Assembly: GCA_012517205.1 (NCBI GenBank)
Contig: JAAYVL010000153.1
Coordinates: 24,667 to 88,666, forward strand
DNA: 64,000 bases
DNA from: Verrucomicrobiota bacterium
GTDB taxonomy: Bacteria; Verrucomicrobiota; Verrucomicrobiia; Limisphaerales; UBA8199
Direction: 5' to 3'
This document shows positions 1 through 64,000 of this stretch, piece by piece (position 1 is the first letter of the stretch; the number at the start of each line of letters is the position of its first letter). Both the position numbers and the translations under genes were made by a program. The notes under the pieces were generated by a model. That model was given only the letters and a program-made list of their open reading frames with translations, was not told the origin of the DNA and ran no database searches.

Positions 1-1
1 C

Positions 2-481
2 ATGAGCATTCGCTTTGCCGAGGAAGACGTGCGGCCCATGGGGCGCCCGGCGGCGGGCGTGCGCGGCATCAACCTGGAGAAAGCCGATGCCGTCGTGGCC
101 CTCGCGCTGGCGGTTCCTGACGCGACCTTGCTGGTGGCCGGCGAAAACGGCATCGGCAAGCGAACCCCCTTTGACCTGGCCCGGGAGGATGGAACGACCG
201 AGCCGGTCTATCGCCTCCAGTCGCGGGGCGGCAAGGGCATCATTACGATGAAAGCCAATGAGAAGACCGGCGCCGTGGTGGGCGCCCTGACCGTTCAGGA
301 CGGCGACGAAGTTATGCTGATAACGGCAGGCGGGCAACTGGTGCGCACCTACGTGAAGGACATTCGGGAGACAGGCCGGAATGCGCAGGGCGTTCGGCTG
401 ATTAACCTGGCCGAAGGCGATCAACTGCAGGCTATCGCGCCAGTGATCAGCGAGCAGCAGGAGAACGGTGCGGAAGAATAG
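2..481 (+). CDS. gyrA: DNA gyrase subunit A, C-terminal fragment (5' end outside window)
   Basis: This is the last ~159 residues of GyrA, the DNA-wrapping subunit of gyrase, which introduces negative supercoils with GyrB. The visible part is the C-terminal beta-pinwheel. It shows repeated blade signatures such as 'MGRPAAGVRGI', a GyrA-box-like 'QSRGGKGI' (canonical QRRGGKG) and 'GRNAQGVRLINL'. The tail is short and acidic ('EENGAEE'-like). The reading frame is open at the left edge, so the listed ATG is internal and the true start lies upstream of the window. ParC shares the fold but normally lacks an intact GyrA box, so GyrA is preferred. pdxH converges on it from the right. Confidence 0.93.
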   Translation: MSIRFAEEDVRPMGRPAAGVRGINLEKADAVVALALAVPDATLLVAGENGIGKRTPFDLAREDGTTEPVYRLQSRGGKGIITMKANEKTGAVVGALTVQDGDEVMLITAGGQLVRTYVKDIRETGRNAQGVRLINLAEGDQLQAIAPVISEQQENGAEE

Positions 482-559
482 CCGGGGGCAGCGCCGCCCG
501 GCGGCAACCGCGGTCGCGGGAAACAGCCGCCGCCGCGAGGCGGGGCGCGTCGGGAAGAC

Positions 560-1267
560 TCAGGGCGACAGGCGCTCGATCCGCCAGGTGTTATCCGGCT
601 GCCGGGTATAGCGAAACCGATCGTGGAGGCGGTTGGGGCGGCCCTGCCAGAACTCGATCCGCGCGGGCCAAAGCCGGTAGCCCCCCCAGAACGGAGGGCG
701 GGGCACTTCCTTCCCGGCGTAGCGGGCTTCGATCTGCCGCCACTTCTCCTCCAGGGCTGCCCGATCCGGAATCACGGTGCTTTGCGGCGAGGCCCAGGCC
801 GCCTCCTGGCTGCCCCGTGGCCGCGAATGGAAATAGGCATCGGACTCCGCCGGCGGCAGTTGGCTGATTTCGCCCGCGATGCACACTTGCCGCTCCTGGT
901 TCGACCAATAAAACACCAACGCCGCCCGGGGATTTCCAGCCAACTCCTGCCCTTTGCGGCTTTCGTAATTGGTGAAGAATACAAAGCCGCGCTCATCCAC
1001 ACCCTTGAGCAGCACCACCCGCGCCGACGGATGCCCATGCGAGTCCACCGTCGCCAGCGTCATCGCCGTCAGGTCGAGCGGCTCAGCGCCGCTGGCCAGG
1101 AGCAGTTTCTTGTAGAGCTTGATGCCAAACTTCCGCAGCCGCCCGCTGGCGCGGACTCCCGCCGCCTGCTCAAACCACTTCTTGAACTGGGCGATGGGAT
1201 CCGCCTCCAAATCCCGCCGCCGCAGACCGGTCAGGTTGTATTCACGCCGCAAGTCCGCAATAGCCAT
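560..1267 (-). CDS. pdxH: Pyridoxamine/pyridoxine 5'-phosphate oxidase
   Basis: PdxH is an FMN-dependent cytosolic enzyme that oxidises PNP or PMP to pyridoxal 5'-phosphate, the last step of vitamin B6 synthesis or salvage. The 235-residue product starts with 'MAIADLRREYNLTGL'. It carries the FMN-binding strand 'ARVVLLKGVDERGFVFFTNYES' and ends with the family signature around 'GYRLWP', 'IEFWQGR' and 'RLHDR', finishing in 'RLSP'. Most homologues are ~210-220 residues; the extra ~15-18 residues lie between the 'FEQA' helix and 'AMTLATV' and are lysine/arginine rich. It converges with gyrA and is separated from leuD by a short gap, so it is probably a single gene or the distal gene after leuD. 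Confidence 0.95.
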   Translation of the reverse strand: MAIADLRREYNLTGLRRRDLEADPIAQFKKWFEQAAGVRASGRLRKFGIKLYKKLLLASGAEPLDLTAMTLATVDSHGHPSARVVLLKGVDERGFVFFTNYESRKGQELAGNPRAALVFYWSNQERQVCIAGEISQLPPAESDAYFHSRPRGSQEAAWASPQSTVIPDRAALEEKWRQIEARYAGKEVPRPPFWGGYRLWPARIEFWQGRPNRLHDRFRYTRQPDNTWRIERLSP

Positions 1268-1351
1268 AACCCAAAATCAAAACCCCGCCCGTTATCCCGC
1301 CAGGCGGGAGCCGGGGAGTGAGGGCGAATCGCGCATACAGGCGTCGCCGGG

Positions 1352-1918
1352 CTACGACTGCGCGGCCGAACTGGCAGGCATCATCCCCGTCTTGCGCGCA
1401 TAATTGAAGATGCCTCCGGCATCCACCACGGGCCGCACATCCCCCAGGGACTTAAACGGATAGACCTTGCCCGAATCCTTGCTGGTGACGGTGCCGGCAT
1501 CCAGATCCACCGTCACGACCTCGCCTGTTTTGAGGGCGTCGCAGAGCCGTTCGACGGTTTCGCAGGGATACAACTCGCCCGTGGCAACGGCATTGCGGAA
1601 GAAAATGCGCGCAAAGCTTTCCGCCAGAACGACCTTGCAGCCCGCGGAACCCAACGCAATCGGCGCATGTTCCCGCGAGCTGCCGCAGCCAAAATTGCGC
1701 CCGGCCACCACGATCGGATATTGGCTGTCGAGCTGGCCTTCGTCCACATAACGCTTCGGATACGCCGATTCCGGCAATCCCGCGAAGGCGTAAGCCCCCA
1801 GCTTTTCGTACTCCTGCGGAATCGTCGGCACGAGATTCAAGTATTGCGCCGGGATAATCTGATCCGTGTCTATATTATCCCGCACCACAAAGACTGGTCC
1901 GGCAAAAACAGATTGCAT
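1352..1918 (-). CDS. leuD: 3-isopropylmalate dehydratase small subunit
   Basis: LeuD pairs with the Fe-S subunit LeuC to isomerise 2- to 3-isopropylmalate in leucine synthesis. The ORF track extends to 2305, but similarity to the family begins at 'MQSVFAGPVFVVRDNIDTDQI', so the start is placed at 1918 (188 residues, within the LeuD range). The substrate-loop/swivel-domain motif 'NFGCGSSREHA' lies at residues 75-85, and 'DNIDTDQIIPAQY' is near the N terminus. Sequence upstream of 1918 in the same frame is the repeat-bearing intergenic region and not coding. leuC is not in this window. A homoaconitase or 2,3-dimethylmalate dehydratase small subunit is a less likely alternative. Confidence 0.9.
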   Translation of the reverse strand: MQSVFAGPVFVVRDNIDTDQIIPAQYLNLVPTIPQEYEKLGAYAFAGLPESAYPKRYVDEGQLDSQYPIVVAGRNFGCGSSREHAPIALGSAGCKVVLAESFARIFFRNAVATGELYPCETVERLCDALKTGEVVTVDLDAGTVTSKDSGKVYPFKSLGDVRPVVDAGGIFNYARKTGMMPASSAAQS

Positions 1919-2093
1919 GAGCCCAACTTGGACGACGGCCAGCCCATTTTCAATCAGATATTGACAGGAATCTACTTTTCGAACGCCTGCCTGGATAACT
2001 CGTCCGCCCAAAGGAACGGCTAAAACTGGACGCAACCTCGCACCCCAAACCCGAATAAAGCCGAAAGCCAACTCCAACCAAATCCTGCCGAAC

Positions 2094-2308
2094 TGTCCAA
2101 TTATTGGACACTTGCCTGCTTTCGGCCTCAATAGCCATTTCCAATGCCAGATTTCGCCTAACCTGCATAATTTCACGGACATCCATAGATACCAGCTGGC
2201 CGTGTACAAGGGGTGTACAAGGGGAGTACAACGGATGCTCAGCAGAGGAACAATGAAAAATCCGTTGTGCATCCGGTGAGCATCCCTTGTACACCCCTTG
2301 TACACGGC
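2094..2308. repeat. Composite intergenic repeat, copy 1 (palindrome plus long hairpin)
   Basis: In the leuD/2476 divergent gap there is a perfect 17-bp palindrome TGTCCAATTATTGGACA at 2094-2110. Exactly 88 nt further on is a perfect 25-bp inverted repeat (2199-2223 against 2284-2308) beginning GCCGTGTACAAGGGG and containing two tandem GTGTACAAGGG units per arm. Inner stem pieces GGATGCTC / GAGCATCC are also present, with an extra GAGTACAAC in the left arm. Similar elements occur at 29947-30151 and 42336-42816. The function is not known to me. Confidence 0.9.
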
Positions 2309-2475
2309 GCTTTGAGATGGTATCGAGAGGGTGGGGGCAGGGAAGTGCCGACGAGAGCGTGCCAGGGCAGGGGACGGTATGGCCTTAAAAACTATCGGAA
2401 ACGACGAAATTTACAGGGACAACGGATTGACATTGCTTTCCCGGATGGTTTTCGGCATCCTTGCCTGTGAAACCT

Positions 2476-2691
2476 ATGAAGCAGAAGGGTCGAATCGCTG
2501 TCGCGCCACTGGCTACTGGCCAGGTTTGGCGGATGGCGGATTCACATCTTCATGTTGACCTCGTAGGCAAGCACCTGGTCCATTACAAGCTCATCAAGCG
2601 CGACGCCAAGCGCACCCCCATGTCGCTTTCCAACAAGAAGACTGTGGAGAAATACCTCAGGACCAACAAAGCCGTTTTGGTGCAGGGATAA
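2476..2691 (+). CDS. Conserved small protein of unknown function
   Basis: This encodes a 71-residue basic protein starting 'MKQKGRIAVAPLATGQVWRM'. It contains 'VGKHLVHYKL' and a C-terminal block 'SLSNKKTVEKYLRTNKAVL'. I recognise it as resembling a small conserved protein seen repeatedly in Verrucomicrobia. It has no signal peptide or membrane segment. The ATG at 2476 is preferred over the TTG at 2461, because the conserved block begins with MKQKG; no clear Shine-Dalgarno is visible. It follows composite repeat copy 1 and precedes the exported oxidoreductase on the same strand with a 273-nt gap. Function is unknown; a small nucleic-acid-binding role would only be a guess from its charge. Confidence 0.7.
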   Translation: MKQKGRIAVAPLATGQVWRMADSHLHVDLVGKHLVHYKLIKRDAKRTPMSLSNKKTVEKYLRTNKAVLVQG

Positions 2692-2964
2692 ACGCATTTG
2701 CCCCAAAAACGGGGTGGCCTGGCAGAAAAGAGACAGAGCGTGCTGGCGGCGGGCTGCGCACCTCAAAACCGAGTCGTTCCCCCGAGGAGTCCGTGCCTTC
2801 GCCCCCCAAAGGCTCACCCCCAATATACGACGCTCTCTTTAAGCTCCGGTTAAAGACTCCGCCCGCTGGGAACACCATGCCCTGCGGACACAAGCCTGTA
2901 TTCAGCCGCCCCGGAGATTTTATCCCGGCTTGTCTTTTCGCCAACTCCGGCTTAACAGGGAAAC

Positions 2965-4314
2965 ATGAACCGCAGACAATTCATCCAAGCCGGTGCGGCG
3001 GGATTGGCGTTGGCGTCCCTCGGCGGCTATGCCGCTGAATTCGCAGACCAGAAGAAGCGTGTTGGCCTCATCGGCTGCGGTTGGTACGGCAAGAGTGATT
3101 TGCTCCGCCTGATCCAGGTTGCGCCGGTCGAGGTGGTCTCGCTATGCGACGTGGATAAGCAGATGCTCGCCGGGGCGGCGGAGATCGTCGCCGCGCGCCA
3201 GGCCTCCAGGAAGGCGCCCCGCACCTATCATGACTACCGGGAGATGCTCCGCGAAAAGGACCTGGAGATTGTCCTGATCGCCACGCCGGACCATTGGCAC
3301 GCCCTGCCGATGATCGCCGCGGTGGAAGCCGGCGCGGATGTTTATGTGCAGAAGCCAATCAGCGTGGATGTGGTCGAGGGGCAGGCCATGCTGGCCGCCG
3401 CGCGCAAGCATAAACGCGTCGTGCAGGTCGGCACCCAGCGCCGCAGCACCCCGCATCTCATCGAAGCCCGGGACGCCATTCTGCGCGAGGGAAAGCTTGG
3501 CAAAATCGGGCTGGTGGAGATTTACAGCTATTACGGCGGCGGCGCCGGAACGGAGCCCGAGGACAGTGCGCCGCCCGATTACCTTGACTGGGAGATGTGG
3601 ACCGGCCCGGCGCCTCTGCGTCCCTACAACCGCATGAAGCACCCGCGCGGCTGGCGATCGTTCATGGAATATGGCAACGGCACCGTCGGCGATCTCTGCA
3701 TCCACATGCTCGATGCGGCGCGCTGGATGCTGGGTCTTGGCGCGCCGCGAACGGTCAGCTCCGCCGGTGGCATTTTCGTGCGCCAGGGCCGGAAGGCCAA
3801 CATCGCCGACACCCAAACCGCGATCTTCGACTTCGGCGATTTGCAGGTGGTCTGGCAGCATCGCCGCTGGGGCCAATCACCCGACCCGCGCTATCCCTGG
3901 GGCATTACGTTCTGGGGAGAGAAGGGACATCTCAAGGCCAGCATTAACAGCTATACCTTTGTGCCCGCCGATAACCGTCCCCCTCTGCACCGCGAAGTGA
4001 CGATGGAGTTGGAGCAATACCCCGAGGACCGGGAGGAAAAGGAACTGGAAAAACAAGTCGCGCCCGCGATACGGGGCCACATGAAAGACTTTCTGGCCGC
4101 CATTGCCACGCGTGGCAAGCCCGTAGCCGATATCGAGCAGGGGTATATTTCCACGACGGCCTGCATCCTGGCCAACCTGTCCATGAAGCTGGGCCGCAGC
4201 CTGGCGTGGGACGCCGCACGGGGGCGCGTGGTCGGTGATGAGGAAGCCAACGGTCTCCTGGCACGGCCCTACCGCGCGCCCTGGGAGCATCCCGAGCCGT
4301 TGAAATTCAGTTAG
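2965..4314 (+). CDS. Exported Gfo/Idh/MocA family oxidoreductase (Tat signal)
   Basis: This is a NAD(P)-dependent oxidoreductase of the glucose-fructose oxidoreductase / inositol dehydrogenase family, expected to act on sugars or sugar acids outside the cytoplasm. The N terminus 'MNRRQFIQAGAAGLALASLGG' is a twin-arginine signal. The Rossmann fold follows with 'RVGLIGCGWYGK' and 'SLCDVD'. The family EKP motif appears as 'VYVQKPISVDV', a Q for E change next to the catalytic lysine. The C-terminal sheet domain contains 'GTVGDLCIHMLDAARWMLG', with the conserved D/H pair. At 449 residues the length is typical of Tat-exported members in Planctomycetes and Verrucomicrobia. A second, canonical paralogue is convergent downstream. 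The substrate cannot be told from sequence. Confidence 0.88.
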   Translation: MNRRQFIQAGAAGLALASLGGYAAEFADQKKRVGLIGCGWYGKSDLLRLIQVAPVEVVSLCDVDKQMLAGAAEIVAARQASRKAPRTYHDYREMLREKDLEIVLIATPDHWHALPMIAAVEAGADVYVQKPISVDVVEGQAMLAAARKHKRVVQVGTQRRSTPHLIEARDAILREGKLGKIGLVEIYSYYGGGAGTEPEDSAPPDYLDWEMWTGPAPLRPYNRMKHPRGWRSFMEYGNGTVGDLCIHMLDAARWMLGLGAPRTVSSAGGIFVRQGRKANIADTQTAIFDFGDLQVVWQHRRWGQSPDPRYPWGITFWGEKGHLKASINSYTFVPADNRPPLHREVTMELEQYPEDREEKELEKQVAPAIRGHMKDFLAAIATRGKPVADIEQGYISTTACILANLSMKLGRSLAWDAARGRVVGDEEANGLLARPYRAPWEHPEPLKFS

Positions 4315-4360
4315 TCCCGGCCCGCCGGGTGGGCCACCGCTTCCGGCGCCGCCGCCGCGC

Positions 4361-5866
4361 CTACACCTTCGCCGGCACGACAAACGGTGGGCGATAAGGG
4401 CGCGTCAGCATTTCGTTGGCCGCCCGGTTTCCCGCAAAGCGTTCTTTCCGGGGGTCAAACTTGAGCGGCATCCCCAACCACACCTTGTCCTTCGCCAGAT
4501 CCACGCCGTTGGCATCCAGATGCCCGGCCATGCGGTCAAAGGCCTCGGCCAGGCTCCGGTTATCCGCAAGCGCCTGCCGGATTTCTCCCGGCGCCTTTTG
4601 CGCCCCCAGCCGATAGGAGATATTCCCGGTATGAACCAGGCCCGCCGACAAATGGCCTTCCAGGATCTCCGCGTTGAGCGCTTGGACGTTGCGGCTCCGG
4701 ACAGCGGCGATCCAGTTGCCATGATGGCCGCCCGATTCCGCCGTCAACCCCACCGGAGTCTTCACCGAATCGGCCGCGGCCTTCTTTCGGCCCGTGAAGC
4801 GCGTGATTTCCTTGCCGTCGCGGTCATAGATGATCGCTTCGGTATAGCTGGGGACTACCACGCTGCCATGCTCGCACTCGATGACGTTGCCGATGCTCAC
4901 GCCCCGGTAGTTGTCCATCTTCCAGCCCTGGCTTTGCGCCGCCTGGTCGTGCGGCAAGCCGCGCACTTCAAAGAGCAGCGGGGTTTTGTATCCGTGATAG
5001 ACAATGAGAGTGTTGGGGGTTTCGGCGGAATCCTGGTAGCCCAGGCGCCCGCCAATGGCTTGCGTGAAGGGCGCAATGGTCTTTTCGCCCAGAAACCAGC
5101 GGGCAATATCCAACTGGTGCGGGCCCTGGTTCCCATAATCGCCGTTGCCGTAGTTCCAAAACCAATGCCAGTCGTAGTGAATCGTCCCATTGCCGGTTTT
5201 GCGGCGCGGTGGTTCGTTTGGGGCCGGGCCACACCAGAGATCATACTCGATGTAAGCGGGCACCGGCTGCGGCCCATCCACCGTTCCGATACTCCTGCGG
5301 GCCTTGTAACAAAAGCCGCGCGCCAGCAGAATCCGGCCCAGGCGCCCCTCGCGCACATACTGCACCGCCTCCTGCAGCCCTCCTGACGAACGGCACTGCG
5401 TGCCGCATTGGACGATGCGCTTATATTTGCGGGCCGCTTCAACCATTTTGCGGCCCTCGAAAAGGTTGTGGCTGGCCGGTTTCTCGACGTAAACATCCTT
5501 GCCCGCCTGGCAGGCCCACACTGTTGCCAGCGCGTGCCAATGGTTCGGCGTCGCGATGGAAACCGCGTCCACATCCTTGTTGTCGAGCACCCGGCGCAGA
5601 TCGGTGCAGGCCTGGACGCTGCTGCCCAGTTCCCGGGCCTTGGCTTCCAGCACCTGGCGGTCCACGTCGCAAATAGCCACCACCCGCACGCCGCTGAGCC
5701 TGTTCAGGGCCTTGATATGGCCGGCGCCCTGGCCGCGAAAGCCAATCACCGCAACGCGGATGTCGTCATTGGCCCCGACAGCCCGGCTCCAGGTGCGAGC
5801 GTCCAGACTGAAAGCGGCGGCGCCGAGGGCAACGGTTTTGAGGAAATCACGACGATTCAGGTTCAT
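4361..5866 (-). CDS. Exported Gfo/Idh/MocA family oxidoreductase (Tat signal)
   Basis: This 501-residue paralogue of the preceding gene is convergent with it. It begins 'MNLNRRDFLKTVALGAAAFSL', a twin-arginine signal. The Rossmann region 'IRVAVIGFRGQGAGHIKAL' and the canonical 'VYVEKPASHNLFEG' motif follow. The C-terminal domain includes 'GNQGPHQLDIARWFLG', as expected for the substrate-contacting helix. It ends in 'RPYRPPFVVPAK', similar to the 'RPYRAPWEHPE' end of its neighbour, so the two probably share ancestry within this subfamily. The probable role is periplasmic oxidation or hydride-shuttle chemistry on carbohydrates; the exact substrate is unknown. The start is fixed by the signal peptide. 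Confidence 0.88.
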   Translation of the reverse strand: MNLNRRDFLKTVALGAAAFSLDARTWSRAVGANDDIRVAVIGFRGQGAGHIKALNRLSGVRVVAICDVDRQVLEAKARELGSSVQACTDLRRVLDNKDVDAVSIATPNHWHALATVWACQAGKDVYVEKPASHNLFEGRKMVEAARKYKRIVQCGTQCRSSGGLQEAVQYVREGRLGRILLARGFCYKARRSIGTVDGPQPVPAYIEYDLWCGPAPNEPPRRKTGNGTIHYDWHWFWNYGNGDYGNQGPHQLDIARWFLGEKTIAPFTQAIGGRLGYQDSAETPNTLIVYHGYKTPLLFEVRGLPHDQAAQSQGWKMDNYRGVSIGNVIECEHGSVVVPSYTEAIIYDRDGKEITRFTGRKKAAADSVKTPVGLTAESGGHHGNWIAAVRSRNVQALNAEILEGHLSAGLVHTGNISYRLGAQKAPGEIRQALADNRSLAEAFDRMAGHLDANGVDLAKDKVWLGMPLKFDPRKERFAGNRAANEMLTRPYRPPFVVPAKV

Positions 5867-6125
5867 AATAGTATTGTATTGTCTTTGGATTCAGTAGGGG
5901 AAGGCGGAGGTCAATTCAACTCCTTTTTCCTTAACTGGCAGAAAACCGCGCACTGTCTGCCAGCCGCCAGGCATTCCGCGAGACCCTTTTTGCGACGCTG
6001 AGAGGGCCCCTGGAGCATCGGGCACTTCAGCTCCACAGCAGCCGATTCGGCAAGGAGGAGCACTTTCGCATTCGCTTGACGGAGATGGGCTTTCCATCAT
6101 ACGATAGATCTATATAAACAGTTAG

Positions 6126-6488
6126 AGCCCAATCCCGCGCCTCTCCATCCAGGCTCTGCGCCAGCGCAAAGCTCACCGCCTGCGCTCCCTCAAGCTGCCG
6201 CCCCGCCTCATTTACACCTCCCTGCTGGAACGGTTCCTGACCTGCGGGCGCCCCCACTGCTCCTGTCATCAAGGCCACAAACACGGTCCCTTCTTCTACC
6301 TCAACCGCTGCCTGTCCAAAGGTCGCATGAGCAGCCTGCTGCTCAAATCCGACGCTCAGATCACCCAAGCCCGCCAAGCGGTCCAGGCCTACCGCCAGGT
6401 GCTCGCAGCTCTCGACCAACTCTCTTGGATCAATCTGGAACTGCTGCGGCGCGATGAGCCCTTGTTCGGGAAACCAACCCCAGTATGA
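6126..6488 (+). pseudogene. DUF6788-like IS accessory ORF, 5' incomplete
   Basis: An open frame of 120 codons runs from a stop at 6123-6125 to the TGA at 6486-6488 with no convincing start codon. It reads '...LPPRLIYTSLLERFLTCGRP', then 'HCSCHQGHKHGPFFYLNRC', and ends in a helical 'ALDQLSWINLELLRRD' segment. The Cys/His-rich core followed by a helical tail resembles DUF6788-type proteins that accompany some transposases. Missing initiation suggests 5' truncation or decay. Its TGA overlaps the ATG of the transposase ORF (ATGA), suggesting the original element used translational coupling. This frame is absent from the supplied ORF track because it lacks a start. Confidence 0.6.
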
Positions 6489-7733
6489 GACTGCGTCAGT
6501 TCGCCGCCTATGTTCGCAAAGTCTTTCGCCTCCACCGGCTGGCCGGCCGCATCAGCGGCTCCCGTTGTGACCCCGACATCCCCCTCGGCCATCTGGTTAA
6601 GTTTGGACTTCGGTGCCGTGTTCACCCCCCCCCCCAGCTTTCTTCAACTCCAAAGCGAGCCGCGCCGGAAAGCCTGGCGCAACACGCTGGGCTACGCCAA
6701 GCCCATCCGCGATGATGCCCTGGCTTATGCCACCGCGCGGATGCGGTTGGAGCCGTTGCGGACCGCGCTGGCGACCACCAACAAAGTGCTCAAGCGCAAC
6801 AAGGCTTTCGTGCGCAATCAGATGAGCGGCCTGCTGGCTCTGAACATTGATGCCAATGAACATTTCAAGAGCCGGAGCCACTGCTGTCCGCAGTGCCTGC
6901 AACGCCAGCTCACGGTCAAGAATGCTCAGGGCCAGGAGGAAGAAGTTACCGAGTATTATCACAAAGAGGTTTATGCCCAACTCAGCGGACCGGCCTGGAA
7001 CACGCTGTTGGATGGCGAACCCCTGCGTCCGGGGAGGAGGGCGGGCGGTGGCGTTGCGCTTGTTGGGCCGGCGGCGGCGTCTCTATGGCGTGCGCTTCCT
7101 GGATGTGGTCGTGGCCGATGCCGGGTACGCCAAGGGGCCGTTCCTCAAAGCGGTGACCGCTTTGGGCTGGGCCCTCGTCGTGGTGCTCAAGCAAGGGGAT
7201 TACGACGTCTACCAGGAAGCCTGGGCCTTGACCCAAGGCCAACCCACCCACCAGTTCCGACAAGAGGAGCGCGAGGTCCGCCTTTGGGAAGTGCGCAGCC
7301 TGACCTTCTCCAAAACCTATGGCCGAGCCGTACGGGGGGTGCAGGCCGAGAAGAAATGGACCCAGTTCAAGGTCGTGGGCGGCAAAAAGATACCCGTTCC
7401 CAAACAGTCCGACTGGTTATGGGGGGTGACCGAGGACCTCGGCGGCTATGGTGGCCGGACCATTGGGAACCTGGGGCACGGTTGGTGGCGGATCGAGAAC
7501 TACGCCTTCAACGTCCTGGCCCAGCACTGGCACCTGCGGCACTGCGCCCATCATGATCCGACTTCGATCCTAGCCTGTTTGCTCATTACGCTGCTGCCCT
7601 CAACCTGTTTCATGCCTTTGTTCTGCTCTAGGGCAAACTCTATCGGCAGGGCAAGATCACCCTGCAAGAACTGCGCCTGCAACTCTACCGGGCCGTTGAA
7701 CACGGCTCGCTCCTGCTCCTGTTCAGCGGGTGA
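6485..7733 (+). pseudogene. DDE transposase (IS4-superfamily-like), multiply frameshifted
   Basis: The protein can be followed through three frames. It starts at the ATG at 6485 ('MRLRQFAAYVRKVF...') and shifts at an 11-C run (6625-6635) into 'SFLQLQSEPRRKAW...LATTNKVLKRNKAF...CCPQCL'. It shifts again near 7030-7050 into 'RFLDVVVADAGYAKGPFLKA', 'VVVLKQGDYDVYQEAW' and 'WGVTEDLGGYGG'. After a further shift and an in-frame TAG near 7628 the tail continues as 'LYRQGKITLQELRLQLYRAV' to the TGA at 7731. A Cys-x2-Cys pair and an acidic 'VVADAGY' strand fit a DDE transposase that I recognise from Verrucomicrobial genomes without being able to name its IS family. Several independent lesions make it inactive. 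Confidence 0.75.
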
Positions 7734-8023
7734 GCGCAAGGATAGGCTTTCGGCCGTCTGTTCTTTGATACTTCAAAACTGGCCGGCGGACCTTCACACA
7801 AGAAGTGTGTACTGGTGGAACGGGCGCGGCCCCCTCGACCGACTCGAAGGAACCTCTCGCCCCAGTTTTCCCAGCGCGAGTGCCGCCCCAATCATGGTGG
7901 AGACCAGCATACGGAATTTCTGCCGGGGCGGATGCGGGGTTGCCGTGCGCGGCGGTTTGCAGTATGCTCGGCCGCACGATGGCTTACATGGACAGGCCGG
8001 TCTGGCGGCGGAACTAAAGGTGC

Positions 8024-8854
8024 ATGGCGCGGCAAAGACATAACGTGCTACCTGGCTTCAGCCTGACGATGGGCTTTACGCTTTTCTACCTGGGCGCAAT
8101 TGTTCTGATTCCTTTTGCCGCCTTGGTTTTGCGCGCGCTGGAGCTGTCGTGGCTGGATTTCTGGCGTTTGGCGACGACGGAACGGGCGCTGGCGGCGTAT
8201 CGGCTGACGTTCGGGGCATCGCTGATTGCCGCGGCGGCCAACGGGGTGTTTGGCACGCTGCTGGCCTGGGTGCTTGTGCGCTATCATTTCCCCGGCCGCC
8301 GCAGTCTGGATGCGCTCATTGATTTCCCGTTTGCGCTGCCCACCGCGGTGGCAGGATTGACGCTGGCCAGCCTGTTTGCCCCCGACGGCTGGCTGGGGCG
8401 TTACCTGGTGCCGCTGGGAATCAAAGGTGCGTTTACGCCGCTGGGGGTGGTAATTGCGCTGACGTTTGTGGGGCTGCCTTTTGTGGTGCGGACGCTCCAA
8501 CCGGTGTTGCAGAACCTGGAGCGGGAGGTCGAGGAGGCGGCGGCCACGCTGGGCGCGGGCCGGTTGCGCACGTTCGCGCAGATCATAGCCCCAACGCTGC
8601 TGCCGGCGGTGCTGACCGGGCTGGCGCTAGCGTTTGCCCGGGCCGTCGGGGAATACGGGTCCATTGTATTTATTTCGGGCAACCTTCCCTTCAAGACGGA
8701 GATTGCGCCGTACTTGATCGTGCAGCGCCTGGAAGAATATGACTACACGGGAGCGATTGCGCTGGCGGTGGTGCTGCTGGTCTTTTCGTTTCTGCTGCTC
8801 GGGGCCATCAATTTGCTGGAACAGTGGTCCCGCCATGCGCGCCGCCCCGCTTGA
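8024..8854 (+). CDS. cysT: Sulfate ABC transporter permease CysT
   Basis: CysT is an inner-membrane permease subunit of the sulfate/thiosulfate importer. The 276-residue protein has about six hydrophobic segments and the permease EAA-loop region 'EVEEAAATLGAGRLRTFAQIIAPTLLPA', which docks on the ATPase. Typical CysT sequence such as 'RAVGEYGSIVFISGN' is present. The start at 8024 gives a short cytoplasmic N terminus, normal for the family. It is first in cysT-cysW-cysA; the periplasmic binding protein gene (cysP/sbp) that usually precedes it is absent, and a dead IS lies upstream instead. A molybdate permease is a weaker alternative, because two separate permeases plus a CysA-type ATPase point to sulfate. 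Confidence 0.92.
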   Translation: MARQRHNVLPGFSLTMGFTLFYLGAIVLIPFAALVLRALELSWLDFWRLATTERALAAYRLTFGASLIAAAANGVFGTLLAWVLVRYHFPGRRSLDALIDFPFALPTAVAGLTLASLFAPDGWLGRYLVPLGIKGAFTPLGVVIALTFVGLPFVVRTLQPVLQNLEREVEEAAATLGAGRLRTFAQIIAPTLLPAVLTGLALAFARAVGEYGSIVFISGNLPFKTEIAPYLIVQRLEEYDYTGAIALAVVLLVFSFLLLGAINLLEQWSRHARRPA

Positions 8855-8858
8855 GGTT

Positions 8859-9764
8859 ATGACGACCTTTTTCCCAGGCAAGCGTGGAACGGCGCCGCGC
8901 GCCGCGCAGCGAGGCGTGGAGGAATCGTCGCTGGCGAAGTGGACGCTTATTGGCATTGCCCTGGTTTTCTGCGTGGGGTTTCTGCTGCTGCCGCTGCTGA
9001 ACGTCTTTGCGCAGGCCCTGGCGAAGGGGGGGGCGCATTATTGGCGTTCGCTGACGGAACCAGATTCGCGGGCGGCCATTCGCCTCACACTCATGGTGGC
9101 CGCCATCTGCGTGCCGCTCAATGTGCTGTTTGGATTGGCGGCGGCGTGGGCCATTGCCAAGTTCGAGTTCCGGGGCAAGCCGTTTCTGGTCACGTTGATA
9201 GATTTGCCGTTTTCGGTTTCGCCGGTCGTGGCCGGGCTGATGCTTGTCGTGCTGCTGGGGCAGCAAGGTTTCTTTGGCGAATGGCTCGCGGCGCATGAGA
9301 TTAAAATTATTTTTGCGGTGCCCGGCCTTGTGCTGGCGACGGTATTCATCACCTTTCCTTTCGTCGCCCGGGAGTTGATTCCCGTAATGCAGGCCGCCGG
9401 CACGGAGCAGGAAGAAGCGGCGCTAACGCTGGGGGCCAGTGGCTGGCAGACATTTTGGCACGTCACGCTGCCTTCGGTGAAGTGGGGCCTGATCTACGGG
9501 GTCATCCTTTGCAACGCGCGCGCGATGGGAGAGTTTGGCGCCGTCTCGGTTGTTTCCGGGCACATTGCCGGACTCACGGAGACGATGCCGCTGCGGGTGC
9601 AGGCGCTTTACGAGGGCGCGACCACGGCGACCACGGCGGCGGCGTTTGCGGTGGCCAGCTTGCTCGCCTTGCTGGCGCTGCTTACCCTGGGGGTCAAGAG
9701 TGCCCTGGAATGGCGGCAGGCACGGGCGGAGCGGATAGCCGCCAGCGGGGCAGGCCAACGATGA
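8859..9764 (+). CDS. cysW: Sulfate ABC transporter permease CysW
   Basis: CysW is the second permease subunit of the sulfate importer and pairs with CysT in the membrane. Starting at 'MTTFFPGKRGTAPRA' gives 301 residues. Membrane segments begin at 'WTLIGIALVFCVGFLLLPLL'. The EAA loop reads 'EQEEAALTLGASGWQTFWHVTLP', and 'ARAMGEFGAVSVVSGHI' is characteristic of CysW. The ORF track begins at 8739 inside cysT; an ATG at 8835 (overlapping cysT) is an alternative start, but 8859, four bases after the cysT stop, fits better. Its stop overlaps the cysA start by ATGA, indicating a translationally coupled operon. Confidence 0.9.
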   Translation: MTTFFPGKRGTAPRAAQRGVEESSLAKWTLIGIALVFCVGFLLLPLLNVFAQALAKGGAHYWRSLTEPDSRAAIRLTLMVAAICVPLNVLFGLAAAWAIAKFEFRGKPFLVTLIDLPFSVSPVVAGLMLVVLLGQQGFFGEWLAAHEIKIIFAVPGLVLATVFITFPFVARELIPVMQAAGTEQEEAALTLGASGWQTFWHVTLPSVKWGLIYGVILCNARAMGEFGAVSVVSGHIAGLTETMPLRVQALYEGATTATTAAAFAVASLLALLALLTLGVKSALEWRQARAERIAASGAGQR

Positions 9765-10864
9765 GCATAGAACTGCAAGGCGTCACCAAGAAGTTCGGCG
9801 ATACCGTGGCCGTCAACAACGTCAGCTTTTCCGTTAGGGAAGGCGAGTTAATGGCCCTGCTGGGCCCGAGCGGCGGGGGGAAGACCACGGTGTTGCGGCT
9901 GGTAGCGGGGCTGGAAATGCCGACGGCGGGAGACGTATTTATCCGCGGCCGGCGGGTGAATGATTTATCGGTGCAACAGCGGAACATAGGGTTCGTGTTT
10001 CAGAATTATGCCCTGTTCAAGAACATGAACGTGTTCCGGAATATTGCTTTTGGCCTGAAGATTAAAAAGTGGAAGCGCGCCCGGATGCAGGCGCGGATTG
10101 AGGAGCTGTTGAAGCTCTTTGGGCTGGAGGGGTTGGAACGGCGCTACCCGCACCAGTTGTCGGGCGGCCAGCGCCAGCGGGTGGCCATCGCCCGGGCGCT
10201 GGCGCCGCAACCAAGTGTTTTATTGCTGGATGAGCCGTTCGGCGCTGTGGACGCCCGAATTCGCCAGGAACTGCGGGAATGGCTGGTGACGCTGCATCAT
10301 GATTTGAACGTGACGACGGTGTTCGTCACGCACGATCAGGAAGAAGCATTGGAGGTCGCCAACCGCATCGTTATCTTTTCCGGCGGCGTTCTGGAGCAGG
10401 TGGGCACCCCGCGCGAGGTTTATGACCAACCGGCGAATGAGTTCGTCGCGCGCTTCATCGGCGCGATGAATGTGCTGGAAGCGAAAGTGCGGGAGGGCGT
10501 GGCGCGCATCGGCGAACTGGAGTTCCCCGCCTCCGGCGAGGCCGAGGGGCAGCAGGTACGAGTGGGGTTTCGTCCTTATGCGGTGCAGGTTTCCGCGGAT
10601 CTGACACGTTATCGCTATCACGCGGTATTGCAGCATACGTTTTTCCTGGGGGTGCTGCTGCGGCTCGAATTGGAGTTGCCCAGCGGGTTGACCCTCCGCG
10701 CCCGCATGACCAAGGAAGACTACGCGCAGCAGGGGCTGGAGGATGGGCGGCGCGTCTCTTTCCAAATCCGCCAATACCGCCTGCTCGCCGGAGAGGCGGC
10801 GGCGTTGGGGCCGGAGGCCGAGTTGCAGCCAGAGACGCCGCCGGTGCTGGGAGACTATATTTGA
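9761..10864 (+). CDS. cysA: Sulfate ABC transporter ATP-binding protein CysA
   Basis: CysA is the ATPase that powers sulfate/thiosulfate import through CysTW. The 367-residue product starts 'MSIELQGVTKKFGDTVAVNN'. Walker A is 'GPSGGGKTT' (residues 35-43), the Q-loop is 'FVFQNYALF', the ABC signature is 'LSGGQRQRVAIARAL', Walker B is 'VLLLDEPFGAVD', and the switch histidine is in 'VFVTHDQEEAL'. The C-terminal ~110 residues form a TOBE-type regulatory domain. The ATG at 9761 overlaps the cysW stop (ATGA); the longer track ORF from 9455 is a shadow inside cysW. No cognate binding protein is encoded nearby, so the importer either uses one from elsewhere or was disrupted. Confidence 0.95.
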   Translation: MSIELQGVTKKFGDTVAVNNVSFSVREGELMALLGPSGGGKTTVLRLVAGLEMPTAGDVFIRGRRVNDLSVQQRNIGFVFQNYALFKNMNVFRNIAFGLKIKKWKRARMQARIEELLKLFGLEGLERRYPHQLSGGQRQRVAIARALAPQPSVLLLDEPFGAVDARIRQELREWLVTLHHDLNVTTVFVTHDQEEALEVANRIVIFSGGVLEQVGTPREVYDQPANEFVARFIGAMNVLEAKVREGVARIGELEFPASGEAEGQQVRVGFRPYAVQVSADLTRYRYHAVLQHTFFLGVLLRLELELPSGLTLRARMTKEDYAQQGLEDGRRVSFQIRQYRLLAGEAAALGPEAELQPETPPVLGDYI

Positions 10865-10998
10865 GCGGCAGATTCCGGGAGGTGCCGGCGCTTTCCGTTG
10901 CGGTTTGCGCTGCCAACAGCCGGCAGTTGACGCGAGGCTTCGTTCCGGGATAAGGTGTGAGCGGCAATGGCACTATGCCTTCCATACTAACCAAACGA

Positions 10999-11859
10999 AT
11001 GAGATCATCTGTGAATTATAATTCATCTTCCGCTTTGAATCGCCGCGAGTTTATCGGGGCAGTCGGCCTTACCGCCATGGTTCTGGGAACTGCGCCCTGG
11101 GCCCAGGGCGCCCCGGGCAAAAAGATTCCAATTGGGCTGCAACTCTATTCGCTGCGCGAACAGTGCAAGACCGACTTGCCGGGTATGTTGGCGGCCGTAG
11201 CAAAAATCGGATATCGCGGTGTCGAATTTGCCGGGTATCATGGCCGCAGCGCGAAGGAATTACGCAAGCTGCTTGACGATCATGGCCTGGTCGCCTGCGG
11301 CACGCATACGCCGTACGAATCTGTGTTGCCGAATAAGCTGGAAGAGACGGTCGAGTTCAACCGCATCCTGGGCAACAAGTTTCTCATCGTTCCCTGGATG
11401 AGCGAGGCGAAGTCCAAGCAGGAATGGCTGGATCGGGCGAAACTGTTCAACGAAATCGCCGACAAAGTGAAGGCCCAGGGCATGTGGATCGGCTACCATG
11501 CGCACGCCCATGACTTCAAGCAGATTGATGGGGTATCAGCCTGGGACCTGTTCTTTGGCAACACCAAGCCCACGGTGGTCATGCAGCTCGACACCAGTAA
11601 TTGCCTGGCCGGAGGGGCGGACCCAGTCGCCGTGCTGAATCGGTATCCCGGGCGGGAGCAGACGATTCACCTCAAAGCCCACGGTGGCGGACCCGATGCC
11701 GTCATAGGCGAAGACAAAGTGGATTGGAAGTCGGTTTTTGCCTTTTGCGAGCGCAAGGGCAAAACCCAGTGGTATATTGTCGAGCATGAGAGTGCGCGGG
11801 ATCCCCTTGATGCGGTCGCGCGCTGTTTCGAGGCGCTGCGAAAATTCGGCAAAGTGTGA
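10999..11859 (+). CDS. Exported sugar phosphate isomerase/epimerase-like TIM-barrel protein
   Basis: This is a xylose-isomerase-like TIM-barrel protein (AP endonuclease family 2 fold) of ~286 residues. A twin-arginine signal 'LNRREFIGAVGLTAMVLG' is followed by the barrel start 'PIGLQLYSLREQ'. Conserved metal-site features include 'GYRGVEFAGYHG', 'GYHAHAHDF', 'QLDTSNCLAGG', 'IHLKAHGG' and 'YIVEHESA', consistent with a divalent-metal isomerase or epimerase. Starts at GTG 10957 and ATG 10975 are possible; the ATG at 10999 already gives a complete Tat leader. Such proteins often work alongside exported Gfo/Idh/MocA oxidoreductases like those at 2965 and 4361, but no direct operon link exists here. 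The substrate is unknown. Confidence 0.85.
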   Translation: MRSSVNYNSSSALNRREFIGAVGLTAMVLGTAPWAQGAPGKKIPIGLQLYSLREQCKTDLPGMLAAVAKIGYRGVEFAGYHGRSAKELRKLLDDHGLVACGTHTPYESVLPNKLEETVEFNRILGNKFLIVPWMSEAKSKQEWLDRAKLFNEIADKVKAQGMWIGYHAHAHDFKQIDGVSAWDLFFGNTKPTVVMQLDTSNCLAGGADPVAVLNRYPGREQTIHLKAHGGGPDAVIGEDKVDWKSVFAFCERKGKTQWYIVEHESARDPLDAVARCFEALRKFGKV

Positions 11860-11923
11860 GCTGAAAAGCCTGGCGCAACATTGCGTCCGCCGTGGCCCGG
11901 TTAATCGCTCGGGCAAGCTCCCG

Positions 11924-12883
11924 TCAGCGTCTCCCGCGCCCGGAGTTCGGTAGTTTTTGGGCGAATACGCCGAGGTGGTTGGCCACTCTGCGCTCAACCC
12001 CAACCGGTAATCCGCACGGGCGGTTTAGCAGTTCCGGAGAGCCGTCCGGGCCTTCGATGACCAATGCGGTGCTGCCGCCGCCGTCCAGGTTTAGCGCGTT
12101 GTAAGCCCCGAGTTTACGCATCCATTCCGCCGTCTCCGCCGTGGTGGTGCCCTCGCTGTAGCCACTTTGCCGGCCATCAATTGCGACAAGGTAGAGGTAG
12201 CGCAAATTACGGCTGATTCCCACTGCGGAGCGCGGGTGGCGGCTGACCATCGTGCCATTGTTCGTGCCATTGATCAGCAGGGCATGGAATCCGCTCAGGC
12301 CATTATAGGCTCCTCGGACGTCCACTGGTGAACGTGCCACCCAAGCCCGCCGGTCCTGGCTGATCAGGAGCGCGTCCCAATCATGCCGGGATTGATAGAG
12401 GTCTCCGCGAGACAATGACAGGCCCTGCACGCGGGTCGGATCACCCCGCTGTTTGGCAAATACGTCAAAGATTGAGCCATTGAGCGCGGCTTGGCATTTA
12501 AACTCACTTAGAAACTCGGAAGTGGTACGGCCTCCCCAGGCGTTGGTGCCGTTGCCGATCCGCGGTGTGACCAGAAAACGGATGGTCGGTTCACGCAGAT
12601 CTATCCGAACTGCCCGAACTTGCAGGCGTCGAGGAACCTTGGTCGCGCCCTCGCATATTTCCACGCCCCGAAAGATCGGTTTCCAGCGCGAAAGCGTGGC
12701 TTGAGCGACGACATCGGTCGGTTTTGCGGCCGGGGCATTGGTAATTACGACCACTCGCGCGGCTGGCACGGAAGGTTGGCAATTCGCCACTAGCGGCGCG
12801 AGCGCGACCATAAAAACGGCGATTATCTGGCAGCTCCCCGGTCGCCGATACATCTTGCCGCAGCCATTCATTTTGGATTTCAT
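11924..12883 (-). CDS. Phosphodiester glycosidase (NAGPA) domain protein, probably secreted
   Basis: This 319-residue protein has the domain of N-acetylglucosamine-1-phosphodiester alpha-N-acetylglucosaminidase, found in bacterial proteins that cleave phosphodiester-linked sugars, for example in spore or wall polymers. The signature 'NALNLDGGGSTALV' near the C terminus is clear. Upstream blocks include 'AALNGSIFDV' and 'SAVGISRNLRYLYLVAIDGRQSGYSEG'. An N-terminal hydrophobic stretch after 'MYRRPGSCQIIAVFMVALAP' ending near 'ANCQP' looks like a lipoprotein or export signal. The track ORF extends to 13261 through the tRNA gene and is not credible; MKSKMNG at 12883 is chosen, with MNG at 12871 possible. 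Confidence 0.8.
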   Translation of the reverse strand: MKSKMNGCGKMYRRPGSCQIIAVFMVALAPLVANCQPSVPAARVVVITNAPAAKPTDVVAQATLSRWKPIFRGVEICEGATKVPRRLQVRAVRIDLREPTIRFLVTPRIGNGTNAWGGRTTSEFLSEFKCQAALNGSIFDVFAKQRGDPTRVQGLSLSRGDLYQSRHDWDALLISQDRRAWVARSPVDVRGAYNGLSGFHALLINGTNNGTMVSRHPRSAVGISRNLRYLYLVAIDGRQSGYSEGTTTAETAEWMRKLGAYNALNLDGGGSTALVIEGPDGSPELLNRPCGLPVGVERRVANHLGVFAQKLPNSGRGRR

Positions 12884-13140
12884 CGGCGGCAACCCTAACA
12901 TTCCGCTCAGAGAAATAGCAACGGCAGGTTCGCCATGCTCATCTTTGCTTTTTTCGGGGCTTGCGCTTGGGCTGGGAATTGTGGCACAGTGGCAGCGTGT
13001 TAAGACGGAAGTGAGTCTTGCGCCTGTTGAGCGTGCCTGCGTGCGAGGGAGCCGGGGCACTGCCCAAGGCCACAATGTGGTCGGGTCATCGGGGAGCAGC
13101 GTACGGGGTTCGCTGCGCGGACTGAACGGGCGGCGGGGCA

Positions 13141-13216
<76 letters not shown>

Positions 13217-13670
13217 CCGCAATTCCTCCGTGGCAATCAAGGGTTTCTGAACATCGGCCATCCTCCGTATCAGAATTTGCCCGCGGACTAAAATTTAGGC
13301 GGGCTCAGTTGAAATAAAAGAGCCGCGGTTTTACGTTGAGGGAGGTATTGCCTTTCCAAAAGCGGAGACATTTTTATTTCGCTGTCTCCACCTGCAGATC
13401 TCTCGCAGGTTGCCCTCCGCCAGCACTCGCTGCTATTTCTGTGAAAGATTAATACAAGTTGAGGAGGTGGCTCTGGGGCTGATTTGAGTTTGCGGGGTTG
13501 CTCCTAGCGTTGTTGACTCACGGCCACCAGTTCGACTGGCCTGAAAATAGCAGACGGGAGGACGTAAGCCGCAGGGTAATCTGTCGTTTCTCAAGGTTAT
13601 GCCCGGAAAAAGCTGTTCATAAACTGAGATGCGGTTACAACGAATTGACAACGAATCGAGGCTTGACTGT
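13217..13670. other. Intergenic region upstream of nusA, no gene recognised
   Basis: No coding sequence is credible here; the 97-aa ORF at 13498 lacks any recognisable feature. rimP, which often precedes nusA, is not present. Confidence 0.6.
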
Positions 13671-13698
13671 TTTAGACGCGGTTCATAACTTCTATGCT
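13671..13698 (+). promoter_or_regulatory. Candidate sigma70-type promoter for nusA operon
   Basis: A -35-like TTTAGA (13671-13676) is separated by 16 nt from the -10-like TATGCT (13693-13698). The same -10 hexamer and 16-nt spacing occur in the stronger candidate upstream of pilB (36052-36079). A TTGACT at 13663 is also present but badly spaced. Support is by pattern only. Confidence 0.35.
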
Positions 13699-13732
13699 AG
13701 AACGGTACAAATTGCTGGTTCGCCAGTTCGCG

Positions 13733-13765
13733 AAAGTCGGAAGAGCCTTATCTACCGACTTTTTT
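13733..13765 (+). terminator. Terminator-like hairpin in the nusA leader
   Basis: AAAGTCGG (13733-13740) and CCGACTTT (13755-13762) form a perfect 8-bp stem around a 14-nt loop, followed by a T-run (TTTTTT including the stem end). It sits about 33 nt before the nusA ATG and downstream of the candidate promoter. It could be an attenuator controlling the nusA operon or the terminator of an upstream transcript. Confidence 0.55.
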
Positions 13766-13797
13766 ATTCCCCCGTGAGGGGTTGCCGTTGAAAATTT

Positions 13798-15078
13798 ATG
13801 AACGCCGACTTTTTAGCAGTCTTGGAATTCTGGGAGCGCGAGAAGGGCCTCAGTCGAGAGGTCCTGACCGCTGCGGTCCAGGAAGCTCTGTTGTCCGCCG
13901 CGAAGAAAGCGGTTGGCCCGGCGCGGGAATTGCGTGTGGATATAGACCAGAAGAGCGGGGATATACGCGCGTTTGCGAAGCTGCAGGTAGCAGAAAGAGT
14001 CATTTCCAGGCATGGCCAGATTGCGCTTTTCGACGCCCGACGGATAAAAGCGGACGCGCAAGTGGGAGATGAGTTGGAGGTGGAAGTGACGCCTGTGGGT
14101 TTTGGCCGCATCGCCGCCCAGTATGCGCGGCAGGCGCTGATGCAGCACATTCGGCGCGCGGAAAAAGCACTGATTTTTACCGAGTTCAAAGACCGCGTGG
14201 GCGACGTTGTTAGCGGGGCGGTTCGGCGTTTCGATCGGTCCGACGTGTTTGTGGATTTGGGGAAATACGAAGCGTTGCTGCCCAACCGGGAGCGCGTGCC
14301 GACCGAAGAATATCAACTGGGAGAGCGGATTCGCTGTTATGTCAAAGCGGTGGAAGAAGGCCCGCATGGCCCCGAGATTATCCTGTCTCGTTCCGATCCG
14401 CGCTTTGTCGTCAAGCTGTTTCAGATTGAGGTTTCGGAGATCAATGATGGCACCATTGAAATCAAGGGAATTGCTCGTGAGCCGGGTTTCCGGACCAAGC
14501 TGGCGGTGTGGACGCGTGACGAGAAAGTAGATCCGGTAGGCGCCTGTGTTGGATTGCGCGGGCAGCGCGTCAAGAACATCGTGCGTGAACTCAATAACGA
14601 GAAGGTGGATATTATTCGCTGGGATGCGAATATAAAGAACTTTATCACTAACGCACTGGCGCCGGCCAAGTTAAAGGCCTTCGAGATAGACGAGGCCCAC
14701 AAGCGAGTCAAAATTACGGTTAGCGCGGACCAACTTTCCCTGGCCATTGGCAAGCGGGGTCAGAACGCGCGGTTGACCTCGAAGCTGACGGGTTGGCAGG
14801 TGGACATCGAGCCGGAAGTAGTGGTGACCAAAGGGTTCGAGGAAAAAGTGGCCGAAGCGGTGGATTCCCTGGCGGCGATTACCGGGATTACGCGGGAGCA
14901 GGCGGATGTGCTGGTGCATCATGGATTGACACGGCTGGAGGATTTGTTGCAGGCCGATGAAAGTGACTTGGCGGAAATCCCGGGTTTGGGCGATCAGGGG
15001 GCGGCTATTTTGGAAGCCGCGCGTGCTGAGGCGGCCCGACGTACGCTCAAAGTTGGTGAAACTCCAATTTCCAATTAA
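13798..15078 (+). CDS. nusA: Transcription termination/antitermination factor NusA
   Basis: NusA binds RNA polymerase and nascent RNA and modulates pausing, termination and antitermination. The 426-residue protein has the N-terminal polymerase-binding domain (1-~125), an S1 domain ('GDVVSGAVRRFDRSDVFVDLG', ~135-200) and two KH domains ('GLRGQRVKNIVREL' and 'LAIGKRGQNARLTSKLTGW'). The C-terminal helix-hairpin-helix segment includes 'ITREQADVLVHHGLTRLEDL' and 'EIPGLGDQGAAILEAARAEA'. It heads nusA-infB-rbfA-nrnA, the conserved core of the bacterial nusA operon. The hairpin directly upstream may provide autoregulation, as expected for a termination factor, but that is inference. Confidence 0.97.
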   Translation: MNADFLAVLEFWEREKGLSREVLTAAVQEALLSAAKKAVGPARELRVDIDQKSGDIRAFAKLQVAERVISRHGQIALFDARRIKADAQVGDELEVEVTPVGFGRIAAQYARQALMQHIRRAEKALIFTEFKDRVGDVVSGAVRRFDRSDVFVDLGKYEALLPNRERVPTEEYQLGERIRCYVKAVEEGPHGPEIILSRSDPRFVVKLFQIEVSEINDGTIEIKGIAREPGFRTKLAVWTRDEKVDPVGACVGLRGQRVKNIVRELNNEKVDIIRWDANIKNFITNALAPAKLKAFEIDEAHKRVKITVSADQLSLAIGKRGQNARLTSKLTGWQVDIEPEVVVTKGFEEKVAEAVDSLAAITGITREQADVLVHHGLTRLEDLLQADESDLAEIPGLGDQGAAILEAARAEAARRTLKVGETPISN

Positions 15079-15177
15079 TTCGAGTTGATTATACTGGTAT
15101 TGTCAGAAAGTCTTACGATTTGGGATCGAGCCCCGTGAAAGCTGCATAGCAACCTGGGTTTGAGGTGATAGAGAAAT

Positions 15178-17694
15178 ATGCCCGTTCGGATATACGAAAT
15201 TGCAAAGAAACTCGGCTGGGAGAGCAAGCAAGTTCTCGCCAAGGCGAAGTCTCTGGGCATTACCACTGCGCGGGTAGCTTCCAGTTCATTGGACAAGATA
15301 ACGGCTGAATACCTCGAACTGGAGATTCTCAAAGAGCATCCGGAGCTTGCCGAACCGGCTCCGGTTCCGGCGCAAGAAACCTCACCAATCCCGGTTGAAC
15401 AGCCGACAGAAACTGCCGCTGCGCCACCGGTAATCGAGATCAAGCCGAGCGTGGAGCCCGAAGTAGCGGAAGCGGTGGTTCCGCCGGTGATAGAGGAACT
15501 TCCCGCTATTCCAGCTCCGGAAGCGGAGGTGGCGGACGTGCCAAGCGAACCCTCGCTCGCGCCGCAAGTTGTGGCGGAGGTTCAACCTCAACCACAATTG
15601 GAATCAGCCGTGGTAGAGCCGCCACCGCCGCCGGTTTTCAAGGTGGGCGACAAGGTTGGATTCATTCAGTTGCGGCCGAAGCCGCCCCCCAAAGGGAGCG
15701 AAAGATCAGGTGCACAAAAAGCGCCGCCTCGAGGGGCAAGTCCAGGGAAGAAGGCCGACTTTTTTCCACGCGAAGGCGGCTCTGGTGGACGAACCGGCAC
15801 GGTGGCTTCGGGGACGACGGGGGGCAAAGGAGTAGGGGTTACGAAAGGGGCGGTGGCGGCGAAAGCCAGTGCCGAAGCCAAGTTGCAACTGCCGCTCGAT
15901 GCCCAGGTTATTACTATCAAGCCGCCGATCGTAGTGCGAGATCTGGCGGAACAGCTTAAACAGAGGCCGTTCAAGATCATTGCGGACTTGATGGAATTGG
16001 GCGTGTTAGCCAGCGTCAACCAGGCTATTGACGAGAAAGAGGCGCAGAGGATTTGCGCCAAGTATGGCTACCGGTTTGAAGCGGAAAGGCGCGTGCGCGA
16101 CGGTGGGCTTCATAAACCTATTGGCCCCACGATTGATCAGGATCCGGAAGATAAAGCCGAGGATTTGATTCCGCGGCCTCCGGTGGTGACCATCATGGGC
16201 CACGTTGACCACGGCAAGACCACCTTGCTTGATGTAATTCGCAAGGCCAATGTTGTCGCCAGCGAAGCGGGCGGCATAACGCAGCACATTGGTGCTTATA
16301 CGATTTCCTTCCCGCACCCCGACCGCAAGAAGGCACTGGCCCAAGTTACATTCCTGGATACTCCGGGGCATGCTGCCTTTAGTTCAATGCGGGCTCGTGG
16401 GGCGAATGTGACTGACGTGGTTGTGCTGGTCGTAGCTGCCAACGACGGAGTAATGCCGCAAACCCTAGAGGCGCTCAGCCACGCGCAGGCAGCTAAAGTG
16501 CCGGTGCTGGTCGCAGTGAATAAAATAGACCACCCCAACGCCAACGCCTTGAGGGTTCGTCAGCAATTGCAGGATAAAGGGCTGGTTCCGGACGATTGGG
16601 GTGGCGACACTATTTTTGTGGATGTTTCCGCGCTGACAAAACAGGGCGTGGACAAGTTGATCGAAATGATCCTGCTCCAAGCCGATCTGCTGGAACTCAA
16701 GGCCAATCCCAATCGGCGCGCTAAGGGGAATGTGATTGAATCAGGTCTGGAGCCGGGAGGACCTACGGCTACCGTGCTGGTGCGCAAAGGCACCTTGCGC
16801 GTCAGCGATGTGGTGCTTTGCGGGCAATACTATGGCCGCGTGCGAGCGTTGATCAACGAAGAGAGCAAGCGCCTGAAAGAAGCCGCGCCTTCGGTGGCGG
16901 TGAAGATCCTGGGCTTGAATGGCGTGCCGGAAGCGGGGTTGGAGTTTAATGTAGTAGAGAATGAGAAAGCGGCGCGCGAACTTGCCGAGCAGCGTATTTT
17001 GGAAGCCCGGGCGCTGGGGCAGGAACCTGCGCGCGCCAAGGTCACTTTGGAGAATCTCTTTGACCGTCTCGATTCGAGTTCGGGCAAGGAACTCAAGGTG
17101 GTGGTCAAGGCTGACACGCAAGGCTCGGTCGAGGCCATCGTGGATGCCCTCAAAAAGATCGAATCGGACAAGGTATCGCTGGAAGTCATTCATAGCGCCG
17201 TCGGCACCATCACCGAATCTGATGTGGCGCTGGCCTCAGCTTCGAATGCTGTAATTCTGGGTTTTCACGCGCGCATTGACAGTGGCGTGGCTGACCGGGC
17301 CAAGCACGAAGGCGTGCAGATCAAGCAATATGCCATTATTTATGAGCTGATTGACCAGGTAAAAGAAGCGATGGCCGGATTGCTGGAACCGCTGGTGAAG
17401 GATATCACGGTCGGCGCAGCGGAAGTGCGCAAGATTTTTGAACTGTCCAAAGGCGCCCCGGTGGCCGGGTGCATGGTTGTTAGCGGCCGCATTGCCAAGG
17501 GGAAAGTTCGGGTGCGACGGCGCAAAGAGATCATTTATGAAGGAATCGTCCAGTCGCTGCGTCGGTTTCAGGACGAGGTCAACGAGGTGCGTGCCGGTAT
17601 GGAATGTGGCATTCGGATCGAAGGGTTCCGTGAATTTCAGATTGGCGATAGCATCGAGTGCTACACGATGGAAAAAATCGCCCAGAAGTTGTGA
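15178..17694 (+). CDS. infB: Translation initiation factor IF-2
   Basis: IF-2 is the GTPase that delivers initiator tRNA and promotes subunit joining. The 838-residue protein opens with the IF2-N helix-rich module '[20 protein letters not shown]' and continues with a long Pro/Glu/Val-rich linker (~60-220). The G domain shows G1 'GHVDHGKTT' at ~341-349, G3 'DTPGHAAF' and G4 'NKID'. Domains II-IV end with '[19 protein letters not shown]'. A good Shine-Dalgarno GAGGTGA precedes the ATG at 15178. The 99-nt gap after nusA contains no gene. The length is normal for high-GC bacteria with extended linkers. Confidence 0.97.
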
Positions 17695-17803
17695 AAATCG
17701 TAGCAGCGGAGGCGCTGAATTGCCGGGCTAATTGGGTTAGCAATGTCTGCCCGTCTTGCGGCCAGCGAAGGTTTGCCATTACCTCCTAACGGATCGATCA
17801 GAC

Positions 17804-18169
17804 ATGGTTTCTCTCAGGCTCCAACGCGTGCGCGAATTGCTGAAGCGGGAGATCGGCGAGGTCATTCGCCGGGAATTCCAAGTCAGCGAGGCGGGTTTGA
17901 TCACGGTCAACGATGTGGAGGTGGCTGGTGACTTGAAGTCGGCGTTTGTCTTCATCAGCATCCTGGGCAGTGCCGACCAGCAGCGCCAGGGATTAAGCCT
18001 GCTGCGACAACATCGCCGGCGTATTCAAGAATTAGTGGCAGGAGCGGTTATTTTGAAGTACACACCGCGGCTGCGCTTTCTGGTGGACGATTCTATCGCG
18101 CGCGGGAACCGTGTGCTGGAGATCATCGAGGAATTGGAAAAGACCCTTCCGGAGGAGCCCCCGGAATAA
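17804..18169 (+). CDS. rbfA: Ribosome-binding factor A
   Basis: RbfA is a small KH-fold protein that assists late 30S maturation. Starting at 'MVSLRLQRVRELLKREIGEV' gives 121 residues, matching the family length. Conserved segments are 'LITVNDVEVAGDLKSAFVFIS' and 'LKYTPRLRFLVDDSIARGNRV'. The track start at 17756 is an upstream TTG that adds 16 unrelated residues and is not used. It sits between infB (110-nt gap) and nrnA (46-nt gap) on the same strand, as expected for the nusA operon. Confidence 0.92.
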   Translation: MVSLRLQRVRELLKREIGEVIRREFQVSEAGLITVNDVEVAGDLKSAFVFISILGSADQQRQGLSLLRQHRRRIQELVAGAVILKYTPRLRFLVDDSIARGNRVLEIIEELEKTLPEEPPE

Positions 18170-18215
18170 CCGTTCGAAACGGAAATTGCTGCAGTGCTGA
18201 GGTTGTTTTCACTAA

Positions 18216-19199
18216 ATGAGACCACACCCCAGGATTATTGATCGCATCATCGCAGGCCTTCAGGAAAGCCGGACAATTTGTGTAGCGGGGCATATTCGAC
18301 CGGATGGGGATTGTGTCGGGTCGCAACTTGGATTGACGCTCGCGCTGCGCAACGCCGGCAAGCAAGTAGTGTGCTGGAATGAAGACCGCATCCCGCAAAA
18401 GTACGAATTTCTTGATGCGGACGGCATTATCCAGAAACCAATGCCCGGATTGGAATTTGACTGCGTGGTTGCGGTGGATGCCGCCACATTCGATCGCTTG
18501 GGCTCGGTCGGGCAATACATTAGCCGGCGCAAGCTCTTCATCAACATTGACCACCATGAGAGCAACTCACGGTTCGCTGACCTCAACTGGGTTTCGGTGC
18601 GCGAACCCTCTACCGGAGAACTGGTTTACCGGCTGCTGAAGATTGCGAAATGGCCCATCACTCGGCGCATCGCCGACTGTCTGTTCACGGCGGTATCCAC
18701 GGATACAGGCTCGTTTCAGTATGCCAGCACCCAGCCCGGCACGTACCACGTAGCAGGTGAATTGGTGAGCCGCGGCGCCAATCTGGCCAGGATCTGTAAT
18801 GAAGTGTACCAGTCTTATCCGCTCTCCCGTGCCCGGTTGCTGCGCCATATCTACAGCCACTTCCGTCTGGCACATCAAAATCAGATAGCCTATTTCTGGC
18901 TCAAAAAGGCTGATTTAACCCGCACCGGGGCCGATAGCAGCGACACCGAAGGGTTGATTGATCATATCCGCGCCATCGCCCCGGTTGTGGTGGCTTGCGT
19001 TTTCGAGGAAGTAGAGCCGGAACTGACCCGGGTCAGCCTGCGCTCAAAAAGTGCGAAGGTGAATGTAAGTGAAATCGCCGCTCAATTCGGAGGCGGAGGA
19101 CACTCCGCAGCGGCTGGAGCGCGTATTCTCGGCAAACCCCTTTCCGTGCAGCGGAAGGTCATCGGAGCAGTCAGGCAGATGCTCAACTCGATTCACTGA
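18216..19199 (+). CDS. nrnA: DHH-family oligoribonuclease / 3'-phosphoadenosine 5'-phosphate phosphatase (NrnA-like)
   Basis: NrnA-like DHH/DHHA1 enzymes degrade short oligoribonucleotides and often hydrolyse pAp, using manganese in the cytosol. Metal-binding motifs are visible: 'GHIRPDGDCVGS' (~25-36), 'VAVDAA', the DHH triad in 'NIDHHESNSRF' (D112-H114) and 'VSTDTGSF'. The DHHA1 substrate motif 'GGGGHSAAAG' is at 292-301. At 327 residues it matches the family. It follows rbfA closely, a common arrangement in the nusA operon of Firmicutes and related phyla; truB, which often comes next, is absent here. Confidence 0.92.
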   Translation: MRPHPRIIDRIIAGLQESRTICVAGHIRPDGDCVGSQLGLTLALRNAGKQVVCWNEDRIPQKYEFLDADGIIQKPMPGLEFDCVVAVDAATFDRLGSVGQYISRRKLFINIDHHESNSRFADLNWVSVREPSTGELVYRLLKIAKWPITRRIADCLFTAVSTDTGSFQYASTQPGTYHVAGELVSRGANLARICNEVYQSYPLSRARLLRHIYSHFRLAHQNQIAYFWLKKADLTRTGADSSDTEGLIDHIRAIAPVVVACVFEEVEPELTRVSLRSKSAKVNVSEIAAQFGGGGHSAAAGARILGKPLSVQRKVIGAVRQMLNSIH

Positions 19200-19348
19200 T
19201 TCGACGCCGTTTCTTAACACGTACCTATTGTTCGTGTGGGCCGGTAGGGATGGTCCTACCCATGGAGAACGAGTCTTTATAGAAACGGTAACGAATGGAA
19301 CCCCTTGGCGAGGTGCGATATGACCTCATCGCGGCTGCCTGACGAATT

Positions 19349-20038
19349 TCAGAGCTTTCCCGCTGCCGCCGGATCGGCCAATACCAGAGTTCGGTCGCGG
19401 CGCACACGGCTAGCCGGGATCGTCAGCTCTCCCTCACACAATCGTAACAGCATCTCCGCTTTGTCCGCGCCCGTCACCACCCACAGGATGCGTCGTGCGC
19501 GATTGAGAATCGGATAGGTCAACGTCATTCGCCGACGGCCCTGGTAAGGTTGGGTTGGTGCCACGTCCGCTTCCGTGACTTGGAGCACCGGATCGCCCGG
19601 TATCAATGACGCGGTGTGCCCGTCCGCGCCAAGGCCCAGGTGGACGAGGTCAAGAACTGGCGGAATGCCGGCGATTCCCTGCAGTACGTGAGCGTAGTTT
19701 CGGGATGCCGTTTCGAGGTCCGGAAAATCCACAGGCATAGCCTGGATTTGTTTCGCGAGCAGCGAGACGCACCCCAGCAAACTCTCACGCAAGTGAACAA
19801 GATTTCGGTCTGGATGTTCCGGTGGTGCCACCCGTTCATCTACCTGCACCACGTAGACGCGATCCCACGGAACTTGCTCGCACGTTAACGCACGCAGCAT
19901 TTTCCAAGGCGTGCGGCCCCCGCTGACGGCCAGGACGAATCGACCCCGCGCCGCCACGGCTTCCCTAGCCGTGCAGGCGATTTCCCTGGCCGCCGCGGCG
20001 GCGACCGCCTCGACGTCCGGTTGCACACGAATTTCCAT
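19349..20038 (-). CDS. pgl: 6-phosphogluconolactonase
   Basis: Pgl hydrolyses 6-phosphogluconolactone in the oxidative pentose phosphate pathway. This DevB-type enzyme has 'VLAVSGGRTPWKMLRAL', the phosphate-binding P-loop-like N-terminal motif, then 'VDERVAPPEHPDRN' and the family signature 'GLGADGHTASLIPG'. Starting at 'MEIRVQPDVEA' (20038) gives 229 residues; the longer track start adds an unrelated leader. It is the third gene of a minus-strand operon pgm-pgi-pgl, 112 nt after pgi. Glucosamine-6-phosphate deaminase has a related fold, but the GHTASL motif with GADG favours Pgl. Confidence 0.9.
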   Translation of the reverse strand: MEIRVQPDVEAVAAAAAREIACTAREAVAARGRFVLAVSGGRTPWKMLRALTCEQVPWDRVYVVQVDERVAPPEHPDRNLVHLRESLLGCVSLLAKQIQAMPVDFPDLETASRNYAHVLQGIAGIPPVLDLVHLGLGADGHTASLIPGDPVLQVTEADVAPTQPYQGRRRMTLTYPILNRARRILWVVTGADKAEMLLRLCEGELTIPASRVRRDRTLVLADPAAAGKL

Positions 20039-20150
20039 GATGCCGGCTAGAGCGGTTTCACTGGCCTCGTAGCCGTTTGGTGGCCAAGAACAGGCTGTAA
20101 ACATTGGCGATTAAAGATTCTGCGGCGGCCACAGTTTAGTTTAAACCGCT

Positions 20151-21791
20151 CTAACGCTTTTTCAACCGCCGATAGCGACAAATAAGATTGTTTGTGGAAC
20201 TGTCATGCTTCAGCTCCGGATCACCCGTACTTTCCAGTTCAGCAGCGATATTCTGCGCCAGCACTTTGCCGAGTTGGACGCCCCATTGGTCGAAAGAGTT
20301 GATGTTCCAAATTACGCCTTGGGTGAAAACAACATGTTCATAGAGTGCCACGAGCGCACCCAGCGTGGTGGGCGTGAGGCGTTCAGCCAGAAGGGTGTTT
20401 GACGGGCGATTGCCCGTGAATACCCGGTGTGGTACGAGCCAACTCGGCGTGTCCCGGACCTCCTCTGGCCTCAGGCCAAAAGCCAGCGCCTCACCTTGCG
20501 CAAAGGCATTTGCCAGTAGCAGTTCATGATGATGCCCTAGCGGCACGAGTTCCTGAGCAAATGCGATGAAATCGCACGGAATAAGCCGCGTTCCTTGGTG
20601 AATCAATTGGTAGAATGAGTGCTGCCCGTTGGTTCCCGGTTCGCCAAAATAGACGGGGCAAGTATCATAATTTACCGCTTGGCCATCCAAGGTGACGTTC
20701 TTGCCGTTGCTTTCCATGGTCAACTGTTGCAAGTAAGCCGGAAAGCGTTTGAGGTACTGTTCGTAAGGCAGAACCGCCACCGCCGGCGCTCCAAAGAAGT
20801 TGTTGTTCCAGATGTTCAGCAAGGCCATGATCACCGGCAGATTCCTCTCAAACGGTTCCCGGCGGAAATGTTCGTCCATTTGGCGGAAGCCGTCCAACAT
20901 CGCGCGGAAGTGCTCCGGGCCTATGGCTATCATTGTGGAAAGGCCAATCGCTGATCCCATGGAGTAGCGGCCGCCAACCCAATCCCAAAAGCCAAACATG
21001 TTGGTCGTATCTATGCCAAAGTCAGCCACACGCTGGGCTTGGGTGGAAACGGCGACAAAATGTTTTGCGACCGCTTTTTCATCCGCGCCCAATCCATTGA
21101 GCAGCCACTGACGGGCGCTTCTGGCATTTGTAATAGTCTCCAGTGTATTGAACATCTTGGAGGACACGATGAACAGCGTCTCCGCCGGATCCAAGCCCCG
21201 AGTCGCTTCCTCCAAGTCGCTTCCATCTATGTTAGAGACAAATCGGAAGGTTATAGTCCGGGTGCTGTAATGCTTGAGGGCTTCATAGGCCATCACCGGG
21301 CCGAGGTCGGAGCCTCCAATGCCAATGTTGACAAGATTACGGATCGGTTTGCCGGTGTACCCCTTCCAGGTCCCACACCGAACGCGATCGGCAAAATCAG
21401 CCATCCGGTCGAGAACCGCATGCACTTCCGGCACCACATTCCGGTTGTCCACGAGCATGGACTCACTCCTGGGGGCGCGCAAAGCTACGTGCAGGGCGGC
21501 GCGATCTTCGGTGAAATTAATCTTATCCCCGCGGAACATCGCTTCAATGCGTTCGGACAATCTGGATTCCCGCGCCAGTTGCAGGAGAAGTTTAATCGTT
21601 TCGTCCGTGATACGATTCTTGGAATAGTCCAGGAACCATCCTGCGGCTTCGGCATTTAGCCGTTCCCCGCGCTGCGGATCGTTAGCGAAGAGATCCCGCA
21701 AATGCCATTGGCGGGCAGTCCGAAAATGCGCAGCCAGCGTCTTCCAGGCATCGCGCTCTACAAGAAATTTGGGGCTAACAGTAGGATTCAT
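20151..21791 (-). CDS. pgi: Glucose-6-phosphate isomerase
   Basis: Pgi interconverts glucose-6-phosphate and fructose-6-phosphate. The 546-residue length matches the long (E. coli-type) family. Signature segments are present: '[18 protein letters not shown]', '[15 protein letters not shown]', '[18 protein letters not shown]', '[10 protein letters not shown]', '[18 protein letters not shown]' and '[14 protein letters not shown]', covering both SIS domains and the active-site Glu and Lys. It sits between pgm (43-nt gap upstream) and pgl, and the three enzymes connect glycogen/glucose-1-phosphate, glycolysis and the pentose phosphate pathway. Confidence 0.97.
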
Positions 21792-21834
21792 GATTCTTGA
21801 TCGCCCCGGCCGTTAAGCGAAGGCCGGCGGCCTT

Positions 21835-23517
21835 TTAGTCATTCAAAGCAAGGCTGACAATGTTCTGCGCTTCATGGACAATAGCTTCCAAGTGTTTCTC
21901 ATCGCAGAAACTTTCGGCATAAATCTTGTAAAGGTTCTCGGTGCCAGAAGGTCGGGCGGCGAACCAACCATTGGCTGCCACCACCTTTAACCCACCGAAG
22001 GGTTCATGGGATCCCGGCGCGTGCGTCAGCCTGGCAATGATGGTTTCACCCGCCAGGCTCGGCGCCTTGACCGCTTCGGGTGATAGTTTTGCCAGGCGCG
22101 CTTTCTTCTCTGGGGTGATTGCAGCGTCAATTCGCGTGTAGAAAGGCACCCCAAGTTCCATAGTGAGCATCTGATAATGCTCTCCCGGATCCTTACCGGT
22201 GCAGGCCGTAATCTCTGCAGCCAACAAAGCCAGCAAAATGCCATCTTTATCCGTAGTCCAAACTGTTCCTTCACGCCGCAAAAAGCTGGCCCCTGCACTT
22301 TCCTCGCCGCCAAAACAAAAGGAGCCTTCAAACAGCCCCGATGCAAAATACTTGAATCCCACCGGCACCTCGATCAACGTCCAGCCCAGTTTTCGCACTA
22401 CGCGATCAATCAGGCTACTGCTGACCAGCGTCTTGCCCACCGCAGCCTTAGGATTCCAGTTTGGCCGGTGACTGAGCAAATAGTGAATGGCCACTGCTAA
22501 ATAGTGATTTGGATTCAACAACCCTGCCGACGGTGTAACAATGCCATGCCGATCAGCGTCCGGGTCGTTGCCAAAAGCCACTTGGTAATGCTCCTTCAAT
22601 CCAACCAATCCGGCCATTGCGTAAGCACTTGAACAATCCATACGAACTTTACCATCATGGTCCACTGGCATGAATGAAAAGGTCGGATCCAGCCGCGGGT
22701 TAACCACGGTGAGGTCCAACTTATAGATGGAGTTTATCATTTCCCAGAACGGCAGTGAGGCCCCACCCAGCGGGTCCACCCCTAACCGAAGTCCGCCCGC
22801 ATGAACCGCATCCATGTCAATGGCATTACGCAAATCCTGGACATACGCTAAAACGAGATCTTCCTTGTGAGTGGTTGCCGCCGAAAGTGCCCGGTCGAAT
22901 GGGATCCGGCTCACACCAGCATTGCCGTCGCGTAGCAGTTCATTAGCCCGCCGTTCAATCCATTTCGTAACCCCTGTGTCCGCCGGGCCGCCATTTGACG
23001 GATTATACTTAAATCCGCCATCCTCCGGTGGGTTATGCGATGGTGTAATAACAATACCATCCGCCAAGGCTTCCTTACGGTTCCGGTTATAAACCAGAAT
23101 AGCCCGCGAGATAACCGGAGTGGGGGTTACGCCATCGTTGCGCTGAATGATCACCTCGACATTATTGGCGGCCAGTACTTCGAGGGCGGAGCGTTGGGCC
23201 ACCCCCGAAAGCGCATGTGTATCCTTGCCCATGTACAGCGGCCCACGGATACCTTGGCAACGCCGATAATCACAAATCGCTTGAGTAATCGCTAGAACGT
23301 GAGCTTCGGTAAAAGTCCCGCGCAGCGGACTGCCACGATGCCCCGACGTGCCGAAACTGACCGCTTGGTTGCGGTTGCCGGGGTCAGGTTTCTGGTGGTA
23401 ATATTCGCGCGCAAGTTGCTTGAGGTCCACCAGTTTTTCCCGCGGTATGAGTTTGCCAGCGAGCGGTGAAGCTCCCGTCGGCTTATTTGTATTGCTGCTA
23501 ACCATCGCGAGACTCAT
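21835..23517 (-). CDS. pgm: Phosphoglucomutase (alpha-D-glucose phosphate-specific)
   Basis: Pgm interconverts glucose-1-phosphate and glucose-6-phosphate. From '[15 protein letters not shown]' the protein is 560 residues, close to E. coli Pgm. '[17 protein letters not shown]' is at ~54-70. The phosphoserine loop '[17 protein letters not shown]' has the serine at about residue 160. The metal-binding loop is '[10 protein letters not shown]', and the sugar-binding loop includes 'GEESAGASF'. The track ORF extends 36 codons further without similarity; ATGs at 23517 and 23505 are both plausible. It is the first gene of the pgm-pgi-pgl operon. Confidence 0.95.
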
Positions 23518-23796
23518 AAAGGGAAATCTACGCCGATTCAATATTAACTGTTGTCCCAAACTAACTTTAACCTGATTTGCCGGATACGCTGAACTTTCAA
23601 ACTCCTGTGGACTTTCGAAAACCAACTAAACGAAACCGCAGCGATTCAGTTGGGTGGTTCAACTGCCTGCCCTCATTTCATCCCAAAAAACTAGGTTGCG
23701 GTGGTTTTCATAGAGGGTGAAGCGGTCTGGTTCCAAGCTGAGAGGCTCGGAATCGCGGGACTGGAATTGAACTCTCCGCAGTTGGCTTCGGCCAGC

Positions 23797-24960
23797 GTAA
23801 TACCACTTCTCTATAATAATCAGAACAATATGCTTGCGATTTGGAAGGGGATGTGAGACGCATCGGCATGGCCCGAGCCCGACTCAAACTGACCGTCCTT
23901 CCGGCCCAGAAAGCCGAGTTGGAACAACGATTCAAGGCGGCGAACAACGTTCGCCAGCGTCAACGACTCCAAGCGATCCTGTTGGCCACCACGGGGCGGC
24001 ACGGCTACCGAGACATCGCCCAGATAGTGGGCTGTGCCCCGAGCACCTTCGCCCTGTGGCTCAACAAGTATCTGGCCGGCGGGGTGGAGGAATTGCTGCG
24101 CCGGGACACGCCCCCCGGTTCGAGCAGTCCGATCGGGGCCCCCGCCGTGCAGGAAGCGTTGGTGGCAGGCTTGAAATCCGGGCGTTGGCGCACGGCGGGA
24201 CAGGTCGCCGCTTGGCTGCAGGAGGAACACGGGATCAAGCGGGCGGCCAAATCCCTGTATCGGTGGTTGGGAAAAGCCGGAGGCGCGCTGCGGGTTCCGC
24301 GCCCTGCCCACGTGTTGCAGAACCCGTTGGCCCGCGCCGCCTTCCGCGCCGAGTTGGAGGAACGGCTTAAACGGCTGGCCTTGCCCAAAGATCGACCGGT
24401 GAAGATCTGGGTGGCCGATGAAAGCCGGTTTGGTCTGCATACGCACCGTCGGCGTTGTTGGACGCTGCGCGGGCAGCGGGTGGTGATTGCGCAACAGCAG
24501 CGCTATGAGTGGGAATATGTATATGGGGCCCTGGAAGGGTTGACGGGGCAGGCTCAGTTCCGGTTTATGCCTTCGGTCGGTCTGGACTTCAGCCGGGATT
24601 TTCTGGGGCAAATTGCCGCCCGCGATCCGTTTGCCGAGCCTGTGGTAATTGGGGATCAGGCCGGTTTTCACCCGCGCGCGGAGGATAAGCATCTGCCCCA
24701 ACGGGTTCATCTGCTTCCCTTGCCCCCCCTACAGCCCAGAACTCAATCCTATCGAGGGGCTATGGGACCAAGTGCAGGACATCACGTGCAATCAACGTCA
24801 CACCAGCTTGGACACTTTGGAGGAATCGCTGACCCGGGCGCTGCGCCCATTCTGGGAAACGCCGGCCAAAGTCTTATCCCTCATTCACCACTGGCTTCAC
24901 GCTAAAGCAAACGCTACGCTTTGACCCACTGTTCCGATTCACGGTGAGAAATGGTATGAC
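23797..24960 (+). mobile_element. IS630-family insertion sequence
   Basis: The element is bounded by imperfect ~33-bp terminal inverted repeats. The left end GTAATACCACTTCTC (from 23797) matches the reverse complement of the right end (GTCATACCATTTCTC, ending at 24960) at 13 of 15 bases. A second block AATCAGAACA / AATCGGAACA lies farther in. It contains one transposase reading frame with an internal frameshift. No TA target duplication is visible, and the right end abuts a truncated second IS630 transposase, suggesting an adjacent deletion. Confidence 0.75.
23868..24924 (+). pseudogene. IS630 family transposase with +1 frame change at a C7 run
   Basis: This is a DDE transposase of the IS630/Tc1 group. 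The N-terminal helix-turn-helix region 'HGYRDIAQIVGCAPSTFALWLN' binds the ends. Catalytic acids are seen in 'IWVADESRFGLHTH', 'VVIGDQAGFH' and 'PYSPELNPIEGLWD'. The first two lie in the 23868 frame (to 24905); the third lies in the overlapping frame 24649-24924. The switch maps to CCCCCCC at 24723-24729, where one C fewer would restore a single ~352-codon frame. It may be a decay mutation or slippage-dependent expression; I list it as a pseudogene because the first is simpler. 'MARARLKLTV' at 23868 is the start. Confidence 0.8.
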
Positions 24961-24966
24961 ATATAA

Positions 24967-25581
24967 AAAAAGACACTCCGCGCCAGCGAACAGGATCGGT
25001 CGGACATAGCGCAGGTCCGCCGAGAATGGAAACGTCGCCAGGCCGGGTTGGATCCGGCAAAACTGATCTTCCTGGATGAATCCGGAGCCAAGACCAACAT
25101 GACGCGCCTGCGCGGCAGGGCATTGCGAGGGCAACGCGTGCATGCCAAGAGTCCGCATGGTCATTGGCGAACCACCACGATGTTATGCGCCATACGGATG
25201 GACGGTTCCACCGCCTGCATGGCCGTGGACGGGCCGACCGATACGGAGGTGTTTCGAGCTTATGTGGAGGGCGTATTGTGTCCCACCGTTAAAGAAGGAG
25301 ACATGGTGGTGATGGACAATCTCTCCCCTCACAAAAGCGAAGCAACCCGCTCGGTGCTTAAGGCTGCGGGTGCCCAAGTGATGTTTCTGCCTGCCTATTC
25401 GCCGGACCTCAATCCGATCGAGAACATGTGGAGCAAGGTTAAAAACCACCCCCGTGGCCAAGAGGCACGCAGCGACTCGGAACGGATCGGGGCAATAGCC
25501 TCAGCTTTGAAGACTATCACACGTCAGGATGCAACAAACTGGTTTGCCCATTGCGGTTACAGTTTTATTAATTTGCTCTAG
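24967..25581 (+). pseudogene. IS630 family transposase, N-terminally truncated
   Basis: An open frame from just after a TAA at 24964-24966 reads 'KKTLRASEQDRSDIAQVRRE', then 'LIFLDESGAKTNMTR', 'MVVMDNLSPHKS' and 'LPAYSPDLNPIENMWSKVK', the three DDE blocks of an IS630 transposase. The N-terminal helix-turn-helix half is missing, and the fragment begins within a few bases of the right end of the neighbouring IS630. The track's start at 25048 is a TTG inside the DDE domain. A separately translated second ORF is possible, since some IS630 elements use two ORFs, but no first ORF remains here. It differs clearly in sequence from the transposase at 23868. Confidence 0.8.
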
Positions 25582-25602
25582 CGTTCGTTGGGAGCCCCGC
25601 GG

Positions 25603-26616
25603 CTACGGGCGATGGGAATGCGCGTAGGCGCAAAGGGCGCGGAGATTTTCGTGGGGAGTATCACGGGGAACTTCACAACCGGCACCGACGATGAATCGCG
25701 GCCCGGCCTGGCGGTGGCATTCCGCTATGGCCCGGGTGACGTCGTCCGGATTCCCATTGCGCAGAATGGTGACCGGGTTCAGGTTGCCAAGCAGGACGGG
25801 ATCCGGCCCCATCTTTTGCCGCGCCTCGGTGAGCGGGGCTAGGGAGTCCAGGTCAATAATATCACAACCGAGCCGGCTCATGCCCTCCAGTATCTGGCGG
25901 GTATTGCCACAGATATGCAGGCGGACCCGGCCGCCAAGGGCGTGGATGCCGTCCACAAGCTGCTTTTCGTAAGGCCAGACAAACTCGTTGTAAATCCCCG
26001 GGCCGACGAGCGACGCGGCGGCATCGCCAACGCCGATGATGTCCGCCCCGGCCTTGATCTGCTCGCGCGCAAACCGCAGCTCCATTTCAATAACGAAAGC
26101 GAAGAGGTCGCGCACAAAAGCCGGGTCATCGTAGAAGTCCATCATCAGGGTGTTAATGCCGCGCAGGTCGGCGGCTTCGGCGATGGGCCCCTCGACCCAG
26201 CCCTCAATGATCATTTCCTTCCCGACGCGCTGCTGGTACAACTCCAGCGCCTTGAGGGCGTTGTGCATACGGCCGCCGCCGCGCGGGTCCGGAACTTTCA
26301 GGGAGAGCAGCCGGGCCTTATCCGCCAGCAGGGACTGGCCTTCCACGAGCGCGACGGGCTGATGATCGAAATACTCCACCGCCGCGCCGCAATCCGCCGC
26401 CTCGCGTGCGGGATCGGACATGGTGTTGACGTAGTCGAAGCCGAAGGCCTCCGCGGTGCGAATTTGCCCCTCGACCAGCACCCGGTAGTCGGTGCAGTAA
26501 TCACGGTAGCGCGCGCCGATCAGCGAGCCGGCGAACATCATGGTGATGGGCATGAGCGGCAGCCGGTCAACCGGCTGGCCGGCCAAGTGCGCCAGAACTC
26601 GCTCCCGGCGGGTCAT
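25603..26616 (-). CDS. Uroporphyrinogen decarboxylase-fold (MtaA/CmuA-like) methyltransferase
   Basis: This 337-residue protein has the URO-D fold used by methylcobamide:CoM methyltransferases (MtaA, CmuA C-terminal) that move methyl groups from corrinoid proteins to thiols. Seen are 'RERVLAHLAGQPVDRLP', 'GWVEGPIAEAADLRG', 'IIGVGDAAASLVGPGIYNEF' and 'RVRLHICGNTRQIL'; the H-x-C pair in 'HICGN' matches the zinc ligands of MtaA-type enzymes. Haem-pathway HemE lacks this HxC and lies in other contexts. It follows the homocysteine methyltransferase by 6 nt and a corrinoid protein further upstream, so a corrinoid methyl-transfer role is likely. The acceptor and donor are unknown. Confidence 0.82.
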   Translation of the reverse strand: MTRRERVLAHLAGQPVDRLPLMPITMMFAGSLIGARYRDYCTDYRVLVEGQIRTAEAFGFDYVNTMSDPAREAADCGAAVEYFDHQPVALVEGQSLLADKARLLSLKVPDPRGGGRMHNALKALELYQQRVGKEMIIEGWVEGPIAEAADLRGINTLMMDFYDDPAFVRDLFAFVIEMELRFAREQIKAGADIIGVGDAAASLVGPGIYNEFVWPYEKQLVDGIHALGGRVRLHICGNTRQILEGMSRLGCDIIDLDSLAPLTEARQKMGPDPVLLGNLNPVTILRNGNPDDVTRAIAECHRQAGPRFIVGAGCEVPRDTPHENLRALCAYAHSHRP

Positions 26617-26622
26617 CGGCGG

Positions 26623-27498
26623 TCAGCGATGGCGCAGGGCGCGCCCGGCGGCGACAATAAACTCGGGCCGCGTGCCGCAGCACCCCCCGACCAGGTTGGC
26701 ACCCGCCTGAACCAAGGCCGGAATAGAACCGGCAAACTCCTCGGGAGTCGTAGTGTAGCGGGGTTGCCCGGCCACCATAATCGGCAGCCCGGCATTGGGC
26801 TTCATCCAAATGGGCCGGTCAGTGACCGCGCGCATTCGCCGGCAGATCCCGATGAATCCGGCGGCCCCCTGACCGCAGTTGGCGCCGACGACATCCGCGC
26901 CCGCCGTGATCAGCGCCTGGACGGCTTGCTCGGGCGTATTTCCCATCATGGTGCGATCCTTTTCTTTGCCGCTGTCGAAGACCATGCTGGCCACGACCGG
27001 CAGGCCCGTCTCGCGCGCGGCGCCGATGGCCACCGTGGCCTCCGCCAGGTCGGACATCGTTTCGACAACCAGCGCGTCGGCCCCGGCGCCGGCCAGGGCG
27101 CGGGCCTGCTCGCGGAAGGCCGCCCACAGCTCGGCTTCGGTGACATCGCCGTTCATGAGCAGTTTGCCGGTCGGGCCGATCGAGGCGAACACGCGGGCGC
27201 GGCCAGCGGCGGCCTGGCGCGAAATCTCCACGCCGCGCGCGTTGATCTCGCCGGCTTGATCTCCGGCAGCCGCTTCGGCAAGGCGGATGCGGTTGGCGCC
27301 GAAGGTATTGGTGAGAATCACCCGGCTGCCGGCGGCCACATACGCCGCGGCAACTTCGCCGACGCGCTCCGGGTGGGTGAGGTTCCAAAGGTCCGGCGTC
27401 TCCCCCGCGCCCAGGCCCCGCGCCTGAAGTTCGGTGCCCCATGCGCCGTCGGTTATGACCGGCCCCTGGGAAAGGAGTTCCTCAAGAAGCGGATGCAT
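26623..27498 (-). CDS. Homocysteine S-methyltransferase family protein
   Basis: This is a zinc-dependent methyltransferase domain of 291 residues, equivalent to the homocysteine-binding module of MetH or to betaine/SMM-homocysteine methyltransferases. It begins 'MHPLLEELLSQGPVITDGAW' (start 27498; the longer track ORF reads through the neighbour). It contains 'LTNTFGANRIRL', the first zinc Cys in 'GANCGQGAAG' and the Cys pair in 'GGCCGTRPEFI'. It lies between a stand-alone corrinoid protein (28-nt gap) and an MtaA-like protein (6-nt gap), suggesting a split corrinoid-dependent methionine-forming or demethylating system. There is no folate-binding or reactivation domain in the window. Confidence 0.87.
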   Translation of the reverse strand: MHPLLEELLSQGPVITDGAWGTELQARGLGAGETPDLWNLTHPERVGEVAAAYVAAGSRVILTNTFGANRIRLAEAAAGDQAGEINARGVEISRQAAAGRARVFASIGPTGKLLMNGDVTEAELWAAFREQARALAGAGADALVVETMSDLAEATVAIGAARETGLPVVASMVFDSGKEKDRTMMGNTPEQAVQALITAGADVVGANCGQGAAGFIGICRRMRAVTDRPIWMKPNAGLPIMVAGQPRYTTTPEEFAGSIPALVQAGANLVGGCCGTRPEFIVAAGRALRHR

Positions 27499-27526
27499 GG
27501 CCGGCGGAGAAACCCGTGCCGCGGGA

Positions 27527-28165
27527 TCAGGCCACTCCCACGGCCTTCTTGGCCAGGGCCACGGCGCCCACCGCGTTCTCGCTGTAGCCATCCGCGCCGA
27601 TTTCGTCGGCGTATTTCTGGGTAATGGGCGCGCCGCCGATGAGAACCTTGACCTTGCCGCGCACGCCCGCCTGGGTGAGCGCGTCAATCGTGGTCTTCAT
27701 GGCGGGCATGGTCGTGGTCAGCAGGGCGGACATGGCCACAATGTCGGCCTGCTTGGCATTGACCGCTTCAATAAACTTCTCCGGGGAAACATTGACGCCC
27801 AGGTCGAGAACCTCAAAACCGCCGCCCTCGAGCAGGGAAGCGACCAGGTTCTTGCCGATATCGTGCAAATCGCCTTTGACGGTGCCGATGGCGACGCGCC
27901 CAACCGGCTTGTCGCCGCGCGCGATCAGGAGCGGCCGGATGAGCTCGAGGGCGCCCTTCATGGCGCGCGCGGAGATGAGCAACTCGGGCACGAAATACTC
28001 GTTCGCCTCGAAACGGCGTCCCACCTCGTCCATGGCGGGCACCATGTGTTCGTTGACCAGCTTCAGCGGGTCAATCCCGGCGGCCAGGGCTTCTTTGGTG
28101 ATTAGTTGGGCGGTCTTGGCGTCGCCGCTTACCACGGCATCGTAGAGTTGTTTTAGATCCGGCAT
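27527..28165 (-). CDS. Corrinoid (cobalamin-binding) methyl-carrier protein, MtbC/MtaC-like
   Basis: This is a 212-residue stand-alone cobalamin protein with a helical cap (residues ~1-85, including 'FVPELLISARAMKGALEL') and a Rossmann B12 domain. The lower-ligand motif D-x-H-x2-G is present as 'KGDLHDIGKNLV' (D99, H101, G104). It is followed by 'VSALLTTTMPAMKTTI'-type and 'VLIGGAPITQKYADEIGADG' segments, both hallmarks of the family. The start 'MPDLKQLYDAV' at 28165 matches homologues. In the operon it can pass methyl groups to the adjacent homocysteine methyltransferase or MtaA-like protein. The primary methyl donor enzyme is not identified here. Confidence 0.92.
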   Translation of the reverse strand: MPDLKQLYDAVVSGDAKTAQLITKEALAAGIDPLKLVNEHMVPAMDEVGRRFEANEYFVPELLISARAMKGALELIRPLLIARGDKPVGRVAIGTVKGDLHDIGKNLVASLLEGGGFEVLDLGVNVSPEKFIEAVNAKQADIVAMSALLTTTMPAMKTTIDALTQAGVRGKVKVLIGGAPITQKYADEIGADGYSENAVGAVALAKKAVGVA

Positions 28166-28231
28166 GAAGTTCCTTTTAATACGATTTGCACACGTTGTTG
28201 CGGCCACACTAGGCGGGGAAGATATTTCGAG

Positions 28232-28897
28232 TCAACGCCGAATTGCAGATTTTGGCGTCCGCCCCGCACGCCTGGCGCAAGTGGCAAAGGCGGCCGGCGC
28301 TCTTCGCCCGCCGGGCTGGGTTATCCGGACCGGCAGGGCCTCCGGGCCGGGCGCAGCGTCCAGGGGCAATTCCGTCAGCAACTGCCACACCGGCTTCGCC
28401 TGGCCGGGAAGCACCAGGTCCGGCGCAATTTCGCTCAACGGCTGGAGCACAAAGCGGCGCAGGTGGGCGCGCGGATGGGGTAGCGTCAGCCGCTGGCTGG
28501 CGCGGGTTTCGCGGCCAAACGCAATCAAATCCAGGTCGAGCGGGCGCGGTTCGTTCATCACTTTCTTTGGCCTTCGGCCAAAGGCGCGCTCCAGCGCGCG
28601 CAGGCGCGTCAGCAACGCTTCCGGGGTTGCCCCCCGCCGCGGCGCAAAAGCCACGACCGCGTTCACGAACGCCGGCGAGCCCGGAGGACAATCTACCGGT
28701 TCCGTTTGCCACAAGGAGGACTTGCGCAAGGGATGCCGGGAGAATTGCCGCAAGCAGGCCATCGCCCGCAGCACATTCTGCCGCGAATTCCCCAGGTTTG
28801 AGCCCAGGGCCACGATGGCCCACTCCCCGAGGTCCGCTGTTTCTTTCCGCGCGGCCGGACGGCGGGGGCGGGCGGGGCTTTGTCTTTTCGCCTTCAT
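28232..28897 (-). CDS. folK: 2-amino-4-hydroxy-6-hydroxymethyldihydropteridine diphosphokinase
   Basis: FolK transfers pyrophosphate from ATP to hydroxymethyl-dihydropterin in folate synthesis. Family motifs are 'IVALGSNLGNSRQNVLRAM' at the pterin site, 'FVNAVVAF', the ATP/Mg loop 'NEPRPLDLDLIAFG' and 'LTLPHPRAHLRRFVLQPL'. The 221-residue length includes a ~25-residue basic N-terminal extension and an Arg/Ala-rich C-terminal tail not typical of the ~160-residue family. The ATG overlaps the dapB stop (ATGA at 28894-28897), so the two are translationally coupled. Folate supply fits the one-carbon character of the downstream corrinoid genes. Confidence 0.92.
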   Translation of the reverse strand: MKAKRQSPARPRRPAARKETADLGEWAIVALGSNLGNSRQNVLRAMACLRQFSRHPLRKSSLWQTEPVDCPPGSPAFVNAVVAFAPRRGATPEALLTRLRALERAFGRRPKKVMNEPRPLDLDLIAFGRETRASQRLTLPHPRAHLRRFVLQPLSEIAPDLVLPGQAKPVWQLLTELPLDAAPGPEALPVRITQPGGRRAPAAFATCARRAGRTPKSAIRR

Positions 28898-29628
28898 TTA
28901 AGCCCCAGCACGTGCTGCATATCGTAGAGCCCGGGCGGTTGCTTCACCGCCCACACCGCCGCCCGCAGCGCGCCCTCGGCAAACGTCTCCCGCGTGGAAG
29001 CCTTATGGGTCAGTTCAACGCGCTCGCCCGCGCCGGCAAAAATGACCGTATGGTCCCCCACCACGTCGCCGCCGCGCACGGAGTGCAGGCCGATCTCCTC
29101 CGCCGGACGCTCGCCCACGATGCCGGCGCGTCCATGCCGCAGGACCTGACCAAGCTGCTGCTGGCGGACCTCCGCCAGAATCTCCGCCAGCGTCCGCGCC
29201 GTCCCGCTGGGCGCATCGCGCTTCAGGCGGTGGTGCATTTCAACAATCTCCAAATCAAAGCCCGCTCCCAGTATCTCCGCCGCCTTGCGCGTCAGCCAGA
29301 ACAGGGTGTTGATGCCCGTGGAAAAGTTCGAGGACAGCACCACGGGGATTCGCGCCTGGCAACCGGTGATCTGCGATTTCTCCAGATCCGAATGGCCGGT
29401 AGTGCCGACGACCAGCGCCTTCCGATGCGCGGCACACAGGGCCGCAATGCCTGGGGAGGCACTGTGCAGGCTAAAATCAATGACCACCTCCCCCCGGTCC
29501 AACACCGAACGCAGGTCGTCGCCCTGGTCAATCAGGCCGACAATTTGCAAATCCGAATGATGCGCGGCGCAGGCGGCCAGCGCCTGGCCCATGCGGCCTT
29601 TCGAGCCCGTGATGATGATCTTCGTCAT
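28894..29628 (-). CDS. dapB: 4-hydroxy-tetrahydrodipicolinate reductase
   Basis: DapB reduces hydroxytetrahydrodipicolinate with NAD(P)H in lysine/diaminopimelate synthesis. The 244-residue protein from 'MTKIIITGSKGRMGQALA' shows the Rossmann glycine motif, 'VVGTTGHSD', 'SSNFSTGINTLFWLT' and the catalytic 'EMHHRLKRDAPSGTA' segment with its HH and K. The longer track start reads upstream junk, so 29628 is used. It heads the dapB-folK-corrinoid-methyltransferase operon. Composite repeat copy 2 lies upstream, between it and the divergent transporter. dapA and dapF are about 3 kb away. Confidence 0.95.
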   Translation of the reverse strand: MTKIIITGSKGRMGQALAACAAHHSDLQIVGLIDQGDDLRSVLDRGEVVIDFSLHSASPGIAALCAAHRKALVVGTTGHSDLEKSQITGCQARIPVVLSSNFSTGINTLFWLTRKAAEILGAGFDLEIVEMHHRLKRDAPSGTARTLAEILAEVRQQQLGQVLRHGRAGIVGERPAEEIGLHSVRGGDVVGDHTVIFAGAGERVELTHKASTRETFAEGALRAAVWAVKQPPGLYDMQHVLGLK

Positions 29629-29946
29629 ACGTGGCGCGCCGCGCGGGGCGCGTCCGCCCACGGACCACGCGGCGCACGGCGCTTTGCCGTCCCAATACGC
29701 CCGTCGCCGGGGGAAAAGTCAAACGGATAAGCAATAGCCCTTTACGCCCCCAAGCGCCCCGGATACGGCAAGGATGGTGGGAAATTGGCCTGGAGGCTCG
29801 TCCGGCAGGTGCCGCGATAGCCAGAACCCGCCCAGGCGCAGGCTCGCATTTTTGCGGCGGCAGAAATCCCCCGATGTTTTGCTCAATAGCCCATGTTCGG
29901 AACCGGAATAATGCCAGACGCCGCAACTCACCACCCGTCGCAGAAC

Positions 29947-30151
29947 TGTCCAATTATTGGACACTAAGCTGTTTTCGCCCCTGCAAATCCTTCCCAAGGC
30001 CACTTTGAATTTAACCCGCGTAATTTCAGGCCCATAAATAGCCACCAACTAGCCGTGTACAAGGGGTGTACAAGGGATGCTCACCGGGAGAACAACAGAA
30101 AATCCGATGGGCATCCGGGGTGCATCCCTTGTACACCCCTTGTACACGGCT
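29947..30151. repeat. Composite intergenic repeat, copy 2 (palindrome plus long hairpin)
   Basis: The dapB/MFS divergent gap (29629-30369) holds no gene but repeats the architecture of copy 1. An identical 17-bp palindrome TGTCCAATTATTGGACA is at 29947-29963. Exactly 88 nt later there is a perfect ~29-30-bp inverted repeat, 30051-30080 against 30122-30151. The arm begins AGCCGTGTACAAGGGG and continues through GTACAAGGGATGC. Flanking sequence is also similar to copy 1, with a shared GTAATTTCA / ATAATTTCA stretch and a G-rich GGGGGCAGG run after the hairpin. Confidence 0.92.
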
Positions 30152-30369
30152 GGAAGGGATGGGGGCAGGAGGGGATAGGGAAGAGGTAGGGATGCCGTTA
30201 TTGGGAAGGGATTTGGGAATGGAATTCCGGCTGGTACTGAAGGCTGGGCGATTGCGGCGAGTTTTTCTCTTGAGCCGGGGCAAGGTTCCTGCCATAAGAA
30301 GCGCATTGTGGATGGCCCTTCTTTCGAGGGCGATCAATGGCATCAACCGAAAACGATCAGGAGTATAGA

Positions 30370-31929
30370 ATGACAGACAACAAAGTGCGCTGTGTTTACC
30401 CGAGGCTGCAGTTGGCCTATCTGCTGCAATTTGCGATTTGGGGGAGTTGGTGTGTGGCCTTGGGCGGCTATTTGAACGGGAAGATGAGCGGCCCGCATAT
30501 TGGCTACCTGTATATGGCGATTCCGTGGGGGGCGATTATTGCGCCGATGTTTATCGGGCCGATTGCGGATCGGTATTTTTCCGCTCAAAAGATGCTGGGG
30601 CTTCTGCACCTGATCTCAGGGGCGGCGCTGGTGGCGAGCGGCGTGATTTGCGCGCAGGCCGAGGCGGGGGCGGCGGCTGGCACGGTCTCGATCCCCTTCG
30701 GGCCACTGATGGCGTTGATGTTGATTTCCGGGGTCTGCTTTATGCCGTCCATCCCGCTGATTAACACGGTGGTGTTCAAGCACATACCGGATTCAGCCAA
30801 GGCGCCCAAGGTCTTTATCTTTGGGACGGCCGGCTGGATTATCGTGAACCTGGTCGTGGAAGTCTTCGGGGGAGGGGCGGCTCGTCCTAATTTCTTTTTC
30901 ATCGGTGGCGGCTGCGGGCTGTTCCTCGGGCTTTACTCATTTACATTGCCGGATACTCCGCCCAAGGGGGCGCCGGCGAAAGGAGCCCGGACGGATACTT
31001 TCGGCCTGGGGGCCTTGTCGTTGTTGAAGTCCCCCACGTTTAGCGTCTTCATACTTTGCGCGTTCATGGCGAGCATTTTCGGGAGCAACTACTTTTTCCC
31101 GTCGGTGGTGCCCTATCTGAGCGAGTATGGTTACCCGGCGCCGGTGGCACTGGGCACGCTCAACCAGTTTTCCGAGCTGTTTTTCATGGCAATCCTGCCG
31201 TTTTGCGTCGCCCGGATAGGGCTCAAGTGGGTGCTGGTGATTGGCATGGGTGCCTGGGCGGCCCGCTATTTCATCTTTACGCTGGCGGGGTTCCAGTTTG
31301 CGCTGATCGGGTTGCTCTTCCACGGGATGGGGTATGCGTTCCTTTATGTGGCGGCCTATATGTTTGGCGACCGGGTGGCCCCGGCGCATCTCAAGGCGAG
31401 CGTCCAGAGTTTGCTGGCGTTTTTGCTGTTGGGAGTCGGCCAGGTGCTCAGCGGTTACGCGTTCGGCTACCAGTTTGACCGCAATGCCCCGGCCATCACC
31501 AAGACGGTGGCGGTCGAGGAAGGGCAGCCGGGGAAAGCGCTCCCGGCATGGAATGACCCGGCGATGGAAACCTCGGCTTGGCGTTATTTGGACCTGACCA
31601 AGTCGGTCAAATATCTCTGTGGCGATAAGAACGTATTCAACTTCGGGGAGCACCTCGGGATGTACACCCAGCCGGACGGTTCCATTGACCTGGATAAGCT
31701 GCCGGAAAACTGGGAAGCGGGCGGGGTGAATTACACCCGGGCAGAGTTGAAGGCGACGTTCGAGCGGATTGGGACCAAGGTCACCCGCGAGGACTATTTG
31801 AAAGCCCAGCGGCACAACTGGAAGGGGTTCTTCATTCCGGCAGCCATTTTCGTGCTCGTGTGGACGCTCTTGTTCAGTGTGTTTGGCCGGCAGCCGGCGG
31901 CGGCGCCGGCTGAGCCCGCGAAGAGCTAA
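30370..31929 (+). CDS. MFS transporter, nucleoside:H+ symporter-like
   Basis: This is an inner-membrane transporter of 519 residues resembling the NupG/XapB nucleoside-proton symporter family. About 12 hydrophobic segments are visible, starting 'LQLAYLLQFAIWGSWCVALG' with the conserved 'GYLYMAIPWGAIIAPMFIGPIADRYF' loop and 'GMGYAFLYVAAYMFGDRVAP' in the second half. A soluble-looking insert of ~90 residues (from about 'FDRNAPAITKTV' to 'REDYLKAQRHNWKG') lies before the last membrane segment, larger than usual. The ATG at 30370 is chosen because AGGAG lies 8 nt upstream; ATG 30337 lacks this. The substrate is inferred, and sugars are possible. Confidence 0.8.
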   Translation: MTDNKVRCVYPRLQLAYLLQFAIWGSWCVALGGYLNGKMSGPHIGYLYMAIPWGAIIAPMFIGPIADRYFSAQKMLGLLHLISGAALVASGVICAQAEAGAAAGTVSIPFGPLMALMLISGVCFMPSIPLINTVVFKHIPDSAKAPKVFIFGTAGWIIVNLVVEVFGGGAARPNFFFIGGGCGLFLGLYSFTLPDTPPKGAPAKGARTDTFGLGALSLLKSPTFSVFILCAFMASIFGSNYFFPSVVPYLSEYGYPAPVALGTLNQFSELFFMAILPFCVARIGLKWVLVIGMGAWAARYFIFTLAGFQFALIGLLFHGMGYAFLYVAAYMFGDRVAPAHLKASVQSLLAFLLLGVGQVLSGYAFGYQFDRNAPAITKTVAVEEGQPGKALPAWNDPAMETSAWRYLDLTKSVKYLCGDKNVFNFGEHLGMYTQPDGSIDLDKLPENWEAGGVNYTRAELKATFERIGTKVTREDYLKAQRHNWKGFFIPAAIFVLVWTLLFSVFGRQPAAAPAEPAKS

Positions 31930-32404
31930 ATGGGAGCCGGTCCCCGAGGGGCGCGGCATCGAGCGCCACGGCTGGCGGCGAGGGTTCGTCGCGCGCCGGC
32001 GCGGCGGTTTTGGTGAAAGGCCGCAAATGCGAGGGTGCGTGATAGGGGCTGCTGCCGGCTGGCCGCCTTTGGCGCGGACTGCTGCTGGGGTGGCAGGGAT
32101 GTCGTGGGCTGCAGTCCAGTAGCGCCCCGCCGAGGGCGGTCGGGGGCCTGCCGGCACGGTTTCTAAAGGGGCGGCCTTGCGAAGGCGAGTCGTTCCTGAC
32201 CGGGGATTTATCCGTCTCCGTGCCCCAAACAGCCGTCGGCTATCCGCGCACGCCCGCATTGTCGCCGCGCAGGCGGCGCTCTTCCAAACAAACCGCTTGG
32301 GGGACAGGCTCTAAACGGGGGGCTGCTCTATCCGGTTTGGAGCGTGGAGTGCGGGGTGCGGCCTCGCGCACGGCGCGACCCCGGATCGCCGGCGGCCTTG
32401 TTGC
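31930..32404. other. Non-coding GC-rich gap between transporter and dapA
   Basis: About 475 nt without a recognisable gene. Short ORFs here (32220, 31877 frames) are continuations or shadows with low-complexity Arg/Ala/Pro composition. I see no clear terminator hairpin with a T-run. Confidence 0.6.
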
Positions 32405-33283
32405 CTACTTCAACACTCCCACTGCCTTCATCGTCGCCTGCAGAACCCGCCGTTTTCGCGGGGGCAGGGGCACGAGGGGCAGGCGGTATTCCTCTTTGAT
32501 CAGGCCGAGCATCGCCAGAGCCGCCTTTACGGGAATCGGGTTGGTCTCGAGGAACAGGTCTTTGAAAAGCGGGTAGTATCGTTGGTGCAGCTTGAGGGCC
32601 GTTTCGGTTTTGCCGGCGGCAAACGCGCGCACCATGCGCGCAACCTGGCGCGGGATGACATTTGAGGCCACGCTGATGACGCCCTGCGCGCCCACCGCCA
32701 TGAACGGCAGGGTGAGCGAATCGTCGCCGCTGAGAATCACGAAGCGCGGCCCGAGCGCGGCCCGCAACTGGCTCACGCGGTCCGCGTGGCCGCCCGCTTC
32801 CTTGATGCCGATGATGTTCCGGCATTCGCGCGCCAGCCGCCGGGTGGTGTCCACGCCGATTTCGACGCCGCAGCGGCCGGGGATGCTGTAGAGCATGAGG
32901 GGCAGGCGCGTGCTCCGCGCGACCTGGCGGAAGTGCTGGAACAGGCCTTCGGGCGTGGGTTTGTTGTAGTAGGGCGCCACTTGGAGGGAGCCGTCGGCCC
33001 CGGCTCGCTCCGCCTGTTCCGTCAAAAAGACCGCTTCGCTGGTGGAATTGCCTCCCGTGCCCGCGAGCACTTTAATTTGCCGCCGCGCAAACTTTACGGC
33101 CAGCGCAATGAGGTGGACGTGCTCGTTGTAATCCACCGTCGGCGATTCGCCGGTGGTGCCCACGGGGACGATTCCGTCCACGCCCGCCTGCACCTGGAGT
33201 CGGACCAGCCGTTCCAGCGCCAGCTCGTCAATCGCGCCGTTCCGGAACGGCGTCACCAGGGCGGTGTAGGTTCCGGCAAACAT
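32405..33283 (-). CDS. dapA: 4-hydroxy-tetrahydrodipicolinate synthase
   Basis: DapA condenses pyruvate with aspartate semialdehyde, the first committed lysine/DAP step. The 292-residue product from 'MFAGTYTALVTPFRNGAID' has exactly the family length. Key features are 'GTTGESPTV', the tyrosine at 133 in 'LYSIPGRCGV', the Schiff-base lysine 161 in 'GIKEAGG', and 'GDDSLTLPFMAVGAQGVISV'. A TTG four codons upstream (track start) overlaps dapF; the ATG at 33283 lies 1 nt after the dapF stop and is preferred. Transcribed after dapF as dapF-dapA. No regulatory site was recognised. Confidence 0.95.
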   Translation of the reverse strand: MFAGTYTALVTPFRNGAIDELALERLVRLQVQAGVDGIVPVGTTGESPTVDYNEHVHLIALAVKFARRQIKVLAGTGGNSTSEAVFLTEQAERAGADGSLQVAPYYNKPTPEGLFQHFRQVARSTRLPLMLYSIPGRCGVEIGVDTTRRLARECRNIIGIKEAGGHADRVSQLRAALGPRFVILSGDDSLTLPFMAVGAQGVISVASNVIPRQVARMVRAFAAGKTETALKLHQRYYPLFKDLFLETNPIPVKAALAMLGLIKEEYRLPLVPLPPRKRRVLQATMKAVGVLK

Positions 33284-33284
33284 C

Positions 33285-34094
33285 CTAAAGCTCAATCCTT
33301 CCTTCGAAGACGAATTCCGCGGGGCCGCTCAGCCGCACGTCGGCAAATTCCCCGCCTTCATCCTTGAAGCTGACTTCCAATTCCCCGCCGCTGCGGACCT
33401 GGATTCTGACGGGGGACGAGAGGCCGTATCGCCGCGCCGCAATCAGCGCCACGGCGGTCACCCCGGTGCCGCACGCCAACGTTTCGCCCTCCACTCCGCG
33501 CTCGAAGGTTCGCACCCGGAGGTGGTTGGGCCCCAGCCGTTGCGCAAAATCCACGTTGGTGCCCTGGGGGCCGAAGTGCGGGTGCTGGCGGATTTCCGGC
33601 CCGAGCTGCGCCATCGCCACTCGATCGGTATCCGGCACGAAGATTACCGCGTGCGGCACTCCCGTATTGATCGAATGAATCGTTTCCGTGCCCGTGGAAA
33701 GCGGCACCGGTTCATTAAGCCGCAGATCCCGGGGGCGGGTCAGGTTGACGGTGACGCGCTCGCCCTGAAAGCTCGCGGTGATGATGCCCGCCCCGGTCTC
33801 GAAGGTGAGTTCGCCCGGCGGCCCGGTCAGCCGTTGCACGAACCGGGCAAAACAGCGCGCGCCGTTGCCGCACATCTCGCCGGAGCTTCCATCGCAGTTA
33901 TAGAACTCCCAGCCCCAGTCCGCCTGGCCCGAGGGGGAGGGGCCCAGGAGTATGACGCCGTCCGCGCCCACTCCCCGATGCCGGTCGCAGAGGCGCACGA
34001 TTTGATCGCGGGTGAGCCGGACTTTCTGTGCCCGGTTGTCAACCAGCACAAAGTCGTTTCCCGCGCCGTTCATTTTGGTGAAGTCCAGAACCAT
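33285..34094 (-). CDS. dapF: Diaminopimelate epimerase
   Basis: DapF converts LL- to meso-diaminopimelate with a two-cysteine mechanism. From 'MVLDFTKMNGAGNDFVLVDN' the protein is 269 residues. The two catalytic cysteines are in 'GEMCGNGARCFARF' and 'ETLACGTGVTAVAL', and 'TVNLTRPRDLRL' and 'INTGVPHAVIFV' are conserved. The track start at GTG 34160 adds a non-conserved Arg/Pro leader and overlaps the downstream-coded membrane gene's 3' end, so 34094 is used. It sits 1 nt before dapA, forming a lysine-biosynthesis pair. Confidence 0.95.
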   Translation of the reverse strand: MVLDFTKMNGAGNDFVLVDNRAQKVRLTRDQIVRLCDRHRGVGADGVILLGPSPSGQADWGWEFYNCDGSSGEMCGNGARCFARFVQRLTGPPGELTFETGAGIITASFQGERVTVNLTRPRDLRLNEPVPLSTGTETIHSINTGVPHAVIFVPDTDRVAMAQLGPEIRQHPHFGPQGTNVDFAQRLGPNHLRVRTFERGVEGETLACGTGVTAVALIAARRYGLSSPVRIQVRSGGELEVSFKDEGGEFADVRLSGPAEFVFEGRIEL

Positions 34095-34156
34095 TAAGCG
34101 GAAGGCTAAGGCGTGGCGGGGCAAGTGTCGAGACGGGAGTCGCGCCGATGGCGGCA

Positions 34157-35452
34157 TCACAGCCTAAGCAGGATGCCGGCGCGGGTCGCGCTCCACGTGA
34201 TGACCATGATCAGAAGGGTCAGGACGCCGGCGTTCAGGGCGCCGGGCCAGCCGCTATGGTATTGCCACAGCAAGCCCGGCAGGCCCAGCACGGTAAAGAA
34301 GTTGGCGAGAATGCCAGGCAGAATGTAGGCCAGCAGCGCGTTCTGGCCGATGGGCACCAGCGGCCTGGCCCAGCGCTGCAGGTGGCCCAGGTCCATAAGG
34401 CAATACACGAACAAAAACGCCAGGCAGCAAAGCCCGCCGGTGACCAGGGTGTAGGAATCCGTCGCGGCGGTTTTATTGATGCCATGCAGCGGGCGGAGCA
34501 GGGTGCCCGCGAGGTAGAGCCCCAGCCCAAACCCCAGCAGGAACCGAACCCGGACGGCGGGCCGGAGCGCGGCTGCTTCCCCCACGAAACTATTTCCGAC
34601 CAGCACGCCAATCATGACATTGGCAGCCGTGCTGCCCAGAACCGGCCCGACCCCGACGAAGCTGCGGATGGGGCCTAGCCAATCGAGCACGCCGTGCTTG
34701 TCGCCGATGTAAAGCGCGATCAGAAAGCCGAGCATGCCCATGAGCGCAACGGAGCTGCCGCGAAATGCCAGGTAGGCCAGGCAGCAGACGAGATAGGCCC
34801 AGCCAATCAGGCCCAGAATGCCCCACCAGGCATGTTGCAGCCAGACAACCTGCCCCTCCGCATTCTGGCCGCGGAAAGCAATCAGCAAACCTGCCAGCAC
34901 GAGGGCGGCCAGGGCGCGCAGCCCCAGGAAAATCCGCTGTTTCATGCGCGGCGCGACGGCAGGATAACTATTCCACAGCGCCACGACCGCCAGCATGGCC
35001 AGCAGAAACCAAAGGCTTTTGCTCAGGCCGGTGGCGTCGGCCGAGTAATAACTCGAATTGACCATGATGACCCCGACGAACAGCAGCGCGGCGGAGCGCG
35101 TAACCACGCGCCGCAGCAGAGAGAATCCGGATTCGCCCCGGGCCATGCGCTTATGCAGCGCCAATGGAATTGCGACGCCGACGATGAACAGAAACCCTGG
35201 AAACACCACATCTACAAACGTATAGCCTTCCTGTTCCGGGGGCAGGTGTTTGGCCCACGCGGGGATGTTTTTCACCCCGGCGAGATAGTTGACGAGCGTC
35301 ATTGCCAGGATCACCAGGCCGCGGAAGGCATCCAGCGAGACCAGGCGGCCGGGCGCGCCCGCGGACGGGACGCCGGAGAGGCCCGGGGATGCGCGGTGCG
35401 GCAAAGTCTGCAGGATGGCGGCAGAAGCGGGGGCAGCCGGCGACGGTTTCAT
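34157..35452 (-). CDS. Membrane acyltransferase-like protein (HGSNAT/DUF5009 type)
   Basis: This polytopic inner-membrane protein of 431 residues has roughly 11 hydrophobic segments. The N-terminal 'RLVSLDAFRGLVILAMTLVN' and 'FVDVVFPGFLFIVGVAIPLAL' blocks are the signature of the heparan-alpha-glucosaminide N-acetyltransferase-like / DUF5009 family, which is thought to transfer acetyl groups to sugars across the membrane. 'HGINKTAATDSYTLVTGGLCC' and 'PLVPIGQNALLAYILPGIL' are further conserved regions. The start 'MKPSPAAPAS' at 35452 is chosen; the track ORF to 35728 adds an improbable Cys/Arg-rich leader. Function in this organism is unknown; glycan acetylation is a family-based inference. 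Confidence 0.82.
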   Translation of the reverse strand: MKPSPAAPASAAILQTLPHRASPGLSGVPSAGAPGRLVSLDAFRGLVILAMTLVNYLAGVKNIPAWAKHLPPEQEGYTFVDVVFPGFLFIVGVAIPLALHKRMARGESGFSLLRRVVTRSAALLFVGVIMVNSSYYSADATGLSKSLWFLLAMLAVVALWNSYPAVAPRMKQRIFLGLRALAALVLAGLLIAFRGQNAEGQVVWLQHAWWGILGLIGWAYLVCCLAYLAFRGSSVALMGMLGFLIALYIGDKHGVLDWLGPIRSFVGVGPVLGSTAANVMIGVLVGNSFVGEAAALRPAVRVRFLLGFGLGLYLAGTLLRPLHGINKTAATDSYTLVTGGLCCLAFLFVYCLMDLGHLQRWARPLVPIGQNALLAYILPGILANFFTVLGLPGLLWQYHSGWPGALNAGVLTLLIMVITWSATRAGILLRL

Positions 35453-35793
35453 GCTCCGCAATCTGAACCAATCGCGGGCCGGCGACAAGCAGAAGCCGCT
35501 GGCGGGCGGATGCTCTGTTCTGCCCGGCGGGCGGGCGCCCCGGATACTCCAAGCCCGGGCGCAACTCCAGGGAGTCACGCCCGGGCTTATTCCCAGGACA
35601 GGGCAGCTTTCATACCTTTCCCCGCCGCCCCTGGTCTTTAATCCCCACAAACACCACCAACTCTCGCGCGGTATCCAGAACCGCAAGAGTAAGTTAACGC
35701 AAAGCCCCCGGGAGGTATAGTCAGCCAATGGCGGATTATTTTGTAAGGGAAATCCTTATCGATCGGGGGCCGACGCGCTCTGCTTCCTTTCCC

Positions 35794-35824
35794 AAAAAAA
35801 AGCGCAGTCAGCGAAGACCGCGCT
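35794..35824 (-). terminator. Orphan rho-independent terminator on the minus strand
   Basis: AGCGCAGTC (35801-35809) and GACCGCGCT (35816-35824) form a 9-bp stem with one mismatch around AGCGAA. On the minus strand it is followed by eight T residues (A-run 35794-35801 on plus). No minus-strand gene lies to its right before pilB, so it may end an unannotated small RNA or a pervasive transcript. Confidence 0.55.
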
Positions 35825-36051
35825 AAGGGCGGGCGGCGCGGAGGTAGAGCGTTTCCGGCCGCCATCAGCCTGTTCCGTTTAACGGAATACAGCACTATCC
35901 TTTCTCGTTGGAGAGGCCGCAATGCCAATAAATACGCAAGCAACCGCTGTGTAGTTCTACGGATAAAAGCGCCGCGGCGGGAACAGGCCGGGGGCAGCCT
36001 CCCAGCCAGGGGGGGGGCGCGCCTGATGGCCAGATTTTGGCACCGCGCGGA
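35825..36051. other. Intergenic region upstream of pilB with a 15-bp palindrome
   Basis: This region has no credible gene. It contains a perfect palindrome TTCCGTTTAACGGAA at 35873-35887, between the minus-strand terminator and the pilB promoter, and a G-run at 36010-36017. The 101-aa minus ORF at 35638-35943 runs through the terminator and is not supported. Confidence 0.55.
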
Positions 36052-36079
36052 TTGACATTACCGATTGGGTTAGTATGCT
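36052..36079 (+). promoter_or_regulatory. Candidate sigma70 promoter of pilB
   Basis: A perfect -35 TTGACA (36052-36057) is followed after 16 nt by the -10-like TATGCT (36074-36079), ~46 nt before the GTG start of pilB. This is the clearest housekeeping-type promoter I see in the window. Confidence 0.6.
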
Positions 36080-36125
36080 GCTACACAAGTTTCTAACGAC
36101 ATTCGTGCGTAGCATAAAATAAACT

Positions 36126-37844
<1,719 letters not shown>

Positions 37845-37975
37845 ATGCCCCGCCGGAAAGCAACGCAATGAGCAGTGTGACGAAAGCGCGGCGGCGCTGT
37901 CCAATGATTCAAAGCCCGGGGACGGTGCAGCGGGGTGGCGCGCCGGCGGGAACCGCCGCTTAACTGGATTCAAGC

Positions 37976-39097
37976 ATGTCTTACTCAATGTCCGATCTGT
38001 TGCAGTTGGTCGTCTCCGAAGGAGCGTCCGACCTCCACATCCGCGTGGGCACGGCGCCCGTCATCCGCGTGCACGGCATTTTGCACCGGGTGGAAGGCCC
38101 CTCCTTGTCGCCGGAAGACAGCGAAGAACTGATGCGCAGCATCACCTCGGAAGACCACATCCAGCACGTGCGCGAGCGCGGCGGCGCCGACTTCGGCTTT
38201 GCCTTTGGCGATATGGCCCGCTTCCGCGTCAGCGTGTTCAAGGAAAAGGGCAACTTCGGCCTGGTGCTGCGCCAGATTCCCAACAAGATGCTCACCATGG
38301 AGCAGATCGGGCTGCCGCCCTCGGCCAAGGAACTGCTCTACAAGCCGCGCGGCCTGGTGCTCGTGACCGGCCCCACCGGCTCGGGCAAGACCACCACGCT
38401 CGCGTCCATGATCAACATCATCAACGAAGAACGCGACGAGGCGCACATCGTCACCATCGAAGACCCCATCGAGTACTACCACAAACACAAGAAAGCCCTC
38501 ATCACCCAGCGCGAAATCGGCGTGGACGTGCCGAACTTCGCCGAGGCGCTCCGGCGCGTGCTGCGCCAGGACCCGGACGTGATCCTAGTCGGGGAAATGC
38601 GCGATTTGGAGACCATTGACGCGGCCATCACGGCGGCCGAGACCGGGCACCTGGTATTCGGCACGCTGCACACCACCGGCGCCGCCAAGACGATTGACCG
38701 TCTCGTCAACGCTTTCCCCACGAACCAGCAGGAGCAAATCCGCATCCAGCTCTCCACCGTCTTGCAGAGCGTCATCTCCCAACTGCTGATCCCGCGCGTG
38801 GACAAGCCGGGGCGCGTGGCGGTCTTCGAGATCATGATGAACACCCCGTCGGTGGCCGCCTTGATTCGCGACAACAAGACCTTCCGCATTCAGTCCGACA
38901 TCCAGACCGGCGCCAAATACGGGATGGTGACGCTGGATAGCTTCCTGATTGACAAATACCTGGCCGGGATGATTGCCCGCGAGGAAGTGATCACCAAGTC
39001 CCAGGACCCGGTTACCATCCAGGCCAAACTGCAGGAGCTGGAGCTGGCGGCGGCGGTGGGCGCCGACGCGCAAGCCGTGGTCGAAGGAAAAGTGTAA
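37976..39097 (+). CDS. pilT: Twitching motility / pilus retraction ATPase PilT
   Basis: PilT is the ATPase that depolymerises type IV pili. The 373-residue protein starts '[20 protein letters not shown]', the characteristic PilT opening '[15 protein letters not shown]'. Walker A is '[16 protein letters not shown]', Walker B is '[13 protein letters not shown]', and the PilT-specific His box and AIRNLIRE-region equivalent '[20 protein letters not shown]' and '[16 protein letters not shown]' follow. It lacks the zinc CxxC motifs of PilB. Located between two PilB-like genes, 131 nt after the first and 12 nt before the second. Its presence suggests true retractable pili and not only a secretion pseudopilus. 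Confidence 0.94.
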
Positions 39098-39109
39098 TCC
39101 CGCCGTCGT

Positions 39110-40816
39110 ATGTCCGAAGAGATTCACGATCCCCTGCTGGCCCTGATCAAATCCCAAGGCCTGATTGACGACCTGCAGTACGAGGAGGTGCTCGGCGAAC
39201 TCAAGCGCACCGGCAAGCCCGTGGCGCAAATCCTGACGGACTTTGGCCTCCTGGACTTGGACACCGTTCTGCAGGTCATCGCGGATCACCTGGGCGCTTC
39301 GACCGTGACCATCCACGAGCGGGATTTGACGCCAGAGCTGCTGCGCGTCATTCCGGCCAAGACCGCGCGCATGTACCAGTGCCTGCCCGTGGGAATGGCC
39401 GGCTCCACCGTGCAAGTCGCGCTGGCCGACCCGCTGAATGTCAGCCGCATTGACGAACTTGGTTTCGTCATCAAACGGGACATCCAACTGGTCGTGGCCG
39501 ACCCGGGCCAGGTCCAGAAAGCCATCGAGAAGTTCTATCCGCAGGAGAGCGAAAGCGTCGCGGACGTGCTGAAGGAGCTGGGCGACGACCAGGAAATCGC
39601 GCGGGAAGCCAGCGAGCTGGCCGTCACCGATGACGCGGCCATGATGGCGCACATGGCCGACCAGGCCCCCATCGTCCGCTTCGTCAATCTCGTCCTGTTC
39701 CAGGCCGTCCAGGACCGCGCCAGCGACATTCACTTCGAGCCGTTCGAGACCGAGTTCAAAATCCGCTACCGCGTGGACGGCGCCCTTTACGAGATGGCCC
39801 CGCCGCCCAAGCACCTGGCCTTGCCGGTGGTTTCCCGCCTCAAGGTCATGGCCAACCTGAACATCTCGGAGCGCCGCCTGCCGCAGGACGGGCGCATCAC
39901 TTACCCTCTCGGCAATCGCACCATTGACCTGCGCGTTTCGACCCTGCCCACGCAATTCGGCGAGTCGGTCGTGCTGCGTGTTCTGGACCGCGCCGCCGTC
40001 AGCCTCGAACTCGAAACGCTGGGCTTCCCCAAGTTCCTCTACGATTACACCGTCGAGACTATTCAGCGGCCCAATGGCATCTTCGTCGTCACCGGGCCGA
40101 CCGGCTGCGGCAAGACCACCACCCTCTACTCCTGCCTCCGCCGGGTGAACACCATTGACTCCAAGCTGCTCACCGCGGAAGACCCGGTCGAATACGACAT
40201 TGACGGCATCATGCAGGTGGCCATCAACGAGAGCGTCGGGCTGACCTTCAGCAAAGCCCTGCGCTCCTTCCTGCGCCAGGACCCCGATATCATCATGGTC
40301 GGCGAAATGCGCGACCTGGAGACGGCGCAGATCTCCATCCAGGCCTCCCTGACGGGGCACCTGGTGCTCAGCACCCTGCACACCAACGACGCCCCCGGCG
40401 CCGTCACGCGTCTGATTGACATGGGCGTGGAGCCCTTCCTGATTTCCTCGACCATGGTGGCCGTCATTGGCCAGCGGCTGGTGCGCACCATCTGCAAGAA
40501 CTGCCGCACCCCCTTCGAGCCCACCGAAGCGCAGTTGGCGCTCCTCAACCTGTCCGCGCACGATCTGGGCGATAAATCCTTTTATTATGGCCGCGGTTGC
40601 TCCGCCTGCAACGACACCGGCTACCGGGGGCGCAAGGGCATCTTTGAATTGCTCATTATCAATGACGCCATCCGCCTCTTGATCAATGAACGCGCCCCCA
40701 CCGTCGTCATGCGCCAGAAGGCCGTCGAGCAGGGCATGATCCCCCTCCGCGAGGACGGCCTGCGCAGCATTTTCGACGGCGACACCACCATCGAAGAAGT
40801 CGTCAAATACACCTAA
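39110..40816 (+). CDS. Type IV pilus/type II secretion assembly ATPase PilB/GspE (copy 2)
   Basis: This is a second 568-residue assembly ATPase of the same architecture as the gene at 36126. It has an N-terminal MshEN domain ('[20 protein letters not shown]'), Walker A '[16 protein letters not shown]' (Cys where copy 1 has Ser), Asp box '[11 protein letters not shown]', Walker B '[13 protein letters not shown]', His box '[18 protein letters not shown]', and zinc CxxC pairs 'CKNC' and 'CSAC'. It starts 12 nt after pilT and ends 15 nt before pilC, so it is the likely partner of this PilC. It could equally be called gspE; gene identity between pilB and gspE cannot be settled from sequence alone. 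Confidence 0.92.
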
Positions 40817-40831
40817 CGCGAACGGACCCTT

Positions 40832-42154
40832 ATGCCCAAATACACCTACGTGGCGATGGACGCCCATGGCAAGGAGAGCAAAGGCACGCTCGAGGTCGCC
40901 AGCCAGAACGAGGCCATCAGCCGGGTCAAAGACATGGGCCTCTTCCCGACCAAAATCGTGGAAGTGGACAAGGCCAAGGCCAAGCCCGACAAAAAGAGCG
41001 CGCCGGCGGCCAAATCCGGCGCTAAAAAGGGCGGCAAGGGCCTCAATGTCAACATCAACATCAAAATCCCCGGCCTGGGCGGACGGGTTAAATCCAAGGT
41101 TCTGACCACCTTCACCCGCCAGCTAGCCACGCTGGTGGATGCCGGCCTGCCGCTGCTGCGCGGTTTGCGCGTGCTGGAAAAGCAGGAACGCAACGCCACC
41201 CTCAAGGGCATCATTAACGAACTGGCGATAGCCATCGAAGGCGGCAGCACCTTCTCCGAGGGCCTGGCCCAGCATCCGAAAGTCTTTAACCGGCTCTTCG
41301 TCAACATGGTCAAGGCCGGCGAACTGGGCGGCGTGCTCGAAGTGGTCTTGAACCGCCTGTCCGAATTCATGGAGAAAGCCCAGAAGATCAAGGGCAAAGT
41401 AGTCGCGGCCATGTTCTATCCCGTTGCCGTGCTGGTTGTTGCCGTGATCATCCTGAGCATCCTCATGGTCTATGTCATCCCCAAGTTCAAAGAGGTATTC
41501 GCCGGCATGTTGGAGGGCGCGCAGCTCCCCGCCTTCACCCGTTTCGTCCTCGCCATCAGCGATACCATCCGGGAACACTTTGTGGCCACGCTCTCCATAT
41601 TGGGAGGCTTCGTCGTCCTGCTCATGCTGTTTATCCGCACCAAGTTCGGCCGGCGGGTCTTTGACAAGTTCAAGCTCAAAATGCCCGTCGTCGGCCCGGT
41701 GATCAACAAGGTCGCCATCTCCCGCTTTACCCGCACCTTGGGCACCCTGGTCAGCAGCGGCGTTCCCATCCTGCAAGCCCTGACCATCGTCAAGGAAACC
41801 GCCGGCAACGTCATCATCGCCAACGCCGTCGCCGCCGTCCATGAAAACGTCAAAGAGGGCGAAACCATCACCGCGCCGCTCGAAGCTTCCGGGGTCTTCC
41901 CCCCCATGGTCATCAGCATGGTGGACGTCGGTGAACAAACCGGCGCCCTGCCCGAAATGCTCCTCAAGATCGCTGATACCTACGACGATGAGGTGGACAA
42001 CGCCGTCGCGGCCATGACCTCCCTGCTCGAACCCATCATGATCATCTTCCTGGCCGTTATCGTTGGCAGTATCGTCATCGCCATGTTTCTGCCGCTTATC
42101 GAGCTGATGAACAAGGTCGGCAGCGAAGGTGGCGGCGGCGGCAAAGACGAATAA
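40832..42154 (+). CDS. pilC: Type IV pilus / type II secretion inner-membrane platform protein PilC/GspF
   Basis: PilC is the inner-membrane platform protein that couples the ATPases to pilin insertion. The 440-residue protein begins 'MPKYTYVAMDAHGKESKGTL', the family opening. It has two T2SSF domains, the first with 'TFTRQLATLVDAGLPLLRGL' and 'KVVAAMFYPVAVLVVAVIIL', the second with 'ISRFTRTLGTLVSSGVPILQAL' and 'LLEPIMIIFLAVIVGSIVIAMFLPL'. A Lys/Ala-rich linker (~residues 45-80, 'KAKAKPDKKSAPAAK') inserted after the N-terminal segment is longer than usual. It ends the ATPase operon; about 0.9 kb of repeat-bearing intergenic DNA follows. Confidence 0.94.
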   Translation: MPKYTYVAMDAHGKESKGTLEVASQNEAISRVKDMGLFPTKIVEVDKAKAKPDKKSAPAAKSGAKKGGKGLNVNINIKIPGLGGRVKSKVLTTFTRQLATLVDAGLPLLRGLRVLEKQERNATLKGIINELAIAIEGGSTFSEGLAQHPKVFNRLFVNMVKAGELGGVLEVVLNRLSEFMEKAQKIKGKVVAAMFYPVAVLVVAVIILSILMVYVIPKFKEVFAGMLEGAQLPAFTRFVLAISDTIREHFVATLSILGGFVVLLMLFIRTKFGRRVFDKFKLKMPVVGPVINKVAISRFTRTLGTLVSSGVPILQALTIVKETAGNVIIANAVAAVHENVKEGETITAPLEASGVFPPMVISMVDVGEQTGALPEMLLKIADTYDDEVDNAVAAMTSLLEPIMIIFLAVIVGSIVIAMFLPLIELMNKVGSEGGGGGKDE

Positions 42155-42209
42155 CCCGTTCGCGCGAAAACCGAACTACCGGCAGCCACTGGCCGGCTTT
42201 GCGGCCCGC

Positions 42210-42234
42210 CCAGCCTGACCGGGTGGCAGGCTGG
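42210..42234 (+). terminator. Possible transcript-end hairpin after pilC
   Basis: CCAGCCTG and CAGGCTGG form a perfect 8-bp GC-rich stem around a 9-nt loop, 56 nt after the pilC stop. No T-run follows, so it is only a weak terminator candidate. Confidence 0.3.
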
Positions 42235-42335
42235 CGCAACCGCCCCTCGCAAGCCGGCCACGCAACCGGTGGGACATTGACAGCCAAAACCCAAGTGATA
42301 ATGGCTCCAGCAAGTCGCAATTATCGCAGCCGAAC

Positions 42336-42816
42336 TGTGCCAATTTGGCACACCGGCGCGCAGATAGCGCGACGGTTATCGTTGCCCAATCAGCCGCCAA
42401 AAACTTCGGGCATATAAAGCCACTCCGGAACCTCCGATCAGGCGAAGCAACTGCCCCGGCCACCAACCGCGTTCCATTTTAGCCAACTTCACTCCTTACA
42501 GGCTTTTCCCTGGCCAACCTCAAGCCGTGTACAAGGGGTGTACAACGGATGCTCATCGGATGTACAAAGGATTTTTCCTTGTAATCCCGGTGAGCATCCG
42601 TTGTACACCCCTTGTACACGGCCATATAGTCGGGTGAAAATAGGGTAAATTAGCGGAAATCAGAGGATTGGCTGATAAGACGTGGGGCAGGGGAGCGCCT
42701 GACTGGCTGAGGTGGATTGGGAGGGTATTTTGGATTTGAGGAAGCCTTCGGATGGGGTTTGCGCGTGAGGGTATGCAGGAATGGCCGCAGAGATGAGAGT
42801 GTGCCAAATTGGCACA
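42336..42816. repeat. Composite intergenic repeat, copy 3 (hairpin flanked by two palindromes)
   Basis: The pilC/brnT gap (42155-43039) contains the longest hairpin of the family: a perfect 32-bp inverted repeat, 42524-42555 against 42591-42622, with arms beginning GCCGTGTACAAGGGG and ending GGATGCTCA. Relative to copy 2, AAGGG/CCCTT in the arms is AACGG/CCGTT, a compensatory change. Variant 17-bp palindromes TGTGCCAATTTGGCACA (42336-42352) and TGTGCCAAATTGGCACA (42800-42816) lie 171 and 177 nt from the hairpin on either side. There is no coding sequence in this gap. Confidence 0.9.
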
Positions 42817-42963
42817 GCTTGGCTGGTGGATTGGAGGGTTGCCCAAGACAAGCAGTATCTGTGGGCCAGAGATCAGCTTCGGTTATCTGGGGGCAAGGAT
42901 CAATGAGCCGTGCTCCAAATTGCCTGGAAGCGCATGGTGGCGAAAAAAAAGCGAAAAAATCTT

Positions 42964-42993
42964 TTGACAAACACTTGCTGCCAGGTGTAAATA
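42964..42993 (+). promoter_or_regulatory. Candidate promoter of the brnT-brnA operon
   Basis: TTGACA (42964-42969) is followed after 18 nt by TAAATA (42988-42993), upstream of the toxin start at 43040. The candidate operator repeats at 42991-43011 begin inside the -10 region, which suits autorepression. Confidence 0.5.
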
Positions 42994-43011
42994 CATTGTA
43001 GATACATTGTA
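42991..43011. promoter_or_regulatory. Candidate antitoxin operator (two ATACATTGTA repeats)
   Basis: ATACATTGTA is repeated exactly at 42991-43000 and 43002-43011. Each copy contains the perfect 9-bp palindrome TACATTGTA. The repeats are 11 bp apart, one helical turn, overlapping the candidate -10. This geometry is typical of operators bound by ribbon-helix-helix antitoxins. Confidence 0.55.
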
Positions 43012-43039
43012 TGGGCTTTATACAGACGAGAAAGTCTCT

Positions 43040-43327
43040 ATGGATTTTGACTGGAATAATCCGCCCTTCAATTTAGACAGGTCTTTGACGTTGCGGGAAA
43101 TCGAGGAATCGTTTGAGGATCCGTTTGCCATTCGGCTGTTGCCGGACTCGGCACGGTTTGCCGTGCAGGCGCGGTTCTTTAACCTGGGGGTTTCGGCGGC
43201 CGGGACGGGGATTTTCAGTGTGTATCGGACCAACGGCAAGCAGGCCCGCGTGTTGTTCGCGCGGCCATTCGAACCCGAGGAACGGTTTTTCTACCAGCGC
43301 AAAGTGGATCAGGCCCTGGCGCAGTAG
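43040..43327 (+). CDS. BrnT-like toxin of a type II toxin-antitoxin system
   Basis: This 95-residue protein resembles BrnT, a RelE-like ribonuclease toxin that cleaves cellular RNA until neutralised by BrnA. It begins 'MDFDWNNPPFNLDRSLTLRE' and shows the BrnT layout: an N-terminal 'W..N..N' segment, 'EIEESFEDPFAIRL', a central strand 'RFFNLGVSAAGTGIFSVYRT', and 'ARVLFARPFEPEERFFYQRK' matching the 'R(I/V)ISAR.A...ER..Y' end of the family. The annotated upstream start (43007) lies in the operator; 43040 is preferred. A CopG/BrnA-type partner follows 50 nt downstream, and toxin-first order is normal for brnTA. Similarity is moderate, so the family call is probable, not certain. Confidence 0.75.
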   Translation: MDFDWNNPPFNLDRSLTLREIEESFEDPFAIRLLPDSARFAVQARFFNLGVSAAGTGIFSVYRTNGKQARVLFARPFEPEERFFYQRKVDQALAQ

Positions 43328-43377
43328 GCGCCGGGCGTGGAGAGAAGTTATCGCGGACAAGTTAAGTGAGCAGAACA

Positions 43378-43653
43378 ATGCGCGCCATTGCCAAATGGGA
43401 AGAAGTGCCAATCTTCGACAGCGAAGAGGCTGAGGCGGATTTCTGGGCGGAGAACAAGCCGGATCTGCGCCTGATGGAAGGCGCGGTGGCGACGCCCTCG
43501 GAGACGGCGGGCTCGGTGGCCATCTCGTTGCGAATTGACGCCCGGATGCTGGCCCGCATCAAGCGCCTGGCCCAGTCCCGTTACTTGAATTACCAGAGCA
43601 TGATCAAGCAATGGCTCAGTGAGCGATTGGAATCCGAATTGCGCGAACGATGA
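43378..43653 (+). CDS. BrnA/CopG-family antitoxin
   Basis: This is a 91-residue ribbon-helix-helix antitoxin expected to neutralise the preceding toxin and repress their promoter. 'WEEVPIFDSEEAEADFWAEN' is the CopG-antitoxin N-terminal signature, and the C-terminal 'VAISLRIDARMLARIKRLAQ' plus 'NYQSMIKQWLSERLESEL' is the DNA-binding ribbon-helix-helix. A GTG at 43366 is an alternative start. Its TGA (43651-43653) overlaps the ATG of the first prepilin gene (43650), an unusual coupling of an antitoxin to a pseudopilin operon. Two TACATTGTA sites upstream of the toxin fit as its operator. Confidence 0.82.
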   Translation: MRAIAKWEEVPIFDSEEAEADFWAENKPDLRLMEGAVATPSETAGSVAISLRIDARMLARIKRLAQSRYLNYQSMIKQWLSERLESELRER

Positions 43654-44423
43654 AGGGAGACGAACGAATGAAGAAGGCAAATGGCGAAAGACCGAATCGG
43701 GAACGCGTCCCGAGGTCCGCGGCGGCCCGGCGTGTGCGGCGCGCCCGTCCGCGGGGCGGTGCGTTCACGCTGATCGAGCTCCTGGTTGTCATCGCGGTCA
43801 TTGCCATCCTGGCGGCTTTGACGTTTCCCGCGGTGCGCGGCGTCCGGATTTCCATGACGCGCGCCCGGGCCAAGGGCGAGATGGCGCAGATTGAAACCGC
43901 CATTGAGCGCTACAAGGACAAGCTCGGCCACTACCCGCCCGACGCCCGGCTGGCGGGCAATCCCAATCCGTATGCCCTGAATACGCTTTATTATGAATTG
44001 CTGGGGACCACCAATGCCGGCGGCGTCTTCCGCACGCTCGACGACAGCGCGCAAATCGAGGAGGCGAGGATTCCCCTGGTGTTTGGCCCGGAGGTCAGGG
44101 GATTCGTGAACTGCGCCCACTCCGGCGGGGATGAAGCCGTGGTCGCGAGGTCATTTTTGCGGGGGCTCAATGGGAAGCAATACCTGGCCATCACCAATGG
44201 CGCCTCGGCGGATCCGGTTTGCACGGTGCTGGGCAGCGCGCTGGAGGGGCCGCTGGTTTACCAGGATGCCCGGGGCGCCAAGCTCAACCCCTGGCGCTAT
44301 AACTCTTCCAATCCGACCAATAATCCCAACTCGTTCGATTTGTGGATGGATATCGCGGTTGGCGGCAAGACCAACCGCATTTGCAACTGGAGCGACAAGC
44401 CGCTGGTGGTCAGCGCGCCGTGA
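43650..44423 (+). CDS. Type II secretion/type IV pilin-like prepilin (GspG-like)
   Basis: This 257-residue prepilin has a long basic leader and the type III signal 'GGAFTLIELLVVIAVIAILA' (residues 36-55), which forms the pilin N-terminal helix after cleavage by prepilin peptidase; the residue before Phe is Ala, not Gly. The body has the GspG-like helix 'RARAKGEMAQIETAIERYKD' and 'GHYPPDARLAGNPNPYALN', typical of major pseudopilins. The ATG at 43650 overlaps the antitoxin stop; ATG 43668 is an alternative giving a shorter leader. Its TGA overlaps an in-frame GTG of the next ORF. It is the first of five prepilin-like genes, and probably an inner-membrane/periplasmic fibre subunit. Confidence 0.85.
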   Translation: MKGDERMKKANGERPNRERVPRSAAARRVRRARPRGGAFTLIELLVVIAVIAILAALTFPAVRGVRISMTRARAKGEMAQIETAIERYKDKLGHYPPDARLAGNPNPYALNTLYYELLGTTNAGGVFRTLDDSAQIEEARIPLVFGPEVRGFVNCAHSGGDEAVVARSFLRGLNGKQYLAITNGASADPVCTVLGSALEGPLVYQDARGAKLNPWRYNSSNPTNNPNSFDLWMDIAVGGKTNRICNWSDKPLVVSAP

Positions 44424-44680
44424 ATGCCATGACTGCGCCCGCTCAACTTCGATTACCCCGGGGCGCTTGCGGAAGCGGCCGCGCCGGGCGACCCCGGGCG
44501 GCCCAGCGGGTGCCGATTGCCTGGCAGGAGAACGAGTGGCGTCCGGCGATTGTCGTTTCCGCCGCGCGTCCGCGCCGCGCGCCCGTCCGCGCCGGAAATC
44601 CGCGCGTTCCCCGGTTTTCCCGGGCCGGTTTTATTTTCCGTCAAACCCATCCCCGGCGCTTTGCCGCGCCCGCCAAATTT

Positions 44681-45592
44681 ATGAAATACCTTGCTTCGCT
44701 TCATTCCTGCTCCGCCCCAGCCCGGCCGCGGGCGCCGCATCGCGGCCGCCGTTCGCGCCGGGGGTTCACCCTGATCGAACTGCTCGTCGTCATCGCCATC
44801 ATCGCCATCCTGGCGGCGCTGCTGTTGCCCGCGCTGGCCCGGGTGAAGGTGCAGGCCCAAGTCAAGAAGGCGCACTTGGACGTGGGCAGCATTGCCAATG
44901 CGATTCATACCTACGAGGCGGATTACAGCAAGTTCCCCGTCTCCAGCGCCGGGACAATCAGCGCCCTCAGCGAAGCCGCGCGGCAAGGCGAGGATTTCAC
45001 CTATGGCACCAAAGGGGTGAGTTGCGTGGGGCCGAGCGGCCCCAATGGGATGGACCAGGGCTTCAGCACTCCCGCGGGCGGCGCGTTGCAGAAAGTGGAA
45101 GCGATGGGTTCCTACCAGACCAATAACGCCGAGGTCATGGCGGTGCTGCTGGACGTGGAGTCCTGGCCCAACTCGCCCAGCCAGCCCACCATCAACAAGG
45201 GACACGTCAAGAATCCCAACAAGACCCGCTATCTCAATGCCACCATGGCCGGCAACAACGAGATGCCCGGCGTGGGCACGGACGGCACCTATCGCGATCC
45301 CTGGGGCAACCCCTACATCATTACCATTGACTTGAACTTTGATGACAAGGCGCGGGATGCGTTTTACTGCCAGCAGGCCGTCTCGGAGGATCCGGCCGAT
45401 GCCAATAAAGGGTTGAATGGGCTTATCCTCAAGCGCGACAGCAATGGCAACCCCGCCCCCGTCAACGGGAGGCGGGTCTTTGAGGCCAACGCGCCGGTGA
45501 TGGTCTGGTCGGCCGGGCCGGATACCCGGATTGATCCGCACGCGAAGGCCACCCAGGGCGCCAACAAAGATAACGTGGTGAGTTGGAAATAG
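44681..45592 (+). CDS. Prepilin-type protein with N-terminal methylation motif
   Basis: This 303-residue prepilin has the canonical 'RRGFTLIELLVVIAIIAILA' signal at ~26-45. The body starts with the helix 'VKVQAQVKKAHLDVGSIANA' and contains 'YRDPWGNPYIITIDLNFDD', a calcium-loop-like region seen in GspG pseudopilins ('DPWGNPY'). Start choice: ATG 44681 gives a 28-residue leader. A GTG at 44420 that overlaps the previous stop is in the same frame, but would add an 87-residue Arg/Pro/Ala-rich extension that looks non-coding. The DPWG motif suggests that this, rather than the preceding gene, is the major GspG-type subunit. Confidence 0.87.
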   Translation: MKYLASLHSCSAPARPRAPHRGRRSRRGFTLIELLVVIAIIAILAALLLPALARVKVQAQVKKAHLDVGSIANAIHTYEADYSKFPVSSAGTISALSEAARQGEDFTYGTKGVSCVGPSGPNGMDQGFSTPAGGALQKVEAMGSYQTNNAEVMAVLLDVESWPNSPSQPTINKGHVKNPNKTRYLNATMAGNNEMPGVGTDGTYRDPWGNPYIITIDLNFDDKARDAFYCQQAVSEDPADANKGLNGLILKRDSNGNPAPVNGRRVFEANAPVMVWSAGPDTRIDPHAKATQGANKDNVVSWK

Positions 45593-45603
45593 CCGCCGTG
45601 AAG

Positions 45604-46500
45604 ATGAAACTTCCCATGCCCCGGCTCGCGCCCATCCCCGCTCGCGGGGCGTGGCCGCGCGGCGTGACCGCCCCGGGGAACCGGGGCGAACGGGCCGCCG
45701 GTTCTCCGCCATCCCGCGCCGTGAGCGGTGGCCGGCGGCGGGCGTTTACGCTGCTCGAATTGCTGGCGGTGATAGCCATTATGGGCATCCTGGCGGCCAT
45801 TTCCCTTCCGGCGATTCGGGGGCTTAAGCCCAACGCCAAAGTGGCCGCCACCCGGCAGTTGCTCGATGCGGTCAGCCGCGCCCGGCAGTTGGCCATCAGC
45901 CAGCGCACCACCGTTTACATGGTGTTTTTATCCACCAATTTCTTCAATGGCCTGAGCGGCGCCAACCTGGACCGCGTCCGGCCGCTGCTGGATAAACAGA
46001 TGATTGGCTATGCGTATGTCTCCCCGCGCAGCGTGGGGGATCAACCCGGCGCGCACACGCCCCGCTATCTTTCCTCGTGGAAGACGCTGCCGCAGGGCGC
46101 CTTCATCCCGCTGGGGAAGTTCGATCGGGGGCTGACGCTGACCAACACCTCGCTGCTGCCGGCGGGAGCGTCGCTGTTTGTCCCCGGGTTTGCCTATACC
46201 AACAGTCTTCCCTTTCCCTCGGAGGCGGACCCGGTGACCGTGCCGGTGTGGCTGCCTTATATCGCCTTTGACGCCACCGGTTCGCTGGTGCGGGAGCCGG
46301 GGAAAGAGGGCCAGCCGGAACTCATCCCGCTGTCGGAGGGGAACATCCTCTTTGCGCGCGACCGGGATAGCAAGGCGGCGCAGCCGCTGCCGCCGCAGGC
46401 GAACGAGCAGCCGCCCGGCAACACGCTCGAAAACTACAGCATGATTTACATAGAACCGCTCACCGGCCGGGCCCGGGTGGAGAGTCGAAAGGTGCAATGA
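45604..46500 (+). CDS. GspH/FimT-like prepilin (Verru_Chthon cassette protein D-like)
   Basis: This ~298-residue prepilin has a ~45-residue Pro/Arg/Gly-rich leader and the signal 'RRRAFTLLELLAVIAIMGIL', with Ala before the Phe. The post-signal region 'AATRQLLDAVSRARQLAIS' followed by 'RTTVYMVFLS' is the classic GspH/FimT minor pseudopilin pattern. I recognise the gene order of D-like, B-like, C-like and A-like proteins here as resembling the four-gene Verru_Chthon cassettes. TTG 45583 and GTG 45598 are alternative starts. It ends in an ATGA overlap with the next prepilin. Confidence 0.82.
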   Translation: MKLPMPRLAPIPARGAWPRGVTAPGNRGERAAGSPPSRAVSGGRRRAFTLLELLAVIAIMGILAAISLPAIRGLKPNAKVAATRQLLDAVSRARQLAISQRTTVYMVFLSTNFFNGLSGANLDRVRPLLDKQMIGYAYVSPRSVGDQPGAHTPRYLSSWKTLPQGAFIPLGKFDRGLTLTNTSLLPAGASLFVPGFAYTNSLPFPSEADPVTVPVWLPYIAFDATGSLVREPGKEGQPELIPLSEGNILFARDRDSKAAQPLPPQANEQPPGNTLENYSMIYIEPLTGRARVESRKVQ

Positions 46501-47381
46501 AAACCGCAGACCGAGAAAGGGAGCTTCGCGGCGGGAGGGCGGCGGCCGGGGGGCCGGACGGGCAGGGGCTCCCGTATTCCGCCCGGCGCGCAGCGCGGGC
46601 CTTTACGATGATCGAGATCGCGATCAGCCTGGCGGTGATTGCGTTTGCCATGGTCGCCATCATCGGCGTGCTGCCCATCGGGATGAACACGCAAAAGGAT
46701 AACCGCGAGGAGACCATCATCAACCAGGATGCCGTGCTGCTGATGGAGGCCATTTGCTCGGGCGCCCGGGGGCTGGACTACCTGACCAACTACGTCGTGG
46801 CGATTACCAACTGGGTGACCCTTTGCGATCCCAGCGGGCATCCCAGCTTGGCGACCGATGTTTATGGCTATACGTACACCGAATCTTCGTGCAACGGGAC
46901 GCCGCTGGATCCGCCTTTCCCGCTCACCAACGGCCTGCGCATCGTGGGGCTGCTGAGCACGCCCAAGTACCTGCTGCCGCCGGGCGGGGGATGGGGGAAC
47001 ACCAGCTACCTCAGCAACCGGGTGGTGGCTTACGTCCGCTCCCTGAGCGGGTCCGCGAGCGAGAAGGCGCCCCAGGACAATAAAGACGCGCAGGATTTCG
47101 CCTTCAGCTATCGCGTGACGGCGGAAGTGGTTCCCTGCTGGACCAACTATATTGATCCGAGCTGGATACAGTCGCCGGCGGATCTGGCGGTGGCCAAAAA
47201 CCTGCAGGCCAATCTGCATGACGTGCGTTTGCTCTTTCGCTGGCCGCTCCGCTCGCGGGGGCAGTTGGGGACGGGCAGCCAAAGTTATCGCACGCTGGTG
47301 GGCGGCCGGCTGGCGCAGATCAATGATATTGGGTACCCGCTCTTCTTCTTCGAAGCCCGCAACTACACCAACGCGCCGTGA
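46497..47381 (+). CDS. Prepilin-type protein, GspI/PilV-like (Verru_Chthon cassette protein B-like)
   Basis: This 294-residue minor prepilin has the signal 'RAFTMIEIAISLAVIAFAMV' preceded by a basic leader; position -1 is Ala. 'IIGVLPIGMNTQKDNREETI' follows, characteristic of the B-like cassette proteins. The rest is rich in aromatic and Asn/Thr residues ('LDYLTNYVVAITNWV', 'FFFEARNYTNAP') with no membrane segments. The start ATG at 46497 overlaps the upstream TGA, and its own TGA overlaps the GTG of the next gene, so translation is coupled on both sides. A minor pseudopilin at a fibre tip is the family-based inference. Confidence 0.82.
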   Translation: MKTADRERELRGGRAAAGGPDGQGLPYSARRAARAFTMIEIAISLAVIAFAMVAIIGVLPIGMNTQKDNREETIINQDAVLLMEAICSGARGLDYLTNYVVAITNWVTLCDPSGHPSLATDVYGYTYTESSCNGTPLDPPFPLTNGLRIVGLLSTPKYLLPPGGGWGNTSYLSNRVVAYVRSLSGSASEKAPQDNKDAQDFAFSYRVTAEVVPCWTNYIDPSWIQSPADLAVAKNLQANLHDVRLLFRWPLRSRGQLGTGSQSYRTLVGGRLAQINDIGYPLFFFEARNYTNAP

Positions 47382-48385
47382 AATCCCTTCTGACTATTGC
47401 CCGCGGACTGCGGAATGCGCGCCGTTCCCGGCACGGCTTCACGCTGGTCGAAATCCTCGTCACCGTCGCGCTGCTGGCGTTCATCATCCTGGGGTTGTAT
47501 GCCATGTTCAGCCAGGTGCAGCGCGCGTTTCGCCAGAGCATGGGCCAGGTGGACCTGCTGGAGGCCGGCCGGGCCGTTACGGAAATGCTCCCGCGTGAGC
47601 TGGAGCAGGTTGTTCCCGCCGGGCATCCGTATCCCTACGGCGTCAACTTCTGCGTGCAGCTCCCGCCCGGGACGCCCTTGACCCTGCCGCTGCCGGGCAG
47701 CTCTCTGCTGCGGACGAACCTGCTGCAGGATTGCTTTTTGCTGCGGCGGGACAACCAGACGTGGGAGGGGATTGGCTACTGCGTGCGCACCAACGATGCC
47801 GAGGGGCGCCTTTGGCTGGCTGAGTCCGGCCCTGGTCAGATGAGCGTTGGCTCGCTTTACCGCTTCTACGCCCGGACCAATTTCCTGGGGCCCAGGGGGC
47901 TGCCTTCGGACCCGAGCATCCTCTACCGGGATTTTCAGGCGGCCTGTGTTTCCGGATCGGCCGCCTCGCGCAATATCTCCAATCGCATTTGCGATGGGGT
48001 CATACACTTTTACTTCCGCACCTTTGCCCCCAACAGCTTCCCCATTTTCAGCGATGGCGTTCGGACGAACGCGTTCTACCGCGCGGATGGGGGCTTGAGC
48101 TACCCGTGGGTTTATGGGGAGATCGTGGGGGCTTGGACCGATGGCAATTTCCGTTATCCGGATAATTTGGCCGGCTGTTATTTTCTCAGCAATGCGCTGC
48201 CCGCTTATGTGGAAATGGAACTGGGCATCCTGGACCAGCGCGCCTGGAAGCGCTTCAACGCGATTGGCGCGCCCGCCGCCCAACTCGCTTACCTGCGCGA
48301 TCCGGAAAACCTGATTAGCGGCCGGCTCCAGCTTTTCCGCCAGCGCATTCCGATTCGCAACGTTGATCCCTCGGCCTACCAATGA
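47378..48385 (+). CDS. Prepilin-type protein, PilW/GspJ-like (Verru_Chthon cassette protein C-like)
   Basis: This 335-residue minor prepilin starts at a GTG overlapping the previous TGA. The signal is 'RHGFTLVEILVTVALLAFII', with canonical Gly at -1 and a short 18-residue leader. The first post-signal helix reads 'FSQVQRAFRQSMGQVDLLEA' and is followed by 'GRAVTEMLPRELEQVV', a GspJ/PilW-like pattern. The large beta-rich C-terminal region is unannotated. The stop overlaps the ATG of the GspK-like gene (ATGA at 48382-48385). In assembled systems, GspJ-like proteins form the tip complex with GspI and GspK, matching the order here. Confidence 0.83.
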   Translation: MKSLLTIARGLRNARRSRHGFTLVEILVTVALLAFIILGLYAMFSQVQRAFRQSMGQVDLLEAGRAVTEMLPRELEQVVPAGHPYPYGVNFCVQLPPGTPLTLPLPGSSLLRTNLLQDCFLLRRDNQTWEGIGYCVRTNDAEGRLWLAESGPGQMSVGSLYRFYARTNFLGPRGLPSDPSILYRDFQAACVSGSAASRNISNRICDGVIHFYFRTFAPNSFPIFSDGVRTNAFYRADGGLSYPWVYGEIVGAWTDGNFRYPDNLAGCYFLSNALPAYVEMELGILDQRAWKRFNAIGAPAAQLAYLRDPENLISGRLQLFRQRIPIRNVDPSAYQ

Positions 48386-51300
48386 GAAGAGAATGCAGCA
48401 TGAAGGATGAAGAATGCAGATTGCCGGGTGTGGCGGCGACCCTTCCGCGCTCCGCGCTCCGCCTCAGGGCCGGTGACAAAGCCGGCGGCGCGCGGGCGTC
48501 CTCGCCCGCTTTGGGCTTGGGGGGGGCGAAAACCAGCCTTTTCGCGCGGAACTGCAGACGGTTTAAGCGGGCGGGGACGCCCGCGCGCCGGCACGATGGG
48601 GACTTCGCCACTGGCCCTGCTCTCCGAGCTCCGCGCTCCGAATGCGGAGTTGCCTTGGTCGTTACCCTGGTGTTGATCACCGTCATCACGTTCATGGCGG
48701 TCACCTTTTTGATCGTCAGCCGCAGCCAGCATGGCGCCGTCGCCACCACCACCGACCAGGCCATCGCGCGCCTGGCGGCCAATGCCGCCCGCGATCGGGC
48801 CATCGTCGAGGCCCTGTCCCGGATGATGGCCCAGACCAACGAATTCAGTTATGGGATGTTGGTGGCCACCAATTACTTCAATCCGCTGGGGTTCGACCCC
48901 GGGGCGGTGCCGCAGGCGTCTCCCAATCCGACCAATGTCAACTACGATTATACGATCACGGGCGCGCCGCTTACTCCGGAACAGCGGCTGCAGAATATCG
49001 CCAACCTGTTATACGCGCCCCGCCCGCCGGTCTTCATCACCAACCGCCTAAGCCAGGCGAATGAGTTTCGGTTCTATCTCGATCTGAACCGCAACGGACT
49101 TCATGATCCCAGCGGTTTGTTGCCGGAAATTAACCCGCTGGGCGGCTTCTACGATTTGAATGGTGATTGGGTTCCTTATGCCTGGCCGCCGCCGTCTGGC
49201 ATCGTGAGCAACTTCTGCATGGGTGACCCGGAATGGATTGGCCTGTTGCAGCGCCCCGAATATGCGCACTCCAGTTCGAACCTCTTTATCGCCCGTTATA
49301 CGTACCTGGTGGTGCCGGCGGGGCAGACGCTGGATATCAATACGATCCATAACGACGCCAAGCTGCGGGTCATGACCGCCCCCGGGGACGGCTTTCTCCG
49401 CAACCAGGGCGTGGGCACTTGGGAAATCAACTTGGCTGCGTTTCTGGCGGACCTCAATACCAACCTTTGGCCAACGACGCCGTTGAATTTCTACAGCTTT
49501 GCACCTTACGCTTATGATGTCAGCTTTCCACCGCTGGCCAATCAGGGAGCGGCATTCGATGACGCTTTCGGCCTGTTGCATTACCGATACGCCACCAATG
49601 TGGACAACCTGGCGAAAGTTCAGGATCTGTTCGGCAACCCCGGGGCGCTCGCGTTCCAGGCTGACTTTGCGGATGTTTACTCCGGCGGTCCGGTGATGGA
49701 CGGGCTTTGGTGGCCGCCGCCCTTCTTCGGTAACATCAACCAGCCCAAGATCAGCCGCGACCCGTGGTCGGGTGGGGATAATCCCAACCGCTACTTTACC
49801 ACGCAGGATTTGTTCGATTCGGCCAAAACCCGGCCCGGCTGGCTTTCCGCGGGGGTGCCGTCTTTTACCGACCGTCTCAAGATGGCGGGAACCAATGTGG
49901 ATTCCTACAACCGCTACACGTTCTACCGCCTGCTTTCCCAGCTCGGCACGGATTCGGCGCCCGAGCCGAGCGGCAAGATGAATCTTAATTACCGCAATGT
50001 GGATGAGCACGGCTATGTGGTGCCGAATATGGTCACCAACTTCATCCCCTGGACGCCGGAACAGTTCTTCACAAATGCTGCCGTGCGGTTGCTGGCGGAT
50101 GCCGGCTATGCGGTTGGTCATGGCCGCAGCACCTCAAACCTGCTGGTTCTGGTCACCAATTCCTTTGGCGGCCGTGGGATCGTGACGACCAATCTCAACA
50201 TTCCGATCTGGCCTACGAATTACTATACCCCCAGCGTGCATCGCCTTTTGCAGCTTGCTGCCAACCTTTACGATGCCACGACCGTCACGAATGAGGCGGG
50301 CACCACGGCGACCGGGATCAAGCTCTCGCTTCCCACCATATTCCGGCCGGTGTTCGCTGGCAACGCGGCCAGCGGGTACATTTCCGTGGTTGGTTATCGT
50401 GAAGTCACCAGTGCGGACACCGCCGACTTGGTTGACAATAGATATGATTTGGTGCGTGATCTGACCGATACCAACGATCTGCCACAGTTTGATCCCGCCC
50501 GGGATATGGCCTACAACGTTCCGCTGGTGATTGGGGCCAAAAAAGGCTTTCCCAACTTTAATGAGTTTGTCCTGCAAACCCAGATTCAGGTTACGCGCAA
50601 GCTGCAGTTCCACCGGCCCGGAGTTTCCACGACCGAACCCGTCAACGAGATTGACCAGATGTTTGTCGTAGGTATTACCAATACGCTGGGGATCGAGGCT
50701 TGGAACTCCTACGCGACCAACTTTCCCCGAGGCCTTACCATGGTGGTTTGGCCGGACATCGGTCTTTATCTCACCAATCGTGAGTCGGGCAAATGGCTCA
50801 ATGAGCCGCCGCTGTTGTCGCGGTATCGGCAGGGAACCCCCGCCGTGAAAACGAATTTCCCCGCGAACTCATGGCCGGGTTATGCTTCGGAATCGCCCAA
50901 GGCGTCTTTTCAAATTCCCCTGGCGTCCAACGTCGTTTTCTTGCCCAAGATGACGTATCGAAGAACGCCGACGGATGGTTTCGTGCCCTTGACCGGCGCG
51001 TTCGAACGCACGATTGGTTCCACCAACTTCTATATCCCCCAATGGAGCGTGAGAGTCAAAGCCCGGCTGCGGTTTGCGCTGGTGGATGACGGGACAGGGC
51101 GGATTGTGGATTATGTGAACCTTGCCGATGATAATTTCCAGGACCTGACGGAGGTTCTCACCCAGGGCGGAAATAATAGTGTGACCTACACGCCCGACGG
51201 CAGAAATGGCAGCATGTGGCTCACCAACCGCATGTATGGCCGGCCGGCAAACGATGTCACCACGGCGACCTTTGGCATTCAAAATCAAATTGAGGCCTGC

Positions 51301-52653
51301 TTTAACAAGATTACGGTGGACTGGAAAAGCGCCCTCGAAGAGCACCCGGCCGGGATGAGCCGGGAAGAGGCGATTCAGTTTTTCAAGGGCCAGTTTATCC
51401 GTGGTTACCAGAAAGCGTCCAATACCTTCCACGCCCCCTTCCAGCCGTTCCGGAATGTTTACCTGGTGACTTCCTGGCAGGCTAATGATCCGCTGGTGCA
51501 TTATATGACCGGCGACCTGCGGGATGAATCAGGAACGCAACCCAGGCTAGTGCTCGACCAGTTCAGCAGTGGTGCGCCCACTGAGAATCTTGGCCGGGTG
51601 AACGACCGCTATGAGCCTTGGGGCCGGCTTCGCAGCGGTTCGGCCGGTGCCCTCAATAGCCGCTACGAGATGGCGGTTAAAGACCCCGTTTCAACCGCTA
51701 CCGTAAAGCGGCCTGAGGGGCGCTCGGACGACTGGGATTTCCCTACCAACCGGCTCCCGAACATAGGCTGGGTGGGGCGCATTCATCGCGGGACACCCTG
51801 GCAGACGGTTTATTTGAAGCCGCAAGGCTATGACCCGGCCAACTGGCAGCGGTGGACCGGCAATGGCGTTGCGATGACTAATTTCGGCCAGCTTGCCGCT
51901 TCGGTGCCGATTCCGGTGAATTCTGTTTATGCCGATGCGTACCTGTCCCAGCCGACCAACGATTGGCGGTTGCTGGATCTGTTCACCACGGCCCTCAACG
52001 ATAATGCCACCCGCGGCCAGTTATCCATCAATCAGACCAATCTGGCAGCCTGGTCGGCTGTTTTAAGCGGCGTTATTGCGCTCACCAACTTTGACGTGAA
52101 CGGCAAACCTGGATTGACTCCGTATGTGATCGCGCCCGCGGGCGTATATAATCCACGCAATACCAACACCTGGACACCCGTGGCGCGGATCGTTAATGCG
52201 ATTAATGCCGCGCGAGCCAACACCAATGCCGGCCGGTTTATCTTCCCGAATCAGACTTTCCGCCGTCTGGGGGATATTCTGACCGTGCCAGAACTCACGA
52301 TTGCGTCGCCCTTCCTGAATACCAACGTGCCGCCGGGCGACCCGAACTACGCCTTGAACGATGCCGCCTATGAACGATTGCCGCAGCAAATAGCCGGATT
52401 GTTGAAGGTGGATTCCGTCCCCCGGTTCGTGATCTACTCTTTCGGCCAGGCCCTTAAACCCGCATTGCGGGCGCCGTTTGTCACTAGCGGCGACTTCCGT
52501 GGCCTGTGTACGAACTATCAAATTATGGCTGAAACCGCCACGCGCACCGTCGTGCGTTTCGAGGGCGTCAGCCCTTATCAGCGTGGCACTCCAGCGGCCA
52601 CCCGGGTCCTGCATCCGGTAATTGAAAGCAGTAACGTGCTGCCCCTCGACTAA
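48382..52653 (+). CDS. Very large GspK/PilX-like protein (Verru_Chthon cassette protein A-like)
   Basis: This is a 1423-residue protein. A ~88-residue Arg/Pro/Ala-rich leader precedes a single hydrophobic segment beginning at G89 ('CGVALVVTLVLITVITFMAV'), followed by 'SRSQHGAVATTTDQAIARLA'. This is the GspK/PilX arrangement, which lacks the Glu5 of FTLIE prepilins. The remaining ~1300 residues are extracytoplasmic, rich in Asn, Thr, Tyr and Trp ('FYDLNGDWVPYAWPPP', 'VVPAGQTLDINTIHND'). Size and position match the largest protein of Verru_Chthon cassettes; ordinary GspK is only ~300 residues. The leader coding sequence contains a GC-rich inverted repeat. It ends 12 nt before the giant protease gene. 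Confidence 0.78.
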   Translation: MRRECSMKDEECRLPGVAATLPRSALRLRAGDKAGGARASSPALGLGGAKTSLFARNCRRFKRAGTPARRHDGDFATGPALRAPRSECGVALVVTLVLITVITFMAVTFLIVSRSQHGAVATTTDQAIARLAANAARDRAIVEALSRMMAQTNEFSYGMLVATNYFNPLGFDPGAVPQASPNPTNVNYDYTITGAPLTPEQRLQNIANLLYAPRPPVFITNRLSQANEFRFYLDLNRNGLHDPSGLLPEINPLGGFYDLNGDWVPYAWPPPSGIVSNFCMGDPEWIGLLQRPEYAHSSSNLFIARYTYLVVPAGQTLDINTIHNDAKLRVMTAPGDGFLRNQGVGTWEINLAAFLADLNTNLWPTTPLNFYSFAPYAYDVSFPPLANQGAAFDDAFGLLHYRYATNVDNLAKVQDLFGNPGALAFQADFADVYSGGPVMDGLWWPPPFFGNINQPKISRDPWSGGDNPNRYFTTQDLFDSAKTRPGWLSAGVPSFTDRLKMAGTNVDSYNRYTFYRLLSQLGTDSAPEPSGKMNLNYRNVDEHGYVVPNMVTNFIPWTPEQFFTNAAVRLLADAGYAVGHGRSTSNLLVLVTNSFGGRGIVTTNLNIPIWPTNYYTPSVHRLLQLAANLYDATTVTNEAGTTATGIKLSLPTIFRPVFAGNAASGYISVVGYREVTSADTADLVDNRYDLVRDLTDTNDLPQFDPARDMAYNVPLVIGAKKGFPNFNEFVLQTQIQVTRKLQFHRPGVSTTEPVNEIDQMFVVGITNTLGIEAWNSYATNFPRGLTMVVWPDIGLYLTNRESGKWLNEPPLLSRYRQGTPAVKTNFPANSWPGYASESPKASFQIPLASNVVFLPKMTYRRTPTDGFVPLTGAFERTIGSTNFYIPQWSVRVKARLRFALVDDGTGRIVDYVNLADDNFQDLTEVLTQGGNNSVTYTPDGRNGSMWLTNRMYGRPANDVTTATFGIQNQIEACFNKITVDWKSALEEHPAGMSREEAIQFFKGQFIRGYQKASNTFHAPFQPFRNVYLVTSWQANDPLVHYMTGDLRDESGTQPRLVLDQFSSGAPTENLGRVNDRYEPWGRLRSGSAGALNSRYEMAVKDPVSTATVKRPEGRSDDWDFPTNRLPNIGWVGRIHRGTPWQTVYLKPQGYDPANWQRWTGNGVAMTNFGQLAASVPIPVNSVYADAYLSQPTNDWRLLDLFTTALNDNATRGQLSINQTNLAAWSAVLSGVIALTNFDVNGKPGLTPYVIAPAGVYNPRNTNTWTPVARIVNAINAARANTNAGRFIFPNQTFRRLGDILTVPELTIASPFLNTNVPPGDPNYALNDAAYERLPQQIAGLLKVDSVPRFVIYSFGQALKPALRAPFVTSGDFRGLCTNYQIMAETATRTVVRFEGVSPYQRGTPAATRVLHPVIESSNVLPLD
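48481..48592. repeat. GC-rich inverted repeat inside the 5' coding region
   Basis: The left arm from 48481 (GCCGGCGGCGCGCGGGCGTC) and the reverse complement of the right arm at 48565-48592 (GCCGGCGCGCGGGCGTCCCC) align over ~28 bp with one 3-nt gap and one mismatch, separated by ~54 nt. It resembles REP-type elements common in GC-rich intergenic DNA. It is read through in frame and encodes part of the leader. Confidence 0.65.
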
Positions 52654-52665
52654 CTACCACTTCTT

Positions 52666-55600
52666 ATGCGTTTGCGACCTTTAGGCTGGCTTCTGGTAAG
52701 CGCGCTGTGCTTTGGCGGCGCCTATTATTTCTGGCGGTTGGGAGATCGAACCGTCGCTACTCGGGGAAAGGCCGGGCAAAGATCTCCCGGAGAGGAAGCT
52801 GGAAGCGCTCCTTTCCGCCATGCCGTGGCAACTCCGTTTCAGCTTTTGACGCAGTCCGGCAGCCTCCTTGCCACACAGCCGGGCGCGCCGGCCACGAATC
52901 GTGCGGCCATGACGGCGCGCCACCTGGCTTTGCGCCTGAGTAATACCTCCGCCTCGCTTACGGAGTTGCAGCGCAGCGATCGGGCTATTCTGCTCGAAAA
53001 TGCCTTGCTCGATACCGCCCAGGCCGTCCCTGCCATCCCTGGCCACCTGCGCGCCCAGGGTGATCCGGGCGCTTACCTGGTGCAGGCGCGCGGGCCAGTG
53101 GATAACTCCTTCCGCGCTTTGCTGCGGCAGGCCGGGGCGGAGATTGTATCCTATATCCCGAATAACGCCTTTCTGGTTCGCGCTTCGGCGCAGGTGGCGG
53201 GACAGTTAAAAGCGGCGCCGGGAATGCAGGCGGTTTTGCCTTATGAGCCCTATTACAAGCTGAAGCTGTCCCTTCTCCAGTGCGCGGTGGCGCGGGAACC
53301 CTTGCCCGCCGGTAGCGCGCTGAACGTGCTGCTCTTTGCCGATGCGCGCGAAGCGACGCGCGCAGAATTGGAGAAGCTGGGAGCCCGGATTCTCGGGGAT
53401 GAGGAGCGTACGCCCTTTGGCCCGGTGTTCACCGTGGCGGCCCCTGCCGACAGCCTGGCGGCCATTGCCGGCTTGCCGGGGGTGCAGGAAGTGGAATGGG
53501 CGCAGCGGCGCGCTCTGGCCAATGATTTTAGCCGCGTGGGAATCGGGGTCGCGCCGGACGCGCTCGACACGAATAACTACCTGGGGCTGAGCGGTGCCAA
53601 TGTGCTGGTGAACCTCAATGATTCCGGCGTGGATACGAACCATCCCGATCTCCAGGGGCGGGTGTATTTTGCGGATCCGGCCAGCGGGGTTGATACCAAC
53701 GGCCACGGCACGCACGTGGCTGGCATCATCGCCAGCAGCGGCGGCCAGTCCGAGACCGTGACCAATGCCTCCAGCCCTGCGGGCCCCTATGTTGGTGTCG
53801 GCAACCAGTTTCGTGGCAAGGCTCCCGCCGCCAGCTTGTTTGTGCTGCCCGTCGGTATGGACCTCAAACCGTCCTCCGACGGAGCCACCCTGACCTGGCC
53901 GTCCGACCGCTATTTGCAGGAAACTGCCGTGCGCAGCAATGCCTTCATCGCCAATAACAGTTGGAGTTATGTTGGCAATGATTCCCAGACCTACGACCTG
54001 CACGCCGCCAGCTACGACGCGGCCGTCCGCGATGCCCTCCCCACCGTGCCCGGATCCCAGCCGCTTTTAGTGGTCTTTCCCGCTGGCAACGGCGGCCGCG
54101 GCGATTCCGATGGAACCGGGGGCGAACCCGATTCCATCGCATCGCCGGGGACGGCCAAGAATGTCATCACGGTGGGCGCTGTCGAACAACTGCGCTTGAT
54201 TACGAACGAGACCTGGAAATGCTCAATGGTCAGCACGAACTGCCAGACCAATCAACCGTGGCTCGGCCTTTCGGATGCCACGAACGGGCAGGTCGCCGCT
54301 TTCTCCGGTCGCGGCCCGGTCGGCGTCGGCATCGAGGGCAAGAATGGCCGGTTTAAACCCGACGTAGTGGCGCCCGGCACTTTTGTCATTTCGACCCGCT
54401 CACAGCAGTGGGATACCAATGCCTACTACAACCCCACCAGCAGTATCTGGCGCGTTGAACGGAATATATTGGTTCCCACCAATGACCTTTATCTGGACTG
54501 GATTTTCGTTCCTGAAAACGCCGTGCAGCTTAATGTCTTTGTCTCCCCGAATACCAATTCGCCGGTTCCGTTCCCCGACCTGCCTATTTATATCAACCCG
54601 ACGGACTTCCCGACCAATACCGATCCGGTAATCGGCACCAACTACGTTTCCCTGCCGCCGGCGCTCAACTTGAGCCCGGTGGGTGCCGACTGGTATTATG
54701 GGATAGGCAACTATACCTCACGGCCCGTCCGGTGCGATTTGTGGACGGAGATTGTTGTCACTAACGAGCACGGTAACGAACTGGAGGTGCTGGCCGGGAT
54801 AAACGATTCGCTCGGCCCCTGGTATCGTTATGAGTCAGGCACCAGCCTGGCGGCGGGCGGCGTCTCCGGCACCCTCGCCCTGATGCAGGAATTCTTCGAG
54901 CAGCGTTTAGGGCGGACTAATAGCCCCGCCTTGATGAAGGCGCTGTTAATTAATGGGGCTCGCTCGGTTGGGTCACATTACTTCTTCAGCCCCCGCGGCG
55001 GTGTTAATTCCCAGGGGTGGGGATTGGTCAATTTACCCACCACGTTGCCAGGATCGCTGACCAATGCCAGTCCCACGACCAATGCCATGGTCATGATTGA
55101 CCAAAATCCCGCCGACGCGTTGGCAACCGGCCAATCCCGCACCTATAAAATTTCGCTGTCGCCCTCCGCCCGGCGGGATCCCCTGCGCATCACGCTTGTC
55201 TGGACCGACCCTCCCGGCAATCCGGTTGCCGGCATTAAGCTCGTCAACAACCTGGATTTGGTTGTTACCAATCTCGACAACACGAACTTCGTTTACTACG
55301 GCAATGACATCGCTTCCCGCATGGAGTTTAACGAGGCGTGGGATACCAATCTGGTCGCCAACTTGGACATGGTGAACAATGTCGAGAATGTTTACCTTTC
55401 TCCATCCATGGGGATTGATTCTCAGCTCAGCGAGAACTACTCGATCACGGTGGTGGGACGCCGGGTGAACGTCAATGCCGTCACCGCGCAGACCAATAAT
55501 GTTTGCCAGGATTATGCCCTGGTGATCTCCGGCGGCGATGGGCTCATTACCAATGCGATCAGCTTTGATGCCAGTTCCCCCGTGGTTGCCGATGACCAAC

Positions 55601-58600
55601 CGCTGGTGACCATCATCACTAACAGCTTCACGGGTTCTCCGGACTTCGTTGGTGGCATCTTGTTTAATCAACGGGCCGGGGCCAGTCCGCAATTACTGGG
55701 CACGAATACCATGCCTATTTCCAATGCCGCTAATGCCGTTCTTACTTTCGGGGTGACCAATCAATGGCGCTTCTATGCGATCACCAACGATACGCCTTTT
55801 ACCAACGCTGCCTTTTTGACCTTCCTACCTGCCAACCTTGCCGTGCCACGCGAGGGCGTGTTCCAGCCCAGCGCGGATCGTGCGGCGCGCCCGGAAGCCG
55901 ACATTGACCTTTATGTTGCGCCGCCCAGCATCCCCAATAATGCGGCGCTGACAAACCTGGCTCCGGCGGTGGTGGACGCAGCTACCAAATCGCTTGGCCG
56001 GGGCGGTACGGAGACGATTGTCTATTCCAATGCCATCCCCGGCGTCTATTACCTTGCTGTGAAATCCGAAGACCAACAGGCCGCGGAATACGCGCTGTTG
56101 GGGGTCTTCAGCCGGAATCCGTTTAGCAGTGGCGACAGCAACGGCGTCCACATGATCGGCATTCCCACCCTGCAACCGATTCCGGATGGATCGCCGGAGT
56201 TGCCGGGCGTGGCCAGCATTCTAGGCATCGCCGTTGATAGCCTGATGGTGCGCCGGGTGATTGTGACCAATATTGTCAATCATGAACTGATCGGCGATTT
56301 GATCGCCGGGCTGAGTCATGGCGCCGATTATGCCGTTCTCAATAATCATACCTGCGTGCGGGAAGACGCTTCCGGCCCCTGTCAGGTCCTGACCAGTTAT
56401 ATCTTTGACGACAGCAGCGAACTGAATGTGGGGCCTGACCCCAATTTTCCTTACGTTAATCAATACGTGCAGCATACAGATGGCCCCGGCAGTTTGGATG
56501 CTTTCGCTGGAAAGGATGGCCAGGGCCAGTGGATGCTCACGATGGTGGATAACGCCACCAATCACATCGGCACCAATATTGCCCTGAGCATCTTTTTGGA
56601 ACGCCAGGAAGACCTGACGGGCAATGGCGTTATCGCGACCATCCGAGCCGGAGCCTGTCGCAACGATTTTATTGAAGTGCCCGCCGATGCGATCAGTCTC
56701 ACCGTCACCGTCGCGGTGGTTTCCGCTACGGGGCCGATTGACTACACCATTGAGGTTTGCCCGCTGGCGGGAGGAGGTTGCCAACAAACGGAGGTTACCA
56801 ATGCGCTCGGCGGTGCCGTCACCATTGATCAAACCGATATCCCGCCGCTGCAGGCTGGCACCTATCGGGTGCGCGTCTGCAATCGAGCAACAACGGACAT
56901 CACGGTGAATATCCGCGTGGTCCTGCGCTATTCTTCGCTCACCGTCCACCCTTTTGTCTCCACGAGCATTACCTCGGCCGTGCCCATTCTCGACGATGCG
57001 ATCACCTTTGTCCACCTCACCAACGATACGCACGGCATCATTTCGTCGGTGGACGTCGGCCTGCTCATCAGCGACCCGCGTATCTCCGACCTCGCCATTA
57101 CGCTCATCAGCCCTAACGGCACCCGGGTTTTGCTCTTCGAGAATCGGGGCGCCGACTCCCCGGATGGGATAGGCACCTTCAATCTTGGCACCAACTACTT
57201 CATGCGGCCATTCTACACCAACGACTTCGACCTTGCCCCGGTCGGTCTCTATACCACCGGTGCGGTGTTCCAGGGCTGGAGCGTGGTGAGCAATTTCGTG
57301 GAGGTCTTGGACGACTTCGCCTGCCTCTGCCTCAGCAATCATGTTTTGGGCCTCCTCGACGGGGCGGTTTCCAATGCTCTTCCTACCACCCGTTCTTTGC
57401 TGGCCACCAACGCCAGTCCCTATGCCCTGACGTTCAAAGTTAATCACCTGCCACGACTCGAAGGCATGGTCGCCTGGTGGCCGTTTGATACCGATGGGAC
57501 CGATATCTTCGGCGGCTTCAATGGGTTCCTGTTGGGCAACACAGCTTTTTCCACCGGTCAAACCGCCTCATTTGCGGACGACTTTGATGGCACCGGACTC
57601 AACGCTATCTGGCAGCCTTCCTTGCCCGCCAGCGGCACGGGTGCTGGCGCAACGCCCGTCGTGGCTTACGCCGGTGCGCCCAGCTACACCTTTACGACTG
57701 TTGCTTCAAACACCGTTTTGCGAATGTCCAATACTCTCGGCCCCTGGCAGCGGCGCGGATGGAGTTCGGATACCATTTTCGTGGGGCAGGATTTTCGCTA
57801 TGAAGTCCGTTTTAACACCCTGGCTCAGGGAGCGGGAATCAGCGCGGGCGGGTTTGTCGAAATCTGGGTGTTGGATGCGGCCAATCCCAATCGCTTCGAT
57901 GTCCTTTCTCCTTTTGGCGGCGAATTTGGCACCAATCGCGTCCTGCTGGCGGGCAGCAGCATAGATAGCTCATTCAACACACTTGCCTTCAACTTCCAGG
58001 GTCATACTTGGTACCGGTTGGTGCTGTCCGCCGCACCCAATCAGGGCGTGCGCGCGGCGGTGCTGAATGACAGCGGCGTGGAACTGGCCGGGACTTCCTT
58101 CATTCACGGGGCGGCAGCTTTCGGATCCGGTTTCCGGATTGGCCTTTCCCAATTTGTGGCGGCGGGCGTCGTTCCCGCCCCAGTGGATGTGGCGTTGGAT
58201 TCGATCCGGGTGACGAGCGGGTTGTCGGGCAAGGTCAATCAGGCCTGCTTTGGTGATGGTATCGCCACGCGCATGATCGTTCCACGCTGCCCCGAACTGG
58301 ACCTCGGCTTGCGTCGCGGCTTTAGCATTGAAGGCTGGATTAACCCCGTCAACGTTGGTCGATCGGCGCCATTGGCAGAATGGTATGATCCCGTGCCGCC
58401 CACTAACCAACCCTCGACGGGAGTTCAATTCTGGCTGGCTCTGACTAATGGTGCTGGTTCACTTGGCGCGTTGATTTGGGACACCAATTCCCAGCCCCAT
58501 GTGGTCTCGTCTCCGCCTGGAGTGATTACGAATTCCGGCTGGCAGCATGTCGCACTTACCTACGACACTAACAGCGGTCTAGCCGCCCTGTATGTCAACG

Positions 58601-61600
58601 GCCTCACCAACAACCAACCGCTGGTAGCCACCAACTTAGGTATTTTCGTGCCTCGCACTTCCGGTGATCTGTATTTCGGCTTCGACCCAACTGTCCTGCC
58701 TGTGCCGATCAACTATATTAACTTCCTCTCTCTCGCCGGGCTTAACCTGGCTGGTAGTGCCGGGCAAACTGGAGCCGTCTTGCGGCTCACCGCCGCGGCC
58801 GATAGTTTGGTAGGCGGAGCGTTTGCTTCCAAGAAGCAGTTGTGCGCCACCGGCTTCGATACGCGTTTTCAGTTCCAAATCACGAGCCCCGGGGCTCGTC
58901 CGGGAACCACTCCCGGCGGGGATGGATTCATGTTCACGGTGCAGAATCTCGGGCCCAATGATTCCGGCTGGCACCCGCCTCCCACGCCCGTCAACAATTA
59001 CGTGGGTGTGTTCTTTAACACCTTCCTCAACTGGCCGGGCTGCACTAACTATACTGAGTGCGATGTCAGCTCTAACGCGGTCGGCATCGTTTCCAATGGA
59101 TTGTACGTGGCCCAGACCGATTTGACTCCCTTGGGCATCAATCTGAAGGATGGTGCTGTCCACGCAGCCCATATCGCCTTTGATGGCGAAGCCTTGACGG
59201 TTTGGCTGGATGGCGTGATGGTGTTGACCAATGTGCCCGTGCCGGGACTGGCCACGGCTGTGGATGCTGCCGGCTACGCCTGGGTGGGATTTGGAGCGGG
59301 AACGGGCTGGGCGTGGGAAAACCATGATATCCTGAGCTGGACTTTTGGTGGCCCGACGCCAGGCACTTCGTTTGCCGGCGGACTGGATGAGTTTAGTGTC
59401 TATGGCCGCGCCCTTTCTCCCTGCGAGGTCAATGCCATTTACAACGCCGGCAGTCACGGCAAATATGGCACCAATGCGCTCATCTGCCCGGTTGTAACGG
59501 AAGTTACCTTGTCCAACAGTCTGTCGGGGACGCAGGTTTTCACTTTCACCAACGGACTGGACTGGGCTGTCAATGGTCCGCGTTGGGAAACCAATACCAT
59601 TGCTTTTTCCTCCTCCACCAATCCAACGGCGATCACTCTCCGCGGGCTCAACCCATATGATTCGAATGATCCCAACGCCCCTAATAACCTCAATGTCATG
59701 GTGGACGATTTCGTCCTGTCTGAACTGGTCCCGCAAACATTTGATGGGTTACTGCACTTCTCTGAAAATACCAATCTGGCCACCATTCCGATCAAGTTTG
59801 CGCCCGCTCCGTTCTTGGCGTCAAACTTCCCGCCCGTGCTCGTTTTCTCCAATGATTTCGTTTGGGCTACGTCCGGCGTTTACCAGGCGGGCGAGATCAT
59901 CGCCGGAAATCCGAACAGTCCCGGGGTCGGCCAACGGGACTGGACCGTTATAGCCAGTCCGGTTTCCGTCGTCAGCAATGCGTTCCTGGCTCCGACTCTG
60001 ACCAACTGGCTGGCTATGGCGACCGGTGCCGTGCAGTGCTTGCTTCCGACCATCCCCGGGCATCGTTATGAGCTAAGCTACAATCTGCGTGGCCCCTGTG
60101 CTGTCGGTTGGTGGGATGGCTCGGTTGACCCGCTGAGCCGGCGTGCCCGCGATATTATTGGCGGCAATCATGGTGCATTCATCAATTCCGCCACCACGAC
60201 ACCCGCCGGATACGTCAACGACCGGAACGCTTCCGAAGCGCTCTGGTTCCCAGGCATTCCGTGGCCGACGACCAATTCCCCCTGGTATGCTTTTGCTCCC
60301 AAAATCGAGTTGGGTGATCCGGCCAACCTTCACTTCACCAACTCGTTCACCATCGAAGGCTGGATCAATTCTGTCCCACATCATACCAACGACATCGGGG
60401 TCTCCACTCTCCAACAGATATTTTTCCGGGGTGACTCCCGAGACTGCCGCGATCCATACTACCTGGCCTTGCAGTGGCACCGCACTTGGGAGTTCGATTT
60501 GATCTTTCATGTCGAAGGCGCCAATAGCCCCGGCTGCGGGGTATCGCTGATCACCACGAATCACCCGGTCAAAACCAACACCTGGATGCATGTGGCCGCC
60601 GTCTTCGAGGCCAATGTGCCATGGGCGCCCAACGCACCCTGGCCCACCAATGAGTTGCGCCTTTACCTCGATGGCCAACTGCTCACCAATGTTTTCCTTT
60701 CCGATCCGGCTTTGGGAGCGATCGAATCTTCTTTCACGGGCGAATCTCCCTTCGCGGATCTGGCTGCGTCCTACCAACCCGGCATCACCATTGGCAATAG
60801 CAGCCGCTACGACAACTACGAACCTTTCTGCGGATATATTGATGAGCTGTCAGTTTACGCGCGTGCCCTCACTGCCCCAGAAATCGTTGCTATTGCCGCC
60901 GCGGGAACTGTCGGCAAGGCCGATCTTTCCGTCCCGGTGGCCCAAAGCCTGGCCCGGGTTAACGTGTCCGTGGACGGCAAACAACTTGGAATTGGCTATG
61001 GCGACAATTCCCGCTGGAGCAATCACACATTGGAGTTCACCGCGTTGGGGACGAACGCGATTCTCACTCTGCAAAGCCTCCTCCCGGGGACTTTGTTGGC
61101 TGACGTGACGCTCACTGAATTAGCTCCGGAACTATACTACTTGCCCGAGGAATCATTGGCCGATCTCGCGGGTGAAGACATGTTCGGCATTTGGACGCTA
61201 GAGATTTGGGACAATCGGATGGGGCCAGGAACCAACAATGCGCAGTTGGTCGACTGGGTGCTCAACCTTGGTTTGGCCCCGAGCAATCCGCCCCCGGTCA
61301 TTACTCTCGCCCATGGGCTGCCTTATACGAACTCCTTGCCGGCCCACGGCATTCAGTATTTTGTGATTCCAACACCACAGTGGGCGCTGCTGGCAACCAA
61401 TGTTTTGCAATTCGCGCAGCAAGTCCGCACGGGTAATCCGCTGCCGCTTACCGTTCTCTTTAATCAAACCAACTTTCCTGCGCCCGGAGACTTCCCGTTG
61501 TTGGGGCCGCTGGTATCGGCCGGGGTCGCCACTCTGAACTCCAACAGCACGCCGCTCTTGATACCCGGCCAGACTTACTATCTCGCCGTGACTAACCCCA

Positions 61601-62862
61601 ATCCCGTCGGCATCACCTTCGCTCTCGGAGTCTGGTTTGACATCACCACTCTTCCCAACTGTCAACTGGTCGTTTCCAACCTCGTCAGCCCGGCAGGCAT
61701 TCCGCGCTACTTCCAGTTTGATGTTCTTCCGAATGCTGCCACCCCCGGTCTGCCACCCGAATCGGTGGCGTTCTGGCTCTCGGGTGCCGATTGCAATCTT
61801 AAAGTGGTCTTGAGCGAACACTTGCCGTTGCCAGATCTCAATCATTATGACTACATCAGCCAGCAGCCTTGCACGAACATTCAGGTAATCATGCTGGTCA
61901 CTAACTACACGCCTTTCCCCATCCAAACCAATCGCTGGTACGTCGGCGTCTTTAATACTGGTCCCACCAACATGTTCGTTGACGTCCAGGCCTGCTACAC
62001 TACCAATTCTCCGGTTATTATTCCTCTGACCAACGGGGTTCCTTTCGTCGTTCCTTTCACCAATAGCCTGTTTGCCGCTCCTCCTGGGCCACCTCGTTGG
62101 TTCTTCTTCGAGTTCCAGGTTACCAATTCCGTCCCCGGAGTTCTGTTTGAACTCTACAATCTCTCCGGCGATGCTGATCTGCTGCTCCAGCAGAATGTGC
62201 CGCCCACGATGGCACCGTATTTCAGCAGCAGTTTCTTCTCGGGACGCAACGCTGAACAGATTGTCGTGCGCACTTCTGCGACGCGCCCGGCTTCCACTGC
62301 CTTCTCCGATTTGCGTGGCCACTGGTACTTGGGTGTTTATAACTACGAAGATGCAAATGTGACCTATACCATCCGTGCAATGTTGCCCAACGACGATGGT
62401 CTCCTGTCTAGTGCGCTGCCGCTCCGCCTTTCGGTCACTTCTCTGGCATTCCCCCGCGGCCTGGTGCTGAGTTGGAACTCGGTCGTTGGCGAGCGCTACA
62501 TCGTCCAATACACGCCCAGCATTGCCGCTCCAGTCATTTGGACCAATGTGGGAGCGGTCACTGCTACTACCACGTTGACCACCTTCGAGGTGCTTCCGAT
62601 CAAGACCGGCGGTTTCTACCGTGTAGTCCAGATTTTCGACTTCCAACCGCGGCTTAAAATACAACTTTCCACCACCAACCAGGTTCGTATTTCGTGGCCC
62701 ACCCTTTTCTCTGGATACACGCTCCAGTACAAACTGGGACTCTTCGGAACGTGGACTAATGTTGCCTTTCCACCGGCAACCGGTGTATTCACGATCGGGG
62801 ACGAGTTTGTGGTCTATGACCCCATCGGCCCTGTGCCCAAATACTACCGGTTAATCAAATAG
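52666..62862 (+). CDS. Giant secreted subtilisin-like (S8) protease with P-domain and LamG-type modules
   Basis: This is a 3398-residue exported serine protease. A signal or anchor ('LGWLLVSALCFGGAYYFW') and a ~250-residue propeptide precede the S8 domain. The catalytic triad is Asp319 ('NLNDSGVDTNHPDLQG'), His347 ('GHGTHVAGI') and Ser727 ('SGTSLAAGG'), with oxyanion Asn475 ('FPAGNGG'). Ser727 is displaced by a ~200-residue insert. Downstream are PPC- and P-domain-like regions ('GVYYLAVKSEDQQAAEYALL', 'GQGQWMLTMVDNATNHIGTN', and again 'EDMFGIWTLEIWDN' near 2840). LamG/concanavalin modules occur near 1600, 1880 and 2490 ('FSIEGWINPV', 'FTIEGWINSV') and an L-type-lectin-like stretch near 2100. 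The C terminus ends in 'ISWPTLFSGYTLQY' and 'PKYYRLIK', a terminal module common in Verrucomicrobial exoproteins. It follows the pseudopilin cassette by 12 nt and may be its substrate. Confidence 0.85.
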   Translation: MRLRPLGWLLVSALCFGGAYYFWRLGDRTVATRGKAGQRSPGEEAGSAPFRHAVATPFQLLTQSGSLLATQPGAPATNRAAMTARHLALRLSNTSASLTELQRSDRAILLENALLDTAQAVPAIPGHLRAQGDPGAYLVQARGPVDNSFRALLRQAGAEIVSYIPNNAFLVRASAQVAGQLKAAPGMQAVLPYEPYYKLKLSLLQCAVAREPLPAGSALNVLLFADAREATRAELEKLGARILGDEERTPFGPVFTVAAPADSLAAIAGLPGVQEVEWAQRRALANDFSRVGIGVAPDALDTNNYLGLSGANVLVNLNDSGVDTNHPDLQGRVYFADPASGVDTNGHGTHVAGIIASSGGQSETVTNASSPAGPYVGVGNQFRGKAPAASLFVLPVGMDLKPSSDGATLTWPSDRYLQETAVRSNAFIANNSWSYVGNDSQTYDLHAASYDAAVRDALPTVPGSQPLLVVFPAGNGGRGDSDGTGGEPDSIASPGTAKNVITVGAVEQLRLITNETWKCSMVSTNCQTNQPWLGLSDATNGQVAAFSGRGPVGVGIEGKNGRFKPDVVAPGTFVISTRSQQWDTNAYYNPTSSIWRVERNILVPTNDLYLDWIFVPENAVQLNVFVSPNTNSPVPFPDLPIYINPTDFPTNTDPVIGTNYVSLPPALNLSPVGADWYYGIGNYTSRPVRCDLWTEIVVTNEHGNELEVLAGINDSLGPWYRYESGTSLAAGGVSGTLALMQEFFEQRLGRTNSPALMKALLINGARSVGSHYFFSPRGGVNSQGWGLVNLPTTLPGSLTNASPTTNAMVMIDQNPADALATGQSRTYKISLSPSARRDPLRITLVWTDPPGNPVAGIKLVNNLDLVVTNLDNTNFVYYGNDIASRMEFNEAWDTNLVANLDMVNNVENVYLSPSMGIDSQLSENYSITVVGRRVNVNAVTAQTNNVCQDYALVISGGDGLITNAISFDASSPVVADDQPLVTIITNSFTGSPDFVGGILFNQRAGASPQLLGTNTMPISNAANAVLTFGVTNQWRFYAITNDTPFTNAAFLTFLPANLAVPREGVFQPSADRAARPEADIDLYVAPPSIPNNAALTNLAPAVVDAATKSLGRGGTETIVYSNAIPGVYYLAVKSEDQQAAEYALLGVFSRNPFSSGDSNGVHMIGIPTLQPIPDGSPELPGVASILGIAVDSLMVRRVIVTNIVNHELIGDLIAGLSHGADYAVLNNHTCVREDASGPCQVLTSYIFDDSSELNVGPDPNFPYVNQYVQHTDGPGSLDAFAGKDGQGQWMLTMVDNATNHIGTNIALSIFLERQEDLTGNGVIATIRAGACRNDFIEVPADAISLTVTVAVVSATGPIDYTIEVCPLAGGGCQQTEVTNALGGAVTIDQTDIPPLQAGTYRVRVCNRATTDITVNIRVVLRYSSLTVHPFVSTSITSAVPILDDAITFVHLTNDTHGIISSVDVGLLISDPRISDLAITLISPNGTRVLLFENRGADSPDGIGTFNLGTNYFMRPFYTNDFDLAPVGLYTTGAVFQGWSVVSNFVEVLDDFACLCLSNHVLGLLDGAVSNALPTTRSLLATNASPYALTFKVNHLPRLEGMVAWWPFDTDGTDIFGGFNGFLLGNTAFSTGQTASFADDFDGTGLNAIWQPSLPASGTGAGATPVVAYAGAPSYTFTTVASNTVLRMSNTLGPWQRRGWSSDTIFVGQDFRYEVRFNTLAQGAGISAGGFVEIWVLDAANPNRFDVLSPFGGEFGTNRVLLAGSSIDSSFNTLAFNFQGHTWYRLVLSAAPNQGVRAAVLNDSGVELAGTSFIHGAAAFGSGFRIGLSQFVAAGVVPAPVDVALDSIRVTSGLSGKVNQACFGDGIATRMIVPRCPELDLGLRRGFSIEGWINPVNVGRSAPLAEWYDPVPPTNQPSTGVQFWLALTNGAGSLGALIWDTNSQPHVVSSPPGVITNSGWQHVALTYDTNSGLAALYVNGLTNNQPLVATNLGIFVPRTSGDLYFGFDPTVLPVPINYINFLSLAGLNLAGSAGQTGAVLRLTAAADSLVGGAFASKKQLCATGFDTRFQFQITSPGARPGTTPGGDGFMFTVQNLGPNDSGWHPPPTPVNNYVGVFFNTFLNWPGCTNYTECDVSSNAVGIVSNGLYVAQTDLTPLGINLKDGAVHAAHIAFDGEALTVWLDGVMVLTNVPVPGLATAVDAAGYAWVGFGAGTGWAWENHDILSWTFGGPTPGTSFAGGLDEFSVYGRALSPCEVNAIYNAGSHGKYGTNALICPVVTEVTLSNSLSGTQVFTFTNGLDWAVNGPRWETNTIAFSSSTNPTAITLRGLNPYDSNDPNAPNNLNVMVDDFVLSELVPQTFDGLLHFSENTNLATIPIKFAPAPFLASNFPPVLVFSNDFVWATSGVYQAGEIIAGNPNSPGVGQRDWTVIASPVSVVSNAFLAPTLTNWLAMATGAVQCLLPTIPGHRYELSYNLRGPCAVGWWDGSVDPLSRRARDIIGGNHGAFINSATTTPAGYVNDRNASEALWFPGIPWPTTNSPWYAFAPKIELGDPANLHFTNSFTIEGWINSVPHHTNDIGVSTLQQIFFRGDSRDCRDPYYLALQWHRTWEFDLIFHVEGANSPGCGVSLITTNHPVKTNTWMHVAAVFEANVPWAPNAPWPTNELRLYLDGQLLTNVFLSDPALGAIESSFTGESPFADLAASYQPGITIGNSSRYDNYEPFCGYIDELSVYARALTAPEIVAIAAAGTVGKADLSVPVAQSLARVNVSVDGKQLGIGYGDNSRWSNHTLEFTALGTNAILTLQSLLPGTLLADVTLTELAPELYYLPEESLADLAGEDMFGIWTLEIWDNRMGPGTNNAQLVDWVLNLGLAPSNPPPVITLAHGLPYTNSLPAHGIQYFVIPTPQWALLATNVLQFAQQVRTGNPLPLTVLFNQTNFPAPGDFPLLGPLVSAGVATLNSNSTPLLIPGQTYYLAVTNPNPVGITFALGVWFDITTLPNCQLVVSNLVSPAGIPRYFQFDVLPNAATPGLPPESVAFWLSGADCNLKVVLSEHLPLPDLNHYDYISQQPCTNIQVIMLVTNYTPFPIQTNRWYVGVFNTGPTNMFVDVQACYTTNSPVIIPLTNGVPFVVPFTNSLFAAPPGPPRWFFFEFQVTNSVPGVLFELYNLSGDADLLLQQNVPPTMAPYFSSSFFSGRNAEQIVVRTSATRPASTAFSDLRGHWYLGVYNYEDANVTYTIRAMLPNDDGLLSSALPLRLSVTSLAFPRGLVLSWNSVVGERYIVQYTPSIAAPVIWTNVGAVTATTTLTTFEVLPIKTGGFYRVVQIFDFQPRLKIQLSTTNQVRISWPTLFSGYTLQYKLGLFGTWTNVAFPPATGVFTIGDEFVVYDPIGPVPKYYRLIK

Positions 62863-62935
62863 CACTTTGGACTTGTCTTCGTTTCAGGGTTGCGCGACAA
62901 CATTTCAGGAAGACTGGTGAAACACAGAGTGTGAT

Positions 62936-63547
62936 ATGAGATTCTTGCTTTCTATTGTGATGCTGGCAGTTGTCTGTTCGGCCCGAGCCCAAGGAACTTC
63001 CCAGGCAATCCTAGGATATACTAACGCCATTGTGGGCCTTTTCAGCGGAACCGCCGGTTGGACTTTCCAAGTCACCAACGCAGTAACCGTCACTGAACTG
63101 GGATGCCTGGCCAATTTTTTTGTCAATAATCCTACCGCTAATCAAGTGCAGGTAGGGCTTTGGGCGTCAGATCACTCACTTTTGGCTTCCAGCAGCATTT
63201 CTCCCACGAATGCACAGGTGGAGCTTTCACTTTATGACTCCATTGCTCCAGTGTTGCTAACTCCCGGTCAGCCCTACTATATCGGAGTTTATTACCCGGG
63301 GGGCCTTGTTGGTCTGGATGTCGTCACCCCGACAATCGGAGGCCTTGTCTTCGCTTCCACGCACATCGTCTCTCTCGCGGCTGCCTATAGCCCAGGCGGT
63401 TTCAGTTGGCCCGCCATGGAAGCGGGGACCATAGGTGCAGCCTACCTTGGCCCCAACTTCCGCTATGTCCCGGAACCTTCCAGCATCGTGCTTTTCGGAT
63501 TGGGAGTCTTGTGGTTAGCAATTCGACGCGGCTTTAAACTGCTCTAA
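62936..63547 (+). CDS. PEP-CTERM sorting-signal protein
   Basis: This 203-residue exported protein has an N-terminal signal peptide ('MRFLLSIVMLAVVCSARAQG', cleavage after ARA likely). The beta-rich domain 'WTFQVTNAVTVTELGCLANF ... VGLWASDHSLL ... YYIGVYYPGG' resembles DUF4082-like surface domains. The C-terminal sorting signal is 'VPEPSSIVLFGLGVLWLAIR' followed by basic residues. PEP-CTERM proteins are processed by an exosortase and usually reach the surface or exopolysaccharide matrix. No exosortase gene is in this window. It is 73 nt downstream of the giant protease but probably separately controlled. Its specific role is unknown. Confidence 0.88.
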   Translation: MRFLLSIVMLAVVCSARAQGTSQAILGYTNAIVGLFSGTAGWTFQVTNAVTVTELGCLANFFVNNPTANQVQVGLWASDHSLLASSSISPTNAQVELSLYDSIAPVLLTPGQPYYIGVYYPGGLVGLDVVTPTIGGLVFASTHIVSLAAAYSPGGFSWPAMEAGTIGAAYLGPNFRYVPEPSSIVLFGLGVLWLAIRRGFKLL

Positions 63548-63793
63548 TCCTGTCATGGAGATTGCGCATTTGGGCGTAAGCGGTCATTCTGTCCTACCGT
63601 AACCGGGCGCCTCGTGGCCATCTGAGGGCCGATTTAGAATGCTTTGCTGCCATTTTCCACCCCAATGGATTGGCCGGTTCGTTCTTCTTCATCCTTGCTA
63701 AAACTGGTAGTGTCCTAAAATTCTGCAAAAAGCAGCGGGTCATGGTAAGCCACTGGGGTGAATAGAGGCCCCAGAAACGAAAGGCAAAGAACC

Positions 63794-63895
63794 ATGACCC
63801 GAAAGGTTGAAAAGAACGTAAAGACAGTAGCATTGGAGTTGGATGAAGTGAAGCAGGCCTTATACCATTTCCTGTTAGTAGTTGCATTGTATTGA
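63794..63895 (+). CDS. Very short ORF near window edge, possible IS leader ORF
   Basis: A 33-codon ORF starts 'MTRKVEKNVKTVALELDEVK' and ends 'FLLVVALY'. It sits between a TAGTGTCCTAAAATTCTGC segment (~63709) that could be the end of a mobile element and a second ORF at 63901. I do not recognise it; support is only its position and a plausible amphipathic composition. Confidence 0.25.
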   Translation: MTRKVEKNVKTVALELDEVKQALYHFLLVVALY

Positions 63896-63900
63896 GAGGC

Positions 63901-64000
63901 ATGGCAAGAACAGTCATGCCGAAACGATTTCATCTGAACCGGCCCGACCTTGCGCAAGCCGTGGCGGCGGCGCTGCCGGGTTGCAAGGACGTCAAAGCCC
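63901..64000 (+). CDS. Partial ORF running off the window, unidentified
   Basis: An open frame starting 'MARTVMPKRFHLNRPDLAQA' continues beyond the last base. Only 33 residues are visible. A mobile-element protein is possible from context, but no domain can be named. An internal ATG at 63916 is an alternative start. Confidence 0.3.
   Translation, partial: MARTVMPKRFHLNRPDLAQAVAAALPGCKDVKA

Follow-up and report, generated by a model that had tools for sequence, protein, structure and literature searches.

Three genes packed together on the minus strand, encoding a stand-alone corrinoid protein (Cor), a homocysteine methyltransferase (Hcy) and an MtaA-like protein of the URO-D family, raise the question of what loads the carrier with a methyl group, how its cobalt is kept active, and what such a unit contributes to methionine formation. 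A first-pass annotation of the window (the whole stretch of DNA analysed, 64,000 nucleotides) saw neither a donor enzyme nor a reactivase and proposed a split methionine synthase variant or a demethylation pathway. We hold with moderate confidence that these genes are the portion still clustered of a corrinoid methyltransferase system with five components, in which the URO-D protein would act on the donor side and the remaining components, an activase (RACo) and a DUF1638 protein, are encoded elsewhere in the genome on contigs C94 and C150, respectively.

The triad and its proteins

25603..26616, minus strand: MtaA-like URO-D-fold methyltransferase (337 aa, PF01208, predicted zinc site H234-C236-C314)
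26623..27498, minus strand: Hcy, MetH-type homocysteine S-methyltransferase module (291 aa from ATG, PF02574)
27527..28165, minus strand: Cor, stand-alone corrinoid (B12) carrier, MtgC/MtbC-like (212 aa, PF02607 + PF02310)
28232..28897, minus strand: folK, probably outside the system (PF01288/TIGR01498; 66 nt upstream of Cor)
28894..29661, minus strand: dapB, a neighbour only (PF01113 + PF05173; 4-nt overlap with folK)

The triad is as tightly packed as first described, with intergenic gaps of 28 nt (Cor-Hcy) and 6 nt (Hcy-URO-D) against the 66 nt that separate Cor from folK. The Cor–Hcy–URO-D order recurs in genomes of the same family, and colinear triads of relatives show 62-90% protein identity; judged from the sequences, this recurrence makes the conservation of the triad greater than chance would give. 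The adjacency to folK and dapB is kept in none of the relatives that have the triad, and co-transcription with folK as a hint of a folate connection was dropped for that reason. No cobalamin or SAM riboswitch that might serve as a regulatory clue was found near the triad or in the related loci; an nhaA-I riboswitch (Rfam RF03057) in relative G006 (L054 3941-3992) has no relation to the module. Immediately downstream of the URO-D gene lie two IS630-type (DDE_3) transposase genes or remnants (window positions 23841-24905 and 25048-25581, both plus strand), which need not explain the scattering of the RACo and DUF1638 genes because relatives show this scattering too.

The catalytic motifs of all three proteins are intact. 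Cor carries a DLHDIG motif, with the D, H and G of DxHxxG present in 32/32 homologues; among curated families it comes nearest to MtgC (206 bits), then pyl_corrinoid (198 bits), scoring under cut-off for each, and its closest solved chain is 1y80 (E 9e-64). Hcy (PF02574, 229 bits) has zinc-site cysteines C208, C273 and C274 that are found in 34/34 homologues, and a role as a direct BHMT was dropped because the match to the MetH type is far stronger (161 bits to T. maritima MetH vs 59 bits to BHMT).

The URO-D protein (PF01208, 210 bits) has TIGR01463 (MtaA/CmuA) as its best NCBIfam match, at 158 bits against a cut-off of 235, and scores under the cut-offs of both curated families, MtaA and MtbA (109 against 400 and 130 against 600 bits). 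The HxC motif noted at first sight is present as H234 and C236, and a third ligand, C314, completes a set that lines up with HxC...C in the coenzyme M methyltransferase 4ay7 and is invariant among homologues (His 101/101, Cys 101/101, Cys 99/99). The AlphaFold model (pLDDT 94) finds MtaA (4ay8/4ay7) as its top fold match, with a TM score of 0.85; model and alignment together indicate a URO-D fold with His-Cys-Cys ligands of the MtaA kind, which are predicted to hold a metal. The protein was rejected as a true uroporphyrinogen decarboxylase, scoring far under the hemE cut-off, and HemE is encoded in this genome by a different gene (L005, 376 bits). A tree built with MtaA, CmuA, plasmid-borne relatives and paralogues places the family in a single clade of its own with 100/100 support and a long stem; its nearest outgroup is not settled because several reference branches are long.

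Partners and candidate donors in the rest of the genome

The genome (3.6 Mb in 181 contigs, about 93% complete) encodes one RACo/RamA-type activase with a 2Fe-2S domain and one DUF1638 protein, on the two contigs named above; the reported absence of a reactivase thus stands for the locus but not for the genome. This RACo shares 60-67% identity with most RACos that are encoded in operons. Proteins with the PF02607 corrinoid domain number only two in the genome, MetH and the triad Cor, and Cor, as the sole stand-alone corrinoid protein found, is the only stand-alone candidate client of the reactivase.

One complete MetH, a 1282-codon frame with all four modules and its own activation domain, is present together with MetF, so the triad is not the only methionine synthase of the cell and is no replacement for MetH. 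The suggestion of a split methionine synthase variant therefore agrees with the module content (Cor, Hcy, a RamA-like activase and DUF1638, as in Phaeobacter/Ruegeria) but not with this complete MetH and MetF, nor with the PF00809 proteins of the genome: besides FolP and MetH there is just a divergent DHPS, and no stand-alone pterin methyltransferase was found. The last of these, a second, divergent dihydropteroate-synthase-like protein in addition to the normal FolP (C12:3022-3561; L152 1273-2232, minus strand), reaches 125.8 bits to TIGR01496, below the cut-off of 162.6; considered as a hidden pterin donor, it was dropped because it scores as divergent DHPS.

A search across the genome for an MttB-family donor (PF06253) gave no match, which removed an MttB-type enzyme from consideration as the missing partner, and MtaB (PF12176) is absent from the window and from the loci of this genome that were examined. 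The first impression that a donor enzyme is lacking thus holds locally, and for MttB genome-wide, but the URO-D protein itself and the other URO-D paralogues are donor candidates. Nine or ten URO-D-family matches occur in the genome, HemE among them, and seven further URO-D-fold genes carry the ligand sets H-C-C (one gene), H-C-H (two genes) and H-C-N, H-D-G, Y-E-A and D-D-H (one gene each).

The five-gene module in relatives

Orthologues of the URO-D protein (59-85% identity) were found in 23/58 genomes, counting the window's own genome and one in which the gene is split over two contigs. Of these, 21 are shared with the 24 genomes that have RACo (Fisher p 1.3e-10), and DUF1638 occurs in 19 of the 23 and in none outside them (Fisher p 9e-12, 58 genomes). 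When 45 genomes outside the family of the window were taken, one per family, the associations persisted (p 5e-6 for RACo and 2e-8 for DUF1638), with shared descent partly remaining in these values. A long MetH frame is present in every URO-D-positive relative, so the module adds to MetH and is no substitute for it.

A scan of GTDB genomes identified 339 stretches encoding URO-D relatives, and the best 80 loci of the 339 were analysed; these belong to Verrucomicrobiota, Planctomycetota, Acidobacteriota, Armatimonadota, Hydrogenedentota and Omnitrophota. An Hcy gene lies no more than 5 kb from URO-D in 22 of these best 80 loci, Cor in 21, DUF1638 in 19 and RACo in 13, and linkage among the families extends over four phyla. 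DUF1638 was recognised by sequence in the gap between the Hcy and URO-D genes and then confirmed as PF07796. The complete order Cor–Hcy–DUF1638–URO-D–RACo occurs at several loci (L088, L139, L148 and L149), and L096 has the five-gene cluster plus MtaB; Verrucomicrobiota, Acidobacteriota and Planctomycetota have the five families as one cluster, and Armatimonadota have close relatives of it. Within the taxonomic order of the window, the set is broken into varied pairs: Cor–RACo (L185), Hcy–RACo (L187), DUF1638–RACo (L165) and DUF1638–URO-D (L175). Many distant URO-D homologues have no partner linked within 5 kb, and, apart from the five families themselves and additional URO-D genes, the search for conserved flanking genes gave no hint of a substrate.

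Several neighbouring arrangements were also observed. Seven Opitutae loci (L083, L087, L090, L093, L100, L103 and L105) hold conserved series of URO-D-family genes, three to five in number, that surround the conserved URO-D gene, with Cor, Hcy and RACo absent within 5 kb; at L083 the site is H-D-N in the upstream URO-D-family gene and H-C-C in the downstream gene. In three genomes (G054, G005 and G021; loci L179, L181 and L192), a second, more distant Hcy (38-45% identity) lies beside a more distant RACo (27-36% identity), an arrangement that, by its sequences, suggests a related but separate module. On plasmid pTs417 of Ca. Thiodictyon syntrophicum (L231), genes for a corrinoid protein, a URO-D protein and RACo are directly followed by a sensor-domain diguanylate cyclase, a set that possibly serves methyl-compound sensing or signalling.

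Direction of methyl transfer and comparison with known systems

His-Cys-Cys URO-D enzymes have been assigned to S/Se-methyl chemistry and carboxylate-containing sites to oxygen chemistry (PMC10418091); from such precedents, taken with the gene evidence, the URO-D protein is proposed here as an S/Se-methyl demethylase. RACo, through its 2Fe-2S domain and with the help of DUF1638, would hold the cobalt of the carrier as Co(I); the His-Cys-Cys zinc of the URO-D protein would bind a methylated compound, probably an S-linked one, through its sulfur (or selenium), and the methyl group of that compound would pass to the carrier; and the three-Cys zinc site of Hcy would move this methyl from the carrier to homocysteine, yielding methionine without methyl-folate. 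The components would be expected to interact physically, and the system would recycle methyl groups alongside the normal MetH route. The earlier idea of corrinoid-based methyl transfer with homocysteine as its end point is thus supported, and the five-component reading is favoured by the five-gene clusters, the co-occurrence across genomes, the varied dispersed pairs, the identity of RACo to operonic RACos and the invariant zinc ligands. In a broader form, offered tentatively, this would be a folate-independent, corrinoid-dependent methionine route, so far undescribed and widespread across Verrucomicrobiota, Acidobacteriota, Planctomycetota and Armatimonadota, with a new clade of URO-D S-/Se-demethylases feeding a carrier-Hcy pair that RACo and DUF1638 reactivate, as methyl salvage beside MetH.

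The main doubt concerns direction. MtaA of methanogens is itself an acceptor-side enzyme, and the same five-part system could run with the conserved URO-D protein in that role, donors elsewhere (URO-D paralogues or MtaB) loading the carrier and the URO-D protein and Hcy serving as alternative exits, to a cellular thiol and to homocysteine. We consider this unlikely, yet serious. The zinc site is the same as that of MtaA, and the conserved URO-D gene is constant while other genes vary around it: extra URO-D genes occur in 16/80 loci (the best 80 of 339), and MtaB (PF12176, about 550 bits) is present at the related loci L084 and L096. L084 in particular, with a URO-D gene, a carrier and a true MtaB but no Hcy gene nearby, fits an acceptor role, and in the genome of the window the seven further URO-D-fold genes, with other or similar ligand sets, stand beside one stand-alone carrier. 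MtaB, the methyl-folate methyltransferase genes described below and the extra URO-D genes look like exchangeable donors and acceptors grouped about an unchanging core, which leaves room for the conserved URO-D protein to be a second enzyme on the acceptor side. Against this, the clusters at L139, L149, L112 and L123 hold no donor gene besides URO-D; we know of no thiol acceptor here, and coenzyme M is, to our knowledge, not expected in these bacteria. The donor-side reading has further points against it in the distant homologues that lack a linked partner within 5 kb and in the MetH with its activation domain, which accompanies URO-D in every relative, the need for a second route being unproven.

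A classical split methionine synthase, in which a pterin module would bring in the methyl group of methyl-folate, with an accessory part left for the URO-D protein, is improbable. It draws on the likeness of Cor, Hcy, the RamA-like activase and DUF1638 to the set of Phaeobacter, in which RamA-like and DUF1638 proteins are required together with split methionine synthase pieces (PMC5764234), and on a methyl-folate:corrinoid methyltransferase-like gene at L089 and L146 (a third, at L094, by similarity only). At L089 this gene lies beside the cluster with a DUF5981-MTHFR fusion (MetV-MetF like; 6053-8404), a possible direct link of the system to folate C1 metabolism in that species. The PF00809 inventory and the complete MetH of the window's genome stand against it, however, and the constant partner across loci is the URO-D gene, not a pterin gene. 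Distinctly improbable, too, is the reading of Hcy alone as a betaine/DMSP:homocysteine methyltransferase, with Cor and URO-D an unrelated pair alongside: Bmt of Phaeobacter, a stand-alone PF02574 protein, forms methionine from DMSP or betaine in vitro without cobalamin (PMC12366255), and Cor-URO-D occurs without an adjacent Hcy gene in G008, G012 and G005, but the Hcy of the window is much nearer the MetH module than BHMT and, in many loci of four phyla, has Cor, URO-D or RACo as a linked gene. An already described kind of gene cluster, type 1 mlp, acting in the salvage of methyl-selenium or methionine, is highly unlikely, for although MtaA-like protein(s), a corrinoid protein, a Ram/RACE protein and His-Cys-Cys sites are shared building blocks (PMC10418091), type 1 clusters need Mlp2 and Mlp3 where this one has a single URO-D gene, have been reported from obligate anaerobes only, chiefly Firmicutes, and have a core without Hcy or DUF1638, and the URO-D protein falls in a separate well-supported clade (in the tree without true Mlp2/Mlp3 references).

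URO-D-family proteins are numerous in these soil and freshwater phyla and mostly without an assigned function; connecting one tight clade of them with a carrier, homocysteine as acceptor, a reactivating enzyme and DUF1638 gives a so far anonymous annotation the form of a pathway that can be tested. For DUF1638 this is an independent second case, outside Alphaproteobacteria, of association with the reactivation of corrinoids, and the module suggests that uncultured bacteria of several phyla have a methyl-group sink or source, possibly for methyl-sulfur, that has gone unrecognised. A partial search of the literature found no published description of a cluster with these five families.

Among known systems, the module resembles MetH in its carrier and homocysteine modules (31-33% identity to their counterparts in the MetH of this organism) but differs from the four-module enzyme in being split, in having no folate or activation module and in its expected RACo-type reactivation. 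Like the chloromethane methyltransferase CmuA, the URO-D protein is a methyltransferase that would act with a corrinoid domain, whereas CmuA is fused to its own and is 23% identical, and no cmu genes were seen here. With MtaA/MtbA, the soluble coenzyme M methyltransferases of methanogens, it shares the fold, the zinc ligands and 26% identity, and it differs in its sub-threshold scores for MtaA, MtbA and TIGR01463, its separate clade and the lack of a coenzyme M context. Type 1 mlp clusters likewise combine a His-Cys-Cys MtaA-like protein, a corrinoid protein and a Ram/RACE activase with the absence of a folate methylase, but they have two or three Mlps in place of one conserved URO-D, belong to other phyla and lack the Hcy and DUF1638 found here (PMC10418091). 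The closest parallels are in Ruegeria, where a single carrier is used in demethylating betaine as well as in forming methionine, alongside an MttB donor and pterin and homocysteine modules (PMC12478193), and in Phaeobacter: MtgBCDE and the split synthase share with the present module a separate carrier, a PF02574 module, a RamA-like (DUF4445) activase, DUF1638 and a methyl group that can end on homocysteine. Unlike those systems, this one has a URO-D methyltransferase instead of an MttB donor or stand-alone pterin module, and unlike the Phaeobacter split synthase it coexists with a complete MetH, in a host of the Verrucomicrobiota. The system would function like MtgBCDE and the mlp systems yet fails their defining features (MttB, a pterin module, Mlp2 with Mlp3), with MetH present, and by analogy it is best read as a modular corrinoid methyltransferase like Ruegeria MtgBCDE in which a URO-D protein would replace the MttB donor and pterin modules.

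Follow-up and report, generated by a model that had tools for sequence, protein, structure and literature searches.

The window (the whole 64,000-nt stretch of DNA analysed here) contains three copies of a hairpin, and the third lies at the centre of a symmetric unit (Table 1). Just right of copy 3, directly behind an uncharacterised 106-aa ORF, there is a CopG-antitoxin-like gene (Pfam PF12441; 43366-43653); the two genes are a possible toxin-antitoxin pair. A 26-bp inverted repeat at 48486-48590 (96% complementary, 53-nt loop) has no relation to the hairpin family. An Rfam scan of the window returned only a tRNA and left the hairpin unmatched, and identification as a known structured RNA was rejected on that basis.

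The first-pass annotation had placed a 32-bp hairpin between two palindromic 17-mers, TGTGCCAA(T/A)TTGGCACA (P2), at distances of 171 and 177 nt. Both 17-mers and both spacings were found exactly as claimed; the hairpin is actually a 99-bp near-perfect palindrome with arms of ~46 bp. Folded as single-stranded DNA, it gave -50.9 kcal/mol, compared to -12.0 ± 2.4 kcal/mol for shuffled sequences (z -16). No third match to P2 was found in the 64-kb window at ≤3 mismatches (0.23 expected from shuffles). The P2 palindromes occupy the hairpin-proximal portion of a 27-bp inverted repeat (42327-42353 and 42799-42825) with 25/27 identical positions (93% complementary). They had also been described as a variant palindrome. 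The difference in centre base between left and right is real, but it represents polarity, because P2 has a direction: both sites face outward from the hairpin and read GTGTGCCAAATTGGCACAG in that sense. Copies 1 and 2 possess the same hairpin as copy 3 but have palindrome P1 (TGTCCAATWATTGGACA) on one side.

Table 1. Positions of the hairpin copies and associated palindromes in the window
Feature	Position	Strand	Remark
Copy 1, P1 palindrome	2094..2110	-	90 nt from CGTG hairpin core
Copy 1, hairpin	2199..2308		one extra 11-nt unit
Copy 2, P1 palindrome	29947..29963	-	TGTCCAATTATTGGACA; 90 nt from CGTG hairpin core
Copy 2, hairpin	30052..30150		
Copy 3, whole unit including both inverted-repeat arms	42327..42825		27-bp arms
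Copy 3, left P2 palindrome	42336..42352	-	outward orientation on - strand, TGTGCCAAATTGGCACA
Copy 3, left arm	42353..42523		C-rich on + strand, 'AGC' type when read outward
Copy 3, 99-bp hairpin	42524..42622		11-nt phased units GTGTACAAGGG GTGTACAACGG ATGCTCATCGG ...
Copy 3, right arm	42623..42799		G-rich on + strand
Copy 3, right P2 palindrome	42800..42816	+	

A hairpin family with adjoining palindromes

The genome is a 3.6-Mb draft in 181 contigs and represents one metagenome-assembled species of an uncultured bacterium. Employing the half-hairpin CGTGTACAAGGGGTGTACAA as the query, we found 134 forward and 130 reverse matches genome-wide (≤2 mismatches) and none with the same sequence read backwards as a control. 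The total number of elements depends on the mismatch thresholds: paired half-sites give ~130, and the density of hairpins along nine contigs implies ~180. We read 72 elements in full; the core between their CGTG feet was 95 bp in 66 and 106 bp in 6, the longer core being the shorter one plus one 11-nt unit. The hairpin arm is composed of such units (GTGTACAAGGG GTGTACAAGGG ATGCTCACCGG ATGTACA..). Compensatory pairing in the outer stem (positions 3-7 and 10) exceeded that in shuffled sequences just modestly, so our case is not rested on it.

All 16 genomic P2 sites and all 36 P1 sites (TGTCCAATWATTGGACA, TGTCCAAT type) lie within ~250 nt of a hairpin of the family (in one case, a hairpin truncated where the contig ends), and the palindrome pattern read backwards had no match genome-wide. 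The association between palindromes and hairpins is above chance. The earlier view of copy 3 as a symmetric unit with palindromes belonging to the hairpin is upheld. Both palindromes show a fixed polarity away from the hairpin (AGTGTCCAATAATTGGACAGTT for P1, GTGTGCCAAATTGGCACAGTT for P2). P1 is located 40-226 nt from the hairpin, mostly at 90 and 105-107 nt, and P2 at 131-247 nt; these distances are clustered, not constant, and 11-nt helical phasing among them was unsupported by the Rayleigh test.

The palindromes had also been proposed as the ends of a mobile unit, of which copies 1 and 2 would be one-sided derivatives. Neither idea is supported, because the distance to the hairpin varies, some copies carry both palindromes on one side with P1 nearer the hairpin, and single-sided P1 is the commonest P1 layout; no element with P1 on both sides was seen among those examined. 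The other suggestion, that P1 and P2 are operators, is plausible, and they are best regarded as putative protein-binding sites associated with the hairpin.

The elements belong to two classes. Class A (41/72, including all three window copies) has flanks that become unique past ~110-160 nt and has no defined ends; class B (31/72) has long common flanks (~255 and 400 nt) with arms ending in the TIR-like motif TTWAGCCGNAACGATTCAG. Some elements are hybrids that combine a class A arm with a class B arm on the opposite side, as if arms had been swapped at the hairpin. The motif TTWAGCCGNAACGATTCAG has 28 matches genome-wide and no linked transposase gene. Contigs of this genome (G000) often end inside or a few hundred bases from a hairpin (e.g. 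C23, C42, C46, C53, C88, C150 and C173), as they would if repeats had broken the assembly; genuine ends or breaks are the alternative.

Spacing and GC skew

On nine contigs totalling 759 kb, with 38 hairpins including truncated ones, the mean gap between hairpins was 18.7 kb (29 gaps; sd 7.1, CV 0.38, minimum 9.0 kb, maximum 37.2 kb). In 20,000 uniform random placements, so low a CV or so high a minimum never arose. Based on gene calls from a simple codon-usage script, the hairpins lie between genes and show no bias towards gene ends (15 tandem, 10 divergent and 3 convergent gaps). Within 10 kb of hairpins, 236 genes pointed outward and 168 inward (shift-null P = 0.001).

The mean GC skew of 61 elements was -0.42 over the 50 bp preceding the hairpin and +0.45 over the 50 bp following it. 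Skew in these 50-bp flanks alone could belong to the element itself, but the flip extends past the element into ordinary genes, and cumulative GC-skew minima are found within 50 bp of most hairpins. With circularly shifted hairpin positions as the null, outward skew had z values of 24.7 (50-350 bp), 10.0 (350-1000 bp), 7.3 (1-2 kb), 4.5 (2-4 kb), 4.0 (4-6 kb) and 1.1 (6-9 kb). From one hairpin to the next, the skew declines from +0.075 to -0.064, as seen in 26/29 intervals.

Genes pointing outward and genes pointing inward both carry the flip. At 4-fold sites, the orientation-independent half-difference with increasing distance was 0.177 (0-1 kb), 0.124, 0.093 (2-3 kb), 0.117, 0.061 (4-6 kb), 0.034 and 0.003 (8-10 kb); this silent-site asymmetry is between G and C, almost without an A/T component. 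The flip was absent from 87 hairpin-free intergenic gaps ≥300 bp long. Gene direction was ruled out as the cause, because the skew is present whichever way genes point and plain gaps are flat. A KOPS- or Chi-like oriented motif was also rejected, no dominant oligomer being found beyond the base skew itself.

When the sequence was scanned blindly for abrupt C-to-G flips, the 13 highest peaks were hairpins, and a scan for the mirrored flip produced no comparable peaks. On five held-out contigs, mostly unused before, the top 9 flip peaks were again hairpins, and outward skew per 2 kb was 0.118, 0.069, 0.038, 0.044 and 0.006.

Interpretation and alternatives

To account for the palindrome-hairpin link, the even spacing and a skew flip that decays over 8-10 kb regardless of gene direction, we tentatively favour, with a probability of about 0.4 and judging from base composition only, a nucleoprotein station on the chromosome that sends out a strand-asymmetric process, likeliest DNA replication, in both directions. 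P1 and P2 would be the outer protein-binding sites of a station centred on the 97-108-bp hairpin, and ~130-180 stations would split the chromosome into ~19-kb intervals. The skew would be the trace of the process leaving the hairpin in both directions and fading by mid-interval. The candidate process is bidirectional DNA replication, by dispersed initiation or by regular fork restart, with termination points that would vary within the interval between two stations. It would be loaded by proteins bound to P1/P2 and to the 11-nt phased hairpin, which may be extruded as a cruciform. The mild tendency of genes to point outward is in line with it.

A skew flip from C-rich to G-rich normally occurs only where DNA copying starts, and a single origin is the assumed rule for bacterial chromosomes. 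For the few multi-origin exceptions, some cyanobacteria, there is to our knowledge no known origin sequence. At the hairpins, the GC skew does change sign from C-rich to G-rich, independently of gene direction. The stronger proposition, that copying of the chromosome starts in both directions at ~130-180 evenly spaced origins defined by sequence, each consisting of a hairpin and flanking initiator palindromes and together producing a saw-tooth GC skew, we regard as unlikely. Several points stand against an origin. The silent asymmetry, almost confined to G/C, does not resemble the effect of simple cytosine deamination on the lagging template; a similar skew would result from transcription directed outward or from selection that favours G on outward strands; a single, ordinary dnaA gene was found in the genome; and the 11-nt arrays of sister genera (see below) lack the flip. 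The near-zero A/T component, the one normal dnaA gene and the purely compositional nature of the evidence are the reasons for the low probability of both propositions.

Several cyanobacteria (Synechocystis, Nostoc) copy their chromosome from many origins (PMC7198777). Their GC skew is described as irregular, whereas here a shared sequence and a flip are found at each candidate site. Human N-shaped skew domains are bordered by putative replication origins and are usually read as bidirectional replication with variable termination (PMC3320577). As in the hairpin intervals, the skew steps up at putative origins and declines linearly from one to the next; however, the human domains are eukaryotic, of megabase scale and without a shared border sequence, whereas the hairpin intervals are ~19 kb long and have a shared sequence at their borders. 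Regularly spaced, sequence-defined flip sites would make dispersed bacterial replication, or some other skew-writing process, directly testable. Even if they served nucleoid organisation only, conserved sites spaced by ~19 kb with a saw-tooth skew match no system in the literature searched.

Such a role in nucleoid organisation is the best of the competing explanations, although we consider it rather unlikely. As nucleoid-organising or centromere-like sites, for which palindromic macrodomain sites are a comparison case, the hairpins would bind an array-binding protein on the phased units and on P1/P2 and so divide the chromosome into ~19-kb loops or topological domains, and the skew would be secondary to domain-wise supercoiling or transcription. 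The even spacing, the strict 97/108-bp length, the conserved palindromes at preferred distances and the tandem 11-nt arrays of sister genera agree with such sites, but the flip and the 8-10-kb decay of silent-site skew are not predicted by them alone, and the array units of the sister genus g9 vary from site to site. Compared on DNA alone, the parC centromere of plasmid R1 is similarly built of tandem 11-bp units, at least two of which are required by ParR (PMC9426499); parC is one plasmid site, whereas more than 100 hairpins are present on the chromosome here.

Doubtful as well, and below both of the foregoing proposals, is a family of non-autonomous mobile elements whose copies are spaced by insertion immunity. 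The high copy number, the long homologous flanks of class B with their TIR-like ends and the class A/class B hybrids would fit such a family, and descent from mobile elements is possible, especially for class B. Class A, with its unique outer flanks, nonetheless shows the strongest skew flip, and native genes kilobases away carry the same flip; the two Y1 transposase (Y1_Tnp) genes in the genome have no hairpin within 1.5 kb. REP/BIME elements (GTAG- or CGTC-tagged palindromic repeats with RAYT transposases), which occur in Verrucomicrobia also (PMC3733652), resemble the hairpins as high-copy intergenic palindromes, but they are 20-40 bp in size compared to 97-108 bp, and the hairpins differ further in their 11-nt phased units, even spacing and skew flip. 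No GTAG/CGTC tag was present at the palindrome foot in 72 aligned elements (95/106-bp core), and no RAYT gene was flanked by hairpins. Membership in REP/BIME was rejected on size, the missing tag and the lack of an adjacent RAYT.

Bidirectional Rho-type transcription terminators, in which a strong hairpin would be reached on each strand through a C-rich, G-poor stretch, are improbable. The entering strand is indeed C-rich and G-poor for 200 bp from either side, but the hairpins are not at gene ends, and with only 3 convergent gaps, versus 10 divergent and 15 tandem, a Rho-dependent bidirectional terminator was rejected by position; the silent-site skew out to 8 kb in both gene directions and the regular spacing would also be left unexplained. 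Bidirectional promoters, from which long transcripts would run outward with mutation or R-loop formation on the displaced strand, fit the G-rich outward strand near the hairpin and the slight excess of outward genes but are very improbable, since the skew crosses opposite-strand genes, so that kilobases of antisense transcript would be needed, and the aligned arms contain no conserved -10 element.

Related sequences in other genomes

Tandem arrays with an 11-nt period, including some ~97-nt hairpins, were found in two sister genera of the same family, g9 (G008 and G012) and g11 (G010). The 457 kb sampled from G012 contain 21 arrays of 11-nt units with many different unit sequences; for periods of 6-19 nt, 11 was the commonest, and 7 and 14 were present too. 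The units in G012 include TGTACGGATGG, TTACGATGGGG and CTAGTATTCCT, and neighbouring arrays are ~10 kb apart (L169-L173, L183-L191 and L203-L222). In G008, ~97-nt hairpins phased at 11 nt are composed of other units and have C-rich/G-rich flanks (L182:1373-1461; L180 near 2990). A sharp skew flip was not seen in the sister-genus samples. The 11-nt habit is therefore probably older than the present hairpin, and the flip is so far specific to the studied genome.

The plasmid collection and the viral contigs searched gave no match. An exact 20-mer search of 84,980 species genomes retrieved four short contigs in three metagenome bins, and the whole genomes of these bins contained only 1-2 sites; the four contigs are probably misbinned contigs of the studied species. 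In a contig that is probably misbinned into another genome (L107:1265-1400), a hairpin copy is split by an insert, the downstream part of which resembles an IstB-type IS gene.
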